From assembly GCA_900472675.1 (NCBI GenBank), contig UCJA01000010.1, positions 1 through 64,000 of the forward strand: DNA of 64,000 nucleotides, in the 5' to 3' direction. Within the stretch, counting starts at the first letter, position 1. Each line of letters starts with the position of its first letter. The stretch comes from Hyphomicrobiales bacterium. Lineage in GTDB: Bacteria; Pseudomonadota; Alphaproteobacteria; Rhizobiales; Rhizobiaceae. This document shows positions 1 through 64,000 of this stretch, piece by piece. The translations under genes and the position numbers were made by a program. The notes under the pieces were generated by a model. That model saw only the letters and a program-made list of their open reading frames with translations. It was not told where the DNA came from and searched no databases.

Positions 1-159
1 GCGCTCGCACGCCAGGTGGCGTAAGCGCCAGCTGATCCGGCAAGACCGCCAAAGGGCGACGGAATAGTGATTTCGCAAGATCCGTCAATCTCCCGTTAAC
101 CGGGCGTTCACCTTTGATCCCCAAATCTGACAGAAGCCAAATCACGTCAGAAGGTGGTC

Positions 160-894
160 ATGCCGGGAAGCAGGCTTTCTCCCCGCGCTCCAGACGCGCT
201 CGATATGTACCAGGACCTGAGGTCGGTGCCCAAGCACCGGCAACTCGGCCGCAGCGACATCGTCGAGCGCTTCCGGCTGGCCGTGCCGTTTGACTATATC
301 GCGATCAGCGGCCTGGACGTCGATCACTACCGGTTCGGCGGAGGCTACTCCACCGACACGGACCTGCCGCCGGCGTTCATCGAGGCCTATTATGCGGCGC
401 GGCTGCACGAAACCGATCCCTTTGTCGCCGCAGCCAGCTCTGCCAACGAGGTGGTGATGGAGCATCTGGTCTACGATTCCACGCCGCCGCCACAACGCCT
501 TCTCTATCTCGCCCGCACCTTTGGGGTGCACAACAGGACCCTCTTTCCCGTGAAGCGGGGTGAGCTCGTCTACGGTGCCGTCATTGTCTCCCGGTCGACA
601 CCCTTCGAAGAGGGTGAGATCGATTTCCTCAGCGCCGTGGCGGACTGCATCCATACGGCTGTCACCAAGCCGCTCATGGAACGGTTTGCGGTGCAGCAGA
701 TCGGCTTGACGCGTGGCGAGATGGCCTGCCTATCCCAGGCCAGCCTCGGCCTGACCAGCGAGGCGATTGCCAAGGTAACAGGATTCCAGACCGAAACCGT
801 GAACAGCTATATCAAGGCGGCGATCAAGAAACTCGGCGCGTCAAACCGTGTCGAGGCCATCGCGCAGGCGCTGCGCCGCCGTCTTATTCCCTGA
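160..894 (+). CDS. LuxR-family transcriptional regulator (LuxR solo)
   Basis: The protein is 244 residues long. It has an N-terminal autoinducer-binding-like domain (about 20-165) containing the family's Asp-Pro pair (D86-P87 in HETDPF) and a C-terminal LuxR helix-turn-helix (about 178-240, LTRGEMACLSQAS and AIAKVTGFQTETVNSYI). The layout is that of quorum-sensing regulators such as TraR, but no luxI-type synthase lies in the window, so it is a solo whose ligand is unknown. An in-frame GTG lies at 154; ATG 160 is preferred because AGAAGG sits just upstream of it. It precedes the phosphorelay genes in the same orientation, 282 bases away, and I see no gene in that gap. Its target genes cannot be read from the sequence. 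Confidence 0.85.
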   Translation: MPGSRLSPRAPDALDMYQDLRSVPKHRQLGRSDIVERFRLAVPFDYIAISGLDVDHYRFGGGYSTDTDLPPAFIEAYYAARLHETDPFVAAASSANEVVMEHLVYDSTPPPQRLLYLARTFGVHNRTLFPVKRGELVYGAVIVSRSTPFEEGEIDFLSAVADCIHTAVTKPLMERFAVQQIGLTRGEMACLSQASLGLTSEAIAKVTGFQTETVNSYIKAAIKKLGASNRVEAIAQALRRRLIP

Positions 895-1176
895 TTTCGC
901 CGATCCCAAGCCGGCTCTGGACCTGAAAGATGGAGATGTCTCGGGTTCGAACGGTCCCGTTCACGGTTCTTCAATTCCGTTGCCCTATTTTTGGGGTCGT
1001 CCCTTCGAAATGAACTCGTTCGGCATGACGCCGGGCGGTGATGCCGTTGGAAAAGCAAGCGGTCTAACCGTCTGGGGGCATCGGGGTTCAACTGATTCCG
1101 CAAAAGGCGCCTGCACGGTTTGGCGGCTGCGGACCGCGTGGCTTTTGCCGGCGGAGACGATGCTCGAGGGGAAATC

Positions 1177-1695
1177 ATGTTCTGGAAAGTAAGGTCTCTC
1201 TCGGCCGGTGCCGTTGCGGCTATCTGTCTGCTGCTGTCTGTTGGCAACGCCTTTGCCCTGAGCGCCCCGACCGGGGAGGTCATCCTCACCGTCGTTGGCA
1301 AGATCGGGCAGACCAATGCCGATGGACGCGCCGAGTTCGATCTGGCCATGCTCGAAAACCTCAAGGGCCGAACCACACGCACGAAGACGCCGTGGATGGA
1401 GGGGCAATCGGCATTTTCCGGACCGCTGCTGCGAGAGGTTCTCGCGGCGGTCGGCGCGACGGGCAAGACCCTCAAGGTCACGGCTCTCAACGATTTTGTG
1501 GCCTACTTGCCCGATACGGACGCGCTCGAACACGACACGATCCTGGCGACCCGCCTGGACGGCAGCATCATGTCCGTGCGCGACAAGGGCCCCATGTTCC
1601 TGATCTACCCGTTCGACCGGGAGCCCGCTCTCTATAATGAGAAGTATTTCGCCCGCTCGGTTTGGCAGATCACCGAGATCGAGGTGCGGGAATGA
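1177..1695 (+). CDS. Periplasmic molybdopterin-oxidoreductase-fold protein, likely signal input
   Basis: The protein is 172 residues long. A signal peptide is visible (residues 1-24, hydrophobic core AAICLLL, cleavage near AFA-LS), followed by a domain that resembles the sulfite-oxidase-type molybdopterin-binding fold (ILTVVGKIG near the start, PFSGPLLREVL-like segment in the middle, YFARSVWQITEIEV at the end). The only cysteine is inside the signal peptide, so the cysteine that holds molybdenum in true members is absent; I infer a binding or sensing role, not catalysis. ATG 1177 is chosen over 1120 because GAGGGG precedes it and the signal peptide begins there. Its stop overlaps the next gene's start (ATGA at 1692-1695), so the two are translationally coupled, which suggests it feeds the kinase. 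Confidence 0.75.
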   Translation: MFWKVRSLSAGAVAAICLLLSVGNAFALSAPTGEVILTVVGKIGQTNADGRAEFDLAMLENLKGRTTRTKTPWMEGQSAFSGPLLREVLAAVGATGKTLKVTALNDFVAYLPDTDALEHDTILATRLDGSIMSVRDKGPMFLIYPFDREPALYNEKYFARSVWQITEIEVRE

Positions 1696-3950
1696 TGAAG
1701 GCGGTTGCGCGCAACGCGCGGGAGGCGAGGCAGGGCAGTCGGGTCACCATGCTCCTGCAGATGTCCGTGGTCCTTCTGGTGGTCGTCCTTTTCTCCATGC
1801 TGGTCGACATCGCCAGCCGTTACACCAAGTTGCAAGACGGGTTCCGGGAAAACGCCGTCTGGTCCATGTACCAACTGGACCGGGAGAGCCGTAAGTTCCT
1901 CGATGCTCTGCATCGGCTCGTCGACGATGGCGACAGGTCGCGCGGCGCGGTGAAAACGGCTGTGACGCGCTACGACATCGTCTTCTCGCGGATCCGGACC
2001 GTCGAGAAAGGCCGCTTCGATATCAACGTCAATGCCGACAGCGATATTACCCGCAACATCATGGCGATCAGGGCCCTGGTCCGAGGCGCCGAGCCCACCT
2101 TCAATGCGCTGGCTCTGGGGCGCGAGGTCTCCCAAGAGGATCTCGACCAGACCAAACGGAACTTTGACGCCCTGCTGGCCATGACGGAGGAGCTTCTCGT
2201 CTATACCAACAACGCCGCCAGTACCTACCGCGCCGATACCCGCACCGAGCTCGCATCGCTGCAGATACGCTCGGCACTCCTCATCGGTCTGCTGGTGTTC
2301 TGTGTTGCCTGCCTTGTCTATTCCCTGCGCCGTCAGCTTCGATCGATGCGCGAGGCAGGCGCCAGCCTCGAAGCCATGGCAGAACGCCTCAACTCTGCCT
2401 ATCTCGACGCGGAAGCCGGCAACCGCGCCAAGTCGCAGTTCATGGCAACCATCGGGCACGAGGTGCGCACGCCGCTTAACGCCATTCTGGGAACCGCCGA
2501 GCTTCTGCAGCTGTCGGCGCTGCCTCCGACCGTCTGCACGGGCATCGCCACGATCCGGCGATCCGGTGAGTCCTTGCTGGAGATTATCAACGAGGTGCTC
2601 GATTTTGCGAAGATCGAACATGGCAATCTGGTGATCGAAACCCGCGCGGTCGATATTCGCGAAGTGGCGGTAACAGCCATGGAAATCATTCGCGACCGCG
2701 CCGTCGAAAACGGCAACGAGGTCCATCTCGTGGTCGCCCCTGGCTTTTCCACCGACATTGTCCTGACGGACCCGACCCGGCTGCGACAGGTTCTCCTGAA
2801 CCTCATGAGCAATGCAGCCAAGTTCACCAGCGGGGGTACCATCTGCCTCAGGCTGTCCGATGTCGCGCGGGGCGACTCGAGCGTCATTCGCTTCGAGATC
2901 AGCGATACCGGGATCGGCATCGACCCGGCCGGTCTCAGCCGCCTGTTCCAGCCGTTCACGCAAGTGGATGCAACGATCAGCCGGCGGTTTGGCGGCACGG
3001 GGCTGGGGCTGGCCATCTGCAAGCAGATCGTCGAAGGCATGGGCGGCAGGATCGGCGCTGAGAGCGAACCGGGCAAGGGCAGCACCTTCTGGTTCGAGAT
3101 ACCCAGGGTGTGCAGCAACGATGTCGCGCAAACGGATGCGGCGCAACCCTGCCTGGAGGATAGCCAGGCCATCCGCACAACGGCAAATGCTGCGACGTCC
3201 ACGGTGGCTGATGGTCCGTGCGCGGCACAACCGGGCGACCTGCCGCAGTTGAGCATCCTCCTTGTCGAAGACAACAAGATCAACCAGCAGGTGGCGACGG
3301 GCCTTCTGAATCATCTCGGGCAATCCGTCTGCATCGCCGGCGACGGCCTTGAGGCGGTCTCGCTCGCGCAGGCGCAACCCTTCGACCTCGTGTTGATGGA
3401 CATGCAGATGCCGGTGCTCGATGGTATCGAGGCCAGCCGGCGGATCAGGGCGCTGGGCGGCCGCTCCGCCGTCGTTCCGATCGTTGCCATGACCGCGAAT
3501 GCATCCGACCATGACCGCGAACTGTGCCGTGAGGCCGGAATGAACAGCTTCTGCTCGAAGCCCATCTCTCTCGACCAGCTGCGCAAGCTGATCGTCGCGG
3601 CAGCCGACAGATGCCAGAGCATTGCGACGCCAGCCCTCGAAACCGGAGACTTCCAGACGCGGAGCGCCGAACTGGTCGCTGTTCTCGGCGAGCAGGACTT
3701 TATCGATCTTCTCCGGCATTTCTTCGTGGACGCCGACGAGCTGGTCTCCGAATTGTCCGGCGCACTTGCCCGCAACGACCACCGCGCGGCAGACCGCATT
3801 CTTCATTCGCTCAAAGGCGCAGCGACCAGTGTCTGTCTGCAGGAACTGGCGAACCAGATCCAGGACTTGCGCAGCACCGGCGTCTCCGATCAGGGCATCA
3901 ATCAACTAAGGCACGGGCTTGCCACGCGACGACAGCGGCTTGCAGCGTAA
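1692..3950 (+). CDS. Hybrid sensor histidine kinase with REC and HPt domains
   Basis: The protein is 752 residues long. In order it shows a transmembrane segment (about 22-41), a periplasmic sensor region (about 42-195), a second transmembrane segment (about 197-216), a HisKA dimerisation domain with the phosphorylated histidine H256 (GHEVRTPLNAI), an ATPase domain (N box LLNLMSNAAKF, G boxes DTGIGID and GGTGLGLA), a receiver domain with phospho-acceptor D570 (LVLMDMQMP), and an HPt domain with H705 (LHSLKGAA). It can therefore run His-Asp-His internally and pass the phosphate to an external receiver. The start at 1692 overlaps the stop of the oxidoreductase-fold gene. The REC-HD-GYP gene 11 bases downstream is the obvious final acceptor (inference). 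Confidence 0.93.
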   Translation: MMKAVARNAREARQGSRVTMLLQMSVVLLVVVLFSMLVDIASRYTKLQDGFRENAVWSMYQLDRESRKFLDALHRLVDDGDRSRGAVKTAVTRYDIVFSRIRTVEKGRFDINVNADSDITRNIMAIRALVRGAEPTFNALALGREVSQEDLDQTKRNFDALLAMTEELLVYTNNAASTYRADTRTELASLQIRSALLIGLLVFCVACLVYSLRRQLRSMREAGASLEAMAERLNSAYLDAEAGNRAKSQFMATIGHEVRTPLNAILGTAELLQLSALPPTVCTGIATIRRSGESLLEIINEVLDFAKIEHGNLVIETRAVDIREVAVTAMEIIRDRAVENGNEVHLVVAPGFSTDIVLTDPTRLRQVLLNLMSNAAKFTSGGTICLRLSDVARGDSSVIRFEISDTGIGIDPAGLSRLFQPFTQVDATISRRFGGTGLGLAICKQIVEGMGGRIGAESEPGKGSTFWFEIPRVCSNDVAQTDAAQPCLEDSQAIRTTANAATSTVADGPCAAQPGDLPQLSILLVEDNKINQQVATGLLNHLGQSVCIAGDGLEAVSLAQAQPFDLVLMDMQMPVLDGIEASRRIRALGGRSAVVPIVAMTANASDHDRELCREAGMNSFCSKPISLDQLRKLIVAAADRCQSIATPALETGDFQTRSAELVAVLGEQDFIDLLRHFFVDADELVSELSGALARNDHRAADRILHSLKGAATSVCLQELANQIQDLRSTGVSDQGINQLRHGLATRRQRLAA

Positions 3951-3961
3951 AGGGAGCTTTC

Positions 3962-5029
3962 ATGCGTATTCTACTGGTGGACGACAACCGGACCACTCTG
4001 CGGTACATGACGAAGCTGGTCCGCAAACTGGACGCAGAGCCGCTTGCCTATGACTCGCCTGAATCGGTTTTGAGCGACACGTCACGGCTGGACTTCGATA
4101 TCGGCGTCATCGATTTCCAGATGCCGTTCTGCAGTGGCGTCGAGCTGCTGAGGGCATTGACGAGGCTCGAGAAATACCGCGACAAGCCGTTCATCGTCGT
4201 GACCGCCGACACCGATCCTTCCACGCGCATGGATGCGTTGAACGCCGGCGCCATCGACTTCTTGACCAAGCCGATCAATCCGCTGGAGTTCCAGGCTCGG
4301 ATGCGCAACCTGTCGGCGCTGGTGGATGCCCGCAACAAGCTTGCCGACAAGGCGGACTGGCTGCGCCAGGAGGTGGAGAAGGCGTTGCGGGAGATGCGCG
4401 AGCGGGAGGAGGAGATCATCAACCGCCTGACGATCGCCGCAAGCTACAAGGATCAGGATACCGCCCAGCACACGCGCCGCGTCGCGGAGTATTCGGAGGC
4501 GATCTCTGCAGCCTACGGTCTCGACGTGGACCGGTGCCGCGACATGCGCCTTGCCTCGCCGATGCACGACATCGGCAAGGTTGGTATACCCGACGTCATC
4601 CTGCTGAAGACCGGCAAGCTGACAGAGCAGGAATTCGCGACCATGCAGCGGCATGCGCTGATCGGGCGCGATATACTGGCGGAATCATCCTCAAGTCTCC
4701 TGCAACTCGCGGCCGAAATCGCCGGCAGCCATCATGAGCGCTGGGACGGGCAGGGGTATCCCCTTCGTCTCGCAGGCACTTCCATTCCACTGTCGGGCCG
4801 GATTGTTGCCCTTGCCGACAATTTCGATGCGCTGACGACCGCGCGTCCCTACAAGGCGGCCTGGGATGTGGAGACCACCGTCGATCACATCAACGAGCGG
4901 TCCGGCAGCCAGTTTGACCCCGATGTGGTGAAGGCGTTCAACAAGGCGCTGCCGAAGATCCTGTCGGTCATGCTGGCACATCTCCCATCCACTGTATCCC
5001 GGGAGGTGCAAAGGGTGCGGTCGGCCTGA
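3962..5029 (+). CDS. Response regulator with HD-GYP c-di-GMP phosphodiesterase domain
   Basis: The protein is 355 residues long. It has an N-terminal receiver domain with phospho-acceptor D51 (VIDFQMP) and the conserved lysine in TKPINP, a helical linker (about 125-160), and an HD-GYP domain with the metal-binding HD pair H202-D203 (MHDIGK), the HHER motif and the GYP signature at 265-267. HD-GYP proteins hydrolyse c-di-GMP. The start ATG 3962 has AAGGGAG seven bases upstream; a longer reading frame upstream only overlaps the kinase gene. It lies 11 bases after the hybrid kinase and is in one operon with it. Phosphorylation by the kinase HPt domain probably switches the phosphodiesterase. Confidence 0.93.
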   Translation: MRILLVDDNRTTLRYMTKLVRKLDAEPLAYDSPESVLSDTSRLDFDIGVIDFQMPFCSGVELLRALTRLEKYRDKPFIVVTADTDPSTRMDALNAGAIDFLTKPINPLEFQARMRNLSALVDARNKLADKADWLRQEVEKALREMREREEEIINRLTIAASYKDQDTAQHTRRVAEYSEAISAAYGLDVDRCRDMRLASPMHDIGKVGIPDVILLKTGKLTEQEFATMQRHALIGRDILAESSSSLLQLAAEIAGSHHERWDGQGYPLRLAGTSIPLSGRIVALADNFDALTTARPYKAAWDVETTVDHINERSGSQFDPDVVKAFNKALPKILSVMLAHLPSTVSREVQRVRSA

Positions 5030-5138
5030 GGGTCCCGGAACTGCCTCAGAATGCAGCTATGCAGTCATAGCAATCTTGCATGGCTGACCTGCTAAAATCT
5101 GCCTATGAATTGTGCGATTTTCGCGTATTCTCCTTCTT

Positions 5139-5297
5139 GTCGGCTTGACCTATCTCCTCCCAGGAAGGGCCGACCTAGCAGGGATCCAATCCTCCTCCCA
5201 AGGATTCCCTGCCGGAGCAGCAGCACTCCTCCTCCCGAGCTGTTGCTCTACTTATTCAAGAAGCCTGCCGCACCTCCTCCCGCGGCAGGCTTTTTGG
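5139..5297 (+). ncRNA. Anti-Shine-Dalgarno small RNA, alpha-r14/NfeR1-like
   Basis: Four consecutive inverted repeats each place CTCCTCCC or CCTCCTCCC in or at the edge of a loop. Stem 1 is 5139-5144 with 5169-5174 (motif 5154-5161); stem 2 is 5188-5193 with 5201-5206 (motif 5191-5199); stem 3 is 5215-5224 with 5239-5248 (motif 5228-5236); stem 4 is GCCTGCCG 5263-5270 with CGGCAGGC 5283-5290 (motif 5273-5281), followed by five T, so it is also the terminator. The motif is complementary to GGGAGGAGG ribosome-binding sites. The rhizobial alpha-r14 family (NfeR1) is known for hairpin loops with CCUCCUCCC. The 5' end is uncertain, and I found no convincing -35/-10 pair: CTTGAC at 5144 has no matching -10 at 17 bases. 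The RNA may start near 5174, which would leave three hairpins. Confidence 0.72.
5263..5295 (+). terminator. Rho-independent terminator of the anti-SD small RNA
   Basis: A perfect 8-bp stem (5263-5270 with 5283-5290) and a 12-base loop holding CCTCCTCCC are followed by TTTTT. It would also stop read-through from the HD-GYP operon. Confidence 0.8.
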
Positions 5298-5338
5298 TTT
5301 TTGGAGCCTTCCCCTTCTAAAGTCCCGACCGATGCGGT

Positions 5339-5446
5339 TCAGCCGAGCTTGCGAAGGCGCCAGGTATTCTTTCCGGCAGCCTTGGCCTCATAAAGCTTTT
5401 CGTCAGCGGCGTCGGTCAGTCCGCGCAAATGGTCGGGTTTGCGCGG
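5339..5446 (-). pseudogene. C-terminal remainder of the interrupted GGDEF gene
   Basis: Thirty-five codons plus a stop (TGA at 5339-5341) follow the in-frame TAA of the preceding entry without any frame change. They encode the conserved GGDEF end motif (AADEKLYEAKAAGKN). This stretch has no start codon or ribosome-binding site of its own, so it is the cut-off end of the same gene. Confidence 0.8.
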
Positions 5447-6604
5447 TTACCAGGCGCCACCCACGCTCGCGTGAACCGCAACTGTATGATCTCCCAGCTC
5501 AATCGGCTGGCGGAGCTCCTCGACGATGCGCGCCGCAATGCCTTCCGCGGCACTGTGGGGCCCGTCGATCAGCACCAGGAACTCGTCGCCGCCCATGCGT
5601 GCGATCGTATCGATCTGCCGCACGGATCGCTTGAGCCGCAGGGCGGCTTCCACCAGCACGGCGTCGCCCATGCCATGGCCGAAACGGTCGTTCACTGCCT
5701 TGAACCCGTCCAGATCGACCGCCAGAAGACCGCAGCCCAGGCTAAACACACCATGCGTGAAGCTCTTCTGGATGCCGCGGCGATTGAGCAGCGACGTCAG
5801 TGAATCAGTATCGGCACTGGTTTCGAGCTGTTCTAGCCGCGTGTGTTCCGCCGTCATGTCCATGGCGACGCCGACGATCCGCATCGGCTTTCCCTGATCA
5901 TCACGCAGCAGGCGGCGGTCGCACCGCATCCATCGCTCGCCGTTGCGGGTGGCCAGCCGATATTCGGCGACCGACTGATCAACGGTGCCCGCCAACAGGT
6001 CGGCAAGACTGGCATTGGCGCGGTCGCTCGGCATCACCAGTGCCATATAGCCCTCGAGATCCAGGATGGCCGCATCGGGGCCGCTGATGAACTGGGCGAG
6101 ACGGTTGGAGGTTTCGAAATGCTGCGTCTCGACGTCCATATGCCAGAAGCCGCCGCGGATCGCCTCCAAAACCAGTTCGAGCTGGGCCGCCCTTTCCGCC
6201 AGCTGACGCTCCGCGCGCTTCTGTTCTGTGATGTCCTCGATCTGGGAGATGAAGCGAACAACGGAGCCTTCCGCATTGCGCATCGCCGTCACCGTTAGCG
6301 CGGCATAGACAATCTCGCCATCGCGGCGCAGATAGCGCTTTTCGATCCGGTAGCCATCACGCTTGCGAGCCAGCACCTCCTCGAACAGGCCGAGATCGAC
6401 CTCAAGATCGTCCGCATGGGTGAAATCGCCGAAGGACTTGGCTTCGAGTTGCCGCTTGGAAAGCCCCAGCATGCGCGCGAAACTCTCATTTCCCTTGATG
6501 ATACGGCCCTGTGTGTCAACCAGCGCAATCCCGATCGGCGCAGCCTCGAAAGCATAGTCGAACAGTGCACTTCGCTCTTGGAGATCCTGCCTGTCTGGAT
6601 TCAT
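5447..6604 (-). CDS. PAS-PAS-GGDEF diguanylate cyclase, cut by an in-frame stop
   Basis: The open frame encodes 385 residues: PAS 1 (about 15-130, ending in a PAC-like QIEDITEQKRAE), PAS 2 (about 140-255), and a GGDEF domain (about 262-385) with the intact active-site motif MGGDEF. GGDEF enzymes make c-di-GMP. The frame ends at SVGGAW followed by TAA at 5447-5449, before the last conserved helix of the domain. Beyond the TAA the same frame stays open and encodes the missing part (ADEKLYEAKAAGKN), so this looks like a point nonsense change in a 421-codon gene. The truncated protein probably folds poorly or is inactive, but the PAS domains could still be made. No transmembrane segment is seen. 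It converges on the small RNA. Confidence 0.85.
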   Translation of the reverse strand: MNPDRQDLQERSALFDYAFEAAPIGIALVDTQGRIIKGNESFARMLGLSKRQLEAKSFGDFTHADDLEVDLGLFEEVLARKRDGYRIEKRYLRRDGEIVYAALTVTAMRNAEGSVVRFISQIEDITEQKRAERQLAERAAQLELVLEAIRGGFWHMDVETQHFETSNRLAQFISGPDAAILDLEGYMALVMPSDRANASLADLLAGTVDQSVAEYRLATRNGERWMRCDRRLLRDDQGKPMRIVGVAMDMTAEHTRLEQLETSADTDSLTSLLNRRGIQKSFTHGVFSLGCGLLAVDLDGFKAVNDRFGHGMGDAVLVEAALRLKRSVRQIDTIARMGGDEFLVLIDGPHSAAEGIAARIVEELRQPIELGDHTVAVHASVGGAW

Positions 6605-6824
6605 GAACGTTGATGCCTCGCGCTACTTCATCGGCGGGTTTCAGCCTCCGGAAATCGTTCAACCGGGCCGCTACCGGGCCTAGGATCCTAGCATACATTA
6701 GAAGACATTCACAGACTCTCAACGAGCCGCACCGGCTGGGCGACACCGTGAGGAGAGCCGTGAAGCCTGTTGCGGTTGCTGGCGTTTTGTCACAAAGTGA
6801 AAAGCATTCGAAAGGAAACAGAAG

Positions 6825-7610
6825 ATGCACGTCACTGAGCGTCAGGCGAGGATCATCGAACAGGCGCGGTCTTCCGGACGGGTCGCCGTGGAAGACCTGG
6901 CGACGCGCTTTGCGGTCACGCCCCAGACGATCCGCAAGGACCTCAACGATCTCTGTGATGCGCAGCTGCTTACCCGCATCCACGGAGGCGCCACCTTTCC
7001 GCGCGGAACCGAGAACGTCCGCTATGATGCCAGGCGCCAGATCGCAGCCGCGGAGAAGCAAGCGATCGGCGCTGCAGCGGCTGCCATCATTCCTGACGGT
7101 GCCTCCCTCTTCATCAACATCGGAACCACGACGGAGGCGGTCGGAGAGGGTCTGGTCAGCCATCGCGACCTCATGGTGATCACCAATAACCTGAACGTTG
7201 CCAATCACCTGCGGGTACTCGACGATGTCGAAGTGGTGATCGCCGGCGGCGTGGTGCGGCAATCGGATGGCGGTATCGTCGGCGAGGCGGCCGTGGACTT
7301 CATCCGCCAGTTCAAGGTGGATTATGCGGTGATCGGTGCCTCGGCCATCGATCCGGATGGTGCCTTGCTGGACTATGATTTTCGCGAGGTGAAAGTGGCG
7401 CAGGCCATCATCGCCAACGCACGGCACGTCATCCTGGTGGCCGATTCCACCAAGTTCGAACGGACGGCGCCGGTGCGTATCGCTCAGATCAGCCAGGTCC
7501 ACACTTTTATTACCGACCAGTGCGATTCCCCGACCATCAAAACCCTTTGCCAGCAGAGCGGCGTCCGGCTGATCGAGGCTGCCCGCAGCGAGCATGAGAT
7601 TGTGCTCTGA
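6825..7610 (+). CDS. glpR: DeoR-family repressor of glycerol metabolism
   Basis: The protein is 261 residues long, typical for the family. It has an N-terminal DeoR winged helix-turn-helix (about 3-58, VEDLATRFAVTPQTIRKDL) and a C-terminal sugar-phosphate-sensing domain (about 75-235, INIGTTTEAVGEGL, VIGASAIDPDGALLDYD). In GlpR this domain senses glycerol 3-phosphate and releases DNA. AAAGGAA lies eight bases before the ATG. It sits directly upstream of glpD and the glycerol importer in the same direction, which supports the assignment. The TTCG repeats between this gene and glpD are the likely operator. GCATTCGAAAG just before its own start may allow autoregulation. Confidence 0.88.
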   Translation: MHVTERQARIIEQARSSGRVAVEDLATRFAVTPQTIRKDLNDLCDAQLLTRIHGGATFPRGTENVRYDARRQIAAAEKQAIGAAAAAIIPDGASLFINIGTTTEAVGEGLVSHRDLMVITNNLNVANHLRVLDDVEVVIAGGVVRQSDGGIVGEAAVDFIRQFKVDYAVIGASAIDPDGALLDYDFREVKVAQAIIANARHVILVADSTKFERTAPVRIAQISQVHTFITDQCDSPTIKTLCQQSGVRLIEAARSEHEIVL

Positions 7611-7687
7611 CATTCGTTTGACATTCGGAATTTTTTCGATTTAATGGATTTAGGTTTCGGTTGGATGCTTCGGTATCCGGCGTTTCG
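7608..7687 (+). promoter_or_regulatory. Candidate GlpR operator: phased TTCG repeats before glpD
   Basis: TTCG occurs at 7613, 7624, 7635, 7656, 7669 and 7684. The first three are exactly 11 bases apart, on one face of the helix, and the first two lie in a perfect 9-base direct repeat, TGACATTCG, at 7608-7616 and 7619-7627. DeoR-family repressors commonly bind repeats of this kind. The first repeat begins in the glpR stop codon. Confidence 0.5.
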
Positions 7688-7710
7688 GCTCAGGAGGGGC
7701 GGGCCTTTTC

Positions 7711-9213
7711 ATGCATGATCTGTTCGTCATCGGAGGAGGAATCAACGGCTGCGGCATCGCACGCGACGCTGCCGGCCGTGGATATTCCGTGGCGCTCGCC
7801 GAAATGGACGATTTTGCTTCCGGCACCTCATCCGGCGCGACCAAGCTCATCCACGGCGGCCTGCGCTATCTCGAGCACTACGAATTCCGGCTGGTGCGCG
7901 AATCTCTGATGGAGCGCGAAGTGCTGTGGGCGATGGCCCCGCACATCATCTGGCCGATGCGCTTTGTGCTGCCCTATCAGAAGGGCGGGATCCGTCCCGC
8001 CTGGCTGATCCGTCTTGGCCTGTTCCTCTACGACCATCTTGGTGGGCGCAAGCTGCTGCCACCCACCAGCGTGCTCGACATGCGCAAGGATCCGGCGGGC
8101 AAGCCGCTGAAGGCAAATTTCACCAAAGCTTTTGAGTATTCCGACGGCTGGGTGGATGATGCCCGCATGGTGGTGCTCAATGCCCGCGATGCGGCCGATC
8201 ACGGCGCCCGCATTATGCCGCGCACCAAGGTGGTCGGCGCGCGTACGGACAACGGCAGCTGGACGATCGAGACGGTCGACGTGGTCTCCGGTCGCCGCGA
8301 GACGCACCAGGCCCGCATGCTGGTGAATGCCGCCGGTCCATGGGTGGACCAGGTCATCCGCAATGCCTTTGGGCAAAACGATGCGCACCATGTTCGCCTG
8401 GTTCAGGGCAGCCACATCGTCGTGCGCAAGAAGTTCGAAGGGCCGCGCGCCTATTTCTTCCAGAACCCCGACAACCGCATCATCTTTGCCATTCCCTACG
8501 AAGACGATTTCACGCTGATCGGGACGACCGATCGCGACTATGACGCGGACCCGAGGGACGTGCGCATCTCGGACGAGGAAACCACCTATCTCTGCAACGC
8601 CGCGTCTGAATATTTCCGCGAACCAGTAACGCCGGCGGATATCGTCTGGACCTATTCCGCGGTCCGGCCACTGTTCGACGACGGGGCGTCAAAGGCGCAG
8701 GAAGCCACGCGCGACTACGTGCTGAAGATCGAGGAGGGGCAAGGCGCCCCGCTTCTGAACGTGTTCGGCGGCAAGCTCACCACCTACCGGCGGCTGGCAG
8801 AGCACGCGCTGGAAAAGATCGGCGAGGCCATTGGCGCGAAGGGTCCGAACTGGACCTCGCAAAGCCGCTTGCCTGGGGGAGATTTTCCCGCGAAAGGTTA
8901 TGAGGGAGAGGTTGCAAAGCTTCAGCAGCGCTACGCGTTCCTTCCGGAACGGCAGGCGCGTCATCTGGTGCGCCGGTACGGGACGCGGTCAGCCACGATC
9001 CTGGGAGGGGCGGCTCGGATGGAGGATCTGGGCCGGCAGTTCGGCAGCGATCTCTATGAGGCGGAGGTTCGCTACCTGATGGAGCAGGAATGGGCCATGA
9101 GCGCGCAGGACGTGCTTTGGCGGAGAACCAAGGAGGGCCTGCGCCTGACGGCGGAGCAGGCAAGGGATCTGGAGGAGTACATGGCCGCACAGCCGGCAAG
9201 TCTGGCTGTTTAA
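7711..9213 (+). CDS. glpD: Glycerol-3-phosphate dehydrogenase (FAD, respiratory)
   Basis: The protein is 500 residues long, normal for aerobic GlpD. The N-terminus is an FAD-binding Rossmann motif (VIGGGINGCGIARDAAGRG), followed by the family signature SGTSSGATKLIHGGLRYLE, the substrate-domain segment IPYEDDFTLIGTTDRDYD and a C-terminal helical domain (about 390-500). It oxidises sn-glycerol 3-phosphate to dihydroxyacetone phosphate and gives electrons to quinone at the inner membrane. GGAGGGG lies upstream of ATG 7711. It is the first structural gene of the glycerol operon, with the ABC importer genes following after 38 bases. Confidence 0.95.
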   Translation: MHDLFVIGGGINGCGIARDAAGRGYSVALAEMDDFASGTSSGATKLIHGGLRYLEHYEFRLVRESLMEREVLWAMAPHIIWPMRFVLPYQKGGIRPAWLIRLGLFLYDHLGGRKLLPPTSVLDMRKDPAGKPLKANFTKAFEYSDGWVDDARMVVLNARDAADHGARIMPRTKVVGARTDNGSWTIETVDVVSGRRETHQARMLVNAAGPWVDQVIRNAFGQNDAHHVRLVQGSHIVVRKKFEGPRAYFFQNPDNRIIFAIPYEDDFTLIGTTDRDYDADPRDVRISDEETTYLCNAASEYFREPVTPADIVWTYSAVRPLFDDGASKAQEATRDYVLKIEEGQGAPLLNVFGGKLTTYRRLAEHALEKIGEAIGAKGPNWTSQSRLPGGDFPAKGYEGEVAKLQQRYAFLPERQARHLVRRYGTRSATILGGAARMEDLGRQFGSDLYEAEVRYLMEQEWAMSAQDVLWRRTKEGLRLTAEQARDLEEYMAAQPASLAV

Positions 9214-9251
9214 ATGCGGCATGTTCCCGGTGTGAGGAGGCACGGGATCGC

Positions 9252-10328
9252 ATGTTGGAATTGCGCAACGTGGCAAAGCTTGTGGGGGGTGATTATCACA
9301 TTCACCCGACAAGCCTTTCGCTCGAACGTGGCACGCTGAACGTCCTGCTCGGGCCAACGCTCTCGGGCAAGACCTCGCTGATGCGCCTGATGGCTGGTCT
9401 CGATCGCCCGACCGAAGGCTCCGTGCTGTTCGATGGTGCGGATGTCACCGGCGTGCCGGTGCAGAAGCGCAAGATCGCCATGGTCTACCAGCAGTTCATC
9501 AATTATCCCGCGTTCACAGTCTACGAAAACATCGCCTCGCCGATGCGGATCGCCGGCAAGGACAAGGCCACCATTGACCGCGAGGTGCGCAAGGCGGCCG
9601 AACTTCTGCGCCTGACGCCCTATCTCGACCGCACGGTGCTCAATCTCTCAGGTGGGCAGCAGCAACGTACGGCCCTGGCCCGCGCACTCGTGAAGAATGC
9701 CAGCCTCGTGCTGATGGACGAGCCTCTCGCCAACCTTGACTACAAGCTTCGGGAAGAGCTGCGCGCCGAGTTGCCGCGGATTTTCGCACAGTCCGGCGCG
9801 ATCTTCGTTTACGCGACAACCGAACCCTCCGAAGCGCTGCTTCTCGGCGGCAATACGGCCACCCTGCGCGAAGGACGCGTCACCCAGTTCGGCCCGACCA
9901 TCGAGGTCTACCGCCGGCCAGCCGATCTTGCGACGGCAAAGACCTTCGCCGATCCGCCGCTCAATGCCCTCGACGTTGTGAAGGCGGGCGGAACATTCCG
10001 GCACGGTGGAGGCGGCACGCTTCCGGTACCGCCGCATCTCCTGAGCGTTGCGGACGGCCCGGTGACGATTGCCTTTCATCCGCACCATCTGGCGCTGATC
10101 CCGCAAACGCCGCAGGCGTCGCTGCTGCGGGCCCGCATCCAGATCGCGGAAATCACTGGCTCGGAAAGCTTCGTGCACCTGGATTTTGCCGGTGCCCGCT
10201 GGGTCATGCTGGCACCGGGCATCCACGACATCGATCCGGACACCGAGGTCGACGTCTTTCTCGACAGCCGGCACCTGATGGCCTTCGGCGGTGATGGCCT
10301 TGCCATCGCAGCGAAACTGGCAGCGTGA
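9252..10328 (+). CDS. glpS: Glycerol ABC importer ATPase, subunit 1
   Basis: The protein is 358 residues long: an MalK-type ATPase domain (about 1-235) and a C-terminal TOBE-like regulatory domain. Walker A reads GPTLSGKTS, the signature LSGGQQQR is canonical, and Walker B is LVLMDEP. The switch region reads YATTEPSEAL, so the usual histidine (THDQ in its partner) is missing. ATG 9252 is chosen because GAGGAGG precedes it; the longer frame from 9090 overlaps glpD. It pairs with GlpT, whose motifs are degenerate in the complementary way, so the dimer should have one working ATP site. The name follows the rhizobial glycerol operon glpDSTPQUV. Confidence 0.9.
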   Translation: MLELRNVAKLVGGDYHIHPTSLSLERGTLNVLLGPTLSGKTSLMRLMAGLDRPTEGSVLFDGADVTGVPVQKRKIAMVYQQFINYPAFTVYENIASPMRIAGKDKATIDREVRKAAELLRLTPYLDRTVLNLSGGQQQRTALARALVKNASLVLMDEPLANLDYKLREELRAELPRIFAQSGAIFVYATTEPSEALLLGGNTATLREGRVTQFGPTIEVYRRPADLATAKTFADPPLNALDVVKAGGTFRHGGGGTLPVPPHLLSVADGPVTIAFHPHHLALIPQTPQASLLRARIQIAEITGSESFVHLDFAGARWVMLAPGIHDIDPDTEVDVFLDSRHLMAFGGDGLAIAAKLAA

Positions 10329-10340
10329 GGGGGAACGGAC

Positions 10341-11411
10341 ATGGCACGCATCACCCTCGATCACATCCGCCACGCCTACGGTCCTAATCCCGTCTCTGAC
10401 CACGACTACGCCTTGCGCGAGGTCGATCACGAGTGGGAAGACGGCGGCGCCTATGCGCTTCTCGGTCCGTCCGGCTGCGGCAAGACGACCCTCCTCAACA
10501 TAATTTCCGGCCTGCTGCACCCCTCGCACGGCCGCATTCTGTTCGACGGGAAAGATGTCACCGATCTGTCGACCGAGGCGCGCAACATCGCCCAGGTTTT
10601 CCAGTTTCCGGTCATCTACGACACGATGACCGTCTACGACAATCTGGCCTTTCCGCTGCGCAATCGCGGTGTGCCGGAGCCGGAAATTGATCGCCGTGTC
10701 CGCGACATGCTGGAGATCATCGACCTCAGTGACTGGGCCAACCGAAAGGCCCAGCGCCTGACCGCAGACCAGAAGCAGAAGATCTCGCTCGGCCGCGGAT
10801 TGGTGCGCAACGACGTCAACGCCATTCTCTTTGACGAGCCGCTGACCGTGATCGACCCGCACATGAAATGGGTGCTGCGGTCGCAGCTGAAGCGGCTGCA
10901 CAAGAAGTTCGGCTTCACCATGGTCTACGTGACGCATGACCAGACCGAAGCGCTGACCTTTGCCGACAAGGTCGTCGTCATGTACGAGGGCGAGATCGTC
11001 CAGATCGGCACGCCGGCTGAACTTTTTGAGCGGCCGCGCCATACCTTCGTCGGCTATTTCATAGGCTCGCCCGGGATGAACGTTTTACCGGCCCGGCTGG
11101 ATGGTGCAAGGGCCGTGGTCGGCAACGAGACGCTGGCCCTGGACCACGCGCCGGTTGTCGCACCCGGCGACAAGATCGAGATCGGCATTCGCCCCGAATT
11201 TATCCATCTCGGGCGAGAAGGGATGCCCGTGCGCATCAACCGGGTGGAGGATATCGGCCGCCACAGGATCGTCCGCGCCGAGTTCGAGGGGCAGCCTATC
11301 GCCATCGTCTCTCCGGAGAACGAAGACATTCCCGCAGAGGCCCGGATCACCTTCGATCCTGGTGCAGTCAACATCTACGCCAATTCCTGGCGCGTCGGCG
11401 CAAAGGTGTGA
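10341..11411 (+). CDS. glpT: Glycerol ABC importer ATPase, subunit 2
   Basis: The protein is 356 residues long with the same domain layout as GlpS. Walker A is GPSGCGKTT, Walker B AILFDEP, and the switch histidine is present (VTHDQTEAL). The signature motif is degenerate, LTADQKQ in place of LSGGQ. With GlpS this forms a heterodimer in which GlpT Walker A/B and His face the good GlpS signature. The C-terminal domain (about 240-350) is the MalK-like regulatory region. It starts 12 bases after glpS. This glpT is unrelated to the E. coli glycerol-3-phosphate antiporter of the same name. Confidence 0.9.
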   Translation: MARITLDHIRHAYGPNPVSDHDYALREVDHEWEDGGAYALLGPSGCGKTTLLNIISGLLHPSHGRILFDGKDVTDLSTEARNIAQVFQFPVIYDTMTVYDNLAFPLRNRGVPEPEIDRRVRDMLEIIDLSDWANRKAQRLTADQKQKISLGRGLVRNDVNAILFDEPLTVIDPHMKWVLRSQLKRLHKKFGFTMVYVTHDQTEALTFADKVVVMYEGEIVQIGTPAELFERPRHTFVGYFIGSPGMNVLPARLDGARAVVGNETLALDHAPVVAPGDKIEIGIRPEFIHLGREGMPVRINRVEDIGRHRIVRAEFEGQPIAIVSPENEDIPAEARITFDPGAVNIYANSWRVGAKV

Positions 11412-11415
11412 ATGA

Positions 11416-12282
11416 ATGGAAAAGACCTGGAATAACAAGGCCTGGTTTCTGGTTCTGCCGGTGCTTCTGCTGGTCGCCTTCTCGGCGGTGATCCCGCTGA
11501 TGACGGTGGTGAACTATTCCGTCCAGGACACCTTCGGCAACAACGAGTTCTTCTGGGCAGGCACGGACTGGTTCAGCCAGATCCTGTCCTCGCCCCGCTT
11601 CTGGGATGCACTGGGCCGCAACCTTTTCTTCTCGCTGATCATTCTCTTGATCGAGATCCCGCTCGGCATTTTCATCGCGCTCAACATGCCCAAGCACGGC
11701 ATCGGCGTCCCTGTCTGCCTGGTGCTGATGGCGCTTCCGCTGCTCATTCCGTGGAACGTGGTAGGCACCATCTGGCAAGTGTTCGGGCGCGTCGATATCG
11801 GCCTGCTCGGACACACGCTCGAGGCGCTGGGGATCGACTACAACTACGTCCGCAATCCGACCGACGCCTGGGTCACCGTCATCCTGATGGATGTGTGGCA
11901 CTGGACGAGCCTCGTGGTGCTGCTCTGCTACGCCGGCCTCGTCTCTATTCCGGACGCCTATTACCAGGCGGCCAAGATTGACGGCGCCTCGCGCTGGGCC
12001 GTGTTCCGCTACATCCAGCTGCCGAAGATGAAGCGGGTGCTGTTGATTGCCGTTCTGCTGCGCTTCATGGACAGTTTCATGATCTACACCGAACCCTTCG
12101 TCGTCACCGGCGGCGGGCCAGGAAACTCCACGACCTTCCTGTCGATCGACCTGGTCAAGATGGCGATCGGGCAGTTCGATCTGGGCCCGGCCGCTGCCAT
12201 GTCGATCATCTACTTCCTCATCATCCTGCTGATGTCCTGGGTGTTCTACACCGTCATGACCAGCAGCGATGCAGACGCCTGA
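11416..12282 (+). CDS. glpP: Glycerol ABC importer permease
   Basis: The protein is 288 residues long, a MalF/UgpA-like inner-membrane permease with about six hydrophobic segments (the first at 8-30, AWFLVLPVLLLVAFSAVIPL). The EAA-type coupling loop reads YYQAAKIDGASRWAVFRYIQLP, contacting the ATPases. It begins five bases after glpT and is followed by the second permease after 14 bases, within one operon. It imports glycerol with GlpQ and the binding protein GlpV. Confidence 0.9.
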   Translation: MEKTWNNKAWFLVLPVLLLVAFSAVIPLMTVVNYSVQDTFGNNEFFWAGTDWFSQILSSPRFWDALGRNLFFSLIILLIEIPLGIFIALNMPKHGIGVPVCLVLMALPLLIPWNVVGTIWQVFGRVDIGLLGHTLEALGIDYNYVRNPTDAWVTVILMDVWHWTSLVVLLCYAGLVSIPDAYYQAAKIDGASRWAVFRYIQLPKMKRVLLIAVLLRFMDSFMIYTEPFVVTGGGPGNSTTFLSIDLVKMAIGQFDLGPAAAMSIIYFLIILLMSWVFYTVMTSSDADA

Positions 12283-12296
12283 GGGGAGAGGAAATC

Positions 12297-13124
<828 letters not shown>

Positions 13125-13140
13125 AGGGGAGGGACCGCAC

Positions 13141-13422
13141 ATGAACCTGACATGGATGGCCTGGACCTGGCCCACCGCGACGTTCTTCCTGACGATCCTT
13201 GCGCTGCTGGTGGGCATGAGCGTCTGGGAATACCTTGTGCCGGGCGGCTCGCCCCGCAAGGGCATCCTGCAATTCGAAACGACCCGGGGGGACAGGCTGT
13301 TCATCTCCCTTCTGGGGTCTGCATTCATTAATCTCGCATGGCTGGGGCTGATCGGTCCCAACCTGTGGTGGGGTCTTGCCGTCGCAGTGGTCTACGCAAT
13401 CGGCGTGTTCCGCTTCGTCTGA
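13141..13422 (+). CDS. glpU: Small membrane protein of the glycerol operon (DUF2160)
   Basis: The protein is 93 residues long with three hydrophobic segments (about 10-28, 55-72 and 76-92) and a charged loop between the first and second (GGSPRKGILQFETTRGDR). It matches the predicted small integral membrane protein (DUF2160) found between the permease and binding-protein genes of glycerol importers in rhizobia. GGGGAGGG lies upstream. Its role in transport is not known; an accessory subunit of the permease is a fair guess from its fixed position. Confidence 0.85.
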   Translation: MNLTWMAWTWPTATFFLTILALLVGMSVWEYLVPGGSPRKGILQFETTRGDRLFISLLGSAFINLAWLGLIGPNLWWGLAVAVVYAIGVFRFV

Positions 13423-13496
13423 GGCAAGGTTGATATGGGCGCGGGGGAGGCCGGCGCCCAGTCGGAAACTGCAATCGCAACCTTTGGGAGGACATT

Positions 13497-15227
13497 ATGC
13501 GAACGCATCTATTGGCAACGACAGCAGGTATTCTGCTGGCACTGACAGGCACTGCCTTTGCCGGCATGAACGAGGCAAAGACGTTCCTGGACAAGGAAAT
13601 CGGCGACCTCTCCACCCTTCCACGGGCGGATCAGGAAAAGGAAATGCAGTGGTTCATCGACGCGGCCAAGCCGCTCGCCGGGATGGACATCAAGGTCGTG
13701 TCGGAAACGCTGACCACCCACGAATATGAATCCAAGGTCCTCGCTCCCGCCTTCACCGCGATCACCGGCATCAAGGTCAGCCATGACCTGATTTCGGAAG
13801 GCGACGTGGTCGAAAAACTGCAGACGCAGATGCAGTCCGGCGAGAACATCTACGACGCCTATGTCAACGACTCCGACCTGATCGGTACCCACTGGCGCTA
13901 TCAGCAGGCGCGCTCGCTGACCGACTGGATGGCGAAGGAAGGCAAGGACGTCACCAATCCCGGCCTCGACCTCTCCGACTTCATCGGTACGTCGTTCACC
14001 ACGGCGCCGGACAAGAAGCTCTACCAGCTTCCTGACCAGCAGTTCGCCAACCTTTACTGGTTCCGGTACGATTGGTTTAACGACGCCAAGAACAAGGCCG
14101 ACTTCAAGGCGAAGTACGGCTACGACCTCGGTGTGCCGGTCAACTGGTCGGCCTATGAGGACATCGCAGCCTTCTTTACTGGCCGCGAGATCGACGGCAA
14201 GAAGGTCTTCGGCCATATGGATTATGGCAAGAAGGACCCGTCCCTTGGTTGGCGCTTCACCGATGCCTGGCTGTCCATGGCCGGCAACGGCGACAAGGGC
14301 ATTCCAAACGGTCTGCCCGTCGACGAATGGGGCATCAAGGTCAACGAGAAGTCCCAGCCGGTCGGTTCCTGCGTCGCACGTGGCGGCGATACCAATGGAC
14401 CAGCCTCCGTTTACGCGATCCAGAAGTATCTCGACTGGTTGAAGGCTTACGCGCCGCCGACAGCGCAGGGCATGAACTTTTCCGAATCCGGTCCCGTGCC
14501 GGCGCAGGGCGAAGTGGCCCAGCAGATCTTCTGGTACACGGCCTTCACCGCGGATGCCGTCAAGAAGGGTCTGCCCGTGGTCAACGAGGACGGAACGCCG
14601 AAGTGGCGCATGGCACCCTCGCCGCATGGCGTGTACTGGAAGGACGGCATGAAGCTCGGCTATCAGGACGTGGGTTCCTGGACGCTGATGAAATCCACCC
14701 CGGACGCTCGCGCCAAAGCCGCCTGGCTCTATGCGCAGTTCGTGGTCTCCAAGACTGTGGACGTGAAGAAGAGCCACGTGGGCCTCACCTTCATCCGTGA
14801 GTCCACCATCCGCGACAAGAGCTTCACGGAGCGCGCTCCCAAGCTCGGCGGGCTGATCGAGTTCTATCGCTCGCCGGCCCGCGTCCAGTGGTCGCCGACG
14901 GGAACCAACGTGCCGGATTACCCGAAGCTTGCCCAGCTCTGGTGGCAGGCTGTGGGTGATGCGTCTTCGGGTGCCAAGACGGCCCAGGCCGCCATGGACT
15001 CGCTCTGCGGCGAACAGGAAAAGGTGCTGCAGCGCCTTGAACGCGCCAAGGTACAGGGTGAAATGGGGCCGAAGCTCGCCGAAGAGCACGACCTTGCCTA
15101 CTGGAACAAGGACGCAGCTGCCAAGGGCAACCTTGCCCCGCAGCTGAAGGTCGCTAATGAGAAGGAAAAGCCGGTCACCGTGAACTACGATGACCTGGTC
15201 AAGAGCTGGGCCGACGCCAAGAAATAA
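13497..15227 (+). CDS. glpV: Glycerol ABC importer substrate-binding protein
   Basis: The protein is 576 residues long, large for this class but usual for the glycerol-type family. It has a signal peptide (residues 1-21, cleavage after TAFA) and a periplasmic type-2 binding fold; segments such as VLAPAFTAITGIKVSHDLISE and AGNGDKGIPNGLP fit family-1 extracellular binding proteins. GGGAGGA precedes the ATG. It is the last gene of the operon and is followed by a strong terminator. It captures glycerol in the periplasm and delivers it to GlpP/GlpQ. Confidence 0.92.
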   Translation: MRTHLLATTAGILLALTGTAFAGMNEAKTFLDKEIGDLSTLPRADQEKEMQWFIDAAKPLAGMDIKVVSETLTTHEYESKVLAPAFTAITGIKVSHDLISEGDVVEKLQTQMQSGENIYDAYVNDSDLIGTHWRYQQARSLTDWMAKEGKDVTNPGLDLSDFIGTSFTTAPDKKLYQLPDQQFANLYWFRYDWFNDAKNKADFKAKYGYDLGVPVNWSAYEDIAAFFTGREIDGKKVFGHMDYGKKDPSLGWRFTDAWLSMAGNGDKGIPNGLPVDEWGIKVNEKSQPVGSCVARGGDTNGPASVYAIQKYLDWLKAYAPPTAQGMNFSESGPVPAQGEVAQQIFWYTAFTADAVKKGLPVVNEDGTPKWRMAPSPHGVYWKDGMKLGYQDVGSWTLMKSTPDARAKAAWLYAQFVVSKTVDVKKSHVGLTFIRESTIRDKSFTERAPKLGGLIEFYRSPARVQWSPTGTNVPDYPKLAQLWWQAVGDASSGAKTAQAAMDSLCGEQEKVLQRLERAKVQGEMGPKLAEEHDLAYWNKDAAAKGNLAPQLKVANEKEKPVTVNYDDLVKSWADAKK

Positions 15228-15249
15228 AGCGGCCAGATTGCATGAGCTT

Positions 15250-15290
15250 GCCACCCTGTCGCGCCCCTGCGGCCGGGTGGCTTTTTTTTT
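15250..15290 (+). terminator. Terminator of the glycerol operon
   Basis: GCCACCC (15250-15256) pairs with GGGTGGC (15275-15281), followed by nine T. It lies 23 bases after the glpV stop. Confidence 0.88.
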
Positions 15291-15343
15291 GAAAAGTCCG
15301 TTGCTCGGCCTCGACCCGGATTTTTTAAAGCACCAGGGGGAGC

Positions 15344-15382
15344 AAAAAGGCGGCCGGACGTTCCACACGTCTCCCGGCCGCC
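15344..15382 (-). terminator. Second minus-strand terminator after the DoxX gene
   Basis: A perfect 9-bp inverted repeat GGCGGCCGG/CCGGCCGCC (15349-15357 with 15374-15382) is preceded on the plus strand by AAAAA (15344-15348), which is a T run for minus-strand transcripts. It faces the glycerol operon terminator. Confidence 0.65.
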
Positions 15383-15470
15383 CGCCTTGCTTCCGGCCTC
15401 CACAGGGATTGTAGCCGGAAACGCGGCCGCTCAAGGCTAGTCCCTCGAGATAGAAATTACTTCAATAACA

Positions 15471-15512
15471 AAACGCAAGTGTCCTCCGGAGGCGTTCCGG
15501 GCGGACGCTTGC
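15471..15512 (-). terminator. Terminator directly after the DoxX gene
   Basis: GCAAGTGTCC (15475-15484) pairs with GGACGCTTGC (15503-15512) with one G-T pair. On the minus strand the stem is followed by GTTTTGTT. It lies four bases past the DoxX stop. Confidence 0.65.
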
Positions 15513-15515
15513 AGT

Positions 15516-15905
15516 TCAGGTGCGCCCCAGTTTCCGGTCTACGCTGATCGGGCCCGCGCCCGAGGTGACGAAGTAGAGGAACACGAAGCAGAGGACGATG
15601 GCGGCATAGCCGCCGTTCTCGGTCGGGAAGAAGCTCTTGGGAAAATGCGAGATGAAATAGGCGAAGGCCATTTCGCCAGACAGGATGAAGGATACGATCC
15701 GTGTGCCGGCGCCGACCAGGAAGAGGAAGCCAAGCACCAGTTCCAGCAGGCCGGCAATCCAGGGAAGGGAACCCGGCGGCGGCATGAACTGTCCAGCGTG
15801 GAAGTGGAAGATCTTGGCGGTGCCGAAGGAAAAGATGACGAGCCCGACGGCGATTCTCAGAATGCTGAGGACGATCGGCTGGGCTTGCTGAAGTTTGGTG
15901 ATCAT
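15516..15905 (-). CDS. DoxX-family membrane protein
   Basis: The protein is 129 residues long with four membrane segments (about 10-30, 44-66, 70-90 and 100-118), as in DoxX/DUF417-like proteins. Recognisable parts are LRIAVGLVIFSFGTAKIF near the N-terminus and WIAGLLELVLGFLFLVG in the second helix. The start at 15905 (MITKLQQ) is chosen because CGGAG lies eight bases upstream; the longer frame to 15971 adds a charged tail without a ribosome-binding site. DoxX proteins are linked to redox and respiratory functions, but the role here is open. Two hairpin terminators follow. Confidence 0.85.
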   Translation of the reverse strand: MITKLQQAQPIVLSILRIAVGLVIFSFGTAKIFHFHAGQFMPPPGSLPWIAGLLELVLGFLFLVGAGTRIVSFILSGEMAFAYFISHFPKSFFPTENGGYAAIVLCFVFLYFVTSGAGPISVDRKLGRT

Positions 15906-15996
15906 GAGGTGCTCCGTAAATGACGGAATGTCTCTCGTCATTGACCGGGGCACGGTCAATGTGGGGAGCAAGCACGTCTTCGTGAGGAGCAGGTGT

Positions 15997-16125
15997 TTAG
16001 AGAGTGACGGCGTTCACCGCCATGAGGACAGGAACCATGGACAGCCCTATGGCTGCGATCCAAGCACCGAGGATCTTCAGAAGATAGACGTTACGCGCAG
16101 GCGATGCATTCCACTCGAAGTACAT
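15997..16125 (-). CDS. Small hydrophobic protein, 42 residues
   Basis: A short open frame starts ATG TAC TTC and ends at TAA 15997-15999. The product has a polar N-terminus (MYFEWNASPARN) and one membrane-length hydrophobic segment (about 13-40, YLLKILGAWIAAIG then LSMVPVLMAV). GGGAG stands eight bases before the ATG. It lies 91 bases upstream of the DoxX gene on the same strand and may share its transcript. It matches no family I recognise; the ribosome-binding site, the coherent hydrophobic pattern and the position are the only evidence. Confidence 0.45.
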   Translation of the reverse strand: MYFEWNASPARNVYLLKILGAWIAAIGLSMVPVLMAVNAVTL

Positions 16126-16233
16126 TACTCAACTCCCGATCTGGCGCCACCATGAGCGAGGCGAGATCGGGTGTCGAGTGCGGGTTAGCAACAGTCTAAA
16201 TTAGAAGTTTATTCGCACCTGCAGCATGCCGAG

Positions 16234-16279
16234 GGAGACCCGGCGCGCGCTTGGGGCGTGATCCGAGCGCCGGGTCTCC
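16234..16279. repeat. Perfect 13-bp inverted repeat in a gene-free stretch
   Basis: GGAGACCCGGCGC (16234-16246) is repeated inverted at 16267-16279 around a 20-base spacer. No T run follows on either strand, so a classic terminator is not clear. It is the only marked structure in the gene-free stretch 16126-16431. Confidence 0.6.
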
Positions 16280-16431
16280 AACCGCCAGGACAATCGGGGG
16301 AATCTCACGGCGGTACAGACCTACTTGAAGCGACGGATCTCTTGGTTCCACTTGTGTAACTGAACATGCTTAAGCATCAGTGAATACCCACAGGCCGGTG
16401 TCGGTATGGCACAACAACCGGCCACGAACCA

Positions 16432-16626
16432 TCAACTGTTCAGCCGGCGCGGACCGCTCAGGTTGAGCGGCAGCTGGATGCCCTTGGGCACATTGGGCGT
16501 ACGCAGCGAGGCGAGCTCGATCCTGGTGTAGATCTCGCGTCTCTGCTGGTCATGTCGTTCCCGCAGCGCCTTTGATGCCGCCACCGCTGCAAGGGCGCGA
16601 GCAACCAGTTCGTCTGTTCTCTGCAT
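16432..16626 (-). CDS. Small SOS-type protein of unknown function
   Basis: The product is 64 residues long. It is predicted to be mostly helical in its first half (LVARALAAVAASKALRER), then basic and proline-containing, ending PLNLSGPRRLNS. I do not recognise the family. ATG 16626 is chosen because AAGGAG lies eight bases upstream; the longer frame to 16749 runs through the promoter. Upstream is TTGACA and a GAAC-N7-GAAC LexA box overlapping the expected -10 region, so it should be repressed by LexA and induced by DNA damage. It is divergent from gnd. Confidence 0.72.
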   Translation of the reverse strand: MQRTDELVARALAAVAASKALRERHDQQRREIYTRIELASLRTPNVPKGIQLPLNLSGPRRLNS

Positions 16627-16639
16627 CGCAATCTCCTTT

Positions 16640-16676
16640 GTTCTTGTTATGTTCTCATTTTCGGCGGAAATGTCAA
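16640..16676 (-). promoter_or_regulatory. LexA-controlled promoter of the 64-residue gene
   Basis: The plus strand reads GTTC (16640-16643), seven bases, GTTC (16651-16654), which is the LexA box of alphaproteobacteria. On the minus strand TTGACA (16676-16671) is a perfect -35 element, and the box GAACATAACAAGAAC overlaps the -10 region. The box ends 14 bases before the ATG at 16626. Confidence 0.75.
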
Positions 16677-16805
16677 GAGGTGTGATGTTCATCCGCCTTA
16701 GGGGTCTCTGCGGCACGCTTCGGCATGCGGTTCCAGTTTCGGCTTGCAAGATCGCCGCCGCGCTCGTATCGCCAAGTCATCGGCGTCTGCTGGAAAGGAC
16801 TGGCC

Positions 16806-17813
16806 ATGCAAATTGGAATGATTGGATTGGGCCGCATGGGTGCGAACATGGTTCGCAGACTGATGCGGGGCGGGCATGAATGCGTCGTCTTCGACGTCAA
16901 TCCTGCCAATATCGCCGCCTTGGAGGCTGAGGGTGCTGTGGCTGCCCAGTCGCTGCAGGACATGATCTCCAAGCTCGAGAAGCCCGCGGCGATCTGGCTC
17001 ATGCTGCCGGCGGCCGTTACGGAACACACGCTCGTTGCCCTGTCGGACAGCCTGGTACCCGGCGATGCGATCATCGACGGCGGCAATTCGAATTACCAGG
17101 ACGATATAGACCGCGCCGGTCGTCTTGCCGAAAAGGGCCTGGACTATATCGACGTTGGCACGAGTGGCGGCGTCTGGGGCCTTGATCGTGGCTATTGCCT
17201 GATGATCGGCGGGCCGACCGAAGCGGTGCGGCGCCTCGATCCGATCTTCCATTCGCTGGCACCCGGCGCCGAGATGCCGAAGACATCCGAGCGCACCTCG
17301 GAGCTCGGCTATCTCCACTGCGGCCCGAGCGGTGCCGGCCACTTCGTCAAGATGGTCCACAACGGCATCGAGTACGGCATGATGGCCGCCTATGCCGAAG
17401 GCATGAACCTGATGAAGGCAGCCAACGCCGGCCAGAAGAGCCGGACGGTCGATGCGGAAACCAGCCCTCTTCAGCATCCGCAGTATTATCAGTTCGACAT
17501 CGACGTCGCGGCCGTCTCGGAAGTCTGGCGGCATGGCAGCGTCGTTTCGTCCTGGCTCCTCGATCTTCTGGCCCAATCGCTGCAGAACGACCCGATGCTC
17601 GAGAATTTCTCCGGGCGCGTTTCGGATTCGGGCGAGGGCCGCTGGATGATGAAGGCGGGCATCGACACGGGCGTTCCGCTGCCGGTCCTCTCGTCGGCGC
17701 TCTTCCAGCGCTTCTCCTCACAGGGCCACGAGGTCTATTCGAACCAGGTGCTTTCGGCCCTGCGTGCTGCCTTCGGTGGCCATGTGGAAAAGCCGCATGG
17801 TTCCGACCACTAA
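16806..17813 (+). CDS. gnd: 6-phosphogluconate dehydrogenase, decarboxylating (short form)
   Basis: The protein is 335 residues long, the length of the short bacterial GndA-type enzymes. The N-terminal Rossmann motif is MIGLGRMGANM, followed by GGNSNYQDD, the substrate loop GTSGGVWGLDRGYCLMIGG and the catalytic segment GPSGAGHFVKMVHNGIEYG with the lysine and the asparagine of the family. It converts 6-phosphogluconate to ribulose 5-phosphate with CO2 release. The start at 16806 is preceded by AAAGGA. The short form is often NAD-linked, but I cannot read cofactor choice with certainty. Confidence 0.92.
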   Translation: MQIGMIGLGRMGANMVRRLMRGGHECVVFDVNPANIAALEAEGAVAAQSLQDMISKLEKPAAIWLMLPAAVTEHTLVALSDSLVPGDAIIDGGNSNYQDDIDRAGRLAEKGLDYIDVGTSGGVWGLDRGYCLMIGGPTEAVRRLDPIFHSLAPGAEMPKTSERTSELGYLHCGPSGAGHFVKMVHNGIEYGMMAAYAEGMNLMKAANAGQKSRTVDAETSPLQHPQYYQFDIDVAAVSEVWRHGSVVSSWLLDLLAQSLQNDPMLENFSGRVSDSGEGRWMMKAGIDTGVPLPVLSSALFQRFSSQGHEVYSNQVLSALRAAFGGHVEKPHGSDH

Positions 17814-17915
17814 GGTCTGCTGATCGACCGTTTCCCGCCGCAGCGCAGAGCGTGGCGGGGAACCAAACCTGCTGCTTTCTTGTTCTTTCATCAACAAAAG
17901 CAGGAGGAAATACCG

Positions 17916-18254
17916 ATGGAAAATGATCGCGAAAGCCAGATCCGGGACCGTGCCTACGCTCTTTGGGAGCAGGAAGGCAGGCCGCAGGGCGATGACCTGC
18001 GTCATTGGCTGGCCGCTCTGGAGGAATTCGGCTCCGAATCCCTGACAGAAGATACGATTGCCGAGAACACCTCCGTGCTCGGCGAGCCGGATAATGCGGG
18101 TGCAGCCTCGGGGTTGAATGCGTCGGCCAACGCTAAGGCCGGCAGTAAAGCCGGTCGCAAATTCAAAGGCCAGTCATCCAAGCCGGCCTCATCCAATATT
18201 ACGACCGGGCAGGAGAGCGCGCGTTCTTCCGTGAAGGGCGCAGAAGGTCCGTAA
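17916..18254 (+). CDS. DUF2934 family protein
   Basis: The protein is 112 residues long. The N-terminal half carries the DUF2934 pattern (IRDRAYALWEQEGRPQGDD followed by a helical segment with W-L), and the rest is low-complexity and rich in Ala, Ser, Gly and Lys. AGGAGG lies eight bases before ATG 17916, which decides the start over 17880. Proteins of this family are common in rhizobia next to trehalose and glycogen genes; the function is unknown. treZ follows 123 bases later. Confidence 0.8.
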   Translation: MENDRESQIRDRAYALWEQEGRPQGDDLRHWLAALEEFGSESLTEDTIAENTSVLGEPDNAGAASGLNASANAKAGSKAGRKFKGQSSKPASSNITTGQESARSSVKGAEGP

Positions 18255-18377
18255 CCGGCAGTCCTACTCTGGAATCGCGCGGCCTCTAAGGGGGCCGTGC
18301 GATGCTAGTGCTTGCCCACGGAACCTGAAAAGCTCGGTTTGCGTTCCGGGCCACGATTTCTCAACCTGGCGTGACCT

Positions 18378-20366
18378 ATGACCGGCCCTCATGTCCCCAC
18401 AAGGGGCGAAGACGCTCCTGTCTCTTCGACTCATGCTCGCCGCTATCCTATTGGCGCCGAATGCGGGCCGACCGGCGTTTCGTTCCGGGTCTGGGCACCG
18501 GCCCGATCTGCCGTCTCTGTTGTTCTCGAGGACGGCTCGGAGCATCCGCTTGCTGCCGAGACCGATGGTTACTTCGGTGGCGAGATCTCCGGAACAGGCG
18601 CCGGCACACTCTATCGGCTGCGCCTCGATACCGATGCAGCACTTTTGGCCGACCCGGCGTCCCGCTTTCAGCCGGATGGTCCGGCTGGCCCATCCATGGT
18701 CGTTGATCCGCATGGCTTTGCCTGGACCGACCAGGACTGGAAGGGCGTCGGTCCGCAGGGTCCCGTGCTTTACGAGATGCATATCGGCACCTTCACCCGC
18801 GAGGGAACCTGGGAGGCCGCAGCAAAACAGCTGCCCAAATTACGGGAAATTGGCATTACCTGCCTCGAGATCATGCCCATCAACGAGTTCGAGGGAGAGT
18901 TCGGCTGGGGCTATGACGGCACGCTGCTCTACGCGCCAACGCGTATCTACGGTGGCCCGGATGACGTACGGGCCTTCGTCAATACAGCGCATGGCCTCGG
19001 CCTTGGTGTCATCCTGGACGTCGTCTACAACCACTTCGGCCACGGCGAACGGTTTTCCGAGTTCACGCCGGATTACTACACCGATCGCCATGCCAACGAC
19101 TGGGGGAAATCCATCAATTTCGACGGGCCGAACGCCCATGGCGTGCGGGATTACATGGCCTATAACGCCGCCTACTGGATCGACGAATATCATTTCGACG
19201 GGCTGCGGCTGGATGCGACGCAGGCCCTGTTCGACGACAGCGACGACCACATAGTGGCGCAGATCGCCCGTGAGGCTCGCAAGGCCGCGGGCGGAAGGCA
19301 GATTGTCCTGGTCAGTGAAAACGAGCCGCAGGAAACCCGCATGGTCCGGTCGCCCGACAACGGCGGCTATGGTCTGGATGCCCTGTGGAACGACGACTTC
19401 CACCATTCCGCGAGTGTCGCGCTGACCGGACGCCGCGACGGCTATTATCACGATCACAAGGGGCTCGCCTCGGAGTTCGTATCCGCTGCCAAATATGGAT
19501 ACCTGTTTCAGGGGCAGCGTCACAGCTGGCAGAATGCACCGCGGGGCTCGTCCGGCTTTGATCTGGCCGCGCGTAACTTCGTGCACTTCCTGCAGAACCA
19601 TGACCAGATCGCTAACCTCGGGGTCGGAACGCGGCTGAGCGGCCGCGCTTCACCGGCGCGCGTGCGTGCGATGACGGCAATCCATCTGCTTGGACCGCAG
19701 TCGCCTATGTTGTTTCAGGGCCAGGAATTCGGCGCCACCACCCCCTTCTATTACTTCGCCGACCGGACAGGCGAAATGGCCGACAAGGTGCGAAAAGGGC
19801 GGCTGGACTCGCTCAGCCAGTTCCTCAACCTCACCGATAAAGCGGTTATCGCTCGCATGCCCGACCCTTGCGCCCGCTCGACCTTTGACGCGGTCAAGCT
19901 GGACTGGACCGAATGGGACCGGCACAAGCCGATCGTTGCGTTGCACCGTGACCTGCTTGCCATGCGCCGTAGCCATGTCGCCTTTGCCGCGCAGCCTGCT
20001 GCCAGGGCAGGCATGCTCGACGGCAGCGTCCTGTCGCCCTCAGCCTTCCTGCTTCGTTATTTCGCGGACCAGCCACGCGACGAGCGGCTGCTGATCGTCA
20101 ACTATGGCATGGACCTCGATATCGACAGCCTGCCGGATCCGCTGTTCGCGCCGCTGGCGGGCCAGCAGTGGGAGGTCATTTGGTCCAGCGAGGACGCGGT
20201 CTATGGCGGCAGTGGCCGGCGCCCTTACGATTTCCACAAGCCTTGGCGACTTTCGGCCGACATCGCGCTGGTCCTGGCACCAGTCGCTGCAGAGCTGCGC
20301 AAAGCTTCGACAGCCGAAGAGATGAAGCGCTGGCAGGCTTTGCTGTCCTGCGATCCACGAGAGTAA
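18378..20366 (+). CDS. treZ: Malto-oligosyltrehalose trehalohydrolase
   Basis: The protein is 662 residues long, somewhat longer than the roughly 600 usual for TreZ. It has an N-terminal beta-sandwich (about 20-105, VSFRVWAPARSAV), a GH13 barrel with ILDVVYNHFGHG, the nucleophile region FDGLRLDAT, the acid/base region LVSENEPQ and the third acid in FLQNHDQIANLG, and a C-terminal beta domain. It releases trehalose from maltooligosyl trehalose made by TreY. No treY, treX or treS lies in the window, so the partner must be elsewhere. The start at 18378 has a weak ribosome-binding site; an in-frame GTG lies a little downstream. Confidence 0.93.
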   Translation: MTGPHVPTRGEDAPVSSTHARRYPIGAECGPTGVSFRVWAPARSAVSVVLEDGSEHPLAAETDGYFGGEISGTGAGTLYRLRLDTDAALLADPASRFQPDGPAGPSMVVDPHGFAWTDQDWKGVGPQGPVLYEMHIGTFTREGTWEAAAKQLPKLREIGITCLEIMPINEFEGEFGWGYDGTLLYAPTRIYGGPDDVRAFVNTAHGLGLGVILDVVYNHFGHGERFSEFTPDYYTDRHANDWGKSINFDGPNAHGVRDYMAYNAAYWIDEYHFDGLRLDATQALFDDSDDHIVAQIAREARKAAGGRQIVLVSENEPQETRMVRSPDNGGYGLDALWNDDFHHSASVALTGRRDGYYHDHKGLASEFVSAAKYGYLFQGQRHSWQNAPRGSSGFDLAARNFVHFLQNHDQIANLGVGTRLSGRASPARVRAMTAIHLLGPQSPMLFQGQEFGATTPFYYFADRTGEMADKVRKGRLDSLSQFLNLTDKAVIARMPDPCARSTFDAVKLDWTEWDRHKPIVALHRDLLAMRRSHVAFAAQPAARAGMLDGSVLSPSAFLLRYFADQPRDERLLIVNYGMDLDIDSLPDPLFAPLAGQQWEVIWSSEDAVYGGSGRRPYDFHKPWRLSADIALVLAPVAAELRKASTAEEMKRWQALLSCDPRE

Positions 20367-20435
20367 CGCGCTGCGGCTGCTGGAGTTTCTGCAAGAGTGC
20401 CGCTACTCCTCGCAGGACGGGATCTTGGAGTGGTC

Positions 20436-21674
20436 ATGAGTGATATTGACAGGAAGCTTGCCCAGACGCTGATGCACGAGGCGGGGCTGGATGGTCTGGT
20501 GTTGTTTCAGCCGGAATCCTTCCGCTATGCCATTGGCGCGCCTGCCGGCGTGGCCACCATGTGGGGCAGGGCCGGTGCGGCGATCGCCCTTGTGCCGGCA
20601 GAGGCGTCGACAAGCCTCGGCGCCGTGGCAAGCGACCATGCCGCGCCTGCCATCCGCGCGGACGCGCCGGAACTCGACCTCAGGACACACCGTATCTGGA
20701 TCGACATGCTCGATCTTGCCGGAGTCACCAGCATCGAGGGCGTCAACGCCGCCTATCAACGGACGGGTCCGATCGGGCCACGTCCGGAGACTTTCGATCG
20801 TGGCCTTGCCTTCAATCTGCTGAGCGATCTTCTGCGCGACCGGGGTCTGCAGCAGGCGAAGCTTGGCGTGGATCTGGAATTCATGCCCACCGTCGATTTC
20901 GAGGCGCTGAAGGCGGCGCTGCCGCAGGTGACCTGGGTTGACGGATCGCTGGTGCTGCGGCGGATGCGCGCGATCAAGTCTCCGCGGGAAATCACCCGCC
21001 TTCGCCGCGCAGCACTGGCAGCCGAGGCGGGCCTTGTTCAGATGGCGCAGGCAATCCGGCCAGAGGCGTCGGCATTGGACCTTTCTGCCGCCTGGAAGGA
21101 CGGCGCGTCTATCTATGCCGCGGCAAACGGCTTTGCCCTGAGCGGCCACTGGGACTTCATTTCCGTCGGACCGGATCTTTCCGATCCTGCAGCACGGGTG
21201 ACGCCAGGCGCGCTGATCAAGGCGGACGTCGGAACGCTGGTCGAGGGATATTCTTCCGACGGCGCACGGACCTTCAGCCACGGGCCGGTGTCCGGTCTCG
21301 CGCAGCAGATCTTCGGTGCGCTCACCAATGCCTTCGAACGCGGCCTGGAAGCGCTGCGGCCCGGCAATCGCTTTAGTGCTGTGCACGAGGCGATGATGGC
21401 GTCGATGCGCGCGGACGGGTTTGCTGCGTACAATCGCGGCCACTTCGGACATTCGGTGGGCGGGGCGATCGGCATGGAGGAGTGGCCCTTCTTCTCCGGA
21501 TCCAATTCGGAAGTCATTCAGCCGAATATGGTGGTGGCGCTGGAGGCGCCCTTCTATGGCCAGGGGCTGGGTGCCCTGATGATCGAGGATCAGTTCCTCA
21601 TCACCGAGACCGGTTGGGAGCGGATGACGACGCTGCCGTGGACGCTGCGCAATATGGCCGAGGAGATCGGCTGA
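20436..21674 (+). CDS. M24-family metallopeptidase (Xaa-Pro aminopeptidase-like)
   Basis: The protein is 412 residues long. An N-terminal creatinase-like domain (about 1-165) is followed by a pita-bread M24 domain. The expected five metal ligands can be placed: Asp in KADVGTLVEGY, Asp in SSDGARTF, His in RGHFGHSVGG, Glu in VVALEAPFYG and Glu in LMIEDQF. Such enzymes cleave X-Pro bonds. ATG 20436 is chosen because GGAG lies close upstream. The exact substrate is not clear; creatinase and prolidase relatives share the fold. Confidence 0.85.
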   Translation: MSDIDRKLAQTLMHEAGLDGLVLFQPESFRYAIGAPAGVATMWGRAGAAIALVPAEASTSLGAVASDHAAPAIRADAPELDLRTHRIWIDMLDLAGVTSIEGVNAAYQRTGPIGPRPETFDRGLAFNLLSDLLRDRGLQQAKLGVDLEFMPTVDFEALKAALPQVTWVDGSLVLRRMRAIKSPREITRLRRAALAAEAGLVQMAQAIRPEASALDLSAAWKDGASIYAAANGFALSGHWDFISVGPDLSDPAARVTPGALIKADVGTLVEGYSSDGARTFSHGPVSGLAQQIFGALTNAFERGLEALRPGNRFSAVHEAMMASMRADGFAAYNRGHFGHSVGGAIGMEEWPFFSGSNSEVIQPNMVVALEAPFYGQGLGALMIEDQFLITETGWERMTTLPWTLRNMAEEIG

Positions 21675-21852
21675 ACTGGCACGCCGTCCTGCGCAGGTGC
21701 AGCGTTCAGCAGTAAATTGGAGACGATTGGCGGCATGCGGAAGGAAAGACGGCGTTTACCAGCAGAATTAGAGCTTTGTAATATTTCGCCGTGATATCGG
21801 TTGTCGGCAGCGCTGAAAGCGGACATGATGTCGTTCTGCAGTCCCTGGACAT

Positions 21853-24000
21853 ATGATCCTCCCTCCTGGAAACGATCACGTGCCGCAAGCCCAGCCGATC
21901 AAGACCCGTTCCGTCTTTGCTATCACCTGTGTCGTGCTGGTTCTCGCCGCCGTTATTGGTGGCCTGGGCGCGCATGTGGTCTCCACGATGCGCCACTCGG
22001 CCGACGCCATGGACGATGAGCGGGCGCTGCGGGCCGCGCAGTCAGCGATCTCGTCCATGAAACTTCGGATGAACAACACTATTCGTGACAACGCCGTCTG
22101 GGACGAGGGCTATGACGCGATCACCAATGGACAGGCGCAGGAGTGGGTCTATTCCAACTGGGGCAAGACCTCCGAAGATTACCCGCTCTATGAAGCCGTT
22201 GCGCTGACCGGCGTAGACGGCAGCAACATCTCGTCTTTCTGGAAGGGTCAGAAGTTCGACCCGCGAGCAAGCTTCGGCCAGCTGTTTCTCGACCAGGTCG
22301 CCAAGGCGTCGGCGGAGAACGCCAATCCGGTCGTTACCTTTTTTCGCCGCGGTGACGAGATCGTGCTGGTCGCCTCGCAGGCGGTGCAGCCGTTCGAGCA
22401 ACCAACAGACGACCGGGATTACAGCGTCTTGAGCTTCTTCAAGGTCCTGAGCGCGCAAGTCGCGGGCTCCATGGCAACAGAGTATCAGCTCGACGATCTC
22501 ATTCTTAGTCAGGCGGCGGACACCCGCCTGCTGAACGTGGCACTTGACGATCTGCGCGGCCGGCCGGTCGGCTATCTCTCCTGGCCGACGAAGTCCCCCG
22601 GCACCAAGGTTTTTGAAACCGTCCGCCCTTACGTGATCGCCTGCATCGCCCTGCTGTCGATATTTCTGACCGCGGTGATTGCCGCCGGCCGTGCGGAAGC
22701 GCGCCGCATGAAGAGGCTGGCAGAGGCGGCGCGCCTGCAGGCGACGCATGACAACCTCAGCGGCCTGCTGAACCGGATGGGTCTGATCGAGAGCCTGAAA
22801 CATCTGCTGGGTCAACGGGGGCACAGGCCGCCACTGGTGCTTCATTTACTCGATCTCGATGGCTTCAAGCCGGTAAACGACGCCTGGGGTCACGCGGTCG
22901 GCGACATGCTCCTGGTTCTCGTCGCGGACGCCCTGCGCGGTTGCCACGCCGAAGTGACCGCTGTTGCCCGCATCGGTGGAGATGAATTTGCCCTTGTCCA
23001 GGTCGGGCCGGCGGATCCGGTCGACATCGCCCGCTCTGTGCTGGCCGTCCTGCGCCACCCCTTCCAGATCGACGGGCGCACGATCGAGGTGGGCGCGACG
23101 ATCGGCTTTGCAGACGAGGACGCTATTCAGGATCCGCATGAACTTCTTCGGCGCGCCGACATGGCACTTTACCAGGGCAAGGAAGACGGAAGGGGACGTC
23201 ACGTTGCCTATTCGAGGGACCTGGATCTTGAGCGAGAAAGGATCTCTGAGCTGGAGAGCGATCTGCGCCGGGCCGTCGAGCGCAACGAAATCCGCCCGCT
23301 GTTCCAGCCGCTCGCCTGCGCCGTCACCGGCCAGGTAAAGGGTGTCGAGGCCCTGGCCCGCTGGCGGTCTGATGGGGACAATGTTGGGCCGGATGTCTTC
23401 ATTCCGCTGGCCGAGAGATCCGGCCTGATCGACCGGCTGGGCCTGCAGATGCTGCGCCTCTCCGTACAGGCCGCGAAGGCCTGGCCGGACCTCAGCCTGT
23501 CCGTGAACGTGTCACCGATCCAGCTCTGTAATCCAAGCTTTGCCGGCGACGTGCTGAACCTCCTCGCAGTCGAGAGTTTCGACCCCAAGCGGCTTGTCCT
23601 TGAAATCACCGAGGGTGTGCTGATGTCCAATCCGGATCAGGCCAAGCGCGCCATCGATGCACTGAAGGCAGCCGGTATCCGTTTCGCGCTCGACGATTTC
23701 GGTTGCGGATACGCCAGCATCGGCGCCCTGCGTCAGTTCGGCTTCGACCGTATGAAGATCGACCGCTCGCTGGTGCTTGCGGTCGACAGCGATGGAAGCG
23801 GCATCGGGGTATTGAAGGCGACCATTTCGCTCGCCGCGGCGCTGGGCATCCCGGTCACGGCTGAAGGAATCGAAACCGGTCGGCAGGCGGACGTGTTGCG
23901 CGAGGCAGGATGCGACCAACTGCAGGGATATCTGGTGGGCCGGCCGATGTCTCCGGAGGATATCTCCAAGGTGATCGCGCTCGGCGACGAGGCAGCCTGA
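21853..24000 (+). CDS. CHASE4-GGDEF-EAL membrane c-di-GMP protein
   Basis: The protein is 715 residues long. Two membrane segments (about 17-42 and 255-275) flank a periplasmic CHASE4-like sensor (MNNTIRDNAVWDEGYDA motif). A GGDEF domain with intact RIGGDEF and an EAL domain with GVEALARW, NVSPIQL and ALDDFGCGYAS follow. Both synthesis and breakdown motifs of c-di-GMP are present, so which activity dominates is not readable. An alternative GTG start lies at 21880; neither has a strong ribosome-binding site. It is a single gene with no obvious operon partner. Confidence 0.92.
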   Translation: MILPPGNDHVPQAQPIKTRSVFAITCVVLVLAAVIGGLGAHVVSTMRHSADAMDDERALRAAQSAISSMKLRMNNTIRDNAVWDEGYDAITNGQAQEWVYSNWGKTSEDYPLYEAVALTGVDGSNISSFWKGQKFDPRASFGQLFLDQVAKASAENANPVVTFFRRGDEIVLVASQAVQPFEQPTDDRDYSVLSFFKVLSAQVAGSMATEYQLDDLILSQAADTRLLNVALDDLRGRPVGYLSWPTKSPGTKVFETVRPYVIACIALLSIFLTAVIAAGRAEARRMKRLAEAARLQATHDNLSGLLNRMGLIESLKHLLGQRGHRPPLVLHLLDLDGFKPVNDAWGHAVGDMLLVLVADALRGCHAEVTAVARIGGDEFALVQVGPADPVDIARSVLAVLRHPFQIDGRTIEVGATIGFADEDAIQDPHELLRRADMALYQGKEDGRGRHVAYSRDLDLERERISELESDLRRAVERNEIRPLFQPLACAVTGQVKGVEALARWRSDGDNVGPDVFIPLAERSGLIDRLGLQMLRLSVQAAKAWPDLSLSVNVSPIQLCNPSFAGDVLNLLAVESFDPKRLVLEITEGVLMSNPDQAKRAIDALKAAGIRFALDDFGCGYASIGALRQFGFDRMKIDRSLVLAVDSDGSGIGVLKATISLAAALGIPVTAEGIETGRQADVLREAGCDQLQGYLVGRPMSPEDISKVIALGDEAA

Positions 24001-24021
24001 CCCCGGGCAAGCGTCACGCTG

Positions 24022-24762
24022 TTACCGGAGAAGCGGCTGCAGCGACGAGGCCACGTCCTTCAGAGCGTCGAGGTAGCGGTCCGCCAGGTCGGCGGCCGGG
24101 ACACGAGCTGCCGGCGCTCCGATGTTCAGCGCGGCCATCACCCGACCGCGACTGTCCAGCAGCGGCACGGCAATCGAGCAAAGCCCCATCTCCAGTTCCT
24201 GGTCGATCACCGCATGACCTTGCTCTCGGACCTTCGCCAGTTCCGTCATCAGCTCCGGCAGCTCCGTTTTCGTCTGGGGCGTGAAGGCCGTCCGCGGTGT
24301 CTGCTCAAGCAGGCTGCGTGCCTCCTCAACCGGCAGCGCCGCCAGCAGCACGCGGCCCATGGAGGCACAATAGGCGGGTAGGCGGCTGCCAGGCATCAGG
24401 TTGATCGACATGACACGGCGCTGAGAGGCGCGGGCGACGTAAACGATTTCCGCGCCGTCGAGAACGCTGACGGAACTGCTCTGGCCCACCTTTTCCGACA
24501 GGCCATCGAGAAACGGCTGGACGAGGCGGGGAAGCGGGGTCGCCGACAGATAGGCGTGGCCGAGCCTCAGGATCTTCGGCGTCAGCGCGAAGAACTTTCC
24601 GTCGTAATCTGCATATCCGAGTTCCGCGAGCGTCAGCAGGCAGCGCCGCGCGGTGGCGCGATCAAGGCCCGTCGCCTTGGCAACGTCGGCGATCGCAAGC
24701 CGCGGCCTGTCTTCTTCAAAGGCTTCGATGACCTGAAGGCCGCGGGCAAAACCGCTGACCAT
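24022..24762 (-). CDS. pcaR: IclR-family regulator of the beta-ketoadipate genes
   Basis: The protein is 246 residues long from the chosen start. It has an IclR winged helix (FARGLQVIEAFEEDRPR then DVAKATGLDRATARRCLLTL) and an effector domain (about 80-240, YVARASQRRVMSINL, GSRLPAYCASMGR). The sequence is of the PcaR/PcaU type, which responds to beta-ketoadipate. ATG 24762 leaves 131 bases to pcaI for a shared promoter region; the longer frame to 24873 would leave only 20. The ribosome-binding site at 24762 is weak, so a start a few codons upstream is possible. It is divergent from pcaIJF. Confidence 0.88.
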   Translation of the reverse strand: MVSGFARGLQVIEAFEEDRPRLAIADVAKATGLDRATARRCLLTLAELGYADYDGKFFALTPKILRLGHAYLSATPLPRLVQPFLDGLSEKVGQSSSVSVLDGAEIVYVARASQRRVMSINLMPGSRLPAYCASMGRVLLAALPVEEARSLLEQTPRTAFTPQTKTELPELMTELAKVREQGHAVIDQELEMGLCSIAVPLLDSRGRVMAALNIGAPAARVPAADLADRYLDALKDVASSLQPLLR

Positions 24763-24788
24763 ATCGCCGTCCCGCAATGCCTCGCTCC

Positions 24789-24823
24789 TGTGCGCTATAC
24801 GAACAAAGATCGGATAGCGCACA
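24789..24823. promoter_or_regulatory. Candidate PcaR operator
   Basis: A perfect 10-bp inverted repeat, TGTGCGCTAT (24789-24798) and ATAGCGCACA (24814-24823), is separated by 15 bases. It lies between the divergent pcaR and pcaI starts. PcaU/PobR-type IclR regulators are known to bind perfect 10-bp repeats. Confidence 0.6.
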
Positions 24824-24893
24824 GATTGATTGATGTCCAGTCGGGGAGCCTCTATCTCTGCAAGCCAAGGCAAGTGAATTTCGGGAGGAAGAC

Positions 24894-25601
24894 GTGGATA
24901 AGACGATAGGCAATGTGGCTGCGGCCGTTGCGGAGATCGGCGACGGTGCCACCGTCATGATCGGCGGCTTCGGCGGTTCAGGCGCCCCGATCGAGTTGAT
25001 CCACGCCTTGATCGACAAGGGGCCGCGGAACCTCACCGTGATCAACAACAACGCCGGCAACGGCCGTATCGGCATCGCCGCGATGATCGACGCCGGCCTG
25101 GTCGCCAAGATGATCTGCTCCTTCCCCCGCTCGTCCGATCCGCGCGCCTTCACGGACCGGTACCTCGCGGGAGAGATCGAGCTCGAACTCGTGCCGCAGG
25201 GGACGCTTGCGGAGCGGATTCGTGCCGGTGGCGCAGGCATCCCTGCATTCTATACGCCGACCGCCTATGGCACTGAACTCGCAGACGGAAAGCCGATCGC
25301 CGAATTCGACGGCCGCCATTATGTGCAGGAACGCTGGCTGAAGGCGGACTTCGCCATCGTCAAGGCCCAACTCGGTGACACCCACGGCAACCTCACCTAC
25401 AACAAGGCCGGCCGCAACTTTAATCCGTTGATGTGCATGGCGGCAGCCGTCACCATCGCCCAGGTTTCCTGCATCGTGCCGGCCGGGGGAATAGATCCGG
25501 AGCAGGTCATCACACCGGGCATATTCGTGGATCGCGTTGTCCAAATTACCGATCCGCAGCAGGAAGAAACGCTGATCCGAGCCGGAGTGGCCTACGCATG
25601 A
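24894..25601 (+). CDS. pcaI: 3-oxoadipate CoA-transferase, subunit A
   Basis: The protein is 235 residues long. The glycine-rich class I CoA-transferase motif GGFGGSGAP is near residue 25, with NNNAGNGRIG and the segment YNKAGRNFNPLM further on. With PcaJ it moves CoA from succinyl-CoA to 3-oxoadipate. The start codon is GTG at 24894, supported by GGGAGGA six bases upstream. The stop overlaps the pcaJ start (ATGA). Confidence 0.93.
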   Translation: MDKTIGNVAAAVAEIGDGATVMIGGFGGSGAPIELIHALIDKGPRNLTVINNNAGNGRIGIAAMIDAGLVAKMICSFPRSSDPRAFTDRYLAGEIELELVPQGTLAERIRAGGAGIPAFYTPTAYGTELADGKPIAEFDGRHYVQERWLKADFAIVKAQLGDTHGNLTYNKAGRNFNPLMCMAAAVTIAQVSCIVPAGGIDPEQVITPGIFVDRVVQITDPQQEETLIRAGVAYA

Positions 25602-26302
25602 GCATCGACATGAACACCCAAAGCCCGCGGGACGACCTCAAGCTTTCGAACGCGCAAATCGCCTGGCGCGCCGCGCAGGACATCGTTGACGGCGCCTATG
25701 TGAACCTCGGCATCGGCTTTCCGGAAATGGTGGCCCGCTACCAGCCGCCGGGCCGGCAGGCGATCTTCCACACGGAAAACGGCATTCTCGATTTCGGCGA
25801 GGCTCCACCTGCCGGCGAGGAGGACTGGGATCTCATCAACGCAGGCAAGCGGGCCGTGACCCTGAACCCGGGAGCGGCCTTCTTCCACCATGCGGACAGC
25901 TTTGCCATGGTGCGCGGTGGGCATCTGGATGTGGCGATCCTCGGTGCCTACCAGGTGGCGCAGAACGGCGATCTGGCCAACTGGCGCGTCGGTGCCAAGG
26001 GCGTCCCGGCGGTCGGCGGCGCCATGGATCTGGTTCACGGCGCGAAGCAGGTTTTTGTCATCACCGAACATGTGACCAAGGACGGCAAGCCGAAGCTGGT
26101 CGACAAGTGCACCTTTCCGCTGACCGGTGTTGGCTGCATTACCCGCGTCTACACGAGCCATGCCGTCGTCGACATCAGGGACGGTCACTTCGTGCTGCGG
26201 GAAAAGCTCGCGGATATGAGCGTCGAGGATCTGCAGGCCATTACCGGTGCACCGCTTCACACGGATGGCCCCGTCGGCGACCTGATCGTTCCGCAAATCT
26301 GA
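25598..26302 (+). CDS. pcaJ: 3-oxoadipate CoA-transferase, subunit B
   Basis: The protein is 234 residues long. It carries the catalytic glutamate region of class I CoA-transferases (HTENGILDFGEAP) and conserved GGAMDLVHGAKQV. The start at 25598 shares four bases with the pcaI stop, so the subunits are translationally coupled. The thiolase gene follows after nine bases. Confidence 0.93.
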   Translation: MSIDMNTQSPRDDLKLSNAQIAWRAAQDIVDGAYVNLGIGFPEMVARYQPPGRQAIFHTENGILDFGEAPPAGEEDWDLINAGKRAVTLNPGAAFFHHADSFAMVRGGHLDVAILGAYQVAQNGDLANWRVGAKGVPAVGGAMDLVHGAKQVFVITEHVTKDGKPKLVDKCTFPLTGVGCITRVYTSHAVVDIRDGHFVLREKLADMSVEDLQAITGAPLHTDGPVGDLIVPQI

Positions 26303-26311
26303 GGAATTCCC

Positions 26312-27517
26312 ATGACCGAAGCATTTATCTGCGACTATATCCGCACGCCGATCGGCCGCTTCGGCGGCGCGCTCTCCTCAGTTCGGGCCGATGACCTCGG
26401 GGCAGTCCCGCTGAAGGCGCTGATGGAGCGCAATGCCGGTGTCGACTGGGAGGCGGTGGCCGACGTCATCTATGGTTGCGCCAACCAGGCTGGCGAAGAC
26501 AACCGCAACGTGGCACGTATGTCGCTGCTGCTGGCGGGGCTGCCGGTCTCCATCCCAGGCACCACGATGAACCGCTTATGCGGCTCCGGCATGGACGCAG
26601 TCATCACCGCTGCCCGCGCCATCAAGGCAGGCGAGGCTGACCTGATGATCGCCGGCGGCGTGGAAAGCATGAGCCGCGCTCCCTTCGTCATGCCGAAGGC
26701 GGAAACCGCATTTTCGCGCAGCGCCGAAATCTACGACACGACGATCGGCTGGCGCTTCGTGAACCCGCTAATGAAGAAGCAGTATGGGGTCGATTCCATG
26801 CCCGAGACCGGCGACAACGTGGCTCTCGACTACCAGATCTCCCGGCAGGACCAGGATGCCTTTGCCGTGCGGTCACAGAACAAGGCAGCGGCGGCGCAGG
26901 AGAATGGCAGGCTGGCTCGCGAGATCACCCCGGTGACCGTGCCGCAGCGCAAGGGCGACCCGCTGCAGGTCGATCGGGACGAACATCCGCGCGCAACCAA
27001 CATGGAAGCGCTCGCCAAGCTGAAGCCGATCAACCGGATGGAGGGTGCATCGGTGACGGCCGGCAATGCTTCAGGCGTCAATGACGGGGCCGCGGCCTTG
27101 ATCATCGCCTCGGAGGCTGCGGCCATCAAGTACGGCCTGACCCCGATCGCGCGCATCCTCGGCGGTGCGACCGCCGGTGTGCCGCCGCGCATCATGGGCA
27201 TGGGACCGTCGCCTGCGACGCAAAAGCTCTGCGCGCGGCTCGGGATCTCGCCAAGCGACTTCGACATTGTCGAACTCAACGAAGCCTTCGCCAGCCAGGG
27301 GATCGCCGTGCTGCGCGAGCTCGGCATTTCAGAAGACGCAGAGCATGTGAACCCCAATGGCGGCGGTATCGCGCTCGGTCATCCACTGGGCATGTCCGGC
27401 GCGCGGATTGCTGGAACGGCGGCGCTCGAGCTGTCACTGCGCGAGGCCAAGCTGGCGCTGGCGACCATGTGCGTCGGTGTCGGGCAGGGCATCTCCATCG
27501 CGCTCGGCCGCGTCTGA
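26312..27517 (+). CDS. pcaF: 3-oxoadipyl-CoA thiolase
   Basis: The protein is 401 residues long, the normal size. Thiolase landmarks are present: the nucleophilic cysteine in NRLCGSGMDAV, NEAFA, the histidine in GGGIALGHPLGMSGAR and the second cysteine in TMCVGVGQG. It cleaves 3-oxoadipyl-CoA to succinyl-CoA and acetyl-CoA, the last step of the protocatechuate branch. It completes the pcaIJF operon. The upstream ring-cleavage genes are not in this window. Confidence 0.94.
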   Translation: MTEAFICDYIRTPIGRFGGALSSVRADDLGAVPLKALMERNAGVDWEAVADVIYGCANQAGEDNRNVARMSLLLAGLPVSIPGTTMNRLCGSGMDAVITAARAIKAGEADLMIAGGVESMSRAPFVMPKAETAFSRSAEIYDTTIGWRFVNPLMKKQYGVDSMPETGDNVALDYQISRQDQDAFAVRSQNKAAAAQENGRLAREITPVTVPQRKGDPLQVDRDEHPRATNMEALAKLKPINRMEGASVTAGNASGVNDGAAALIIASEAAAIKYGLTPIARILGGATAGVPPRIMGMGPSPATQKLCARLGISPSDFDIVELNEAFASQGIAVLRELGISEDAEHVNPNGGGIALGHPLGMSGARIAGTAALELSLREAKLALATMCVGVGQGISIALGRV

Positions 27518-27541
27518 CCGCTGGGCCGCAGAGGTCCTGGC

Positions 27542-28453
27542 TCAGGCTGTGTGCTGCCGGGGTGCCTCGCCGAACGTCTGCCGGAACGCATGGCCGAACG
27601 CACTCTGGGAAGTGTAGCCGACCAGCTCTGCCACCTCGCCGACGCTGGAGTGACGATCGGCCAGCGCAACGCGGGCGCGCGTCATTCGCCAATGGCGCAT
27701 ATAGGCAAACGGCGCCCGTCCGAGACGGCTGGTAAAAGCGGACGAAAAGGCCGCCCGTGACATTCCCGCCTCGCGGGCAAGTGCGGCCACTGTCCATGGT
27801 CGGGCGATATCGCCGTGAAAGCATTGGATCGCCCGTCCTATCCGGGGGTCCGACAGCGCCCCCAGCCAGCCGCCCGTCGTGTCGGATGCCGAGGCGAAGG
27901 TGCGGATGGCATGGATCATCAGAACCTCCGCGAGCCGGGCAGTGACGACCTCATGACCCATGGCGGGCTGTTGCGCCTCCGCCTCCAAGAGATCCAGAAC
28001 CGCTGTGATTGCGGTCGCGCCCGCCGAAATTCCCGGTACGTGCATGAAGGCTGGCAGCATATCGAGAAGAAAGCTCGCCACACCGGGCGTGAAAGAAATG
28101 CCGCCGCCGATTGACACCATCTCGTCACCGCCCATGCGCACGAGCGCCTTGCCCTCGTCGTAGAGGGACCCGCCGTCGATCGGCGCCAATGCAGGATCGC
28201 TTGCAATGGCGTAAGCGGTGCGTCCGATAAGGCAGCAGTCTCCCGTCTCAAGCCGCTGGGCCGCGGCCCCGGGCAGCAGGAGCCAGCAGGCTCCGCGCAA
28301 CACGGCCACGAACTTCAGGCGTTCGAGTGCGGGAAACTCAAGCGACCAGTCCCCTGCAGCCTCCAAGCGGGTTCGGCGCGTCGCCTTGGCTGCGAGCACG
28401 GTCAGCACATCAGAAAGCGGATCGGCGATATGAGACGATTGCGATAAAACCAT
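27542..28453 (-). CDS. AraC-family transcriptional regulator with cupin-type N-terminus
   Basis: The protein is 303 residues long. The N-terminal part (about 5-185) resembles the cupin-like ligand domain of AraC regulators (GACWLLLPGAAAQRLETGD), and the C-terminal part holds two helix-turn-helix motifs (VAALAREAGMSRAAFSSAF and VGEVAELVGYTSQSAFGHAF). It is divergent from a short-chain dehydrogenase gene 62 bases away, a pairing often seen for a regulator and its target. The ligand is unknown. Confidence 0.88.
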   Translation of the reverse strand: MVLSQSSHIADPLSDVLTVLAAKATRRTRLEAAGDWSLEFPALERLKFVAVLRGACWLLLPGAAAQRLETGDCCLIGRTAYAIASDPALAPIDGGSLYDEGKALVRMGGDEMVSIGGGISFTPGVASFLLDMLPAFMHVPGISAGATAITAVLDLLEAEAQQPAMGHEVVTARLAEVLMIHAIRTFASASDTTGGWLGALSDPRIGRAIQCFHGDIARPWTVAALAREAGMSRAAFSSAFTSRLGRAPFAYMRHWRMTRARVALADRHSSVGEVAELVGYTSQSAFGHAFRQTFGEAPRQHTA

Positions 28454-28515
28454 GGTGGGTCGAGCATAGCCCGTCCAAGTGCTTCTTCCTAGTGTGAGGA
28501 AAAGGAGACGTGTTC

Positions 28516-29250
28516 ATGAGCATTGCAGGCAAAGTCGTGGCGATCACCGGTGCGAGCAGCGGCATCGGCCGCGCGACCGCCATTCTTCTAGCAGAGGCGG
28601 GCGCGACAGTGGTGCTTGGCGCGCGTCGCGAAGACCTTCTGGCAGATGCCGCCCGCGACATCGCCGCCGCAGGCGGCAAGGTCACCTACAAGGTCACGGA
28701 CGTCTGTGTTCGGTCTGACCTCGAAGCGCTGGTGGCACGCGCCGTCGAGTACGCAGGCAGGCTGGATGTGATCGTGAACAATGCCGGCATCAGTCCGCTC
28801 TCCCGTTTCGATGCCCTGCGCGTGGAAGACTGGGACGCGATGATCGATGTAAACCTGCGCGGCACGCTCTATGGCATCGCTGCGGCACTGCCGGTCTTTC
28901 AGCGCCAGCGCAGCGGGCATGTGATCAACGTCGTTTCGACGGCCGGCATCAAAATCGTGCCGACGATGGGTGTCTATGCTGCGACCAAGAATGCCGTCCG
29001 CACGATCAGCGAAGCCCTGCGGCAGGAGGCGGGAGCACATCTGCGGGTGACCGAAGTGTCGCCGGGCATGATTGCAACCAATCTGACGGATTCGTTCACC
29101 GACCCGGTCGCTAGGGATGCCATTGCGGCTCGCGTTGCTGCTGTGGCAATTCCTGCTGCCGCGATCGCCCGGGGCATTGCCTATGCCATCGATCAGCCGG
29201 ACGACGTGGACGTGGGCAGCATCGTCATCCGGCCGACAGCGCAGGATTGA
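28516..29250 (+). CDS. Short-chain dehydrogenase/reductase
   Basis: The protein is 244 residues long. The classical SDR motifs are seen: TGASSGIG cofactor motif, NNAG, the catalytic serine in VVSTAG and the YAATK pair for Tyr and Lys. An Arg after the first strand (GARREDL) favours NADP. ATG 28516 has AAAGGAGA at a good distance; a GTG at 28510 is closer and less likely. It is divergent from the AraC regulator and probably under its control. The substrate is unknown. Confidence 0.88.
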   Translation: MSIAGKVVAITGASSGIGRATAILLAEAGATVVLGARREDLLADAARDIAAAGGKVTYKVTDVCVRSDLEALVARAVEYAGRLDVIVNNAGISPLSRFDALRVEDWDAMIDVNLRGTLYGIAAALPVFQRQRSGHVINVVSTAGIKIVPTMGVYAATKNAVRTISEALRQEAGAHLRVTEVSPGMIATNLTDSFTDPVARDAIAARVAAVAIPAAAIARGIAYAIDQPDDVDVGSIVIRPTAQD

Positions 29251-29434
29251 AGTAAACGGTAAGGGTCGGGCATGAGGGGCTCCCGGCTGTCGCCTTAAGT
29301 ATGCGTGTTAGCGATATCCGCAAATTTCCCTGCAAGGCAGCTGCCTGGTCAATTGCCATACGGCGATTCGAAGAATATCTCCCTTTTGCCGGCGGAACGA
29401 TACTCTGGCGGCGTTTCAGTCCGGGGGATGCTAC

Positions 29435-29791
29435 ATGCGCAAGATCTTATATACTATCAGCTTGGCAATTGTTATTTCGGCTCAGGCCTCTTCGGTCTTT
29501 GCTTTCGGCGCTATCGCCGTCAACGACTCGCAGGGCACCGCCGCCAGCGAAGCAGGTTATGGCGTCGGCTGGGGCAGCACTCGCAAGGAAGCCGAGCACA
29601 ACGCGGTCAAGGAATGCAAGGGCGCCGGCAACGACGACTGCGAAGTGGCCGTCTGGTTCGAGCGCTGCGGCGCCTATGCGGGTGATCGCGTCAACTATGG
29701 CATCGGCTATGGCGAGACCCTGAAGACTGCCGAGAACATGGCGCTGAAGGATTGCCCGCACTGCCAGCTTATTGTGTCCGACTGCCAGTAG
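29435..29791 (+). CDS. Secreted DUF4189 protein
   Basis: The protein is 118 residues long with a signal peptide (1-23, cleavage near VFA-FG) and a DUF4189 domain: AIAVNDSQGTAASEAGYGVGW, then paired cysteines in ECKGAGNDDC, FERCGAY, DCPHC and SDC. Six cysteines in the mature part suggest three disulfides. The function is unknown; relatives are small periplasmic or surface proteins. A terminator follows. Confidence 0.85.
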   Translation: MRKILYTISLAIVISAQASSVFAFGAIAVNDSQGTAASEAGYGVGWGSTRKEAEHNAVKECKGAGNDDCEVAVWFERCGAYAGDRVNYGIGYGETLKTAENMALKDCPHCQLIVSDCQ

Positions 29792-29816
29792 CCGTCAACC
29801 CGCCTCCCGATGTTGG

Positions 29817-29838
29817 AAAACCCGCCTCGGCGGGTTTT
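29817..29838. terminator. Bidirectional terminator between DUF4189 and S10 peptidase genes
   Basis: AAAACCCGCC and GGCGGGTTTT form a perfect stem with a T run on both strands, between two convergent genes. Confidence 0.85.
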
Positions 29839-29868
29839 CGCGTTTCAGGCGCCCGCTATCGGGCTCCA

Positions 29869-31389
29869 TCAGGGCGTCTTGACGCCGTAGAAGGCCTTGA
29901 CGTCGTCGGTAAATGCCCGTCGTGATTCCGGCCGCGTGTAAAACATATGGCCGCCTGGATAGACCTTGAGGCCGGCGCGTTCCTTGCCCAGACCCGCGGG
30001 TAGGTGATCAAGCACATAGCGGCTTGCGCCATAGGGTGTCAGCGCGTCGGTGTAACCATGGGCGACCATCAGGTGGAATCTCGGGATAACCGACAGCAGG
30101 TCGCGGATATCCGTAGAGACGCTGGCAAGTCCGCGGGCGTCTCCACCGCGGCTACCGTTCCACTCCCAGCGGCGGTTCACCTCGTCGCTGAGGAGATTGT
30201 AGGTCATCTCGCTGCTGAAATTGAGATCCGAGCGGGCATAGCCTACGAAGGCGCTGCCATAGGCGCGGGTATAGCCGTCAAGAATCGGATCGTCGTTGCG
30301 GGCAAAGACATCTTCCGGATAGGCATCCGGCACCGTGTAGGTAGCGTCATAGGGGCTGACGACCTTTCCGGGTCCTGCCATCTGCTTCACGTAGAGATCG
30401 CCGATAAAGCCTCGGCTCTGCGCCACCCGGTCGCGCGGAATGCCGGTCATCTCCGACAGACGTCCGTAGAGGCGGTCTGCATCCGGACCCTCGGGTGCCG
30501 GGCCCGCAAGCGCCGGCAGATAGTCGCGCAGCGCAAAGCGTTCGGCCTCTCCGAGCGCCTCCAGGCTGAACTTTCCGTCCCGCTCCAGCTTGGCCGCGGC
30601 GATCGAGGGAAGCTGCAGGGCGGCACTCAGCGGGTCGTCGGAATTGGCAAGGAAGCGACCTTCCAAAAGCGGCGACAGCATCACGATCCCGGAGACCAGC
30701 ATGCCCTGGTTGTTCTTTAGCGAGACGGCGACCTTCGGTGCCCGAAACCCGCCGTAGCTTTCCCCGACCAGGTATTTCGGCGCATCGACGCGGTCGTTCT
30801 TCTGGACGTAGAGCGAGATCGCCTTGGCGAGGCTGTCGGCATCCTGCCGCACGCCGTAAAAGGCCTTAGCAGCATCATCTCCTGCTGCCCGGCTCCAGCC
30901 GGTGCCGACCGGGTCGATCAGCACGAGGTCGGTGAAGGGAAGCCAGGTCTCCGGATTGTCCCGCAGCACCGGCGTGGTGCCGTCATTGCCGTCCTTGCCG
31001 AAGTCGAGGATTTTTGGCCCCAGCAGGCCGAGATGAAGATAGGCGGATGCTGCTCCGGGGCCCCCATTGAACACGAAGCTGATGGGGCGCCCGGGCGTGC
31101 GATCCTTGGAAACATAGGCGGTGTAAAAGATCTTGGCTGTTCGGTTGCCGTCCTGGCCGAATAGATCGAGCGTCCCGGCCGTCGCCGTATAGGAGAGGTC
31201 TCCGCCCGGCAGCTTCAGCACATGATCCGTCTTCGCATCCGCCGGGATCAGGCTAAACACGCCGCCAGGGGGCTGACGTTCCTCGGCACCGGGACGCGCA
31301 CTGCCTTCGCGCGGCGGCTGCTGTGACGCTGCGGGATGGACAAGGCAAAGCGAAAGCGCAAGGCCGATAAGCATAGGACGGATAGGCAA
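29869..31389 (-). CDS. Secreted S10-family serine carboxypeptidase
   Basis: The protein is 506 residues long. A signal peptide (1-22, cleavage near PAAS-QQ) is followed by an S10 alpha/beta hydrolase domain: oxyanion segment FVFNGGPGAASAYLH, nucleophile serine in GESYGGFRAPK and histidine in PGGHMFYTR near the C-terminus. It would act in the periplasm or outside. The start codon is TTG at 31389, supported by AGGGAG seven bases upstream; the next ATG (31374) is too far from that site. It converges with the DUF4189 gene. Confidence 0.88.
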   Translation of the reverse strand: MPIRPMLIGLALSLCLVHPAASQQPPREGSARPGAEERQPPGGVFSLIPADAKTDHVLKLPGGDLSYTATAGTLDLFGQDGNRTAKIFYTAYVSKDRTPGRPISFVFNGGPGAASAYLHLGLLGPKILDFGKDGNDGTTPVLRDNPETWLPFTDLVLIDPVGTGWSRAAGDDAAKAFYGVRQDADSLAKAISLYVQKNDRVDAPKYLVGESYGGFRAPKVAVSLKNNQGMLVSGIVMLSPLLEGRFLANSDDPLSAALQLPSIAAAKLERDGKFSLEALGEAERFALRDYLPALAGPAPEGPDADRLYGRLSEMTGIPRDRVAQSRGFIGDLYVKQMAGPGKVVSPYDATYTVPDAYPEDVFARNDDPILDGYTRAYGSAFVGYARSDLNFSSEMTYNLLSDEVNRRWEWNGSRGGDARGLASVSTDIRDLLSVIPRFHLMVAHGYTDALTPYGASRYVLDHLPAGLGKERAGLKVYPGGHMFYTRPESRRAFTDDVKAFYGVKTP

Positions 31390-31478
31390 TGGACATCTCC
31401 CTGGTCAGCCAGTCCCCCATGTAGGGCCAGAGGAGGCCGCGCATAGATCACTTCCTCTTGATGGCGGCCGTGTAGGCC

Positions 31479-32597
31479 CTAGCCCACGAGCCGCCCGCCG
31501 GTCATTGGCTGGGCAACGCCGGTGGTGGTCGGAAAGCTGATGGGCAGGCCGCGAAGCGCCCGAACGGCGAGGAAGGCAAAGCACTCCGCTTCCACCGCAT
31601 CGCCGCGCCAGCCGAATTCGTCCGCCGACACGGCGTTCACGCCCGCCCGGCTCTCAAGCATGCGCATGATGGTCGGGTTGCGGCGACCGCCGCCCGACAC
31701 GATCAGCCGTTCCGGCCGGCGCGGCAGGAGATCAAGCGCCTTGCCGACTGCGGCAGCCGTGAAGGCCGAAAGCGTCGCTGCGCCAGCGGCGGGCGAAAGC
31801 CCGTCGGCCATGGCGGCCGTAAAACCGAAGCGGTCGAGCGATTTTGGAAAGGGCGCGGTCATGTAGGGGTGCTGCAGCAGGCGCGCGAGCCTCTCTTCAT
31901 CGACCGTACCGGATGCGCCAAGCGCGCCGTCCCGGTCCATTTCGCCAAGCCCGAGGCTCTTGATGAAATCGTTGAGCGGCGCATTGGCGGGGCCGGTATC
32001 GAAGGCAACCACCAGATCTTTGCCATCCCACCAGGTGATATTGCCGACGCCGCCGAGGTTCAGCACGGCCGTCTCGCCACCCGAACCCAGGCTGCGCATC
32101 AGTGCTGCGTGATAGATTGCGGCGAGAGGCGCGCCCTGGCCTCCGGCGCGAACATCGGCCGTACGGAAGTCATAGGCGATCTTTGTATCGAGGAGAGAGG
32201 CCATCAGGCCGCCGTCGCCAAGTTGGCGGGTATCCCCCAGCCGGTCGCGCGTTGGTGCCCGGTGCAGCACGGTCTGGCCGTGAAACCCGACCACGCCGAT
32301 ATCGGCGAGCGACAGGCCGGATCCTTCGACAAGGTCTTTCATCGCTTGCGCCTGCGCCTTTGTCAGCGCGGCCTCGGCCCGGGCGAAGATCTCCGGTTCC
32401 GGCCCTTCGAAATTCCAGCTTCGGGCCTCGGCAAGCGTTTCCTGCAGCAGGTCCACCATCCCCGGCGGGTAGGGTGCCAGCGTATAGGCACCGAAGGTAT
32501 CGATGGTCTCTCCATCGGTCTTCAGGAGCGCGACGTCGATATTGCCGTCCAGGACCGTTCCGGTCATCAGGCCCACGGCCCAGATTGGCTCCATCAT
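31479..32597 (-). CDS. anmK: Anhydro-N-acetylmuramic acid kinase
   Basis: The protein is 372 residues long. It has the AnmK N-terminal phosphate loop in a slightly altered form ([16 protein letters not shown] where GTSMDGID is usual), [11 protein letters not shown], the catalytic region [15 protein letters not shown] and [12 protein letters not shown]. The enzyme phosphorylates 1,6-anhydroMurNAc released during murein recycling. AAGGAG precedes the first of two adjacent ATG codons. It points away from repA. Confidence 0.93.
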
Positions 32598-32941
32598 CTC
32601 ACGCTCCTTGTCTGTCTTATTTTGCCTTCTCTCTCACGGATTGCTGCAGGACGGAAGGCGTCACGCGTGTGCCTGCTGGGGTCTGATCGGCGGTATAAGG
32701 CATTGCTGTTGCCGGTTCCGCGTCGAGAATCCACTTGACGCGACTCAACTACGTAAGCACTCCTACGGAATAGGGCGGTTTATGTCCGTTTCAGCGTTAC
32801 CATCGTGTGTCACTGTTAGTTAGACGACGGAGCGTATAGACTAAGCGCGAGAATCGCAGTGCCTGACTGTATGCCGATCGGCGATCGGCATACCACGAAA
32901 CGAACAGGGCCGTTGAGCGGGCACGAGGGAGAATGGCGGAC
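32598..32941. other. Intergenic region upstream of repABC
   Basis: This 344-base stretch separates anmK and repA and holds no convincing gene. Its main feature is the 25-bp palindrome at 32869-32893. Short open frames that enter it are shadows of anmK. No clear sigma-70 promoter pair stood out, and I found no match to the RepB parS pattern GTT-N4-GC-N4-AAC. Confidence 0.6.
32869..32893. promoter_or_regulatory. Candidate RepA operator upstream of repA
   Basis: GTATGCCGATC (32869-32879) and GATCGGCATAC (32883-32893) form a perfect 11-bp inverted repeat around GGC, 48 bases before the repA start. RepA of repABC plasmids represses its own operon by binding a site near the repA promoter. Confidence 0.6.
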
Positions 32942-34207
32942 ATGGCGGCAGCGGCTAAGAAATCGGCGGCTAAAAAAGGAGGAGCGGGGGATGCTCCACG
33001 CCTGCTCGCCGATGAAGCAATCGCAAAGGATGCCCGCGCCCTTTCCGAACAGTTGAAAGCGATGCGCGAGCGGCTGTATCCGCCGGCCTCGATGAAATCC
33101 CTGCGCGGCTTTTCGTCCGGGGAAGCTGCCAAGCTGATCGGCGTCTCCGACGGCTACCTGCGCCAGCTCTCGCTGGCAGGCGAAGGTCCCCAGCCGGATA
33201 CGGGTGCCGGCGGCCGGCGGTTCTATTCGCTCGCCGACATCAACGCTTTGCGCGTTCACCTTTCCGAGCAGGCCCTCGCGAAGGGCAATACGGCCAAGGC
33301 CAAGGCCTATCTGCCGCGCCGGGATGCGGCAGCCGGCGAGCATCTGCAGGTCATTTCCGTCACCAACTTCAAGGGCGGCTCGGGCAAGACCACATCTGCC
33401 GTGCATCTCGCCCAGCATCTGGCGCTCAAGGGGCATCGTGTTCTCGCGATCGATCTCGATCCGCAGGCCTCGCTGTCGGCTCTGTTCGGCTACCAGCCGG
33501 AACTCGACCTCACCGGCAATGACACGCTCTACGGCGCCATCCGCTACGACAGCGACAAGCGTCCGCTGTCCGAGATCATCCGCGGCACCTATTTCCCAGG
33601 GCTGGACCTGGTCCCGGGCAATATCGAACTGCAGGAATTCGAGCATGTGACGCCCCAAGCGCTGACCCGCCGGCAGGGCGGGGAGGATGTCGGGCCGCTG
33701 TTCTTTGCCCGCATCCAGGCTGCACTCGAGACGGTCGAGGCGGATTACGACGTGGTCGTGATCGATTGCCCACCACAGCTTGGCTATCTGACGCTTGCAG
33801 CCCTTTGCGCTTCGACGTCGGTGATTGTCACGGTGCACCCGCAGATGCTCGACGTGGCGTCGATGAACCAGTTCCTGTTCATGACCTCGGACCTGCTGTC
33901 CGTGGTGCGCGAAGCAGGCGGCACGCTGAACTTCGATTTCCTGCGCTATCTGGTCACGCGGTTTGAACCCAACGACGGCCCGCAGGCGCAGATCGTCGGC
34001 TTCATGCGGTCGCTGTTCGGGGACCGGGTACTGACAGCGCCCATGCTAAAATCGACCGCCGTCTCCGATGCCGGCCTGACAAAGCAAACGCTCTACGAAG
34101 TCGGGCGGGAGAATTTTACACGCGCCACCTACGACCGTGCGCTCGAGGCGATGAATGCTGTCAACGGCGAGGTCGCGGAGCTGATCCACGCGGCGTGGAA
34201 CCGATGA
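32942..34207 (+). CDS. repA: Plasmid partitioning ATPase and operon repressor
   Basis: The protein is 421 residues long. A basic N-terminus is followed by a helix-turn-helix region (FSSGEAAKLIGVSDGYLRQLS) and a ParA-type ATPase with deviant Walker A (FKGGSGKTTSAVH) and IDLDPQASLSALFGY. Together with RepB it segregates the replicon, and it represses repABC transcription. ATG 32942 is chosen over 32933 because GAGGGAGA is correctly spaced from it. It is the first gene of a complete repABC cassette. Confidence 0.95.
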   Translation: MAAAAKKSAAKKGGAGDAPRLLADEAIAKDARALSEQLKAMRERLYPPASMKSLRGFSSGEAAKLIGVSDGYLRQLSLAGEGPQPDTGAGGRRFYSLADINALRVHLSEQALAKGNTAKAKAYLPRRDAAAGEHLQVISVTNFKGGSGKTTSAVHLAQHLALKGHRVLAIDLDPQASLSALFGYQPELDLTGNDTLYGAIRYDSDKRPLSEIIRGTYFPGLDLVPGNIELQEFEHVTPQALTRRQGGEDVGPLFFARIQAALETVEADYDVVVIDCPPQLGYLTLAALCASTSVIVTVHPQMLDVASMNQFLFMTSDLLSVVREAGGTLNFDFLRYLVTRFEPNDGPQAQIVGFMRSLFGDRVLTAPMLKSTAVSDAGLTKQTLYEVGRENFTRATYDRALEAMNAVNGEVAELIHAAWNR

Positions 34208-34228
34208 CGAACAAGGGAAGGCTCAGCG

Positions 34229-35293
34229 ATGGCTAGCCGGAAAAACGAACTGAAGGCACTGTTTGGCGGCGGTCTCTCCCCGTCCGAACCCGTGAAGGCG
34301 CCCGAGACCAAGGCCGCGCTGGATGGCGAGGCACCCCGGTCGGCGCCTGCCGACCTGCCACCACAGCGCACGGCGTCCGGGGCGGTTAAAGCCATGGGCC
34401 TGTCTCTCGGAGCGATGACCCGCGAGGCGGAAGAGGCGCGCGCGCTGCGCCAGGCGATCAACGAAGGCGAACGCGTGATTGCGGTTCATCCCGACAAGAT
34501 CGCCTCCTCCTTCGTGGAGGATCGCCTGCGGCTGGACGACCGGGACGACGAGGACTTTGCCGCACTGGTCGACAGCATCCGCGAGAGTGGCCAGCAGGTG
34601 CCTGTGCTGCTGCGGCCGCATCCGGCGGAAGCTGGCCGCTATCAGATCGCCTATGGTCATCGTCGCGTGCGGGCCGCCGGACGGCTCGGCATCGAAGTCA
34701 AGGCGATCGTCCGACCGCTGTCTGATTCCGAGCTTGTGCTGGCGCAGGGCAAGGAAAACGCCGAGCGGCGCAATCTCTCCTTCATCGAACGAGCACTGTT
34801 TGCCAGAAACCTCGCCAACCACGGGTTCGAGCGTAAAGTCATCGGCGACGCTCTGGCGGTTCAAAAGAGCGAGCTTTCTCGGCTGCTGGCGGTGGTGGAA
34901 ACCATCCCCGAAACCTTCATCCGGGTCATCGGTCCGGCACCCAAGGCCGGTCGCGACCGCTGGATGAAGCTTGGCGAGATGCTGGAAAGCACGTCTGCCC
35001 AGCGCATCGCCAACGACGAGATCCAGTTCCAGCGCTTCCAATCGACCGATAGCGACGGTCGCTTCCAGCTCCTCTTCGACCGCCTGTCGCGACGGCAGAA
35101 GCCGGAGGCGCCTCAGGCCGAGGAGCTGAAGGATGCTAAGGGCAAGGTTTTTGCGCGCATTCGTCGTGACGGGAAATCGAAGCGGATCGAGTTTTCCGCG
35201 GATGTGGATCCCGAGTTCCTCGACGACATCGCGGCGTCGCTGGCAAAGCGATACCAGGAGTTTCTCGCGAAACGCTCGGCCGGTAAGGCCTGA
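34229..35293 (+). CDS. repB: Plasmid partitioning centromere-binding protein
   Basis: The protein is 354 residues long. The N-terminus (MASRKNELKALFGG) is typical for RepB, followed by a ParB-like nuclease-fold domain (about 80-170, IAYGHRRVRAAGRLGIEVKAIVR divided by the GHRR motif, GKENAERRNLSFIERA) and a helix-turn-helix (KVIGDALAVQKSELSRLL). It binds parS sites and works with RepA. It starts 21 bases after repA. No parS was seen close by. Confidence 0.95.
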   Translation: MASRKNELKALFGGGLSPSEPVKAPETKAALDGEAPRSAPADLPPQRTASGAVKAMGLSLGAMTREAEEARALRQAINEGERVIAVHPDKIASSFVEDRLRLDDRDDEDFAALVDSIRESGQQVPVLLRPHPAEAGRYQIAYGHRRVRAAGRLGIEVKAIVRPLSDSELVLAQGKENAERRNLSFIERALFARNLANHGFERKVIGDALAVQKSELSRLLAVVETIPETFIRVIGPAPKAGRDRWMKLGEMLESTSAQRIANDEIQFQRFQSTDSDGRFQLLFDRLSRRQKPEAPQAEELKDAKGKVFARIRRDGKSKRIEFSADVDPEFLDDIAASLAKRYQEFLAKRSAGKA

Positions 35294-35360
35294 GACCATC
35301 GTGAGGCAATAGCCCGCGAGGGTTCCGATCAACCTCGAATAAGGAAGCCAAGAGAGCAAG

Positions 35361-35412
35361 AAAAAAGGCCCCCAAAACGTCACCGTCCTGGAAGCCCTCT
35401 TCAATCTAAGCA
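35361..35412 (-). ncRNA. Counter-transcribed RNA controlling repC
   Basis: On the minus strand TTGACT (35446-35441) and TTCTCT (35423-35418) are 17 bases apart and can serve as promoter. The RNA would start near 35412 and end in a hairpin (35367-35396, 11 pairs with some G-T) followed by TTTTTT (35366-35361), about 50 bases in all. Antisense RNAs of this size between repB and repC are known in repABC plasmids and block repC translation and set incompatibility. The exact ends are inferred. Confidence 0.75.
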
Positions 35413-35537
35413 GTTCAAGAGAATCACTTCCGATGCCCAAAGTCAAGAGTCGGCGACAGATTTGTCGTTTCCGAGCGCTCTTCCTTTGATCGACGCTTGC
35501 TGTTTTGCCGGGTGCTTGCCTCCGGATGGAGACGGAC

Positions 35538-36731
35538 ATGGTGGAACGACTGGCAACGACGCCTTTTGGCGGCGCGCCGTTCAGTGCGCGCAATTTTTCC
35601 CTGAGGGCAGAGGTTGAACGCCGGCAGGAACGGCTTCGCGCAGGCGATGGCGGCAACCAGACAGGCAGGGCGGAGAAGTGGCAGCTGCTGCGGGCGCTGA
35701 CGGAGGCGCGCGAGGCCTATGGTCTTTCCGACCGCTCGATCAGCGTTCTGGAGGCGCTGGCAAGCTTCCACCAGGATCGGGAACTGAACGGCGAAGTGCC
35801 GATCATCGTGTTTCCCTCCAATGCTGAGCTGTCGATCCGATCGCGCGGCATGTCGCCGGCGACGCTGCGTCGCCATCTGGCAGCGCTGGTGGATTCAGGC
35901 TTCATCTTTCGTCGTGACAGCGCCAATGGCAAGCGGTTCTGCCGGCGTGACGACCGGGGACAGGTGGAGAATGCCTTCGGCTTTGATCTTGCGCCCCTGG
36001 CTCTGCGTGCAGACGAGATCTTCTCCCGGGCCGAGGAAGTGCGCGAGCAGGCAAGACTGCTGAACCGCGTACGATCGGAGATCACCCTGCACCTGCGTGA
36101 CATTGCCAAGACCATTGGAGCGGCCCTGGAAGAGCGCCGCTCGGGTGACTGGCCGTCGCTGGTCGATAGGCTGCATGCCTTCTCGGGCAAAGTCTCCCGC
36201 ACAGGCGAACTGGAAGATCTCAAGACGCGCCGCGATGGGCTGGTTCGGCTTCGTGCCGAGGTGGAGACCGCCTACCTCGAAAGCCTCACAGAACAAGAAA
36301 TGAGCGCCAATGAGTCCTTTTTTGAGCGCCACATTCAGATTTCAAATACTGAGCCAATATCTGAATTAAGCGGCATAGAACAAAATACCCAGGCGCCTCT
36401 TGCCCCGGACCGCAGGTCTGTGGGGATTGGCCTGAAGGAATTCCTCAAGATATGCCCTCAGATCGGCGAATACGCCCGTGGCGGCGTGCAGGGCTGGGGT
36501 GATATTCTGTCCGCGGCTGACCTTGTGCGTTCCATGCTCGGCATTAGTCCGAGTGCCTGGGCGGCGGCCCGAAAAGCGATGGGCGACATTCCGGCTGCCA
36601 TCGTCATTGGTGCCATGCTGGAGCGGGCGGAGGCGATCCGATCGCCGGGCGGATACCTGCGCGACCTGACGGGCAAGGCGGAAAAGGGCCGCTTCTCTAT
36701 CCAGCCCATGCTGAACGCGCTGAAATCGTGA
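35538..36731 (+). CDS. repC: Plasmid replication initiator
   Basis: The protein is 397 residues long. It has the RepC N-terminal pattern (ATTPFGGAPFS), the DNA-binding domain (about 55-140, SIRSRGMSPATLRRHLAALVDSGF) and the conserved C-terminal part with WAAARKAMGD and SPGGYLRDLTGKAEKG. RepC starts replication at an origin within its own gene. ATG 35538 has GGAG six bases upstream; 35505 and 35526 lack this. The leader 35294-35537 holds the antisense RNA gene and a small CGACA/TGTCG hairpin (35454-35467). Confidence 0.95.
   Translation: MVERLATTPFGGAPFSARNFSLRAEVERRQERLRAGDGGNQTGRAEKWQLLRALTEAREAYGLSDRSISVLEALASFHQDRELNGEVPIIVFPSNAELSIRSRGMSPATLRRHLAALVDSGFIFRRDSANGKRFCRRDDRGQVENAFGFDLAPLALRADEIFSRAEEVREQARLLNRVRSEITLHLRDIAKTIGAALEERRSGDWPSLVDRLHAFSGKVSRTGELEDLKTRRDGLVRLRAEVETAYLESLTEQEMSANESFFERHIQISNTEPISELSGIEQNTQAPLAPDRRSVGIGLKEFLKICPQIGEYARGGVQGWGDILSAADLVRSMLGISPSAWAAARKAMGDIPAAIVIGAMLERAEAIRSPGGYLRDLTGKAEKGRFSIQPMLNALKS
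36285..36392. other. Candidate replication origin inside repC
   Basis: This stretch of repC is strikingly A+T rich compared with its surroundings (for example CCTTTTTTGAG, ATTTCAAATACTG and CAATATCTGAATTAAG). In repABC replicons the origin lies in an A+T rich part of the repC coding sequence, so the assignment rests on composition and position. Confidence 0.6.
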
Positions 36732-36733
36732 GA

Positions 36734-36794
36734 AACGCCTCGACGGGCCGCGCCATTCGCTGCGAATTCGCTCGCGGCGCCGAGGTGAGGCGTT
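36734..36794. repeat. Nested inverted repeat just after repC
   Basis: AACGCCTC (36734-36741) pairs with GAGGCGTT (36787-36794), and inside it GCCGCG (36747-36752) pairs with CGCGGC (36773-36778); the centre also contains GCGAATTCGC. It begins three bases after the repC stop. No T run follows, so it may be a factor-dependent terminator, a protein-binding site or part of the plasmid's incompatibility region. Confidence 0.5.
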
Positions 36795-36897
36795 GACGCC
36801 GGGTCTGCGCTGCGCCGATAGTGGCGTCCAGGCCTTGGCGGCGACGAGGAGGAAGCGTCGTGCGATGACAAAGGTCATTCCTTGGAGGAGGAAGTCC

Positions 36898-38070
36898 ATG
36901 CTTACCAGGCGCAGTCTTTTGGCAGCAGGCCTTATCGGGTCCGTGCTCGCCGCAGTCCCGGCCGCAGCGGCGGATGTCGTCAAGATCGGGGTCGTCCTGC
37001 CGATGACGGGACCGTTCGCCTCGACCGGGCGGCAGGTCCAGGCGGGGATCAAGGCCTATGTCGCCCTCAACGGGACGACCGTGGCCGGCAAGACGATCGA
37101 ACTCGTCCTTCGCGACGACGGCGGTGTCGCCGACCAGACCCGGCGCATCACGCAGGAACTCGTGGTCAACGATGGCGTCAAGATGCTGGTGGGCTTCGGG
37201 CTGACGCCGCTTGCCATGTCGGTCGCTCCCGTCCTCAACCAGGCGAAGATCCCGGCGATCATCACCTCGGCGACGACATCGGCGATCATGAAGCAGTCGG
37301 AGTATTTTGTGCGTGTCTCGATGGCCGGACCCCAGTCGGCTGTGCCCGTTGCCATCTGGGCCAGCAAGAACGGTCTGAAGAAGGTGGTGACGCTTGTGTC
37401 GGATTACGGTCCGGGGATCGATATCGAACAGGGCTTTACCAACCAGTTCAAGAAAGAAGGCGGCACCATTGTGGAAGCGGTGCGTGTCCCCCTGCAGAAC
37501 CCGGACTTCGCACCCTTCCTGCAGAGGGTCCGCGATGCCAAGCCCGATGCGGTCTTCGTGTTCGTGCCCTCCGGCGTCGGCGCCCTGTTCATGAGGCAGT
37601 TCGTGGACCGGGGCCTGGCGGATGCCGGAATCCGGCTGATCGCGACCGGCGACGTGACGGACGACGACCTCCTGAACGGAATTGGTCCTGCCGCCACGGG
37701 TGTGACCACTGGCCACTTCTATTCGGCCGTGCACGACAGCGCTGAAAACAAGGCATTTGTGAGCGAAGTCCGCAAGGCGAACAACAATATGCGACCGAAC
37801 TTCATGGCGGTGGGCGGCTTTGACGGCATGCACCTGGCCTACGCGGCGCTGAAGAAGACCAATGGGGATACGGATGGCGGAAAGCTTGTCGAGGCGATGA
37901 AGGGCATGGCGTGGGCGAGCCCGCGCGGGCCGATCACCATCGATCCGGCAACCCGCGACATCGTCCAGGATATCTACATCCGCGAGGTGAAGGAGGTGAA
38001 CGGGGAGCTCTACAATGTCGAACTCGCCACCTACCCGAAGATCCGGGACCCCAATACGGCAGGAAACTAG
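36898..38070 (+). CDS. ABC importer substrate-binding protein, LivK type, copy 1
   Basis: The protein is 390 residues long. A twin-arginine-like start (LTRRSLLAAGLIGSV) and hydrophobic signal (1-24, cleavage near AAAA-DV) are followed by a type-1 periplasmic binding fold (VVLPMTGPFASTGRQV, RDDGGVADQTRRI, LVSDYGPGIDIE). It is closely similar along its whole length to the second binding protein at 39530. GGAGGAGG lies before ATG 36898. The ligand is probably an amino acid or related amide, but cannot be read. It is separated from the permease genes by a LysR regulator. Confidence 0.88.
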   Translation: MLTRRSLLAAGLIGSVLAAVPAAAADVVKIGVVLPMTGPFASTGRQVQAGIKAYVALNGTTVAGKTIELVLRDDGGVADQTRRITQELVVNDGVKMLVGFGLTPLAMSVAPVLNQAKIPAIITSATTSAIMKQSEYFVRVSMAGPQSAVPVAIWASKNGLKKVVTLVSDYGPGIDIEQGFTNQFKKEGGTIVEAVRVPLQNPDFAPFLQRVRDAKPDAVFVFVPSGVGALFMRQFVDRGLADAGIRLIATGDVTDDDLLNGIGPAATGVTTGHFYSAVHDSAENKAFVSEVRKANNNMRPNFMAVGGFDGMHLAYAALKKTNGDTDGGKLVEAMKGMAWASPRGPITIDPATRDIVQDIYIREVKEVNGELYNVELATYPKIRDPNTAGN

Positions 38071-38124
38071 CGGATGGCGGTTCATTCCCGGCGGGTGATG
38101 CAGTTTGCCTAGACAGTTGCGTTC

Positions 38125-39387
38125 ATGACTGCGCCATCCGCCGATCGGGCGCTGAAGATATCCCGCCACAGCCTGCGCCATCTGCGCGCCTTCCTCGCCG
38201 TCGTGGAGACCGGCTCGGTGACCCGAGCCGCAGAGCTCTGCTTCGTGTCTCAACCTGCCGTGACCCAGGCGCTGGCAAAGATCGAGCAGACGGTTGGGCT
38301 GCCGCTGTTTTCACGCACGCCGCAGCGGATCTTTGCCAACCCGGCCGGAGAGATCCTCGCTCGGCGCATCACGCGCGCCTTCGCCTTTCTCGATCCTGCC
38401 CTGTCGGAGTTGTCGCCGCGCCTGAGGGTCACCACAACGATGGCGCAGCTGACCTCGCTTGTTGCCGTGCGCGAGACCGAGAACTTCACGCTGGCGGCGC
38501 GGCGGCTCGGCCTTAGCCAGCCGGCGGTCTACCGCGCTGTCAGCCAGCTGGAGCAGGAGGCGGGGCGTCCACTGTTTGATCGGACCGCCCATGGCATCGT
38601 GCCGACGCGGGCGGCGGATGCGCTGGCACAAGCAGCGCGGCTCGCCTTTCTGGAACTGGAGCAGGCGGATGCTGATCTTGCAGAACTGACCGCCGCGGAA
38701 ATCGGCGAGATCGTCGTCGGTGCAACGCCGCTTGCCAAGTCCTTCGTTCTCCCGCGCGCCATTGCCGAGTTTCGCAGCTTTCGCCCCAACCTGCCGATCC
38801 GGATCAAGGAAGGTCCCTATCCGGATCTTCTGACGGCCCTGCGGCGCGGCGAGATCGACTTTCTGATCGGAGCGCTGCGTGATCCACCCCCGATCGGCGA
38901 CGTGGAGCAGAAGACGCTGTTCTTCGACACCGTGGTGCTCGTTTCGGGCATCCATCATCCTCTTGCTGATCGTGCGAACGTCACCATCGAGGAGTTGGCT
39001 GGCTATCCCTGGGTCGTTTCGCCGGCTGGTACGCCGATCCGGGGCTATTTCGACAACCTGTTTGCGCAAGCAGACAGTGCGGGGCCGAAGAGCATTGTGG
39101 AAACCGGTTCGCTGATCCTGATGCGCGAACTGCTGGACTGCTCGGAGCACCTCGGCTGTACGTCCCGTCTGCAGGCGGAGGCGGAAATCGGCCGCGGACT
39201 GATGCGGGCACTCCCCATCGACCTGGCGCAGACTTCGCGACCGATCGGTGTGACGCTGCGTCGTGACTGGCTGCCGACCCTGGCGCAAAAGCGCTTTCTA
39301 GAGCTTCTGCCGAGCGCTGCGGAGAGGAAGGGAAACCCCAGTATAACGAGAACTTATGAGGCCGCCAGACGATCTGATAAAGCCTAG
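38125..39387 (+). CDS. LysR-type regulator with two tandem HTH domains
   Basis: The protein is 420 residues long, about 110 longer than a standard LysR regulator. A first LysR winged helix occupies about 15-75 (AFLAVVETGSVTRAAELC, SQPAVTQALAKIEQTVGLPLF) and a second one about 105-165 (LVAVRETENFTLAARRLGL, SQPAVYRAVSQLEQEAGRPLF). One effector-binding domain follows (about 185-400, VGATPLAKSFVLPRAIAEF). It lies between two paralogous LivK-type genes and probably controls them. The start has a weak ribosome-binding site. Confidence 0.9.
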   Translation: MTAPSADRALKISRHSLRHLRAFLAVVETGSVTRAAELCFVSQPAVTQALAKIEQTVGLPLFSRTPQRIFANPAGEILARRITRAFAFLDPALSELSPRLRVTTTMAQLTSLVAVRETENFTLAARRLGLSQPAVYRAVSQLEQEAGRPLFDRTAHGIVPTRAADALAQAARLAFLELEQADADLAELTAAEIGEIVVGATPLAKSFVLPRAIAEFRSFRPNLPIRIKEGPYPDLLTALRRGEIDFLIGALRDPPPIGDVEQKTLFFDTVVLVSGIHHPLADRANVTIEELAGYPWVVSPAGTPIRGYFDNLFAQADSAGPKSIVETGSLILMRELLDCSEHLGCTSRLQAEAEIGRGLMRALPIDLAQTSRPIGVTLRRDWLPTLAQKRFLELLPSAAERKGNPSITRTYEAARRSDKA

Positions 39388-39529
39388 CCTGCTGTGGACG
39401 CTAGGATAGACTGCAAGATGCGCGATCGAACGGGAGGAGCACCGTCTGGTTCGGGTGACCGGATAGCGGTGAAGGCTCGATGCGCAGGGATGCCGCAAGG
39501 CTTGGATATTTCGCTCTAGGGAGGAGTCG

Positions 39530-40705
39530 ATGATCAAGGGAATAGCACTGGGTGTGGCCGGATTGGCGGCTGCCCTGACCACCGCTCTGCCGGTGACTGC
39601 GCAGGAGGCCGTGAAGATCGGCCTGATCCTGCCGATGACCGGACCCTTCGCCTCGACGGGGCGGCAGGTTTCGGCAGGCGCCAAGGCTTATATGGCCGCC
39701 AAGGGCGATACGGTTGCCGGCAAGAAGATCGAGCTGGTGATCCGCGACGACGGCGGTGTTGCCGACCAGACGCGGCGCATCGCCCAGGAACTGGTGGTCA
39801 ACGACGGCGCCAAGGTGCTCGCCGGCTTCGGTCTGACGCCTCTCGCCATGGCAGTCGCACCGGTTGCGACGCAGGCAAAGATCCCGACCGTCGTCATGGC
39901 CGCCGGAACCGCCGCCATCACCAAGGCATCGCCCTTCATCACCCGGACATCCGGCACCCTTCCGCAGTATTCCATGCCCGTCGGCACCTGGGCCAGCCAG
40001 AACGGCATCAAGAAAGTGGTGACGCTGGTGTCGGACTATGGCCCGGGCATCGATGCGGAAAAGTGGTTCAGCAAGGAGTTCAAGGCCAAGGGCGGCGAGG
40101 TCGTCGAGGCTGTTCGCGTGCCTCTGCAGAACCCCGATTTTGCCCCCTTCCTGCAACGCGTGCGCGATGCCAAGCCGGATGCGGTTTTCGTGTTCCTGCC
40201 GTCGGGCGTCGGTGCTCTGTTCATGAAGCAGTTTTCCGATCGCGGTCTTCCGGAGGCCGGGATCAAGCTGATCGCCACCGGCGACGTGACGGACGACGAT
40301 ATCCTCAACAGCATGGGCAAGCCGGCGATCGGTACGATTACCGGCCATTTCTATGCGACGGCCCACGAGAGCCCGGAAAACAAGGCCTATGTCGAGGTCT
40401 TCAAGAAGGTCAACAACGACATGCGTCCGAACTTCATGTCGGTCGGCGGCTACGACGGCATGGCGCTGATCTACAACGCGCTGGAAAAGACCAAGGGTGA
40501 CGCCACTGGGCCGGCCTTCATGGAGGCGGTCAAAGGCCTTTCCTGGACGAGCCCGCGGGGACCGGTCAGCATCGATCCGGATACCCGTGACATCATCCAG
40601 AACATCTATATCCGCGAGGTGAAGGATGTGGGCGGTGAGTTGCAGAACGTCGAGATCCAGACCTTCGCCAATCTGAAGGATCCGGAAAAAGCCGAAGCCA
40701 AATAG
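39530..40705 (+). CDS. ABC importer substrate-binding protein, LivK type, copy 2
   Basis: The protein is 391 residues long with a signal peptide (1-24, cleavage after PVTA) and the type-1 binding fold (ILPMTGPFASTGRQV, RDDGGVADQTRRIAQ, LVSDYGPGIDAEK). It differs from copy 1 mainly in ligand-pocket segments such as AAGTAAITKASPF against SATTSAIMKQSEY. AGGGAGGAG precedes the ATG. The permease and ATPase genes follow in the same direction, so this copy is the operon's own binding protein. Confidence 0.9.
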   Translation: MIKGIALGVAGLAAALTTALPVTAQEAVKIGLILPMTGPFASTGRQVSAGAKAYMAAKGDTVAGKKIELVIRDDGGVADQTRRIAQELVVNDGAKVLAGFGLTPLAMAVAPVATQAKIPTVVMAAGTAAITKASPFITRTSGTLPQYSMPVGTWASQNGIKKVVTLVSDYGPGIDAEKWFSKEFKAKGGEVVEAVRVPLQNPDFAPFLQRVRDAKPDAVFVFLPSGVGALFMKQFSDRGLPEAGIKLIATGDVTDDDILNSMGKPAIGTITGHFYATAHESPENKAYVEVFKKVNNDMRPNFMSVGGYDGMALIYNALEKTKGDATGPAFMEAVKGLSWTSPRGPVSIDPDTRDIIQNIYIREVKDVGGELQNVEIQTFANLKDPEKAEAK

Positions 40706-40846
40706 ACCGAAAAGAAGGAGGGGCGGCGGGCTTGTGCCGTCCCTTTCGTCGCGCGCCCTCATGGCGCGTCGGTTGAACGACAGACGTGCGAAACGCGGAC
40801 GGCCGGGCGGCAGACACCCGGTCCGGACGCCCTGAAGAAGATCCCT

Positions 40847-41707
40847 ATGCTGACAATCCTGTTCGATGGCATCGCATACGGCATGTTGCTGTTCATTCTG
40901 GCCTGCGGCCTGACGGTAACGCTCGGCCTTATGAACTTCATCAACCTTGCGCACGGCGCATTCGCCATGGCGGGCGGCTACATCACCGTCGTGCTGATGA
41001 ACCGCTACGGCATCTCCTTCTACTGGTGCCTTCCCGCCTCCTTCCTCGTCACCGCCATTCTGGGTCTTGTTCTGGAGCGGACGCTTTACCAGTGGCTCTA
41101 CAAGGCGGATCACCTGGATCAGGTGCTGTTTTCGATCGGCATCGTCTTCATGTCCGTTGCAGGCGCCGATTACTTCATGGGAGGGCAACAGCAACTCATC
41201 AACCTGCCGCCGGAACTGTCGGGCCGGATGGATGTGCTGGGAGTCGGGATCGGCCGCTACCGGCTGTTCACCGTCGTCGTCTGCTCGCTGCTGGCGATCG
41301 CGCTGCAGCTCATCCTTTCCAAGACCCGGTTCGGCAGCCGTCTTCGGGCCGCGGTCGACGACCGGCGCGTCGCCATGGGCCTCGGCATCAACGTCCCGCT
41401 TGTCTTCGCGCTGACTTTTGCCTTCGGTTCCGGCCTTGCCGGCCTCGGCGGGGCCATGGGCGCAGAAATCCTGGGGCTCGACCCGAACTTTCCCCTGAAG
41501 TTCATGATCTACTTCCTGATCGTCGTCTCGGTCGGCGGCACATCGACAGTCTCTGGTCCCTTCCTGGCGGCCATGCTGCTCGGGATCGCTGACGTTGCCG
41601 GCAAGTATTACGTGCCCGCCATCGGTCCCTTCGTCATCTATGCCCTGATGATCGTCATGCTCATTCTGCGCCCGAACGGATTGTTCTCGAGGGGGATCGG
41701 TCGATGA
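40847..41707 (+). CDS. livH: Branched-chain-amino-acid-type ABC permease
   Basis: The protein is 286 residues long with about eight membrane segments. LivH features include GLMNFINLAHGAFAMAGGY near the start, the loop RAAVDDRRVAMGLGINV and the last segment LIVVSVGGTSTVSGP. The stop overlaps the livM start (ATGA). It forms the channel with LivM. Confidence 0.93.
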   Translation: MLTILFDGIAYGMLLFILACGLTVTLGLMNFINLAHGAFAMAGGYITVVLMNRYGISFYWCLPASFLVTAILGLVLERTLYQWLYKADHLDQVLFSIGIVFMSVAGADYFMGGQQQLINLPPELSGRMDVLGVGIGRYRLFTVVVCSLLAIALQLILSKTRFGSRLRAAVDDRRVAMGLGINVPLVFALTFAFGSGLAGLGGAMGAEILGLDPNFPLKFMIYFLIVVSVGGTSTVSGPFLAAMLLGIADVAGKYYVPAIGPFVIYALMIVMLILRPNGLFSRGIGR

Positions 41708-42744
41708 GCCTCGTTGAGCAGGAAGACGCCGGCGCCCTGGCCACCACTGACGCTGCGACCGACAGCCGCGCTGCCCGGTTGATGAAGCGCCGGAGCCGTA
41801 TCCGTCTCTATGAGGTCGCCATCTGGATCGCCGTGATCGCTGCCTACTTTGTGCTGCCGTCGAAAATGCTGATCCTGACCGAGATTGCCATCCTCGCCCT
41901 GTTTGCGGTCTCTCTCGATCTGGTGCTCGGCTTTGCGGGCATCGTGTCACTTGGCCATGCGGCCTTCTTCGGTCTCGGCGCCTATGTGGCCGGCCTGTTG
42001 GCGCTGCACTTCGTGGCGGAACCGGTCACTGGGCTGGTGGTCGCGGGTCTCATCACCGGTCTTTTGGGCTTCCTCACCAGCTTCCTCATCCTGCGCGGGT
42101 CGGACCTGACGCGGTTGATGACGACGCTGGGGATCGGCCTGATGATGGCCGAGCTTGCCAACCAGATGGCCTGGCTGACGGGTGGCGCTGACGGGCTGAG
42201 CGGCTTTTCGCTGAACCCGATCTTCGGCGTCTTCGAGTTCGACCTGTTCGGCAAGACTGGTTATGTCTATTGCCTGGTGGTGCTGTTCCTCGGCGTCATG
42301 ATCATGCGGCGCATCGCGTTCTCGCCTTTCGGCCTGTCTCTCAAGGCCATCAAGAGCAATGCCATGCGGGCCGGGATGATCGCCGTGCCAGCTCGCAAGC
42401 GGATCGTCACGGCCTACACGATCGCCGCGGTCTTTGCCGGTGTTGCAGGCGCACTTTTGGCGCAGACCACGAGCTTCGTGTCACCCGACGTGCTGGCCTT
42501 CCACCGCTCGGCCGACGTGCTGATGGTGCTGACCATCGGCGGGACGGGCTATCTCTACGGCGGCATCTTCGGCGCGATATTGTTCACGCTCGTCAAGGAT
42601 GCACTGTCCATCGTCACGCCCCAGTACTGGATGTTCTGGATCGGCCTCATCCTGGTGGTTCTGGTTCTGGTCGGTCGCGAACGCCTCAACCGCTGGGTGG
42701 ATTATCTGCCCAAACGCATGGCGGGCCGGGAGGACGACCGATGA
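41704..42744 (+). CDS. livM: Branched-chain-amino-acid-type ABC permease, second subunit
   Basis: The protein is 346 residues long. A polar N-terminal extension of about 35 residues precedes around nine membrane segments, with the LivM motif GFAGIVSLGHAAFFGLGAY and the loop LKAIKSNAMRAGMIAV. It overlaps livH at its start and livG at its stop by four bases each, which indicates coupled translation. Confidence 0.93.
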   Translation: MSLVEQEDAGALATTDAATDSRAARLMKRRSRIRLYEVAIWIAVIAAYFVLPSKMLILTEIAILALFAVSLDLVLGFAGIVSLGHAAFFGLGAYVAGLLALHFVAEPVTGLVVAGLITGLLGFLTSFLILRGSDLTRLMTTLGIGLMMAELANQMAWLTGGADGLSGFSLNPIFGVFEFDLFGKTGYVYCLVVLFLGVMIMRRIAFSPFGLSLKAIKSNAMRAGMIAVPARKRIVTAYTIAAVFAGVAGALLAQTTSFVSPDVLAFHRSADVLMVLTIGGTGYLYGGIFGAILFTLVKDALSIVTPQYWMFWIGLILVVLVLVGRERLNRWVDYLPKRMAGREDDR

Positions 42745-43490
42745 GCGAGATCGTGCTGGAAACCCGGGGCCTGTCGCGCCGCTTCGGCGCCTTCATGGCC
42801 ACCAACGACGTCAGCTTGAAGGTGGAGCGCGGCGCCCGCCACGCCCTGATCGGCCCGAACGGCGCGGGCAAGACCACGCTGATCAATCTCCTGACCGGCG
42901 TCCTGCCGCCGTCTGAGGGGCAGGTCTACCTGGAGGGCGAGGATATCACGGGGCTCGCCTCCTTCCGTCGGGTCAAGCGGGGCCTGACGCGGACGTTCCA
43001 GATCAACCAGCTGTTCCCCGAGTTCACGCCGCTCGAGACCGTCTGCCTGGCGATCACCGAACGGCAGGGTGTGGGACACAGCCTTTGGAGCACGATGGCC
43101 GGCTACGGACGGGTGATCGAGGAAGCGGCGTCACTTCTGGAGCGCTTCGGGCTCGCCTCGGTGATGGGCGAGCGCACGTCGATCCTGCCCTATGGCAAGC
43201 AGCGGTTGCTTGAGATCGCGCTGGCCTTCGCCTCCCGGCCCCGCGTGCTTTTGCTGGACGAACCGGCGGCCGGCGTTCCCGAGGACGAGAGGCACGAGGT
43301 GCTGTCGATCGTCTCGGATCTTCCCAAGGATGTCACCGTCCTCCTCATCGAGCACGACATGGACCTGGTCTTCTCCTTTGCCAGCCGCATCTCGGTTCTG
43401 GTGGCCGGCGCCGTGTTTGCCGAAGGCACGGTCGCGGAGATCTCCGCCGATCCGCGGGTCAAGGCTGTCTATCTGGGAGAGAATGCATGA
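42741..43490 (+). CDS. livG: Branched-chain-amino-acid-type ABC ATPase
   Basis: The protein is 249 residues long. Walker A is GPNGAGKTTL, the signature region reads LPYGKQRLLEIALAF (a common LivG form), Walker B is VLLLDEPAAG and the switch histidine is in LIEHDMDLVF. It energises the importer with LivF. The start shares four bases with the livM stop, and the stop overlaps livF. Confidence 0.93.
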   Translation: MSEIVLETRGLSRRFGAFMATNDVSLKVERGARHALIGPNGAGKTTLINLLTGVLPPSEGQVYLEGEDITGLASFRRVKRGLTRTFQINQLFPEFTPLETVCLAITERQGVGHSLWSTMAGYGRVIEEAASLLERFGLASVMGERTSILPYGKQRLLEIALAFASRPRVLLLDEPAAGVPEDERHEVLSIVSDLPKDVTVLLIEHDMDLVFSFASRISVLVAGAVFAEGTVAEISADPRVKAVYLGENA

Positions 43491-44212
43491 CGGCGGTTCT
43501 GGTGACCGAAAAGCTGGTGGCAGGCTACGGCGAAGCGAGCGTTCTTGCCGGTATCAGCCTCACGCTCCAGGAAGGCCGCACGCTTGCCCTGCTTGGGCGC
43601 AACGGCACGGGCAAGACGACCTTCGTCAACACGCTGGTCGGCGTCACCACCCATCATTCCGGCAGGATCCAGCTGATGGGACGCGATGTGACGCGGCTTC
43701 GTGCCGACCGGCGGGCGGCAGCCGGGATCGGCTGGGTGCCGCAGGAGCGCAATATCTTCAAGTCGCTGACCGTCGAGGAGAACATGACGGCGATCGCAAG
43801 GCCCGGTGTCTGGACGCTGGAGAGGGTGTTTTCCATGTTTCCGCGCCTTAAAGAACGCCGCCGGAACCTCGGCAACCAGCTTTCGGGTGGCGAACAGCAG
43901 ATGCTAGCTGTCGGTCGGGCGTTGATGGTCAACCCGAAGCTTCTGCTGCTGGACGAGCCGACCGAGGGGCTGGCGCCGATCATCGTCGATGAACTGCTGG
44001 CGGCGATCCAGCGCATCACGCGAGGCGAGGGCATGTCGGCGATCATCATCGAGCAGAAGGCGCGCAAGGTGCTGCCGCTGACTGACGATGTCGTGATCCT
44101 GGATCGCGGGGCTGTGGTCTACCAGGGCCACAGTGCCGATCTTCTGGCCGATGAAGACGTGCTTGGCCACCACCTGGGTGTCGAGAACCGGGCAAGGGCC
44201 GCCCAGACCTGA
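43487..44212 (+). CDS. livF: Branched-chain-amino-acid-type ABC ATPase, second subunit
   Basis: The protein is 241 residues long. Walker A is GRNGTGKTTF, the signature LSGGEQQMLAVGRAL and Walker B LLLLDEPTEGL. LivF proteins often lack a standard switch histidine; here the segment is IIEQKARKVL. It overlaps livG by four bases and is the last transport gene; a molybdoenzyme gene follows after 76 bases. Confidence 0.93.
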   Translation: MTAVLVTEKLVAGYGEASVLAGISLTLQEGRTLALLGRNGTGKTTFVNTLVGVTTHHSGRIQLMGRDVTRLRADRRAAAGIGWVPQERNIFKSLTVEENMTAIARPGVWTLERVFSMFPRLKERRRNLGNQLSGGEQQMLAVGRALMVNPKLLLLDEPTEGLAPIIVDELLAAIQRITRGEGMSAIIIEQKARKVLPLTDDVVILDRGAVVYQGHSADLLADEDVLGHHLGVENRARAAQT

Positions 44213-44288
44213 GGAACAACGCCCGCCTTGGGGGATTACCCAGACTGTAGGCCCGCATGGGGTCGCACGGCTTCGGGACGGATCGCAC

Positions 44289-46592
44289 ATGAATCCCCAC
44301 ATTCGCATCAAACGCTATGACGCTCCGGCCGGTGGCTGGGGATCGGTTCAATCGCTGGTGAGAAAGGGGCTCGAGGCCCGCACGCGGCTGACGACGCTGG
44401 ATGCGCTGGCGCACCAGAACAAGACCAAGGGCTTTGCCTGCGTCAGCTGCGCCTGGTCCAAGCCCGCCAAGCCCAATCCTGCAGAATTTTGTGAAAACGG
44501 TGCCAAGGCGACTTTCTGGGAATTGACCAGCAAGACGGCGACGCCGGAGTTCTTCGCAGCCCATACGGTTGCCGAACTGCGCACCTGGGACGACTACCAG
44601 CTTGAGAATGTCGGCCGTCTGACGCATCCCATGCGCTACGACCATCTGCTCGACATCTATGAGCCCGTGTCCTGGGACGTGGCTTTCGCGGAGATCGGGC
44701 GGGAACTGAAAGCAATTGCGGCCGACGATCCCAAGAAAGTGATCTTCTACGCATCCGGCCGCGCGTCTCTCGAAACATCCTACATGTACCAGTTGCTGGC
44801 GCGCGTTTACGGCAACAACAACCTGCCCGACAGCTCCAACATGTGCCACGAGACGACGTCAGTCGCCTTGCCGGAGGTGATCGGTCAGACGGTGGGATCT
44901 GTCCGCCTTTCCGATTTCGATCATTCCGATGCCATCTTCTTCTTTGGCCACAACCCCGGGTCCAACAGCCCGCGCATGCTGCACCAGCTGCAGGAAGCGG
45001 CCAAGCGCGGCTGCTCGATCGTGACCTTCAATCCCCTGAAGGAGCGGGGCCTCGAGCGCTTCACCAATCCCCAGAGCCCGGTCGAGATGGTCACGCGGTC
45101 CGAGACCACGATCAGCCATCGCTACTACCAGGTGCGGGCAGGCGGCGACATTGCCGCCATCACCGGCATGTGCAAGTCTCTGTTCGAGCGCGAAGCGGCC
45201 ACCGGAGACGTGCTCGATCATGCCTTCATCACCGAACACTGCCACGGCATGGATGACTTCCGCTCCTTCTGCGAAGCCCAGACCTGGGCCGATCTGGAAC
45301 GGGAATCCGGCCTGACGCAGGCTGATCTTGAGGAAGCGGCCGGCATTTATGCGCGCGCCAAAGCGGTGATGGGCATTTACGGCATGGGTCTGACCCAGCA
45401 CAAGGGTGGCGTGACAAGCGTCCAGACGCTGGTCAACCTTCTCCTGATGCGCGGCAATATTGGCAGACCGGGCGCCGGCATCTGTCCCGTGCGCGGCCAT
45501 TCCAACGTGCAGGGCCAGCGCACGGTCGGCATCTCGGAAAAGCCTGAGCTGGTGCCGCTGGACAAGCTTGCAGCCCTTTATGACTTCGAGCCGCCGCGTG
45601 AGGAAGGCTTGACGACGGTCGACGCCTGCCGCGAGATCATCGATGGCAATATCCGCGCCTTCCTTGGCCTTGGCGGCAACTTCCTTCGCGCCGTTCCTGA
45701 AACCGCGCTGATGGAAGAAGCCTGGCCGCGCATGCGACTGACGGTGCAGGTGGCAACCAAGCTCAACAGAGGCCAGCTGTTCAACGGGCACGTGGCCTAT
45801 CTCCTGCCCTGCATCGGCCGCATAGAGGTCGATATCCAGGCTGGCGGCCCGCAGGTGGTGACGATGGAAGACTCCACCTCCTGTATCCACACTTCCAAGG
45901 GTCGTGCTCATCCGATCAGCAAGCATCTCCTGTCGGAGCCGAAGATCGTTGCCGAGATCGCTAAGGCGGCGCTCGCGGGCAACGCCAATGTGCCATGGGA
46001 CGAATGGGTCGCCGATTACGGCAAGGTGCGCGATGCCATCGAAGCCACTTATCCGGAGATCTTCAAGAATTTCAACAACCGCCTGTGGACACCGGGCGGC
46101 TTTGAAAAGCCGCTGGCTGCTGCCAATCGGGAATGGAAGACGGACACGGGCCGGGCCAACTTCAAAGTACCGCAGATGTTGGGCGCAAGTTTCGACAGTG
46201 GCAAGGATCCCGATGTACTGCGTCTGATGACGCTGCGCAGTAACGACCAGTTCAATACGACAGTCTATGGTTACAGTGACCGGTTCCGCGGCATCGAGGG
46301 CACGCGCATGGTGGTGCTGCTCAATGCGGCCGACATCCGTCGCTTCGGGCTGATCGAGGGACAGAACGCGACGCTTCAGACCGCCACGTCCGACAACATT
46401 CCGCGCAGTATTTCGGGCCTGCGCGTCGTGGCCTACGACATCCCGGAAGGCTGCGTTGGTGCCTACTATCCGGAGTGCAACGTGCTTGTTCCACTCGATC
46501 AATATGCCGAGGGCAGCAAGGTACCGGCAGCGAAGTCCGTTCCCGTGCGGCTGATGGCGGACTCAGCGGTTTCGTTGCAAGCTGCGGAGTGA
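44289..46592 (+). CDS. FdhF/YdeP-family molybdopterin oxidoreductase
   Basis: The protein is 767 residues long, matching the YdeP-like branch of formate-dehydrogenase-type enzymes. Cysteines for an iron-sulfur cluster lie in GFACVSCAWSKP and AEFCENGAK; the molybdenum region contains SNMCHETTS, and GHNPGSNSPRM and the C-terminal dinucleotide-binding domain (about 640-760) are present. No signal peptide is seen, so it is cytoplasmic. YdeP of E. coli is linked to acid resistance, with an unknown substrate. ATG 44289 is preferred; the longer frame overlaps livF. It may be co-transcribed with the liv genes. Confidence 0.88.
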   Translation: MNPHIRIKRYDAPAGGWGSVQSLVRKGLEARTRLTTLDALAHQNKTKGFACVSCAWSKPAKPNPAEFCENGAKATFWELTSKTATPEFFAAHTVAELRTWDDYQLENVGRLTHPMRYDHLLDIYEPVSWDVAFAEIGRELKAIAADDPKKVIFYASGRASLETSYMYQLLARVYGNNNLPDSSNMCHETTSVALPEVIGQTVGSVRLSDFDHSDAIFFFGHNPGSNSPRMLHQLQEAAKRGCSIVTFNPLKERGLERFTNPQSPVEMVTRSETTISHRYYQVRAGGDIAAITGMCKSLFEREAATGDVLDHAFITEHCHGMDDFRSFCEAQTWADLERESGLTQADLEEAAGIYARAKAVMGIYGMGLTQHKGGVTSVQTLVNLLLMRGNIGRPGAGICPVRGHSNVQGQRTVGISEKPELVPLDKLAALYDFEPPREEGLTTVDACREIIDGNIRAFLGLGGNFLRAVPETALMEEAWPRMRLTVQVATKLNRGQLFNGHVAYLLPCIGRIEVDIQAGGPQVVTMEDSTSCIHTSKGRAHPISKHLLSEPKIVAEIAKAALAGNANVPWDEWVADYGKVRDAIEATYPEIFKNFNNRLWTPGGFEKPLAAANREWKTDTGRANFKVPQMLGASFDSGKDPDVLRLMTLRSNDQFNTTVYGYSDRFRGIEGTRMVVLLNAADIRRFGLIEGQNATLQTATSDNIPRSISGLRVVAYDIPEGCVGAYYPECNVLVPLDQYAEGSKVPAAKSVPVRLMADSAVSLQAAE

Positions 46593-46782
46593 AATGGTGG
46601 CCGTTCCCCTCGCTGGAGCGGCCAAATTCGTCAGGTGACAGGATCGTGACCGGATTGTGACCCTCCAAGGTCGCATCCTCTTGGCCGCCTTTCATGCTGG
46701 GGCTTTAGGACTGACGCAGCACTCACGCGACCATCCCTGAGTACCCCTCAGATGTCCATTTCCGGCACATGGCCTCCTGTCG

Positions 46783-46797
46783 TTAACTTTACGTTAG
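46783..46797 (+). promoter_or_regulatory. CtrA-like site upstream of the IalB-like gene
   Basis: TTAA, seven bases, TTAG lies 80 bases before ATG 46877. It differs from the CtrA consensus TTAA-N7-TTAA by one base, so it is only suggestive. Confidence 0.3.
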
Positions 46798-46876
46798 GCC
46801 TCAGATTTTCCAATAAGGCGTCACCGCGGTCGGCTTCCAGTCCGCATTTCCCGCCATTTCTGATTGAGGAGGCACG

Positions 46877-47386
46877 ATGTCCATCAAGCTTTTCACTCTC
46901 ACCGCACTCGCATTCTGCGCTGTGTCCGCCCCTCTCCAAGCCCAGCCAGGCCCCACCCCAAGCATGGTCAAGTCCTTCCAGGACTGGGGCGTCTATTCCT
47001 ATCGCAGCGGCGGTTCGTCCAACTGCTATGCGCTGACCATGGCCAAGGAGGCCCGGCCGGTGAGCGTCCAGCACGGCGACAATTTCTTTCTTGTGGCGCC
47101 CAAGTCTTCCGGCTCGGGTTACTATCCGCAGGCAATCATGGGCTACGATCTGAAAGAGGGCTCGCAGATGCGGGCAACCATCGACGGCGAAGCCTTCCTG
47201 ATGACAGCCAGGGGCAATGGTGGCTGGACCGCCCAGGAAAGCCGCGATCCCGCACTGATCGCCGCTCTCAAGTCAGGACGGTCCTTGACGCTGGAGGCCG
47301 TCTCCAAGCGCGGGACAGAGACGCGCTACACCTTTTCGCTGTCCGGGATCAGTGCTGCCCTGACGGAAGCCAGCCGCTGCAGGTGA
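46877..47386 (+). CDS. Invasion-associated locus B (IalB) family protein
   Basis: The protein is 169 residues long with a signal peptide (1-22, cleavage near LQA-QP). The mature part follows the IalB pattern: FQDWGVYSYRSGGSSNCYALT, a central GYDLKEGSQMRATIDGEAF and the end segment YTFSLSGISAALTEASRC. IalB proteins are periplasmic and linked to host-cell entry in Bartonella; free-living relatives are common in rhizobia and their role is unclear. GAGGAGG lies before the ATG. The next gene is convergent and starts its stop two bases after this one ends. Confidence 0.85.
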   Translation: MSIKLFTLTALAFCAVSAPLQAQPGPTPSMVKSFQDWGVYSYRSGGSSNCYALTMAKEARPVSVQHGDNFFLVAPKSSGSGYYPQAIMGYDLKEGSQMRATIDGEAFLMTARGNGGWTAQESRDPALIAALKSGRSLTLEAVSKRGTETRYTFSLSGISAALTEASRCR

Positions 47387-47388
47387 GC

Positions 47389-48387
47389 CTAGTCCGCCCG
47401 GGTCCGGACTGACGGCATCATCATCGGTGGCAGACCCTCCGCCGGTGCGGCGGGTACCACTGGCTGGTCGAGTTCCTTCGGCTTGCGTCCGATGATCTGC
47501 CGGTAGCCCTGCTTTGAGAAGGGTTGCACGACCTGGCCCCAGAAGCTGCTCGCGACCCGTCCCGTGATGCCGATATCGGTGGAGGACGGGCGCGGCGGAT
47601 TGAAGTAGGTGCCGAAGACCTGGTCCCACAGAACGAGATTTTCGCCGTAGTTGGTGTTGCCCTCAGCCAGCACGCGGGAATGGTGCCAGCGGTGTAGCCG
47701 CGGTGTGCTGAGGATCCAGTCCAGCGGCCCGGTCCGCACATCGATATTGCAATGGGTAAGCAGCCCGACGAATGCAGTGACAGCGCCGATCCAGAGGAAG
47801 ACCGGGAGCGGCGCGCCGAGGAGGTAGAGGGGGATCTGGCTCAGCCCGATCTTGATCAGCGAATCCATGAAGTGGAAGCGCCCCGTGTTGACCACCCAGA
47901 GACGCTGGACGCTGTGATGCAGTGCGTGAAAGCGCCAGAGGCTGAGGTGTTCGTGGGCCAGCCGGTGCGCGAAGTAGAGGCCGAATTCTGCGATGATTAG
48001 GCCAAGTATCGCCTGGAAGACCATCGGCCAGTGGTCTGGCCAGAAATGCACCGGCGACACCAGGACCGGCTGCGCGAAGCTAGCGACTGCAATGGGGAAA
48101 GTGGCGCCGATGGCCGCGGCGATCTGCACGCCGCCCTTGTTGAACAGGGTGTGGGCGATGTCGTTGAAGGTTTCGCCGTCACGGGCAAGCCAGGTTTTCT
48201 CATAGGGCATCAGTCGCTCGAACAGAGCGATGATCGCGACGACCGAGAAATACACGACATTGAACCACAAGAGCGGTGCGCTCGACTGGAATGCGAAATA
48301 GGCACCGGTCAGCCCCGCGCAAAACACGCCCGGCCAGATCAGCCAGGACAGGAGAGGGTAAAGGAAGGAATTGCGGAAACCCGTCAT
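47389..48387 (-). CDS. Sterol desaturase / fatty acid hydroxylase family protein
   Basis: The protein is 332 residues long with four or more membrane segments. The di-iron histidine boxes of the family are visible: HRLAH, HALHH and HRWHH, plus THCNIDV. These enzymes hydroxylate or desaturate lipids at the membrane. The C-terminal 60 residues are soluble and rich in proline. The ribosome-binding site is weak. It is convergent with the IalB-like gene, with almost no space between. Confidence 0.88.
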   Translation of the reverse strand: MTGFRNSFLYPLLSWLIWPGVFCAGLTGAYFAFQSSAPLLWFNVVYFSVVAIIALFERLMPYEKTWLARDGETFNDIAHTLFNKGGVQIAAAIGATFPIAVASFAQPVLVSPVHFWPDHWPMVFQAILGLIIAEFGLYFAHRLAHEHLSLWRFHALHHSVQRLWVVNTGRFHFMDSLIKIGLSQIPLYLLGAPLPVFLWIGAVTAFVGLLTHCNIDVRTGPLDWILSTPRLHRWHHSRVLAEGNTNYGENLVLWDQVFGTYFNPPRPSSTDIGITGRVASSFWGQVVQPFSKQGYRQIIGRKPKELDQPVVPAAPAEGLPPMMMPSVRTRAD

Positions 48388-48613
48388 GCTGCTGCCTGGT
48401 CTGTATGGAGAAACGTCGGTGCTTTGCGATACCCGTGATCGCGTGTCAGAGGGCGGAGATTGCAGACCGTGCCCCGTTGCGTCAATAGCCTGATGGCTGA
48501 ACGCGGCCCAGCCCTGGCCTAGTCCCCGCTTGGAACCGCCCGTTCAAGCCGCTCGCGCCAGACGTTATCGACGACCGCGTGTGTTAAGACCGGCCGGTCG
48601 TTCCCCAGTCCTT

Positions 48614-48628
48614 TTAACGAATGGTTAA
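48614..48628 (+). promoter_or_regulatory. CtrA box upstream of the GH25 lysozyme gene
   Basis: TTAA (48614-48617), seven bases (CGAATGG) and TTAA (48625-48628) match the full CtrA consensus TTAA-N7-TTAA. It ends 23 bases before ATG 48652, so it is within the promoter or early leader. Confidence 0.6.
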
Positions 48629-48651
48629 GCTTGTCTGTTTAGACTTTTCAG

Positions 48652-49545
48652 ATGAACAGGTCGATGCACTCCATCCTTGGTCTTCTGAGCGCGGCGGTTC
48701 TTTTCGCCTTCGCGGCAAAGCCGACGAGCGCGACAGAGAGCCAGCCCTGGACCGACACGTCCCGCCCCCTGGTGGTGGATGCCTATGAGCTGAACGCCAT
48801 CGACTGGCAGGCGCTGCTCACCGACAAGCGGATTGCCGGCTTCATCCACAAGGCCTCGGACGGGTTGCCGGAAAGCTATACCTGCACGGACAAGCACGCC
48901 GGCGACAGTTTTGCCCACTGCAAGACCATGTGGCGGAAGTACGCGGTTAGCCGCGAGCTTTACCAGACCCGCCGGCTGGTCGCACGCAGTGCCGGGCTTT
49001 TGTGGGGCGCCTACCATCTGGCGCGGCCCGACAATCCGATCGACCAGGCGAACCATTTTCTCGACTATGCCCAGCCTGCCGCCGATGATCTGATGGTGCT
49101 CGATATCGAGGATCTCGGCGACAAGTTCATGTCGCTCGAGGATGCCGAGATTTTCGTGCGGCATGTGAAGACCCGCACCGGCCGCTACCCGATCCTCTAC
49201 ACCAACCACAATGTCGCCCGCTATGTCGCGGCGCGGGCGAAGGACTATCCGTTGCTCTCGCGACTGCCGATCTGGTATGCGCGCTATCGCCCGGATGTGA
49301 CCGGCGTCTTCCCGATCGGGAGCTGGTCCAACTATATGCTGTGGCAGTTTTCCTCCGGCGTAAACTGCTCGGCGCGCAAATGCCCCTACCGGGTGCCGGG
49401 AACCGCCACCGATATCGACGTCAATGTGGCCGGCGTGGGTCTCGAGGAACTGAAGAAGGTCTGGGCGCAGGGGACGCTGCTGCCGTCCAACACCGCAGGT
49501 CCCGAAGTCATCGCGGATGCAACCATCCCCAACCGGCCCTTCTGA
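48652..49545 (+). CDS. Secreted GH25-family lysozyme
   Basis: The protein is 297 residues long with a signal peptide (1-27, cleavage near SA-TE). The GH25 barrel begins at VVDAYELNAIDWQAL, and the catalytic acidic pair is in MVLDIEDLGDK; ARPDNPIDQANHF and PIWYARY are also typical. Such enzymes hydrolyse peptidoglycan between MurNAc and GlcNAc. It has no bound phage genes nearby, so a cell-wall remodelling role is more likely than a prophage endolysin. The CtrA box upstream suggests cell-cycle control. Confidence 0.85.
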   Translation: MNRSMHSILGLLSAAVLFAFAAKPTSATESQPWTDTSRPLVVDAYELNAIDWQALLTDKRIAGFIHKASDGLPESYTCTDKHAGDSFAHCKTMWRKYAVSRELYQTRRLVARSAGLLWGAYHLARPDNPIDQANHFLDYAQPAADDLMVLDIEDLGDKFMSLEDAEIFVRHVKTRTGRYPILYTNHNVARYVAARAKDYPLLSRLPIWYARYRPDVTGVFPIGSWSNYMLWQFSSGVNCSARKCPYRVPGTATDIDVNVAGVGLEELKKVWAQGTLLPSNTAGPEVIADATIPNRPF

Positions 49546-49657
49546 CCGGCTGTCCGGTCTGCCCTCACGGAATTGCTCAAAAGCAACACAACGCATGCGA
49601 TAGTAACTCATCCTTCAGATCGTCAAGATAGAGTTATGGCGAGGGATGGAGGTAGCA

Positions 49658-51232
49658 TTGGTTGATTTCCTGAAAAACAGGGCGGGGCGACAGCTCCTGC
49701 AGGTTGCAGGATGGGGCGTGGTGCTGTGGCTCGCCTGCTATGCGTTTAGTGGCCATCTGCTGGCCACCGTCGAAATCATCAGCGCCGGCCAGGCCCATCT
49801 CGTCATCATTTCGCTGATCGTGCTCGGCCTTGCCAGTTTCGCCTATTCGGCGCTGCGCATCCTCGATATGCGCGACGAGATGGAGGGGCGGCGCAAGGCC
49901 TTCGACACGGCAGACCACATCGCAACCCACGACCATCTCACCAAGCTCCCGAACCGTTACGCCTTCGACCGCTTTGTGCTGCCTCAGGCTCCGGACGGGC
50001 AGGAGGCACTCGATGCCGGTGCTGCCGAACCGGTGATACCGACCGCGACGGTGTTTTCCATCGATCTCGACGGCTTCAAGAAGGTCAACGACCTGCTCGG
50101 CCACCAGGGCGGCGATCTGCTGCTGACGGAGGTTTCCCGCCGTATCTCGGCGCTGGCCGACCACGAGTGCGTCTTCCGCTTCGGCGGCGACGAATTCGTG
50201 GCCGTGGCGAGCGGCATGCCGCCGGAAAAGGAGGAGCTGTTCGCACAGCTGCTGATCCATTCGGTGTCTCGCCCGGTTCGGATCGATGCGCTTCCGACGC
50301 AGGTCGGCGCGAGCGTCGGCTACGCCCGCATGCCGGAGCACGGCAGCACGCTGGAAGAGGTCCGCCACCGGTCCGACGTGGCGCTCTACGAGGCAAAGAG
50401 CAGGGGACACAATCAGTATGCCCTGTTCCAGCAGGACATGCAGGACAAGGTGGCCCAGCGCGCCCAGTTGGAGGGCAACCTGCGCCGCGCCATCGAAGAC
50501 AAATCGATCAGGCCCTATTACCAGCCCCTCATCAACCTGAAAACCGGCGAACTCTGCGGCTTCGAAGCGCTTGCGCGTTGGCGGAATGCTGACGGCGTGT
50601 TCGTTCCGCCGCAGGAGTTCATTGCGGTTGCCGAGGAGACCGGGCTGGTGACGGCTTTGTTCGAGCAGTTGCTGGCGCAGGCCTGCCGCGATGCACAGAC
50701 GTGGCGCGCGCCGCTGCTGCTTGCCTTCAACGTTTCACCGGTGCAGATCGAGGATCGGCTGCTTCCCAGCCGCATCCTCAATATTCTTGCCGAAACCGGC
50801 CTGCCGCCATCTCGCCTGGAGATCGAGATCACCGAGAACGCGCTGATCGGCGATCCGGATCTTGCCGCCGCGACCATCGAGCAGTTCCATTCGGCCGGCA
50901 TCCAGGTGGCGCTGGACGATTTCGGTACGGGCTATTCCAGCCTCTCCCAGCTTGCCCGCTTTCGCTTCGACAAGATCAAGATCGACAAGAGCTTCGTGTC
51001 CAGTTTCGTTGGGAACGACAAGAGTGCGAAGATCGTCGACGCCATCCTCGGTCTTAGCCGCAGTCTCAATCTGAAGACGACGGTTGAGGGGATCGAGGAA
51101 CACGCGCAGCTCGCCTATTTCCTAGGCCAGGGCTGCGATATCGGCCAGGGCTATATCTTCGGCAAGGCCATGCCGCAGACGGACGCCATCGCCTTTGCAC
51201 GCCAGCGCAAGCGGGTTCTGGCGGCCTGTTGA
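49658..51232 (+). CDS. Membrane GGDEF-EAL c-di-GMP protein
   Basis: The protein is 524 residues long from the TTG start. Two membrane segments (about 15-35 and 42-65) precede a GGDEF domain with intact FGGDEF (LDGFKKVNDLLGH upstream) and an EAL domain with GFEALARW, NVSPVQI and ALDDFGTGYSS. Both enzyme motifs look complete. TTG 49658 has GGAGG six bases upstream; an in-frame ATG at 49646 abuts its GAGGG and is less likely. It is convergent with the ABC-2 permease gene, eight bases away. Confidence 0.9.
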   Translation: MVDFLKNRAGRQLLQVAGWGVVLWLACYAFSGHLLATVEIISAGQAHLVIISLIVLGLASFAYSALRILDMRDEMEGRRKAFDTADHIATHDHLTKLPNRYAFDRFVLPQAPDGQEALDAGAAEPVIPTATVFSIDLDGFKKVNDLLGHQGGDLLLTEVSRRISALADHECVFRFGGDEFVAVASGMPPEKEELFAQLLIHSVSRPVRIDALPTQVGASVGYARMPEHGSTLEEVRHRSDVALYEAKSRGHNQYALFQQDMQDKVAQRAQLEGNLRRAIEDKSIRPYYQPLINLKTGELCGFEALARWRNADGVFVPPQEFIAVAEETGLVTALFEQLLAQACRDAQTWRAPLLLAFNVSPVQIEDRLLPSRILNILAETGLPPSRLEIEITENALIGDPDLAAATIEQFHSAGIQVALDDFGTGYSSLSQLARFRFDKIKIDKSFVSSFVGNDKSAKIVDAILGLSRSLNLKTTVEGIEEHAQLAYFLGQGCDIGQGYIFGKAMPQTDAIAFARQRKRVLAAC

Positions 51233-51240
51233 TCGTAGGC

Positions 51241-52353
51241 CTAGCGCAGAGACCTGCGAAAGCTGGCAAGCGAGAGGCTGAACAGGATCGTCGCGATGAC
51301 GGCGAGCCATAGAAACTGCGGCCAGACCACCGAAAATCCGGCGCTTCGGTACAGAATGGCCTGGGCCATCGTGACGAAATGCGTGTTGGGTGCGGCAAGC
51401 ATGATCATCTGGATCACCTCCGGCATGCTGTCGCGCGGCGTGGTGGATCCAGACAGCATCTGCAGCGGCAGCAGGACTAGCATCAGCAGCAGTCCGAACT
51501 GCGGCATGGAGCCGGCAAGCGTTGCCAGGGCAATTCCCATGGCCGTGGTTGCGAGGAGATGCAGCGCCGCACCCGCCATGAACAGGGCGAGCGAGCCTTC
51601 GATCGGTACCTGCAGCACGTGCTGAACCATGATGACCAGCGACAGCCACGTGGCGATGAACACCACGAGCCCCATGGACCAAACCTTGGCCAGCATGATC
51701 TCCGCCGGTGTCACCGGCATCACGAGCAGATGTTCGACGGTTCCGTGTTCCCGCTCCCGGATCAGTGCCGTTCCGGCAAGGATGATCGACAGCATGGTGA
51801 CATTGTTGATGACGGCCATGACGGCTGCAAACCAGGTCTGGTTGAGCCCGGCATTGAAGCGGGCGCGCAGCGCAAGGTCGACCGTGGGCGCTGTGCCGAC
51901 CCCACTGTCTGCGGCAAAGCCCGCCACTTCCTCAGCAATGATCGTCTGCACATAGCCTGACCCGGAAAACGCCTGTGTCATCCGCGTCGCATCGACGTTG
52001 AGCTGGATGACCGGATTCTTCCCGGCCAGCAGATCGCTCTGGAAAGAGGGCGGAATGTCGAGCGCAAAGGTATCGATGCCGGCATCCATCCGTTTATCCA
52101 TCTCATCTGCGGTGATGATCTCTGGCGGCTGGAAATAGGGCTTCAGGAAGGCATCGCCGATCCGTCGCGACAGCGGCGAATTGTCCTCGTCCACCAGCGC
52201 GATCGGCGCCTTGTTGAGCGCATCCGGCATGGCCCGGGTCTGCGCGTAGACGGCAACACTGAAGGCATAGACGATCAATCCGATCAGGATCGGGTCGCGC
52301 ATCAGGCCGCGCAGTTCCTTGGTGCCGAGGTGGAAGATGGTGGCGATGCGCAT
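51241..52353 (-). CDS. ABC-2 type permease (YhhJ-like)
   Basis: The protein is 370 residues long. It has one N-terminal membrane helix (about 20-40), a large periplasmic domain (about 45-170) and five helices in the C-terminal half with the ABC-2 segment GTALIREREHGTVEHLLVMP. It is the last gene of the HlyD-RbbA-permease operon, three bases after the rbbA stop. It probably forms the export channel with the permease half of RbbA. Confidence 0.9.
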   Translation of the reverse strand: MRIATIFHLGTKELRGLMRDPILIGLIVYAFSVAVYAQTRAMPDALNKAPIALVDEDNSPLSRRIGDAFLKPYFQPPEIITADEMDKRMDAGIDTFALDIPPSFQSDLLAGKNPVIQLNVDATRMTQAFSGSGYVQTIIAEEVAGFAADSGVGTAPTVDLALRARFNAGLNQTWFAAVMAVINNVTMLSIILAGTALIREREHGTVEHLLVMPVTPAEIMLAKVWSMGLVVFIATWLSLVIMVQHVLQVPIEGSLALFMAGAALHLLATTAMGIALATLAGSMPQFGLLLMLVLLPLQMLSGSTTPRDSMPEVIQMIMLAAPNTHFVTMAQAILYRSAGFSVVWPQFLWLAVIATILFSLSLASFRRSLR

Positions 52354-52356
52354 GCG

Positions 52357-55110
52357 TCACCTCGCCTGCTTCTTGAGGAAGAATGCGCTGACCAGAAGCA
52401 GCAGAGGTCCCGCCACCAAAAGCGGCAGGAGCGAAGCCTGGAGATCGTCAAGCGCCAGGCCCTTCGAGAAGGTACCGCGCGAGATGATGTTGAAATAGGT
52501 GGTGGGGAAGATCTCGCCGACCACGGCACCCAGCCCCTGGAGCGAGGACACGGGATCGATCATGCCGGAAAACTGGACCGCCGGGATGATGGTCATCAAC
52601 GTGGTGCCGAAGATGGCGGCGATCTGGCTGGACATGAAGGTGGAGACCAGCAGGCCGAAAGCGGTCGAGAAGAAGACATACAGAAGGGCCGCCACGGTGA
52701 ATGCAACAAGACTGCCGGTGAAGGGCACCTGGAACACGAAGACTGCGAACAGCCAGAGCAGTGCAGCGTTGGCCATGCCGATCGCGAGATAGGGGAGCTG
52801 CTTTCCCAGCAGGAATTCCAGCCGCGTCACGGGCGTGACGTAGAGATTGACGATCGACCCCAGCTCCTTTTCCCGCACGACAGACAGGGCGGTAAGCATG
52901 GAGGGGATGAGAAGCAGTAGCAGCGGTATGACCGCCGGGACCATCGCCACAAGGCTTTCGATACCGGGATTGTAGCGGAAGCGGGTCTCCACCGTAAACT
53001 GGCCGGATGCTGCCTTGCCGTAGATCTCCTGCGCCTTGCGGCCAAGCCAGGCCTTGTGCATGCCCTGCACATATCCCCTGATCGTTTCCGCATGTTGCGG
53101 CATTGCTCCGTCGATCCAGGCGCCGATAGCGACATCGCGGCCGCGAGCCACGTTCTGGGCGAACCCCGACGGAATCTCGACGGCGAGCTTGAGGGTGCCG
53201 TTGCGCATGCGCCGGTCGATATCCGCATAGTCTTCGAGCGGCGGGCGTTCGGTAAAATAGCGAGAGCCGGCAATGTCGGCCACATAGTCCCGGCTGGTCA
53301 CCGTGTCGTCCCGGTCCAGCACGGCGAAGGTGATGGCGTTGACGTCCATGTTGATGCCGTAGCCGATGACGAACATCAGGATGACGCTGCCAATCAGGGC
53401 AAGGGTTGCCCGGATGGGGTCGCGGCGGACTTCCAGTGCTTCGCGGGCGCTGTAGCTCAGCAGGCGTCGCAGGTCGAAACCCGGGCGGGGCTTGATCGCG
53501 GCGAAGGTCTCAGCCGATTCCGTTGTCTGCGCCGCTTTGTCCGGCGCCATCTGGGTCTGCCCGGTGGGGCCGATCGCATCCTCCAGATACCCGATGAATG
53601 CCGCTTCCAGCGTTTCGGCGCCGCGGCTCTCGCGGATGGCGTCCGGCGTGTCGCTGACCAGGACGTGCCCGGCATGCATGAGCGAGACCCGGTCGCAGCG
53701 CTCCGCCTCGTTCATGAAATGGGTGGAGATGAAGATGGTGACGCCGTCCTGGCGCGACAGGGCGATCAGCTCCGTCCAGAGCTGGTCGCGGGCAATGGGA
53801 TCGACGCCGGAGGTCGGCTCGTCGAGGATCAGCATCTCCGGCCCATGCACAAGGGCCACGGCCAGCGACAGCCGCTGCCGGATGCCAAGCGGGAGTGAGT
53901 CCGGAAGCGCGTCCATCAGCTCGAGCAGCTGGAAGCGGCGCGCCATGTCCTCGATCCGGCCCGGAATGTCGGCGTTCGGAATGCGGAAGAGCTGCGCATG
54001 CAGCACAAGGTTCTGCCGCACGGTGAGCTCGTTGTAGAGCGAAAAGGACTGCGACATGTAGCCCACGCGCCGGCGGACCTCGAGGTCATGCGGATCGACG
54101 GTCCTGCCAAACAGCTTGGCCTCACCTTCGCTTGGCTGGAGAAGCCCGGTCAGCATCTTCATGGTCGTCGATTTGCCGCAGCCATTGGAGCCGAGAAAGC
54201 CGAAGATTTCGCCGCGGCGGATCTTGAAGCTGGCATGGTCGACCGCGGTGAAATCGCCAAAGCGCATGGTGAGGTTTTCAGCTTCGATTGCAAAGCCGTC
54301 CGTCTGCGCCAAAGGCGGGAGATGCTCCACGCGGTGATGGGCCGCACGCCTTTGCTCCGGAAGAAGAGCGATGAAGGCGTCGTCCAGGGTCGTCGTTTCA
54401 GTCTGTGCAAGGATTTCGGCGGGGGATCCGGTTGCAAGCAGCCTGCCGGCATCCATGGCAGCCAGCCAGTCGAAACGCGCCGCCTCTTCCATGTAAGCGG
54501 TGGCGACCACGACTGTCATGTTCGGCCGCTCGCGCTGGATATCGCCGATCAGGTCCCAGAACTGTCGCCGGGACAGGGGATCGACGCCGGTTGTCGGCTC
54601 GTCGAGGATCAGCAGGTCGGGATCGTGGATCAGGGCGCAGCAGAGCCCGAGCTTCTGCTTCATGCCGCCGGAAAGCTTGCCCGCAGGTCGGTCGGCAAAA
54701 GGCAGCAGGCCGGTCCGGGTCAGGAGCGTACGGATGCGGCTTGTCCGCTCCGCCCGCGACTGTCCGAACAGCCCGCCGAAGAAATCGACGTTTTCGGAGA
54801 CCGACAGCGTTGGATAAAGGTTCCGGCCGAGACCCTGGGGCATGTAGGCGATGGACGGGCAGACGCGGCGGCGGTGGGCGCTTGCCCGCATGTCGCCATC
54901 AAGGACGGTCACTTCGCCTTTCTGGATGCGGCGGGCTCCGGCGATTAGTGACAGGAGCGACGACTTTCCTACCCCGTCGGGACCGATGAAGCCGATCATG
55001 CGGCCGCGCGGGATGTCGAGCGTGATGTCATCGAGGGCAGTCTGCTTGCCATAGGCGTGCGAGACTGCCTTCAACCGCGCCACGGGCGTTGTCCTCGGTG
55101 AAAGGTCCAT
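52357..55110 (-). CDS. rbbA: RbbA-type ABC transporter: two ATPase domains fused to a permease
   Basis: The protein is 917 residues long. ATPase 1 (about 10-230) has Walker [10 protein letters not shown], signature [10 protein letters not shown] and Walker B LLILDEP but ATAYMEEA in place of the switch histidine. ATPase 2 (about 275-500) has Walker [10 protein letters not shown], a degenerate signature ([10 protein letters not shown]) and the histidine in STHFMNEAE. An ABC-2 permease domain with six helices fills 540-917. This is the RbbA/YhiH architecture. ATG 55110 is chosen because GAGGGG lies upstream and it follows the HlyD stop by 14 bases. Confidence 0.9.
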
Positions 55111-55124
55111 CGGGGTCGCACCCC

Positions 55125-56195
55125 TCACGGAACAATGGGTTGCGAAAGGGATGCCGGCCACGGAGCAGCGGGATCGGTCCTCACATAGGCCCGCCCGGGT
55201 AGGCCTGTCTTGACCTGCGCGATATGTTTCTGCAGCAGCTCCTTGGGCACCTGCGCCTTCAGCCGGAACATCAGCTTTTCACGCTCCTCGTCTGTTTCCA
55301 CCGTTTTCGGGGTGAACTGGGCGACGTCGGAGACAAAAGAGATGCGGGCGGGAATGACGTATTGCGGGGCCGCATCCAGCACGATGCGGGCCTCGCTGCC
55401 GATCGCCGTGCGACCAGCCTCGGCCGTCGGCAGGAAGAAGGTCATGTAGACGTCCCCCACATCAAGCATGTTGAGCACCCGGCCGCCGGCAGACACCACC
55501 TCTCCCGGCTGGGCGACGAGATACTGGATCCGGCCGCTTCTGGGCGCCTTGAGTTCGCAGTCCCGCAGGTCCACGTCTATCCGGGCAACGGTTGCCAGCG
55601 CCGCATCCACTGCGGCCTCCGCATCGACCACCTGCGCCCGCGCGGCCGAGATTCCGGCCTCCGTTGCAGCAAGGTTTGCCCTAGCGGCGCCAAGCGTTGC
55701 CGCAGCGCCATCCACATGCGCCCGATCGTCGTCCAGCGTCTGCTCGGACACGGACCCGCTGGTGGACAATTGAACGCTTCGGGCCAGGCGCTTCTGTGCC
55801 GATTGAAGCTGGACGTTGTTCTGCGCGACAGTGGCGGTTGCCGCCTCCTTCTCCGCCTCGCGCTGGTTCACGAAGCTGCGGGCGGTCTCGATGCCGACAC
55901 GGGCGCGGGCAAGCTGCGCTTCCGACTCGCGCTTCTGGGCACTCAGCTGTTCGATATCCATCCGGGCAAGAACCTGCCCCGCCTGCACGAAATCGCCTTC
56001 GCTGACCAGCACGTCGGAGAGACGTCCCGCCGTGCGAGCGGCGATATCGATCTCGACGGCTTCGATCCGGCCGTTGCCGCTGGAGATGCCGAGCATGGCG
56101 CTAGCTGCCAGCCGCGTCTGTTCATATTGCCAGGCGAAATAGCCGACGACTGCGGCGGCAACCAAGGCAAGAGCGATTTTCAAAGAAAGGTTCAA
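55125..56195 (-). CDS. HlyD-family periplasmic adaptor protein
   Basis: The protein is 356 residues long. One N-terminal membrane anchor (about 5-23) is followed by a lipoyl-like half ([21 protein letters not shown]), a long coiled coil (about 85-210, rich in Ala, Glu and Gln) and a beta-barrel domain (about 225-320). It matches the YhiI-type adaptor that goes with RbbA and YhhJ. It would link the inner-membrane exporter to an outer-membrane channel; no such channel gene is nearby. It is first in the operon and is divergent from the stress protein gene. Confidence 0.9.
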
Positions 56196-56255
56196 GTCCG
56201 GTTCCTCTGGTCCGCAGGATCCTGTCCCTCATCGACCGCTTCCGCGGGCAAAACC

Positions 56256-56304
56256 TTGATGGAAATCAAACCGCAGCTGCCCGGCAGCGATTGACAAAGA
56301 TCAT
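56256..56304. promoter_or_regulatory. Fnr/FixK boxes between the efflux operon and the stress protein gene
   Basis: TTGAT-GGAA-ATCAA (56256-56269) is a perfect match to the palindromic Fnr/FixK consensus. A second near-match, TTGAC-AAAG-ATCAT, lies at 56291-56304. Both are between divergent genes that start at 56195 and 56382, so either or both may respond to low oxygen. Confidence 0.7.
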
Positions 56305-56381
56305 CGCCCGCCGGCCCCCCCTCGCTAGGCTGATCTCACCGGGCACCAAAAGCCCAAGGACAGCCAGGAGAGGAACATTCC

Positions 56382-57212
56382 ATGTCTTTCAAAACCGTTC
56401 TCGCGGTCATCGGCGCCGCCGGTGCGACCGCCGATCTGGACCAGGCCATCGCAGTGGCATCCGAACTCGACGCCCATCTGTCGGTCCTGATCCTTGGCGT
56501 TGCCCTTCCGCCGATGGCGGCCGACTATCCGGTCGCGACGGCCTGGCTTGACCAGAGGCAGGAAGACCTCAATGCGCTTGCCGCCATCCGCACCGATGCG
56601 GAAGACAACTGCCGCCGCAGCGGCATTCCCTACGACGTCGATCACATCTATGATGATCGTTTCATCCTCGAAAGCAATGTGTCGACGCGGGCGATCTATG
56701 CGGATGTGGTCGTGGCCGGCGCTGGCCTTCGCGGCGATTCCGGCCTGCGGAAGCTCGTGATCGGCGGCTCTGCCTTCGATGCGCGCACGCCTCTCCTGCT
56801 GGTGAACAAGACAGGCAAGGCTAGCCTGAAGCCACGCAATGTGCTGCTGGCTTGGAATTCCCGGGCGGAGGCGGCAAGTGCTGCCAAGGCAGGAATGGAG
56901 CTTCTGGCCGGCGCCGATACGGTGCGTGTGGTGCTGGTCGATCCGGACGCATCCTACGGCCGCAATGGTGGCGAGCCGGGCGCCGACATCGCCGCCTTCT
57001 TGGATCGCCACGGTGTCAACGTGGTGGTGGAACAGGTGGCGAGCTGCGAAAGACGCACCGAGGATGTGCTGCGCCAGCATGCATCGGAAACCGGCTGTGA
57101 CATGATCGTCATGGGCGCTTACGGCCATTCGCGGCTGCGCGAGCGGATCTTCGGCGGCGTGACCGCCTCCATTCTGCAGGAGTGCAGCGTGCCGGTCTTC
57201 CTCGCCCGCTGA
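56382..57212 (+). CDS. Universal stress protein, two Usp domains
   Basis: The protein is 276 residues long and contains two Usp folds (about 1-145 and 150-276). The second keeps the nucleotide-binding type motif near its end (GAYGHSRLRERIFGG), and the first is more diverged. AGGAGAGGAA lies upstream. In rhizobia and other alphaproteobacteria such proteins are frequent members of Fnr/FixK regulons, which fits the perfect box about 113 bases upstream. A strong terminator follows. Confidence 0.9.
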   Translation: MSFKTVLAVIGAAGATADLDQAIAVASELDAHLSVLILGVALPPMAADYPVATAWLDQRQEDLNALAAIRTDAEDNCRRSGIPYDVDHIYDDRFILESNVSTRAIYADVVVAGAGLRGDSGLRKLVIGGSAFDARTPLLLVNKTGKASLKPRNVLLAWNSRAEAASAAKAGMELLAGADTVRVVLVDPDASYGRNGGEPGADIAAFLDRHGVNVVVEQVASCERRTEDVLRQHASETGCDMIVMGAYGHSRLRERIFGGVTASILQECSVPVFLAR

Positions 57213-57246
57213 ACGGCAACGGCATGCCGAAGGAACGATAGGAAAG

Positions 57247-57279
57247 AGCGCCCGTCCTGATCAGGACGGGGCGCTTTTT
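57247..57279. terminator. Terminator between the stress protein and P-type ATPase genes
   Basis: AGCGCCCGTCCTG and its inverted copy around 57261-57275 form a long stem with one bulged G, followed by TTTTT on the plus strand. The two genes converge here. Confidence 0.8.
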
Positions 57280-57293
57280 CGTGGGTGGGGCAG

Positions 57294-59162
57294 TCAGGAC
57301 TGCGGCGCCGCCGCCGACGCCGACGGGGCTGCAAGTCTCGGGGTGATCCGCAGGGCCCTCAGTGCATTGAGGATGACCGCCACATCGATCGCCTCCTGCA
57401 GGAAGGCGCCTTGGATAGGCGTCAGGTAGCCGGCGGCGGCCACGATCATGCCGGCGACCGAAAGTCCGATGCCGGCAAAGACGCTCTGCAGCGCAATGCG
57501 CCGGCACCCCCTGGCGATCTCCATCCCCTCCAGGACACGGTCCAGCCGCTCCACCAGCAGCACCGCATCTGCCGCTTCCGCAGCGCCGGCCGAACCGTGC
57601 ACGCCCATGGCAAGGCCGATATCGGCTGCGGCCAGGGCCGGAGCGTCGTTGATCCCGTCGCCGATCATCATCACCGGACCGTCCCGCTTTTCAGCCTGCA
57701 CGATCGCGATCTTCTGCTCCGGCGACAATCCGGCCTCGATCCGATCGAACGGCAGCTTGCCTGCCACATGGCGGGCGACCTCCGGGCTGTCGCCGGAGGC
57801 AAGGATGAGCCGCTTCACGCCCACTTTGCGGAAGCCATTGAGCGTATGCGCGACGCCCTCGCGCAGCCGGTCCGAAAACAGCAGCGTGCCGGCATACTGA
57901 TCGTCGACCGCCACGGCGGCCGCCATGGTTCCCGGCTCATGGGATTCGGGAATGGCTATGCCCAGCTTCGAGGCGATATAGCTGAGGCTCCCGATCGCGA
58001 CGTGCCGCCCGCCGACCTTGCCGACCACGCCCTCTCCCGGCTGTTCGATCACCTCGGTCGGCGGGGTGAGGACAATGTCCCTCTGCCTTGCCGCATCGAC
58101 CAGCGCCCTGGCGGCCGTGTGGCTGGAGGCCTGGTCCAGCGAGGCCACCAGTTGCAGCAGTTCGTTTTCCGGCAGCCGGGACTGAATGGCTGCAAGGGTC
58201 GGCTTGCCTTCGGTCAGCGTGCCGGTCTTGTCGAGCACCAGGGTCCGGATGTTTCCGAGCCCTTCCATCACTCTTGCACCCTTGACCAGCAGCCCGCGCT
58301 GGGCGCTGCGCGACATGCCGGCGGCCCAGGCGATCGGCACGGCAAGGATCAGCGGGCAGGGCGTGGCAATGACGAGGACAGCAACCGCCCGCCTGGGGTC
58401 GCCGGAGATGAGCCAGCCCAGTGCCGCGAGCCCAACCGTCACTAGCAGGAATAGCAGGGCGTAGCGGTCGGCAAGCCGGGCCATGGGTGCCTTGCTGCGC
58501 CGTGCCGTCTCGACCAGCCGGACAATGCCGGCATAGGTGCTTTCGGACGCCGGACGGGTGGCCTGCATCCGGAACAGGTCGCCCAGATTGCCGACGCCGC
58601 TCATGATCGGCGTGCCCTGGACACGTTTCACCGGAAGCGTCTCGCCGGTCAGCGCCGCCTCGTCGAGCACCGCCACCGCATCGAGGACGATGCCGTCGAC
58701 CGGCACCAGGTCACCCCGCCTCACGACGATGCGATCTCCCACGACGATCGTCTCGACGGCGACCTCCTCCAGGCGCCCGTCCAATTCCCGGGTTGCGGTG
58801 CGTGGCGTGCGCGACAGAAGAACGGTCATCTCCCGCTGGGCACGTCCCTCCGCGATGCTCTCCAGGTACTGGCCGCCGGCGTACATGAGCGCGACCACGC
58901 CCGCCGCCAGGGTTTCGCCAAAGAAGAGGGCGGATCCCATCGACAGGAGTGCGATGACGTCCAGGCCGAACTCGCCCTGGCGCAGGCTGGAACCGATCTG
59001 CATCGCGAGCACCAGCATGACCACAAGCGTCGGCAGGGCGATGGCGAACCCATAGAGGTCGGGAAAGCCGCCGTGCCAGGCGGCGAAGGCAATGGCGAGC
59101 CCGAGCGCCGGGGCTGCAACCAGCCACGGCCGGAGCGAACGCAGCAGACTGTCGAGTGTCAT
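57294..59162 (-). CDS. Heavy-metal-type P1B ATPase
   Basis: The protein is 622 residues long. It has about eight membrane segments, the TGET motif in AALTGETLPV, the membrane metal motif ATPCPLILA, the phosphorylated Asp in DKTGTLTEG and the hinge GDGINDAPAL. It lacks an N-terminal metal-binding HMA domain, and the family's HP pair is replaced by His-Thr (SSHTAARAL). The transported ion is not readable; TPC is not the CPC or SPC of copper or cobalt pumps. ATG 59162 follows GAGGGAGAG. A near Fnr/FixK site lies upstream at 59220-59233. Confidence 0.88.
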   Translation of the reverse strand: MTLDSLLRSLRPWLVAAPALGLAIAFAAWHGGFPDLYGFAIALPTLVVMLVLAMQIGSSLRQGEFGLDVIALLSMGSALFFGETLAAGVVALMYAGGQYLESIAEGRAQREMTVLLSRTPRTATRELDGRLEEVAVETIVVGDRIVVRRGDLVPVDGIVLDAVAVLDEAALTGETLPVKRVQGTPIMSGVGNLGDLFRMQATRPASESTYAGIVRLVETARRSKAPMARLADRYALLFLLVTVGLAALGWLISGDPRRAVAVLVIATPCPLILAVPIAWAAGMSRSAQRGLLVKGARVMEGLGNIRTLVLDKTGTLTEGKPTLAAIQSRLPENELLQLVASLDQASSHTAARALVDAARQRDIVLTPPTEVIEQPGEGVVGKVGGRHVAIGSLSYIASKLGIAIPESHEPGTMAAAVAVDDQYAGTLLFSDRLREGVAHTLNGFRKVGVKRLILASGDSPEVARHVAGKLPFDRIEAGLSPEQKIAIVQAEKRDGPVMMIGDGINDAPALAAADIGLAMGVHGSAGAAEAADAVLLVERLDRVLEGMEIARGCRRIALQSVFAGIGLSVAGMIVAAAGYLTPIQGAFLQEAIDVAVILNALRALRITPRLAAPSASAAAPQS

Positions 59163-59219
59163 GGAATTCTCTCCCTCGGGAATCGTGTCCGACACTGGGG
59201 GAGGCTGCGGCACATGTCG

Positions 59220-59233
59220 TTGACCTTTATCAG
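59220..59233 (-). promoter_or_regulatory. Near Fnr/FixK box upstream of the P1B ATPase
   Basis: TTGAC-CTTT-ATCAG differs from TTGAT-N4-ATCAA at two positions. It lies 58 bases before the ATPase start and 123 before the divergent dehydrogenase gene. Weight comes from the perfect box at the neighbouring stress gene. Confidence 0.4.
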
Positions 59234-59355
59234 CGGGCGGACATCACACCGCTGCATTCACTGGGGACTTTCTCCCGCTCCGTAAAAAAGCCAAAAGGAA
59301 AGCGATGGGTCGGGCCGTCCGGATCGTCCGGTTCGGCCTTCGAATGGAGTGAGAC

Positions 59356-60126
59356 ATGAGATTGAAAGACAAGGTTGCCCTGATCACCGGAGGCGCGCGC
59401 GGCATTGGGCTCGGGTTTGCGGAAGCCTTCGTCAAGGAAGGCGCCCGGGTCGTCATCGCCGATATCAACATAGAGCGCGCCAGCCAGGCGGCGGCCGGGA
59501 TCGGGCCGGCGGCCACGGCCATGAAGCTCGACGTCACCAATCTGGACGATATCGACCGGGTCGTTGCCGCCGTAGACCAGGACTTCGGCGGGATCGACAT
59601 CCTCGTCAACAATGCCGCCATCTTCGACATGGCGCCGATCAACGACATCACCGAAGAGAGCTATGCGCGCGTCTTCGACATCAACCTCAAGGGCCCGCTC
59701 TTCATGATGAAGGCTGTGTCCAACGTCATGATCGAGCGCGGTCGCGGTGGCAAGATCATCAACATGGCAAGCCAGGCCGGGCGCCGGGGCGAAGCGCTCG
59801 TCACGCTTTACTGCGCCTCCAAGGCCGCCATCATTTCCGCCACCCAGTCTGCAGCGCTGGCACTCGTGAAGCACGGCATCAACGTCAATGCGATCGCACC
59901 GGGCGTCGTCGATGGCGAACACTGGGACATGGTCGATGCGCATTTCGCGCAGTGGGAGGGCCTGAAGCCGGGCGAGAAGAAGGCCCAGGTGGCGAAGGTC
60001 GTGCCGATCGGCCGGTTCGCCACACCAGACGACATCAAGGGGCTGGCCGTCTTCCTTGCCTCGTCCGACAGCGACTATATCCTTGCCCAGACCTACAATG
60101 TCGATGGCGGCAACTGGATGAGCTGA
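59356..60126 (+). CDS. SmoS-like sorbitol (polyol) dehydrogenase, SDR family
   Basis: The protein is 256 residues long, the same length as SmoS of Rhodobacter. SDR motifs are TGGARGIG, NNAA, the serine in NMASQAG and YCASKAA. An Asp after the second strand (VVIADINIERA) favours NAD. The segment PGVVDGEHWDMVDAHFA is characteristic of the sorbitol dehydrogenase branch. No polyol transporter is beside it, so it may serve an importer elsewhere. The ATG follows GAGTGAGAC. Confidence 0.88.
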   Translation: MRLKDKVALITGGARGIGLGFAEAFVKEGARVVIADINIERASQAAAGIGPAATAMKLDVTNLDDIDRVVAAVDQDFGGIDILVNNAAIFDMAPINDITEESYARVFDINLKGPLFMMKAVSNVMIERGRGGKIINMASQAGRRGEALVTLYCASKAAIISATQSAALALVKHGINVNAIAPGVVDGEHWDMVDAHFAQWEGLKPGEKKAQVAKVVPIGRFATPDDIKGLAVFLASSDSDYILAQTYNVDGGNWMS

Positions 60127-60190
60127 GCCTTTTAGGCGTGGCGGTTCCGATCATCGGGATCGCCATGCTGGCCACGCCAGCAACCGGGGA

Positions 60191-61786
60191 TCAGTTTCCC
60201 GGCTTGCTGGACAGCTCCCATTGGTGGGGCACCGAGCCCACGAGCTCCTTCAGGTCCTTCGGGTTGACCGCGCCCGGCACTTCCTTGCGGTCGAACACGG
60301 CAGCAGTGGCGAAGGCCACCATGCGGCTGCCCGCAAATGCCATATTGTCCGGGTTCTGCGTCTGCAGGATATGCGGGCCGAGAAACACGGAAATGTCCTT
60401 CAGTCGCTTGGCCCGCTGGTATGTAGCAAACGACCCCTCCAGCCCCTCGACATAATCCCAGGTGCCCTTGACGATCTGCAGCGCGGGCCACTCGCCGACA
60501 TGGCCGAAAATGCCAGAGTCAGGATAATACGTGGTGTTGAAGTCGGTCCGGAGGGCCCCTTCCACCAGGTCATGTCCGGCGAGCCGGTAGCCGAGGCCGG
60601 CGGAACTTGGGCCATAGAGAATGGCGCCTTTGATATTGTCGAGGCCTCGCGCCGGCTTGCAGGGCTTTTCCGCAATATCGTAGTTGCAGTCTTCCACGAC
60701 GTTCTTGTGCATGAACCACTGCGTCGCGTAGGAGCCGCGGGAATAGCCGCCGACCACGATCGGAACCTGTCTGGCGGACTGCCCGTCGAGCAGGAATTTC
60801 GCGGCCGCTTCTCCCTCGCGGGTCGTGCCGTCCGGTCCGAGCAGGCGCAGGCCCTTGCCGCTGTCCAGCTGGTCGATCTCGCGGAACATGTCGTTGGCCT
60901 GTTCCGCGGTGTTGAAACCGTTGCGTCCGCCGGAGATGCCGTTGCCTCGGCGATCGGTAATCAGCACGTCGAAGCCTGCCGCGTTGAAGGCGCGCAGGAA
61001 GCCGCGCCAGTGCCGCATGCCGGGCTCTTCGCTCAGCTCGTCACTCTTTGCCGGCGTATAGGAGCCTGTCGCCTCGTCGACGGTGAAGGGGGGCGTGCGG
61101 GGATCGTCGATGGCGGTCAGTTCGCCACCGCCGCCATTGTTCATGATCACCAGCGCGCGCTTCGGCTTGCCCTCGCCATCCGCAATGCCTGTGCCCTTGA
61201 TGTACCAGCCGCGCAGCTTCATGTCGCCTTCCAGCTTGAGCATCCGGGTCTCGTAGCTGTCATGCGGAACGGTGAACTCGACGACATAGGTGGTCGGATC
61301 GCTCTCGGCGATGGCCTCGTGGTATTCGGGCTTGCCGAAGTAGGAAGGGCGGCGGATCTTGGAGAGGTCGACGCTGCCGTCCACGTCGATGAAGCCGTTA
61401 CGGTCCACCGTTGCGGTATCGCGTGGCTCATACTGGACGAAAGCCCGGGCGGCCGTCAGTGTCTTTTCCTGGCAGACGGGATCGGCCTTGCAGACCTGCC
61501 ATTTCTGCCGGATGCGGTCGTCGGAAAACTCGCCGATGTAGAAATCGTCGGGTGAGACGCCGCGCGGCAGCAGCTGGTTGGTCGGTGTGAAGGGCAAGCA
61601 GACGTCGCCGCTTTCCCAGGTCACGCGATAGCCCGGCAGTTCGGCGTTGCGATCGACGTTGACCCGCTGGCGGCATTCGGGAACGGGCGTGCCGGGATTG
61701 ACGATCGGCTTGCTGGCGTCATCCGCCAGGGCTCCGCTTGCTAAAAGCATCCCGGCAAGCAGCGGCGCATCATATCGTCTTCTCAT
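60191..61786 (-). CDS. Secreted alpha/beta hydrolase-like protein
   Basis: The protein is 531 residues long with a signal peptide (1-21, cleavage near ALA-DD). A nucleophile elbow GGYSRGSYATQ and the oxyanion-side segment MNNGGGGELTA point to an alpha/beta hydrolase; paired cysteines (VCKADPVC, CNYDIAEKPC) suggest disulfides. I recognise no precise family and the substrate is unknown. AGAGGAGCG precedes the ATG. It is convergent with the dehydrogenase gene. Confidence 0.78.
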   Translation of the reverse strand: MRRRYDAPLLAGMLLASGALADDASKPIVNPGTPVPECRQRVNVDRNAELPGYRVTWESGDVCLPFTPTNQLLPRGVSPDDFYIGEFSDDRIRQKWQVCKADPVCQEKTLTAARAFVQYEPRDTATVDRNGFIDVDGSVDLSKIRRPSYFGKPEYHEAIAESDPTTYVVEFTVPHDSYETRMLKLEGDMKLRGWYIKGTGIADGEGKPKRALVIMNNGGGGELTAIDDPRTPPFTVDEATGSYTPAKSDELSEEPGMRHWRGFLRAFNAAGFDVLITDRRGNGISGGRNGFNTAEQANDMFREIDQLDSGKGLRLLGPDGTTREGEAAAKFLLDGQSARQVPIVVGGYSRGSYATQWFMHKNVVEDCNYDIAEKPCKPARGLDNIKGAILYGPSSAGLGYRLAGHDLVEGALRTDFNTTYYPDSGIFGHVGEWPALQIVKGTWDYVEGLEGSFATYQRAKRLKDISVFLGPHILQTQNPDNMAFAGSRMVAFATAAVFDRKEVPGAVNPKDLKELVGSVPHQWELSSKPGN

Positions 61787-62016
61787 TGCGATCGCTCCTC
61801 TGCGGTTATCTTTGGCGATGGCTTATCCTCCTAGATAGATCCGGCGCAGTCGGCAACCAGTGCAAGCAAGACAATTAGCGCAGACATTGAATTGCCGCAT
61901 CCGCATCCTATCTAATATCCATACCCCTAACAGTGACAGTCCTCCTATGAGCTGACGCCTTTGCCGCGCTCATCCGGACCGTCCTTTGCAGACCGCATCA
62001 CGCGGAAAGGATCTCC

Positions 62017-62169
62017 TTGAACGACAAGCAAAATATTGGCGCCCGCCCAGTCACACAAGCCGTCGGCCGCCCCGTGCCGCCGCAGCCCGTGCCTTTAGAC
62101 TGGAAGCCGGATCCGTGTCTCCTGACGCGCCGGGAGATGAAGGCCCTGGTGGCCAAGGAACTTGGCTGA
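62017..62169 (+). CDS. Small protein with TTG start, 50 residues
   Basis: A TTG at 62017 opens a frame to TGA 62167-62169. GGAAAGGA lies six bases upstream. The product is proline rich in the middle (GRPVPPQPVPLDWKPDP) and ends in a helical basic segment (LTRREMKALVAKELG), which reads like real protein. Longer frames in this stretch are Arg-rich shadows. It lies 46 bases before another small gene in the same direction. The family is not known to me. Confidence 0.42.
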   Translation: MNDKQNIGARPVTQAVGRPVPPQPVPLDWKPDPCLLTRREMKALVAKELG

Positions 62170-62215
62170 GACGCCGCCCACGGTTGTCCCAGCAAACATG
62201 AGATAGGACATTCGC

Positions 62216-62410
62216 ATGGATGAACTTTATTCAATGACGGTCTCGGACGAACGGCTGGATGACTGCCGCGACGTCGTCGAGCCCGATCTCCAGGACCTGG
62301 TCCGCTCAGTAATAGCGTCCGGATTCTCTGCCGAGGAAGTGCTGATTGCGATCAGCGAACTGGTGTCGGAAGATTTCGCGGCAGTTGTGAAGGCGCCGAG
62401 CGTCCACTGA
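62216..62410 (+). CDS. Small acidic protein, 64 residues
   Basis: The product is acidic and helical (LDDCRDVVEPDLQDLVRS, AEEVLIAISELVSEDFAAVV). ATAGGA lies eight bases before the ATG. A strong hairpin terminator follows 24 bases after the stop, which supports transcription here. I do not recognise the family; it may share a transcript with the 50-residue ORF upstream. Confidence 0.6.
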   Translation: MDELYSMTVSDERLDDCRDVVEPDLQDLVRSVIASGFSAEEVLIAISELVSEDFAAVVKAPSVH

Positions 62411-62434
62411 ACCAAGCCATCAGGCTTTGATGCC

Positions 62435-62471
62435 AAAAGGGTGCCATCGTGAAGACGATGGCGCCCTTTTT
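62435..62471. terminator. Bidirectional terminator
   Basis: AAAAGGGTGCCATCG (62435-62449) pairs with CGATGGCGCCCTTTTT (62456-62471), with T runs on both strands. It separates the small gene from the convergent M32 peptidase gene and overlaps the latter's stop. Confidence 0.85.
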
Positions 62472-63985
62472 CATGCCGTGAGCTCGTCCACCTTGCGCTT
62501 CAGGTCGGCGATATAGGGCCCCGTCGAGAGGTCGCTGCCGGTCGCTTCCACGAGCAGCTGGCTCGGGGTTTTCGACCGGCCAAACTGGTAAACCTTGTCG
62601 TTCAGCCAGGTCTTCAGCGGCAGGTAGTCTCCGGTTTCGAGCCCTTGCACGACCGGAGTGTCCTTGCAGGCGGCGGCAAAGAACTGCGACGACATCACGT
62701 TGCCGATCGTATAGGTCGGGAAGGATCCCACCATGCCCGACGACCAGTGCACGTCCTGCAGCACGCCGAGGCGGTCGTCCGGCACGTCGAGCCCGAGCAT
62801 TGCCTTCATCTTGTCCCGCCAGATCTCGGGAAGATCGGAGACGCGGATTTCCCCGGCGATCAGCCCCGCCTCGATCTCCGAGCGCAGCATGATGTGGAGA
62901 TCATAGGTCAGCTCGTCGGCTTCGACACGGATGAAGCCCGGGCGGGCTCCGTTGACGGCACGCCAGAAATCCTCGGCTGTCACATCGTCCAGCTGGTCCG
63001 GGAAGGTCTGGCGCAGGTCGTCGAAATGCAGTTCCCAGAAGCGTCTGGAACGCCCGACGCGGTTTTCCCAGAGCCTTGACTGGGATTCGTGCGTGCCGAA
63101 ACTGGCGCCGCCGACGGCATAGAGGTTGATGAAATCGGTGGTGAATACTGATCGGCTGAAGGCTTCCGAAATGCCCTGCTCGTACATGCCATGGCCGGCC
63201 TCGTGCCAGACCGCGAACAGGCCACCCGGCAGCCAGGTCTCCCGGAAGCGTCCGGTGATGCGTACGTCGGACCGGGTAAAGGAGATCTCGAAGGGATGGA
63301 CAGTGTCGTCCAGGCGCCCCCGGTCGAAGTCATAGCCGAAACGGGAGGAGAGAAGGCTCGAAAATTCCCTCTGCTTCTCCACGGGATAGGCTCGCTCAAG
63401 GATCTCGCTGCGTACCTTGGCTTCGCGTGCCTGCGCCAGCAGCGGCAGCAGGCCCTGCCGAAGTTCACCGTAGAGCACCTGCAGGCGCGACCAGGTCATG
63501 CCCGGCTCATAGGTCGAGACCAGCGCGTCGTAGGGGTGTTCGCCGCCACCGAGCGCTGCCGCGATTTCCCGCTGCATTTCCATGCTGCGCTCAAGCATCG
63601 GGGCAAACCCGGCAAAATCGTTGGCGGCGCGGGCCTTGGCCCATGCCGCCTGCGCCACCGTCTTCAGTTCGGCCGCTTCGCCCACCAGGGCTGCCGAGAT
63701 CCGCGCAAGCGCCCCGATCGATTGTGCCGCCTGCTCCACGGCCAGAACACGCACATCGCTTGCCGGCAGCCCGGCGAGTTCTGCACGAGCGTCTTCGATC
63801 GCCCGCTGCAGCGCATCGCCGGTTGCCAGTTCGCGCGCCAGCCCGACCAGGGTGGCGATCTGCTTGCCGCGCGCGTCGATCCCGCCCGGCGGCATCATCA
63901 CCCGCGCATCCCAGGTCATCAGGTTCACGGCACAGAGGATGTCGTTGATCCGGGCGATCTCGTGCGAGAAAGCGGCATAGCTCAT
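62471..63985 (-). CDS. M32-family metallocarboxypeptidase
   Basis: The protein is 504 residues long, normal for the Taq carboxypeptidase family. The zinc motif HEAGH is in VWHEAGHGMYEQG, and the third ligand region is FGTHESQSRLWENRVG. The whole fold is helical and no signal peptide is present, so it is cytoplasmic. It removes residues from peptide C-termini, likely in peptide turnover. The start is close to the window edge but the gene appears complete. Confidence 0.94.
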   Translation of the reverse strand: MSYAAFSHEIARINDILCAVNLMTWDARVMMPPGGIDARGKQIATLVGLARELATGDALQRAIEDARAELAGLPASDVRVLAVEQAAQSIGALARISAALVGEAAELKTVAQAAWAKARAANDFAGFAPMLERSMEMQREIAAALGGGEHPYDALVSTYEPGMTWSRLQVLYGELRQGLLPLLAQAREAKVRSEILERAYPVEKQREFSSLLSSRFGYDFDRGRLDDTVHPFEISFTRSDVRITGRFRETWLPGGLFAVWHEAGHGMYEQGISEAFSRSVFTTDFINLYAVGGASFGTHESQSRLWENRVGRSRRFWELHFDDLRQTFPDQLDDVTAEDFWRAVNGARPGFIRVEADELTYDLHIMLRSEIEAGLIAGEIRVSDLPEIWRDKMKAMLGLDVPDDRLGVLQDVHWSSGMVGSFPTYTIGNVMSSQFFAAACKDTPVVQGLETGDYLPLKTWLNDKVYQFGRSKTPSQLLVEATGSDLSTGPYIADLKRKVDELTA

Positions 63986-64000
63986 GATGTCAGTGTCCTG

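Follow-up and report, generated by a model that had tools for sequence, protein, structure and literature searches.

The window analysed here, a stretch of 64,000 nucleotides of DNA from a bacterium of the Rhizobiaceae, very probably contains at 5138-5298 on the + strand an independent, trans-acting small RNA gene of the four-hairpin alpha-r14/'cuckoo' type, belonging to the SmelA099 class, with a promoter and a terminator of its own and with loops that would pair with Shine-Dalgarno sites. The predicted transcript of 161 nt is based on an Rfam match, on ends transferred from SmelA099, on the fold and on covariation. We further infer that it is expressed in this organism and acts as a repressor, that its loops are redundant and that it is under nitrogen or stress control.

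Four motif-bearing hairpins in one predicted transcript

Within 128 bases of the + strand the motif CTCCTCCC has four copies, at 5154-5161, 5192-5199, 5229-5236 and 5274-5281; three of these sites carry the 9-mer CCTCCTCCC, and the first reads TCTCCTCCC. The four copies fall, in this order, into hairpin 1 (5139-5174), hairpin 2 (5178-5212), hairpin 3 (5214-5249) and hairpin 4 (5256-5297), all on the + strand, the last of which is an intrinsic terminator closed by TTTTT at 5291-5295. The fold of 5120-5310 reaches -82 kcal/mol, whereas shuffled sequences average -56.7 (sd 4.0; z -6.3; none of 200 equals it). Within the fold of 5138-5298 the mean unpaired probabilities of motifs 1-4 are 0.94, 0.82, 0.99 and 1.00, and CUCCUCCC is predicted to be mostly or wholly unpaired in all four loops. 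Positions and fold thus confirm the initial annotation, which had described four motif copies within 130 bases, placed in or at the edge of hairpin loops and ending in TTTTT; the coordinates it gave, 5139-5297, lie at most one base per end from the interval inferred from the mapped Sinorhizobium meliloti relative. Over both strands of the 64-kb window, CTCCTCCC has 8 matches where 2.88 are expected (sd 1.47; maximum of 100 shuffles, 7). As none of the 100 window shuffles reached 8, chance clustering of CT-rich words was rejected.

A cmscan search against Rfam 15 returned a single gathering-level match within the window, to ar14 (RF02344) at 5172-5297, with 94 bits (cut-off 58.8) over model positions 1-123 of 123. 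The alpha-r14 membership that had been proposed for this RNA is therefore supported by the covariance model, which spans hairpins 2-4 only and leaves out hairpin 1. As in other alpha-r14 RNAs, each hairpin bears the loop motif on variable stems; the loop motif and the terminator are common to NfeR1 and RF02344, and the upstream box recurs in three-motif copies. In contrast, NfeR1 has three hairpins and 122-124 nt, the Rfam model has 123 positions, and alpha-r14 RNAs are described with exactly three hairpins and, in S. meliloti (SmelA075, NfeR1), with 116-124 nt. With its four hairpins and a predicted length of about 161 nt, the RNA at 5138-5298 is therefore assigned to the four-hairpin class instead of being counted as an NfeR1 copy.

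SmelA099 and other known relatives

The closest described counterpart is SmelA099 of S. meliloti, a 160-nt RNA on the minus strand of pSymA at 1328175-1328334, found by deep (454) sequencing (PMC2873474, PMC7143759). The alignment of the SmelA099 stretch with the window begins at the promoter box and runs through the terminator. Both this homology and the four motif-bearing hairpins place the window RNA in this class. The two have in common four consecutive hairpins with the motif in every loop, the fold of hairpin 1 (identical dot-bracket patterns) and a nearly identical terminator hairpin, with motif spacings of 37, 36 and 46 bases in SmelA099 and 38, 37 and 45 in the window; they differ in the stem sequences of hairpins 1-3. 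The 5' end of SmelA099 corresponds in the alignment to window position 5138, which makes a common 5' end near 5138 probable for the window RNA.

According to PMC3927594, RFM SmelA075 has three hairpins and RFM SmelA099 four, each loop carrying CCUCCUCCC, and a union of both in one family has been suggested; the same source states that L5, the member from Agrobacterium tumefaciens, was verified both by deep sequencing and on northern blots. In PMC4504443 the 'cuckoo' motif comprises 2-4 hairpins. The four-hairpin form has been known since 2011, when SmelA099-type RNAs were described (PMC3927594). The suggestion that the window RNA has one more motif hairpin than usual is supported by comparison with the three other copies in the same genome, but RNAs with four hairpins already form a published class. 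A search of the open-licence literature found no study of what a four-hairpin member does.

The comparison extends to CcsR1-4 and RS0680a of Rhodobacter sphaeroides, which we take to be the same RNAs. The hairpins of RS0680a likewise bear the anti-Shine-Dalgarno motif, but there are two hairpins per RNA, and the CcsR RNAs arise by processing of a transcript that also contains a DUF1127 gene. No DUF1127 protein was found among the four window neighbours scanned.

Hairpin 1 as part of the gene

On the evidence of relatives, covariation and promoter spacing, hairpin 1 is part of the predicted gene. Throughout the cluster and locus counts, 'motif' denotes the 7-mer CTCCTCC. Among the matches listed, a fourth CTCCTCC lies 36-39 bases upstream of motif 2 in 20 of 22 distinct genus loci, all fetched by BLAST matches starting downstream of hairpin 1; in the remaining two (L054, L060) this upstream motif is mutated. 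These two genus relatives appear as four-hairpin copies with the first motif mutated and the other three intact, a possible loss of one module.

Covariation was assessed on 73 four-motif loci (the window and 72 others) picked for exact motifs and the promoter box, so that the invariance of the motifs in this alignment is partly by construction; 31 other four-motif clusters were left out because their spacing differed or because the box was absent or out of place. Across the structure as a whole, 97.2% of cells are paired. Changes on both sides were found in 25 of 37 pairs, against a shuffle mean of 12.9 (sd 1.8; none of 500 reaches 25), and the covariation score of 0.277 compares with 0.064-0.094 in slid versions; when the partners are shifted by 1-3 columns, pairing falls to 36-51%. 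Hairpin 1 (helices 1 and 2), which lies outside the Rfam model and in the window is diverged from the class consensus, keeps its pairing with two-sided changes in 7/7 pairs, alongside 6/6 in hairpin 2 (helix 3) and 9/10 in hairpin 3 (helix 4). The terminator hairpin (helix 5) has 99.0% of cells paired and two-sided changes in 3/14 pairs.

The region upstream of hairpin 1 holds a conserved promoter box, GCATGGCTG, at 5078-5086 (+ strand), about -60 from the predicted start and 76 bases before motif 1, and a -10-like element, GTATTC, at 5125-5130 (+ strand), whose TAT is common in the class consensus sequences of relatives. In 73 of 104 four-motif clusters, the window among them, this box or a variant of it precedes motif 1 by 74-78 bases; in 22 of 67 three-motif clusters the distance is 76-78 bases. 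The spacing test is silent on the 28 four-motif and 42 three-motif clusters in which no box was recognised. The boxless four-motif clusters comprise 12 from the window's genus or from rhizobial, Brucella and Ochrobactrum records, the close relative L038 among them, and 16 from Rhodobacteraceae or unrelated bacteria. The box lies elsewhere in three four-motif clusters (L056, L079, L136) and in three three-motif clusters, including L054 and L060, where it precedes the first exact motif by 111-114 bases because the first motif is mutated. Where a box was found, its equal distance from motif 1 in three- and four-motif copies places the extra hairpin within the transcript rather than ahead of it.

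For NfeR1, a promoter of the form CTTAGAC-N17-CTATAT has been reported together with an LsrB-type TGCA-N6-GCAT box. Compared with it, the window has the GCAT half-site, the T-N11-A spacing and the -10 TAT, whereas the TGCA half is absent and the -35 unrecognisable. A scan of the region for a consensus sigma-70 promoter found none, and its sole terminator-like match, at 5111-5127, differs from the terminator hairpin described above.

These data bear directly on a shorter gene, namely an ordinary three-hairpin alpha-r14 RNA starting at about 5172, with hairpin 1 untranscribed and lying in its promoter region. The Rfam model, which reaches only 5172-5297, the three hairpins given for NfeR1 in the literature and a TTGAC within hairpin 1 that looks like a -35 element would all agree with such a start. 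Yet the promoter scan found none there, the box and TAT stand upstream of hairpin 1 at the spacing of three-hairpin copies, all seven pairs of hairpin 1 carry two-sided changes, and the sequenced SmelA099 RNA includes this hairpin, which together make the shorter gene very improbable, though it fares best among the alternatives.

Distribution of three- and four-hairpin copies

Four ar14 copies score above the cut-off in the window's genome, and only that of the window has four motifs: two others (L001, L003) have three each, and the last (L004) has two exact motifs and a changed third, with none further upstream. In the genus, ar14 is present in 40/40 sampled genomes, with 3-9 matches each among the matches listed. 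A pattern requiring the exact spacing of motifs 1-3 of the four was found in 40 of 57 genus genomes (reversed control, 0 matches), its lack in the other 17 being no proof of absence because the pattern allows no mismatch. The same pattern occurs in 78 of 297 genomes of the taxonomic family, where it also catches RNAs with other stems, some of them with three motifs. Carriers of four motifs include Rhizobium leguminosarum, R. phaseoli, R. laguerreae, R. rhizogenes, Shinella, Neorhizobium and Ensifer. A point against the proposed gene is that, according to PMC7143759, northern blots reliably detect only one of the six copies of the NfeR1 locus in S. meliloti.

Longer arrays were also observed. 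Clusters of 7-11 CTCCTCC motifs spaced by 36-53 bases occur in Loktanella sp. DSM 29012 (L170, with 11 motifs the largest among the clusters compared) and in Paracoccus, Falsirhodobacter, Aliiroseovarius and Rhodobacteraceae (L068, L075, L140, L157, L167, L172), and probably represent tandem CcsR-like RNAs. A cluster of six motifs in Mesorhizobium sp. RMAD-H1 (L150), with spacings of 36, 38, 49, 37 and 40 bases, possibly corresponds to two three-hairpin RNAs in tandem.

Neighbouring genes

Upstream of the small RNA lie a gene for a hybrid histidine kinase (1662-3950) and one for a response regulator with an HD domain (stop at 5029); downstream follow a PAS-GGDEF gene on the opposite strand (5447-6604) and, beyond it, a DeoR-type regulator gene (6825-7610). 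In four genus relatives (L036, L037, L038, L043) the small RNA lies 34-142 bases before a stretch matching the DeoR-type regulator region, which indicates a conserved place in the nearest relatives and, given the short gap, that the GGDEF gene is missing there between RNA and regulator. Among the loci compared, flanking genes in common with the window (matches of at least 150 bases) were found only at L036, L037, L038, L043/L156, L171 and L042, L156 being the same place as L043. The PAS-GGDEF gene, lying between RNA and regulator in the window and not in the four relatives, reflects either an insertion or a loss. Its frame has an in-frame stop at 5447-5449, with 35 further GGDEF-like codons in the same frame (5339-5449), so that the gene may be decaying.

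Such surroundings could suggest a cis element that belongs to the adjacent genes as an untranslated region or an array of terminators, since the RNA comes after the response-regulator/HD-domain gene and, in four relatives, closely precedes the stretch matching the DeoR-type regulator (34-142 bases). However, few of the compared loci have flanking genes in common, yet 73 four-motif clusters keep the promoter spacing; the RNA has its own terminator, and PMC3927594 describes copies on each replicon and a fragmented microsynteny. A cis element is accordingly very unlikely, marginally more so than the three-hairpin start. The reverse complement would present GGGAGGAG in hairpin loops, and the minus strand could thus be imagined to act on a CsrA-like protein as a GGA-loop decoy. 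This is hardly credible, as the + strand carries the promoter box and the terminator with its T-run and is also the strand of the mapped relative.

Candidate targets and mode of action

For the independent trans-acting RNA, the following mode of action is proposed. Transcription would start near 5138 from its own promoter, with the upstream box common to the three-hairpin paralogues, and would end near 5298 at the intrinsic terminator. A largely single-stranded CUCCUCCC would be offered by all four loops, any of which could pair with the purine-rich GGGAGGAG in the Shine-Dalgarno sites of mRNAs, probably above all those of ABC-transporter binding proteins and metabolic genes, such pairing blocking ribosome binding. 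For NfeR1 of S. meliloti, PMC10746234 reports that three redundant motifs pair with translation start regions and silence ntrB and two ABC-transporter mRNAs.

The pattern GGGAGGAG-N3-10-ATG, in which GGGAGGAG is the exact 8-nt complement of the motif, has 41 sites in the window's genome, against 5 for the reversed pattern. Of these, 35 were read and the other 6 judged by coordinates only, none of the latter lying ahead of a binding-protein match. An open reading frame of at least 120 codons is opened by 23 of the 35 sites read and none by the other 12; one site read (L192) is the opposite strand of an ar14 copy. In a Pfam scan of all 23 frames, three (L191, L194, L199) match no family and may not all be genes.

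Six of the 41 sites precede genes for ABC-transporter solute-binding proteins (two SBP_bac_5, three SBP_bac_1/8 and one Peripla_BP_6). The three binding-protein families searched have 36, 32 and 10 genes above the cut-off in the genome, and a site in 6 of these 78 corresponds to a hypergeometric p of about 3e-5 if 5000 genes are assumed. One of the six, the candidate target site GGGAGGAG-TCG-ATG at 39519-39532 (+ strand), lies in the window itself and forms the putative Shine-Dalgarno of a periplasmic binding-protein gene at 39530-40705 (Pfam PF13458, Peripla_BP_6, E 3e-73), ahead of which a second GGGAGGAG lies at 39432-39439.

This enrichment may partly reflect generally strong ribosome sites of binding-protein genes. 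In a sample of 40 binding-protein genes, made up of the first 20 matches to PF00496 (of 36) and to PF13416 (of 32), GGAGG precedes 8. Of 41 window genes, which were selected with a filter on codon-position G+C and include a binding-protein gene, it precedes 5, a difference that is not significant (p 0.38). No site is specific to the four-hairpin RNA, because the three-hairpin paralogues bear the identical motif. The ntrB gene of this genome has only GGGAGG, 6 nt, complementary to the motif, and its predicted duplex reaches -12.3 kcal/mol, compared with -20.3 to -26.1 for five other candidates. Judged from complementarity, translational repression through pairing with Shine-Dalgarno sites is the most likely action of the RNA, which, given the precedent of NfeR1, could repress many mRNAs.

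Implications

An annotation by the Rfam match alone would drop the first hairpin and, with it, the likely 5' end of the RNA. The RNA at 5138-5298 opens no new mechanism, and its extra hairpin is that of a known class. The four-motif loci, with their covariation and common promoter spacing, provide a basis for a four-hairpin model and for the question of module number. In this respect we tentatively suggest, as a possibility that we hold to be well below even, that the number of anti-Shine-Dalgarno hairpins (2, 3 or 4) is tuned and separately maintained, hairpins being gained and lost inside the transcript with the promoter and the first hairpin fixed, and that RNAs of the four-hairpin class, instead of being redundant copies, act as a distinct and long-lived regulator of greater capacity. 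If true, greater capacity would mean that a single RNA holds several mRNAs at once.
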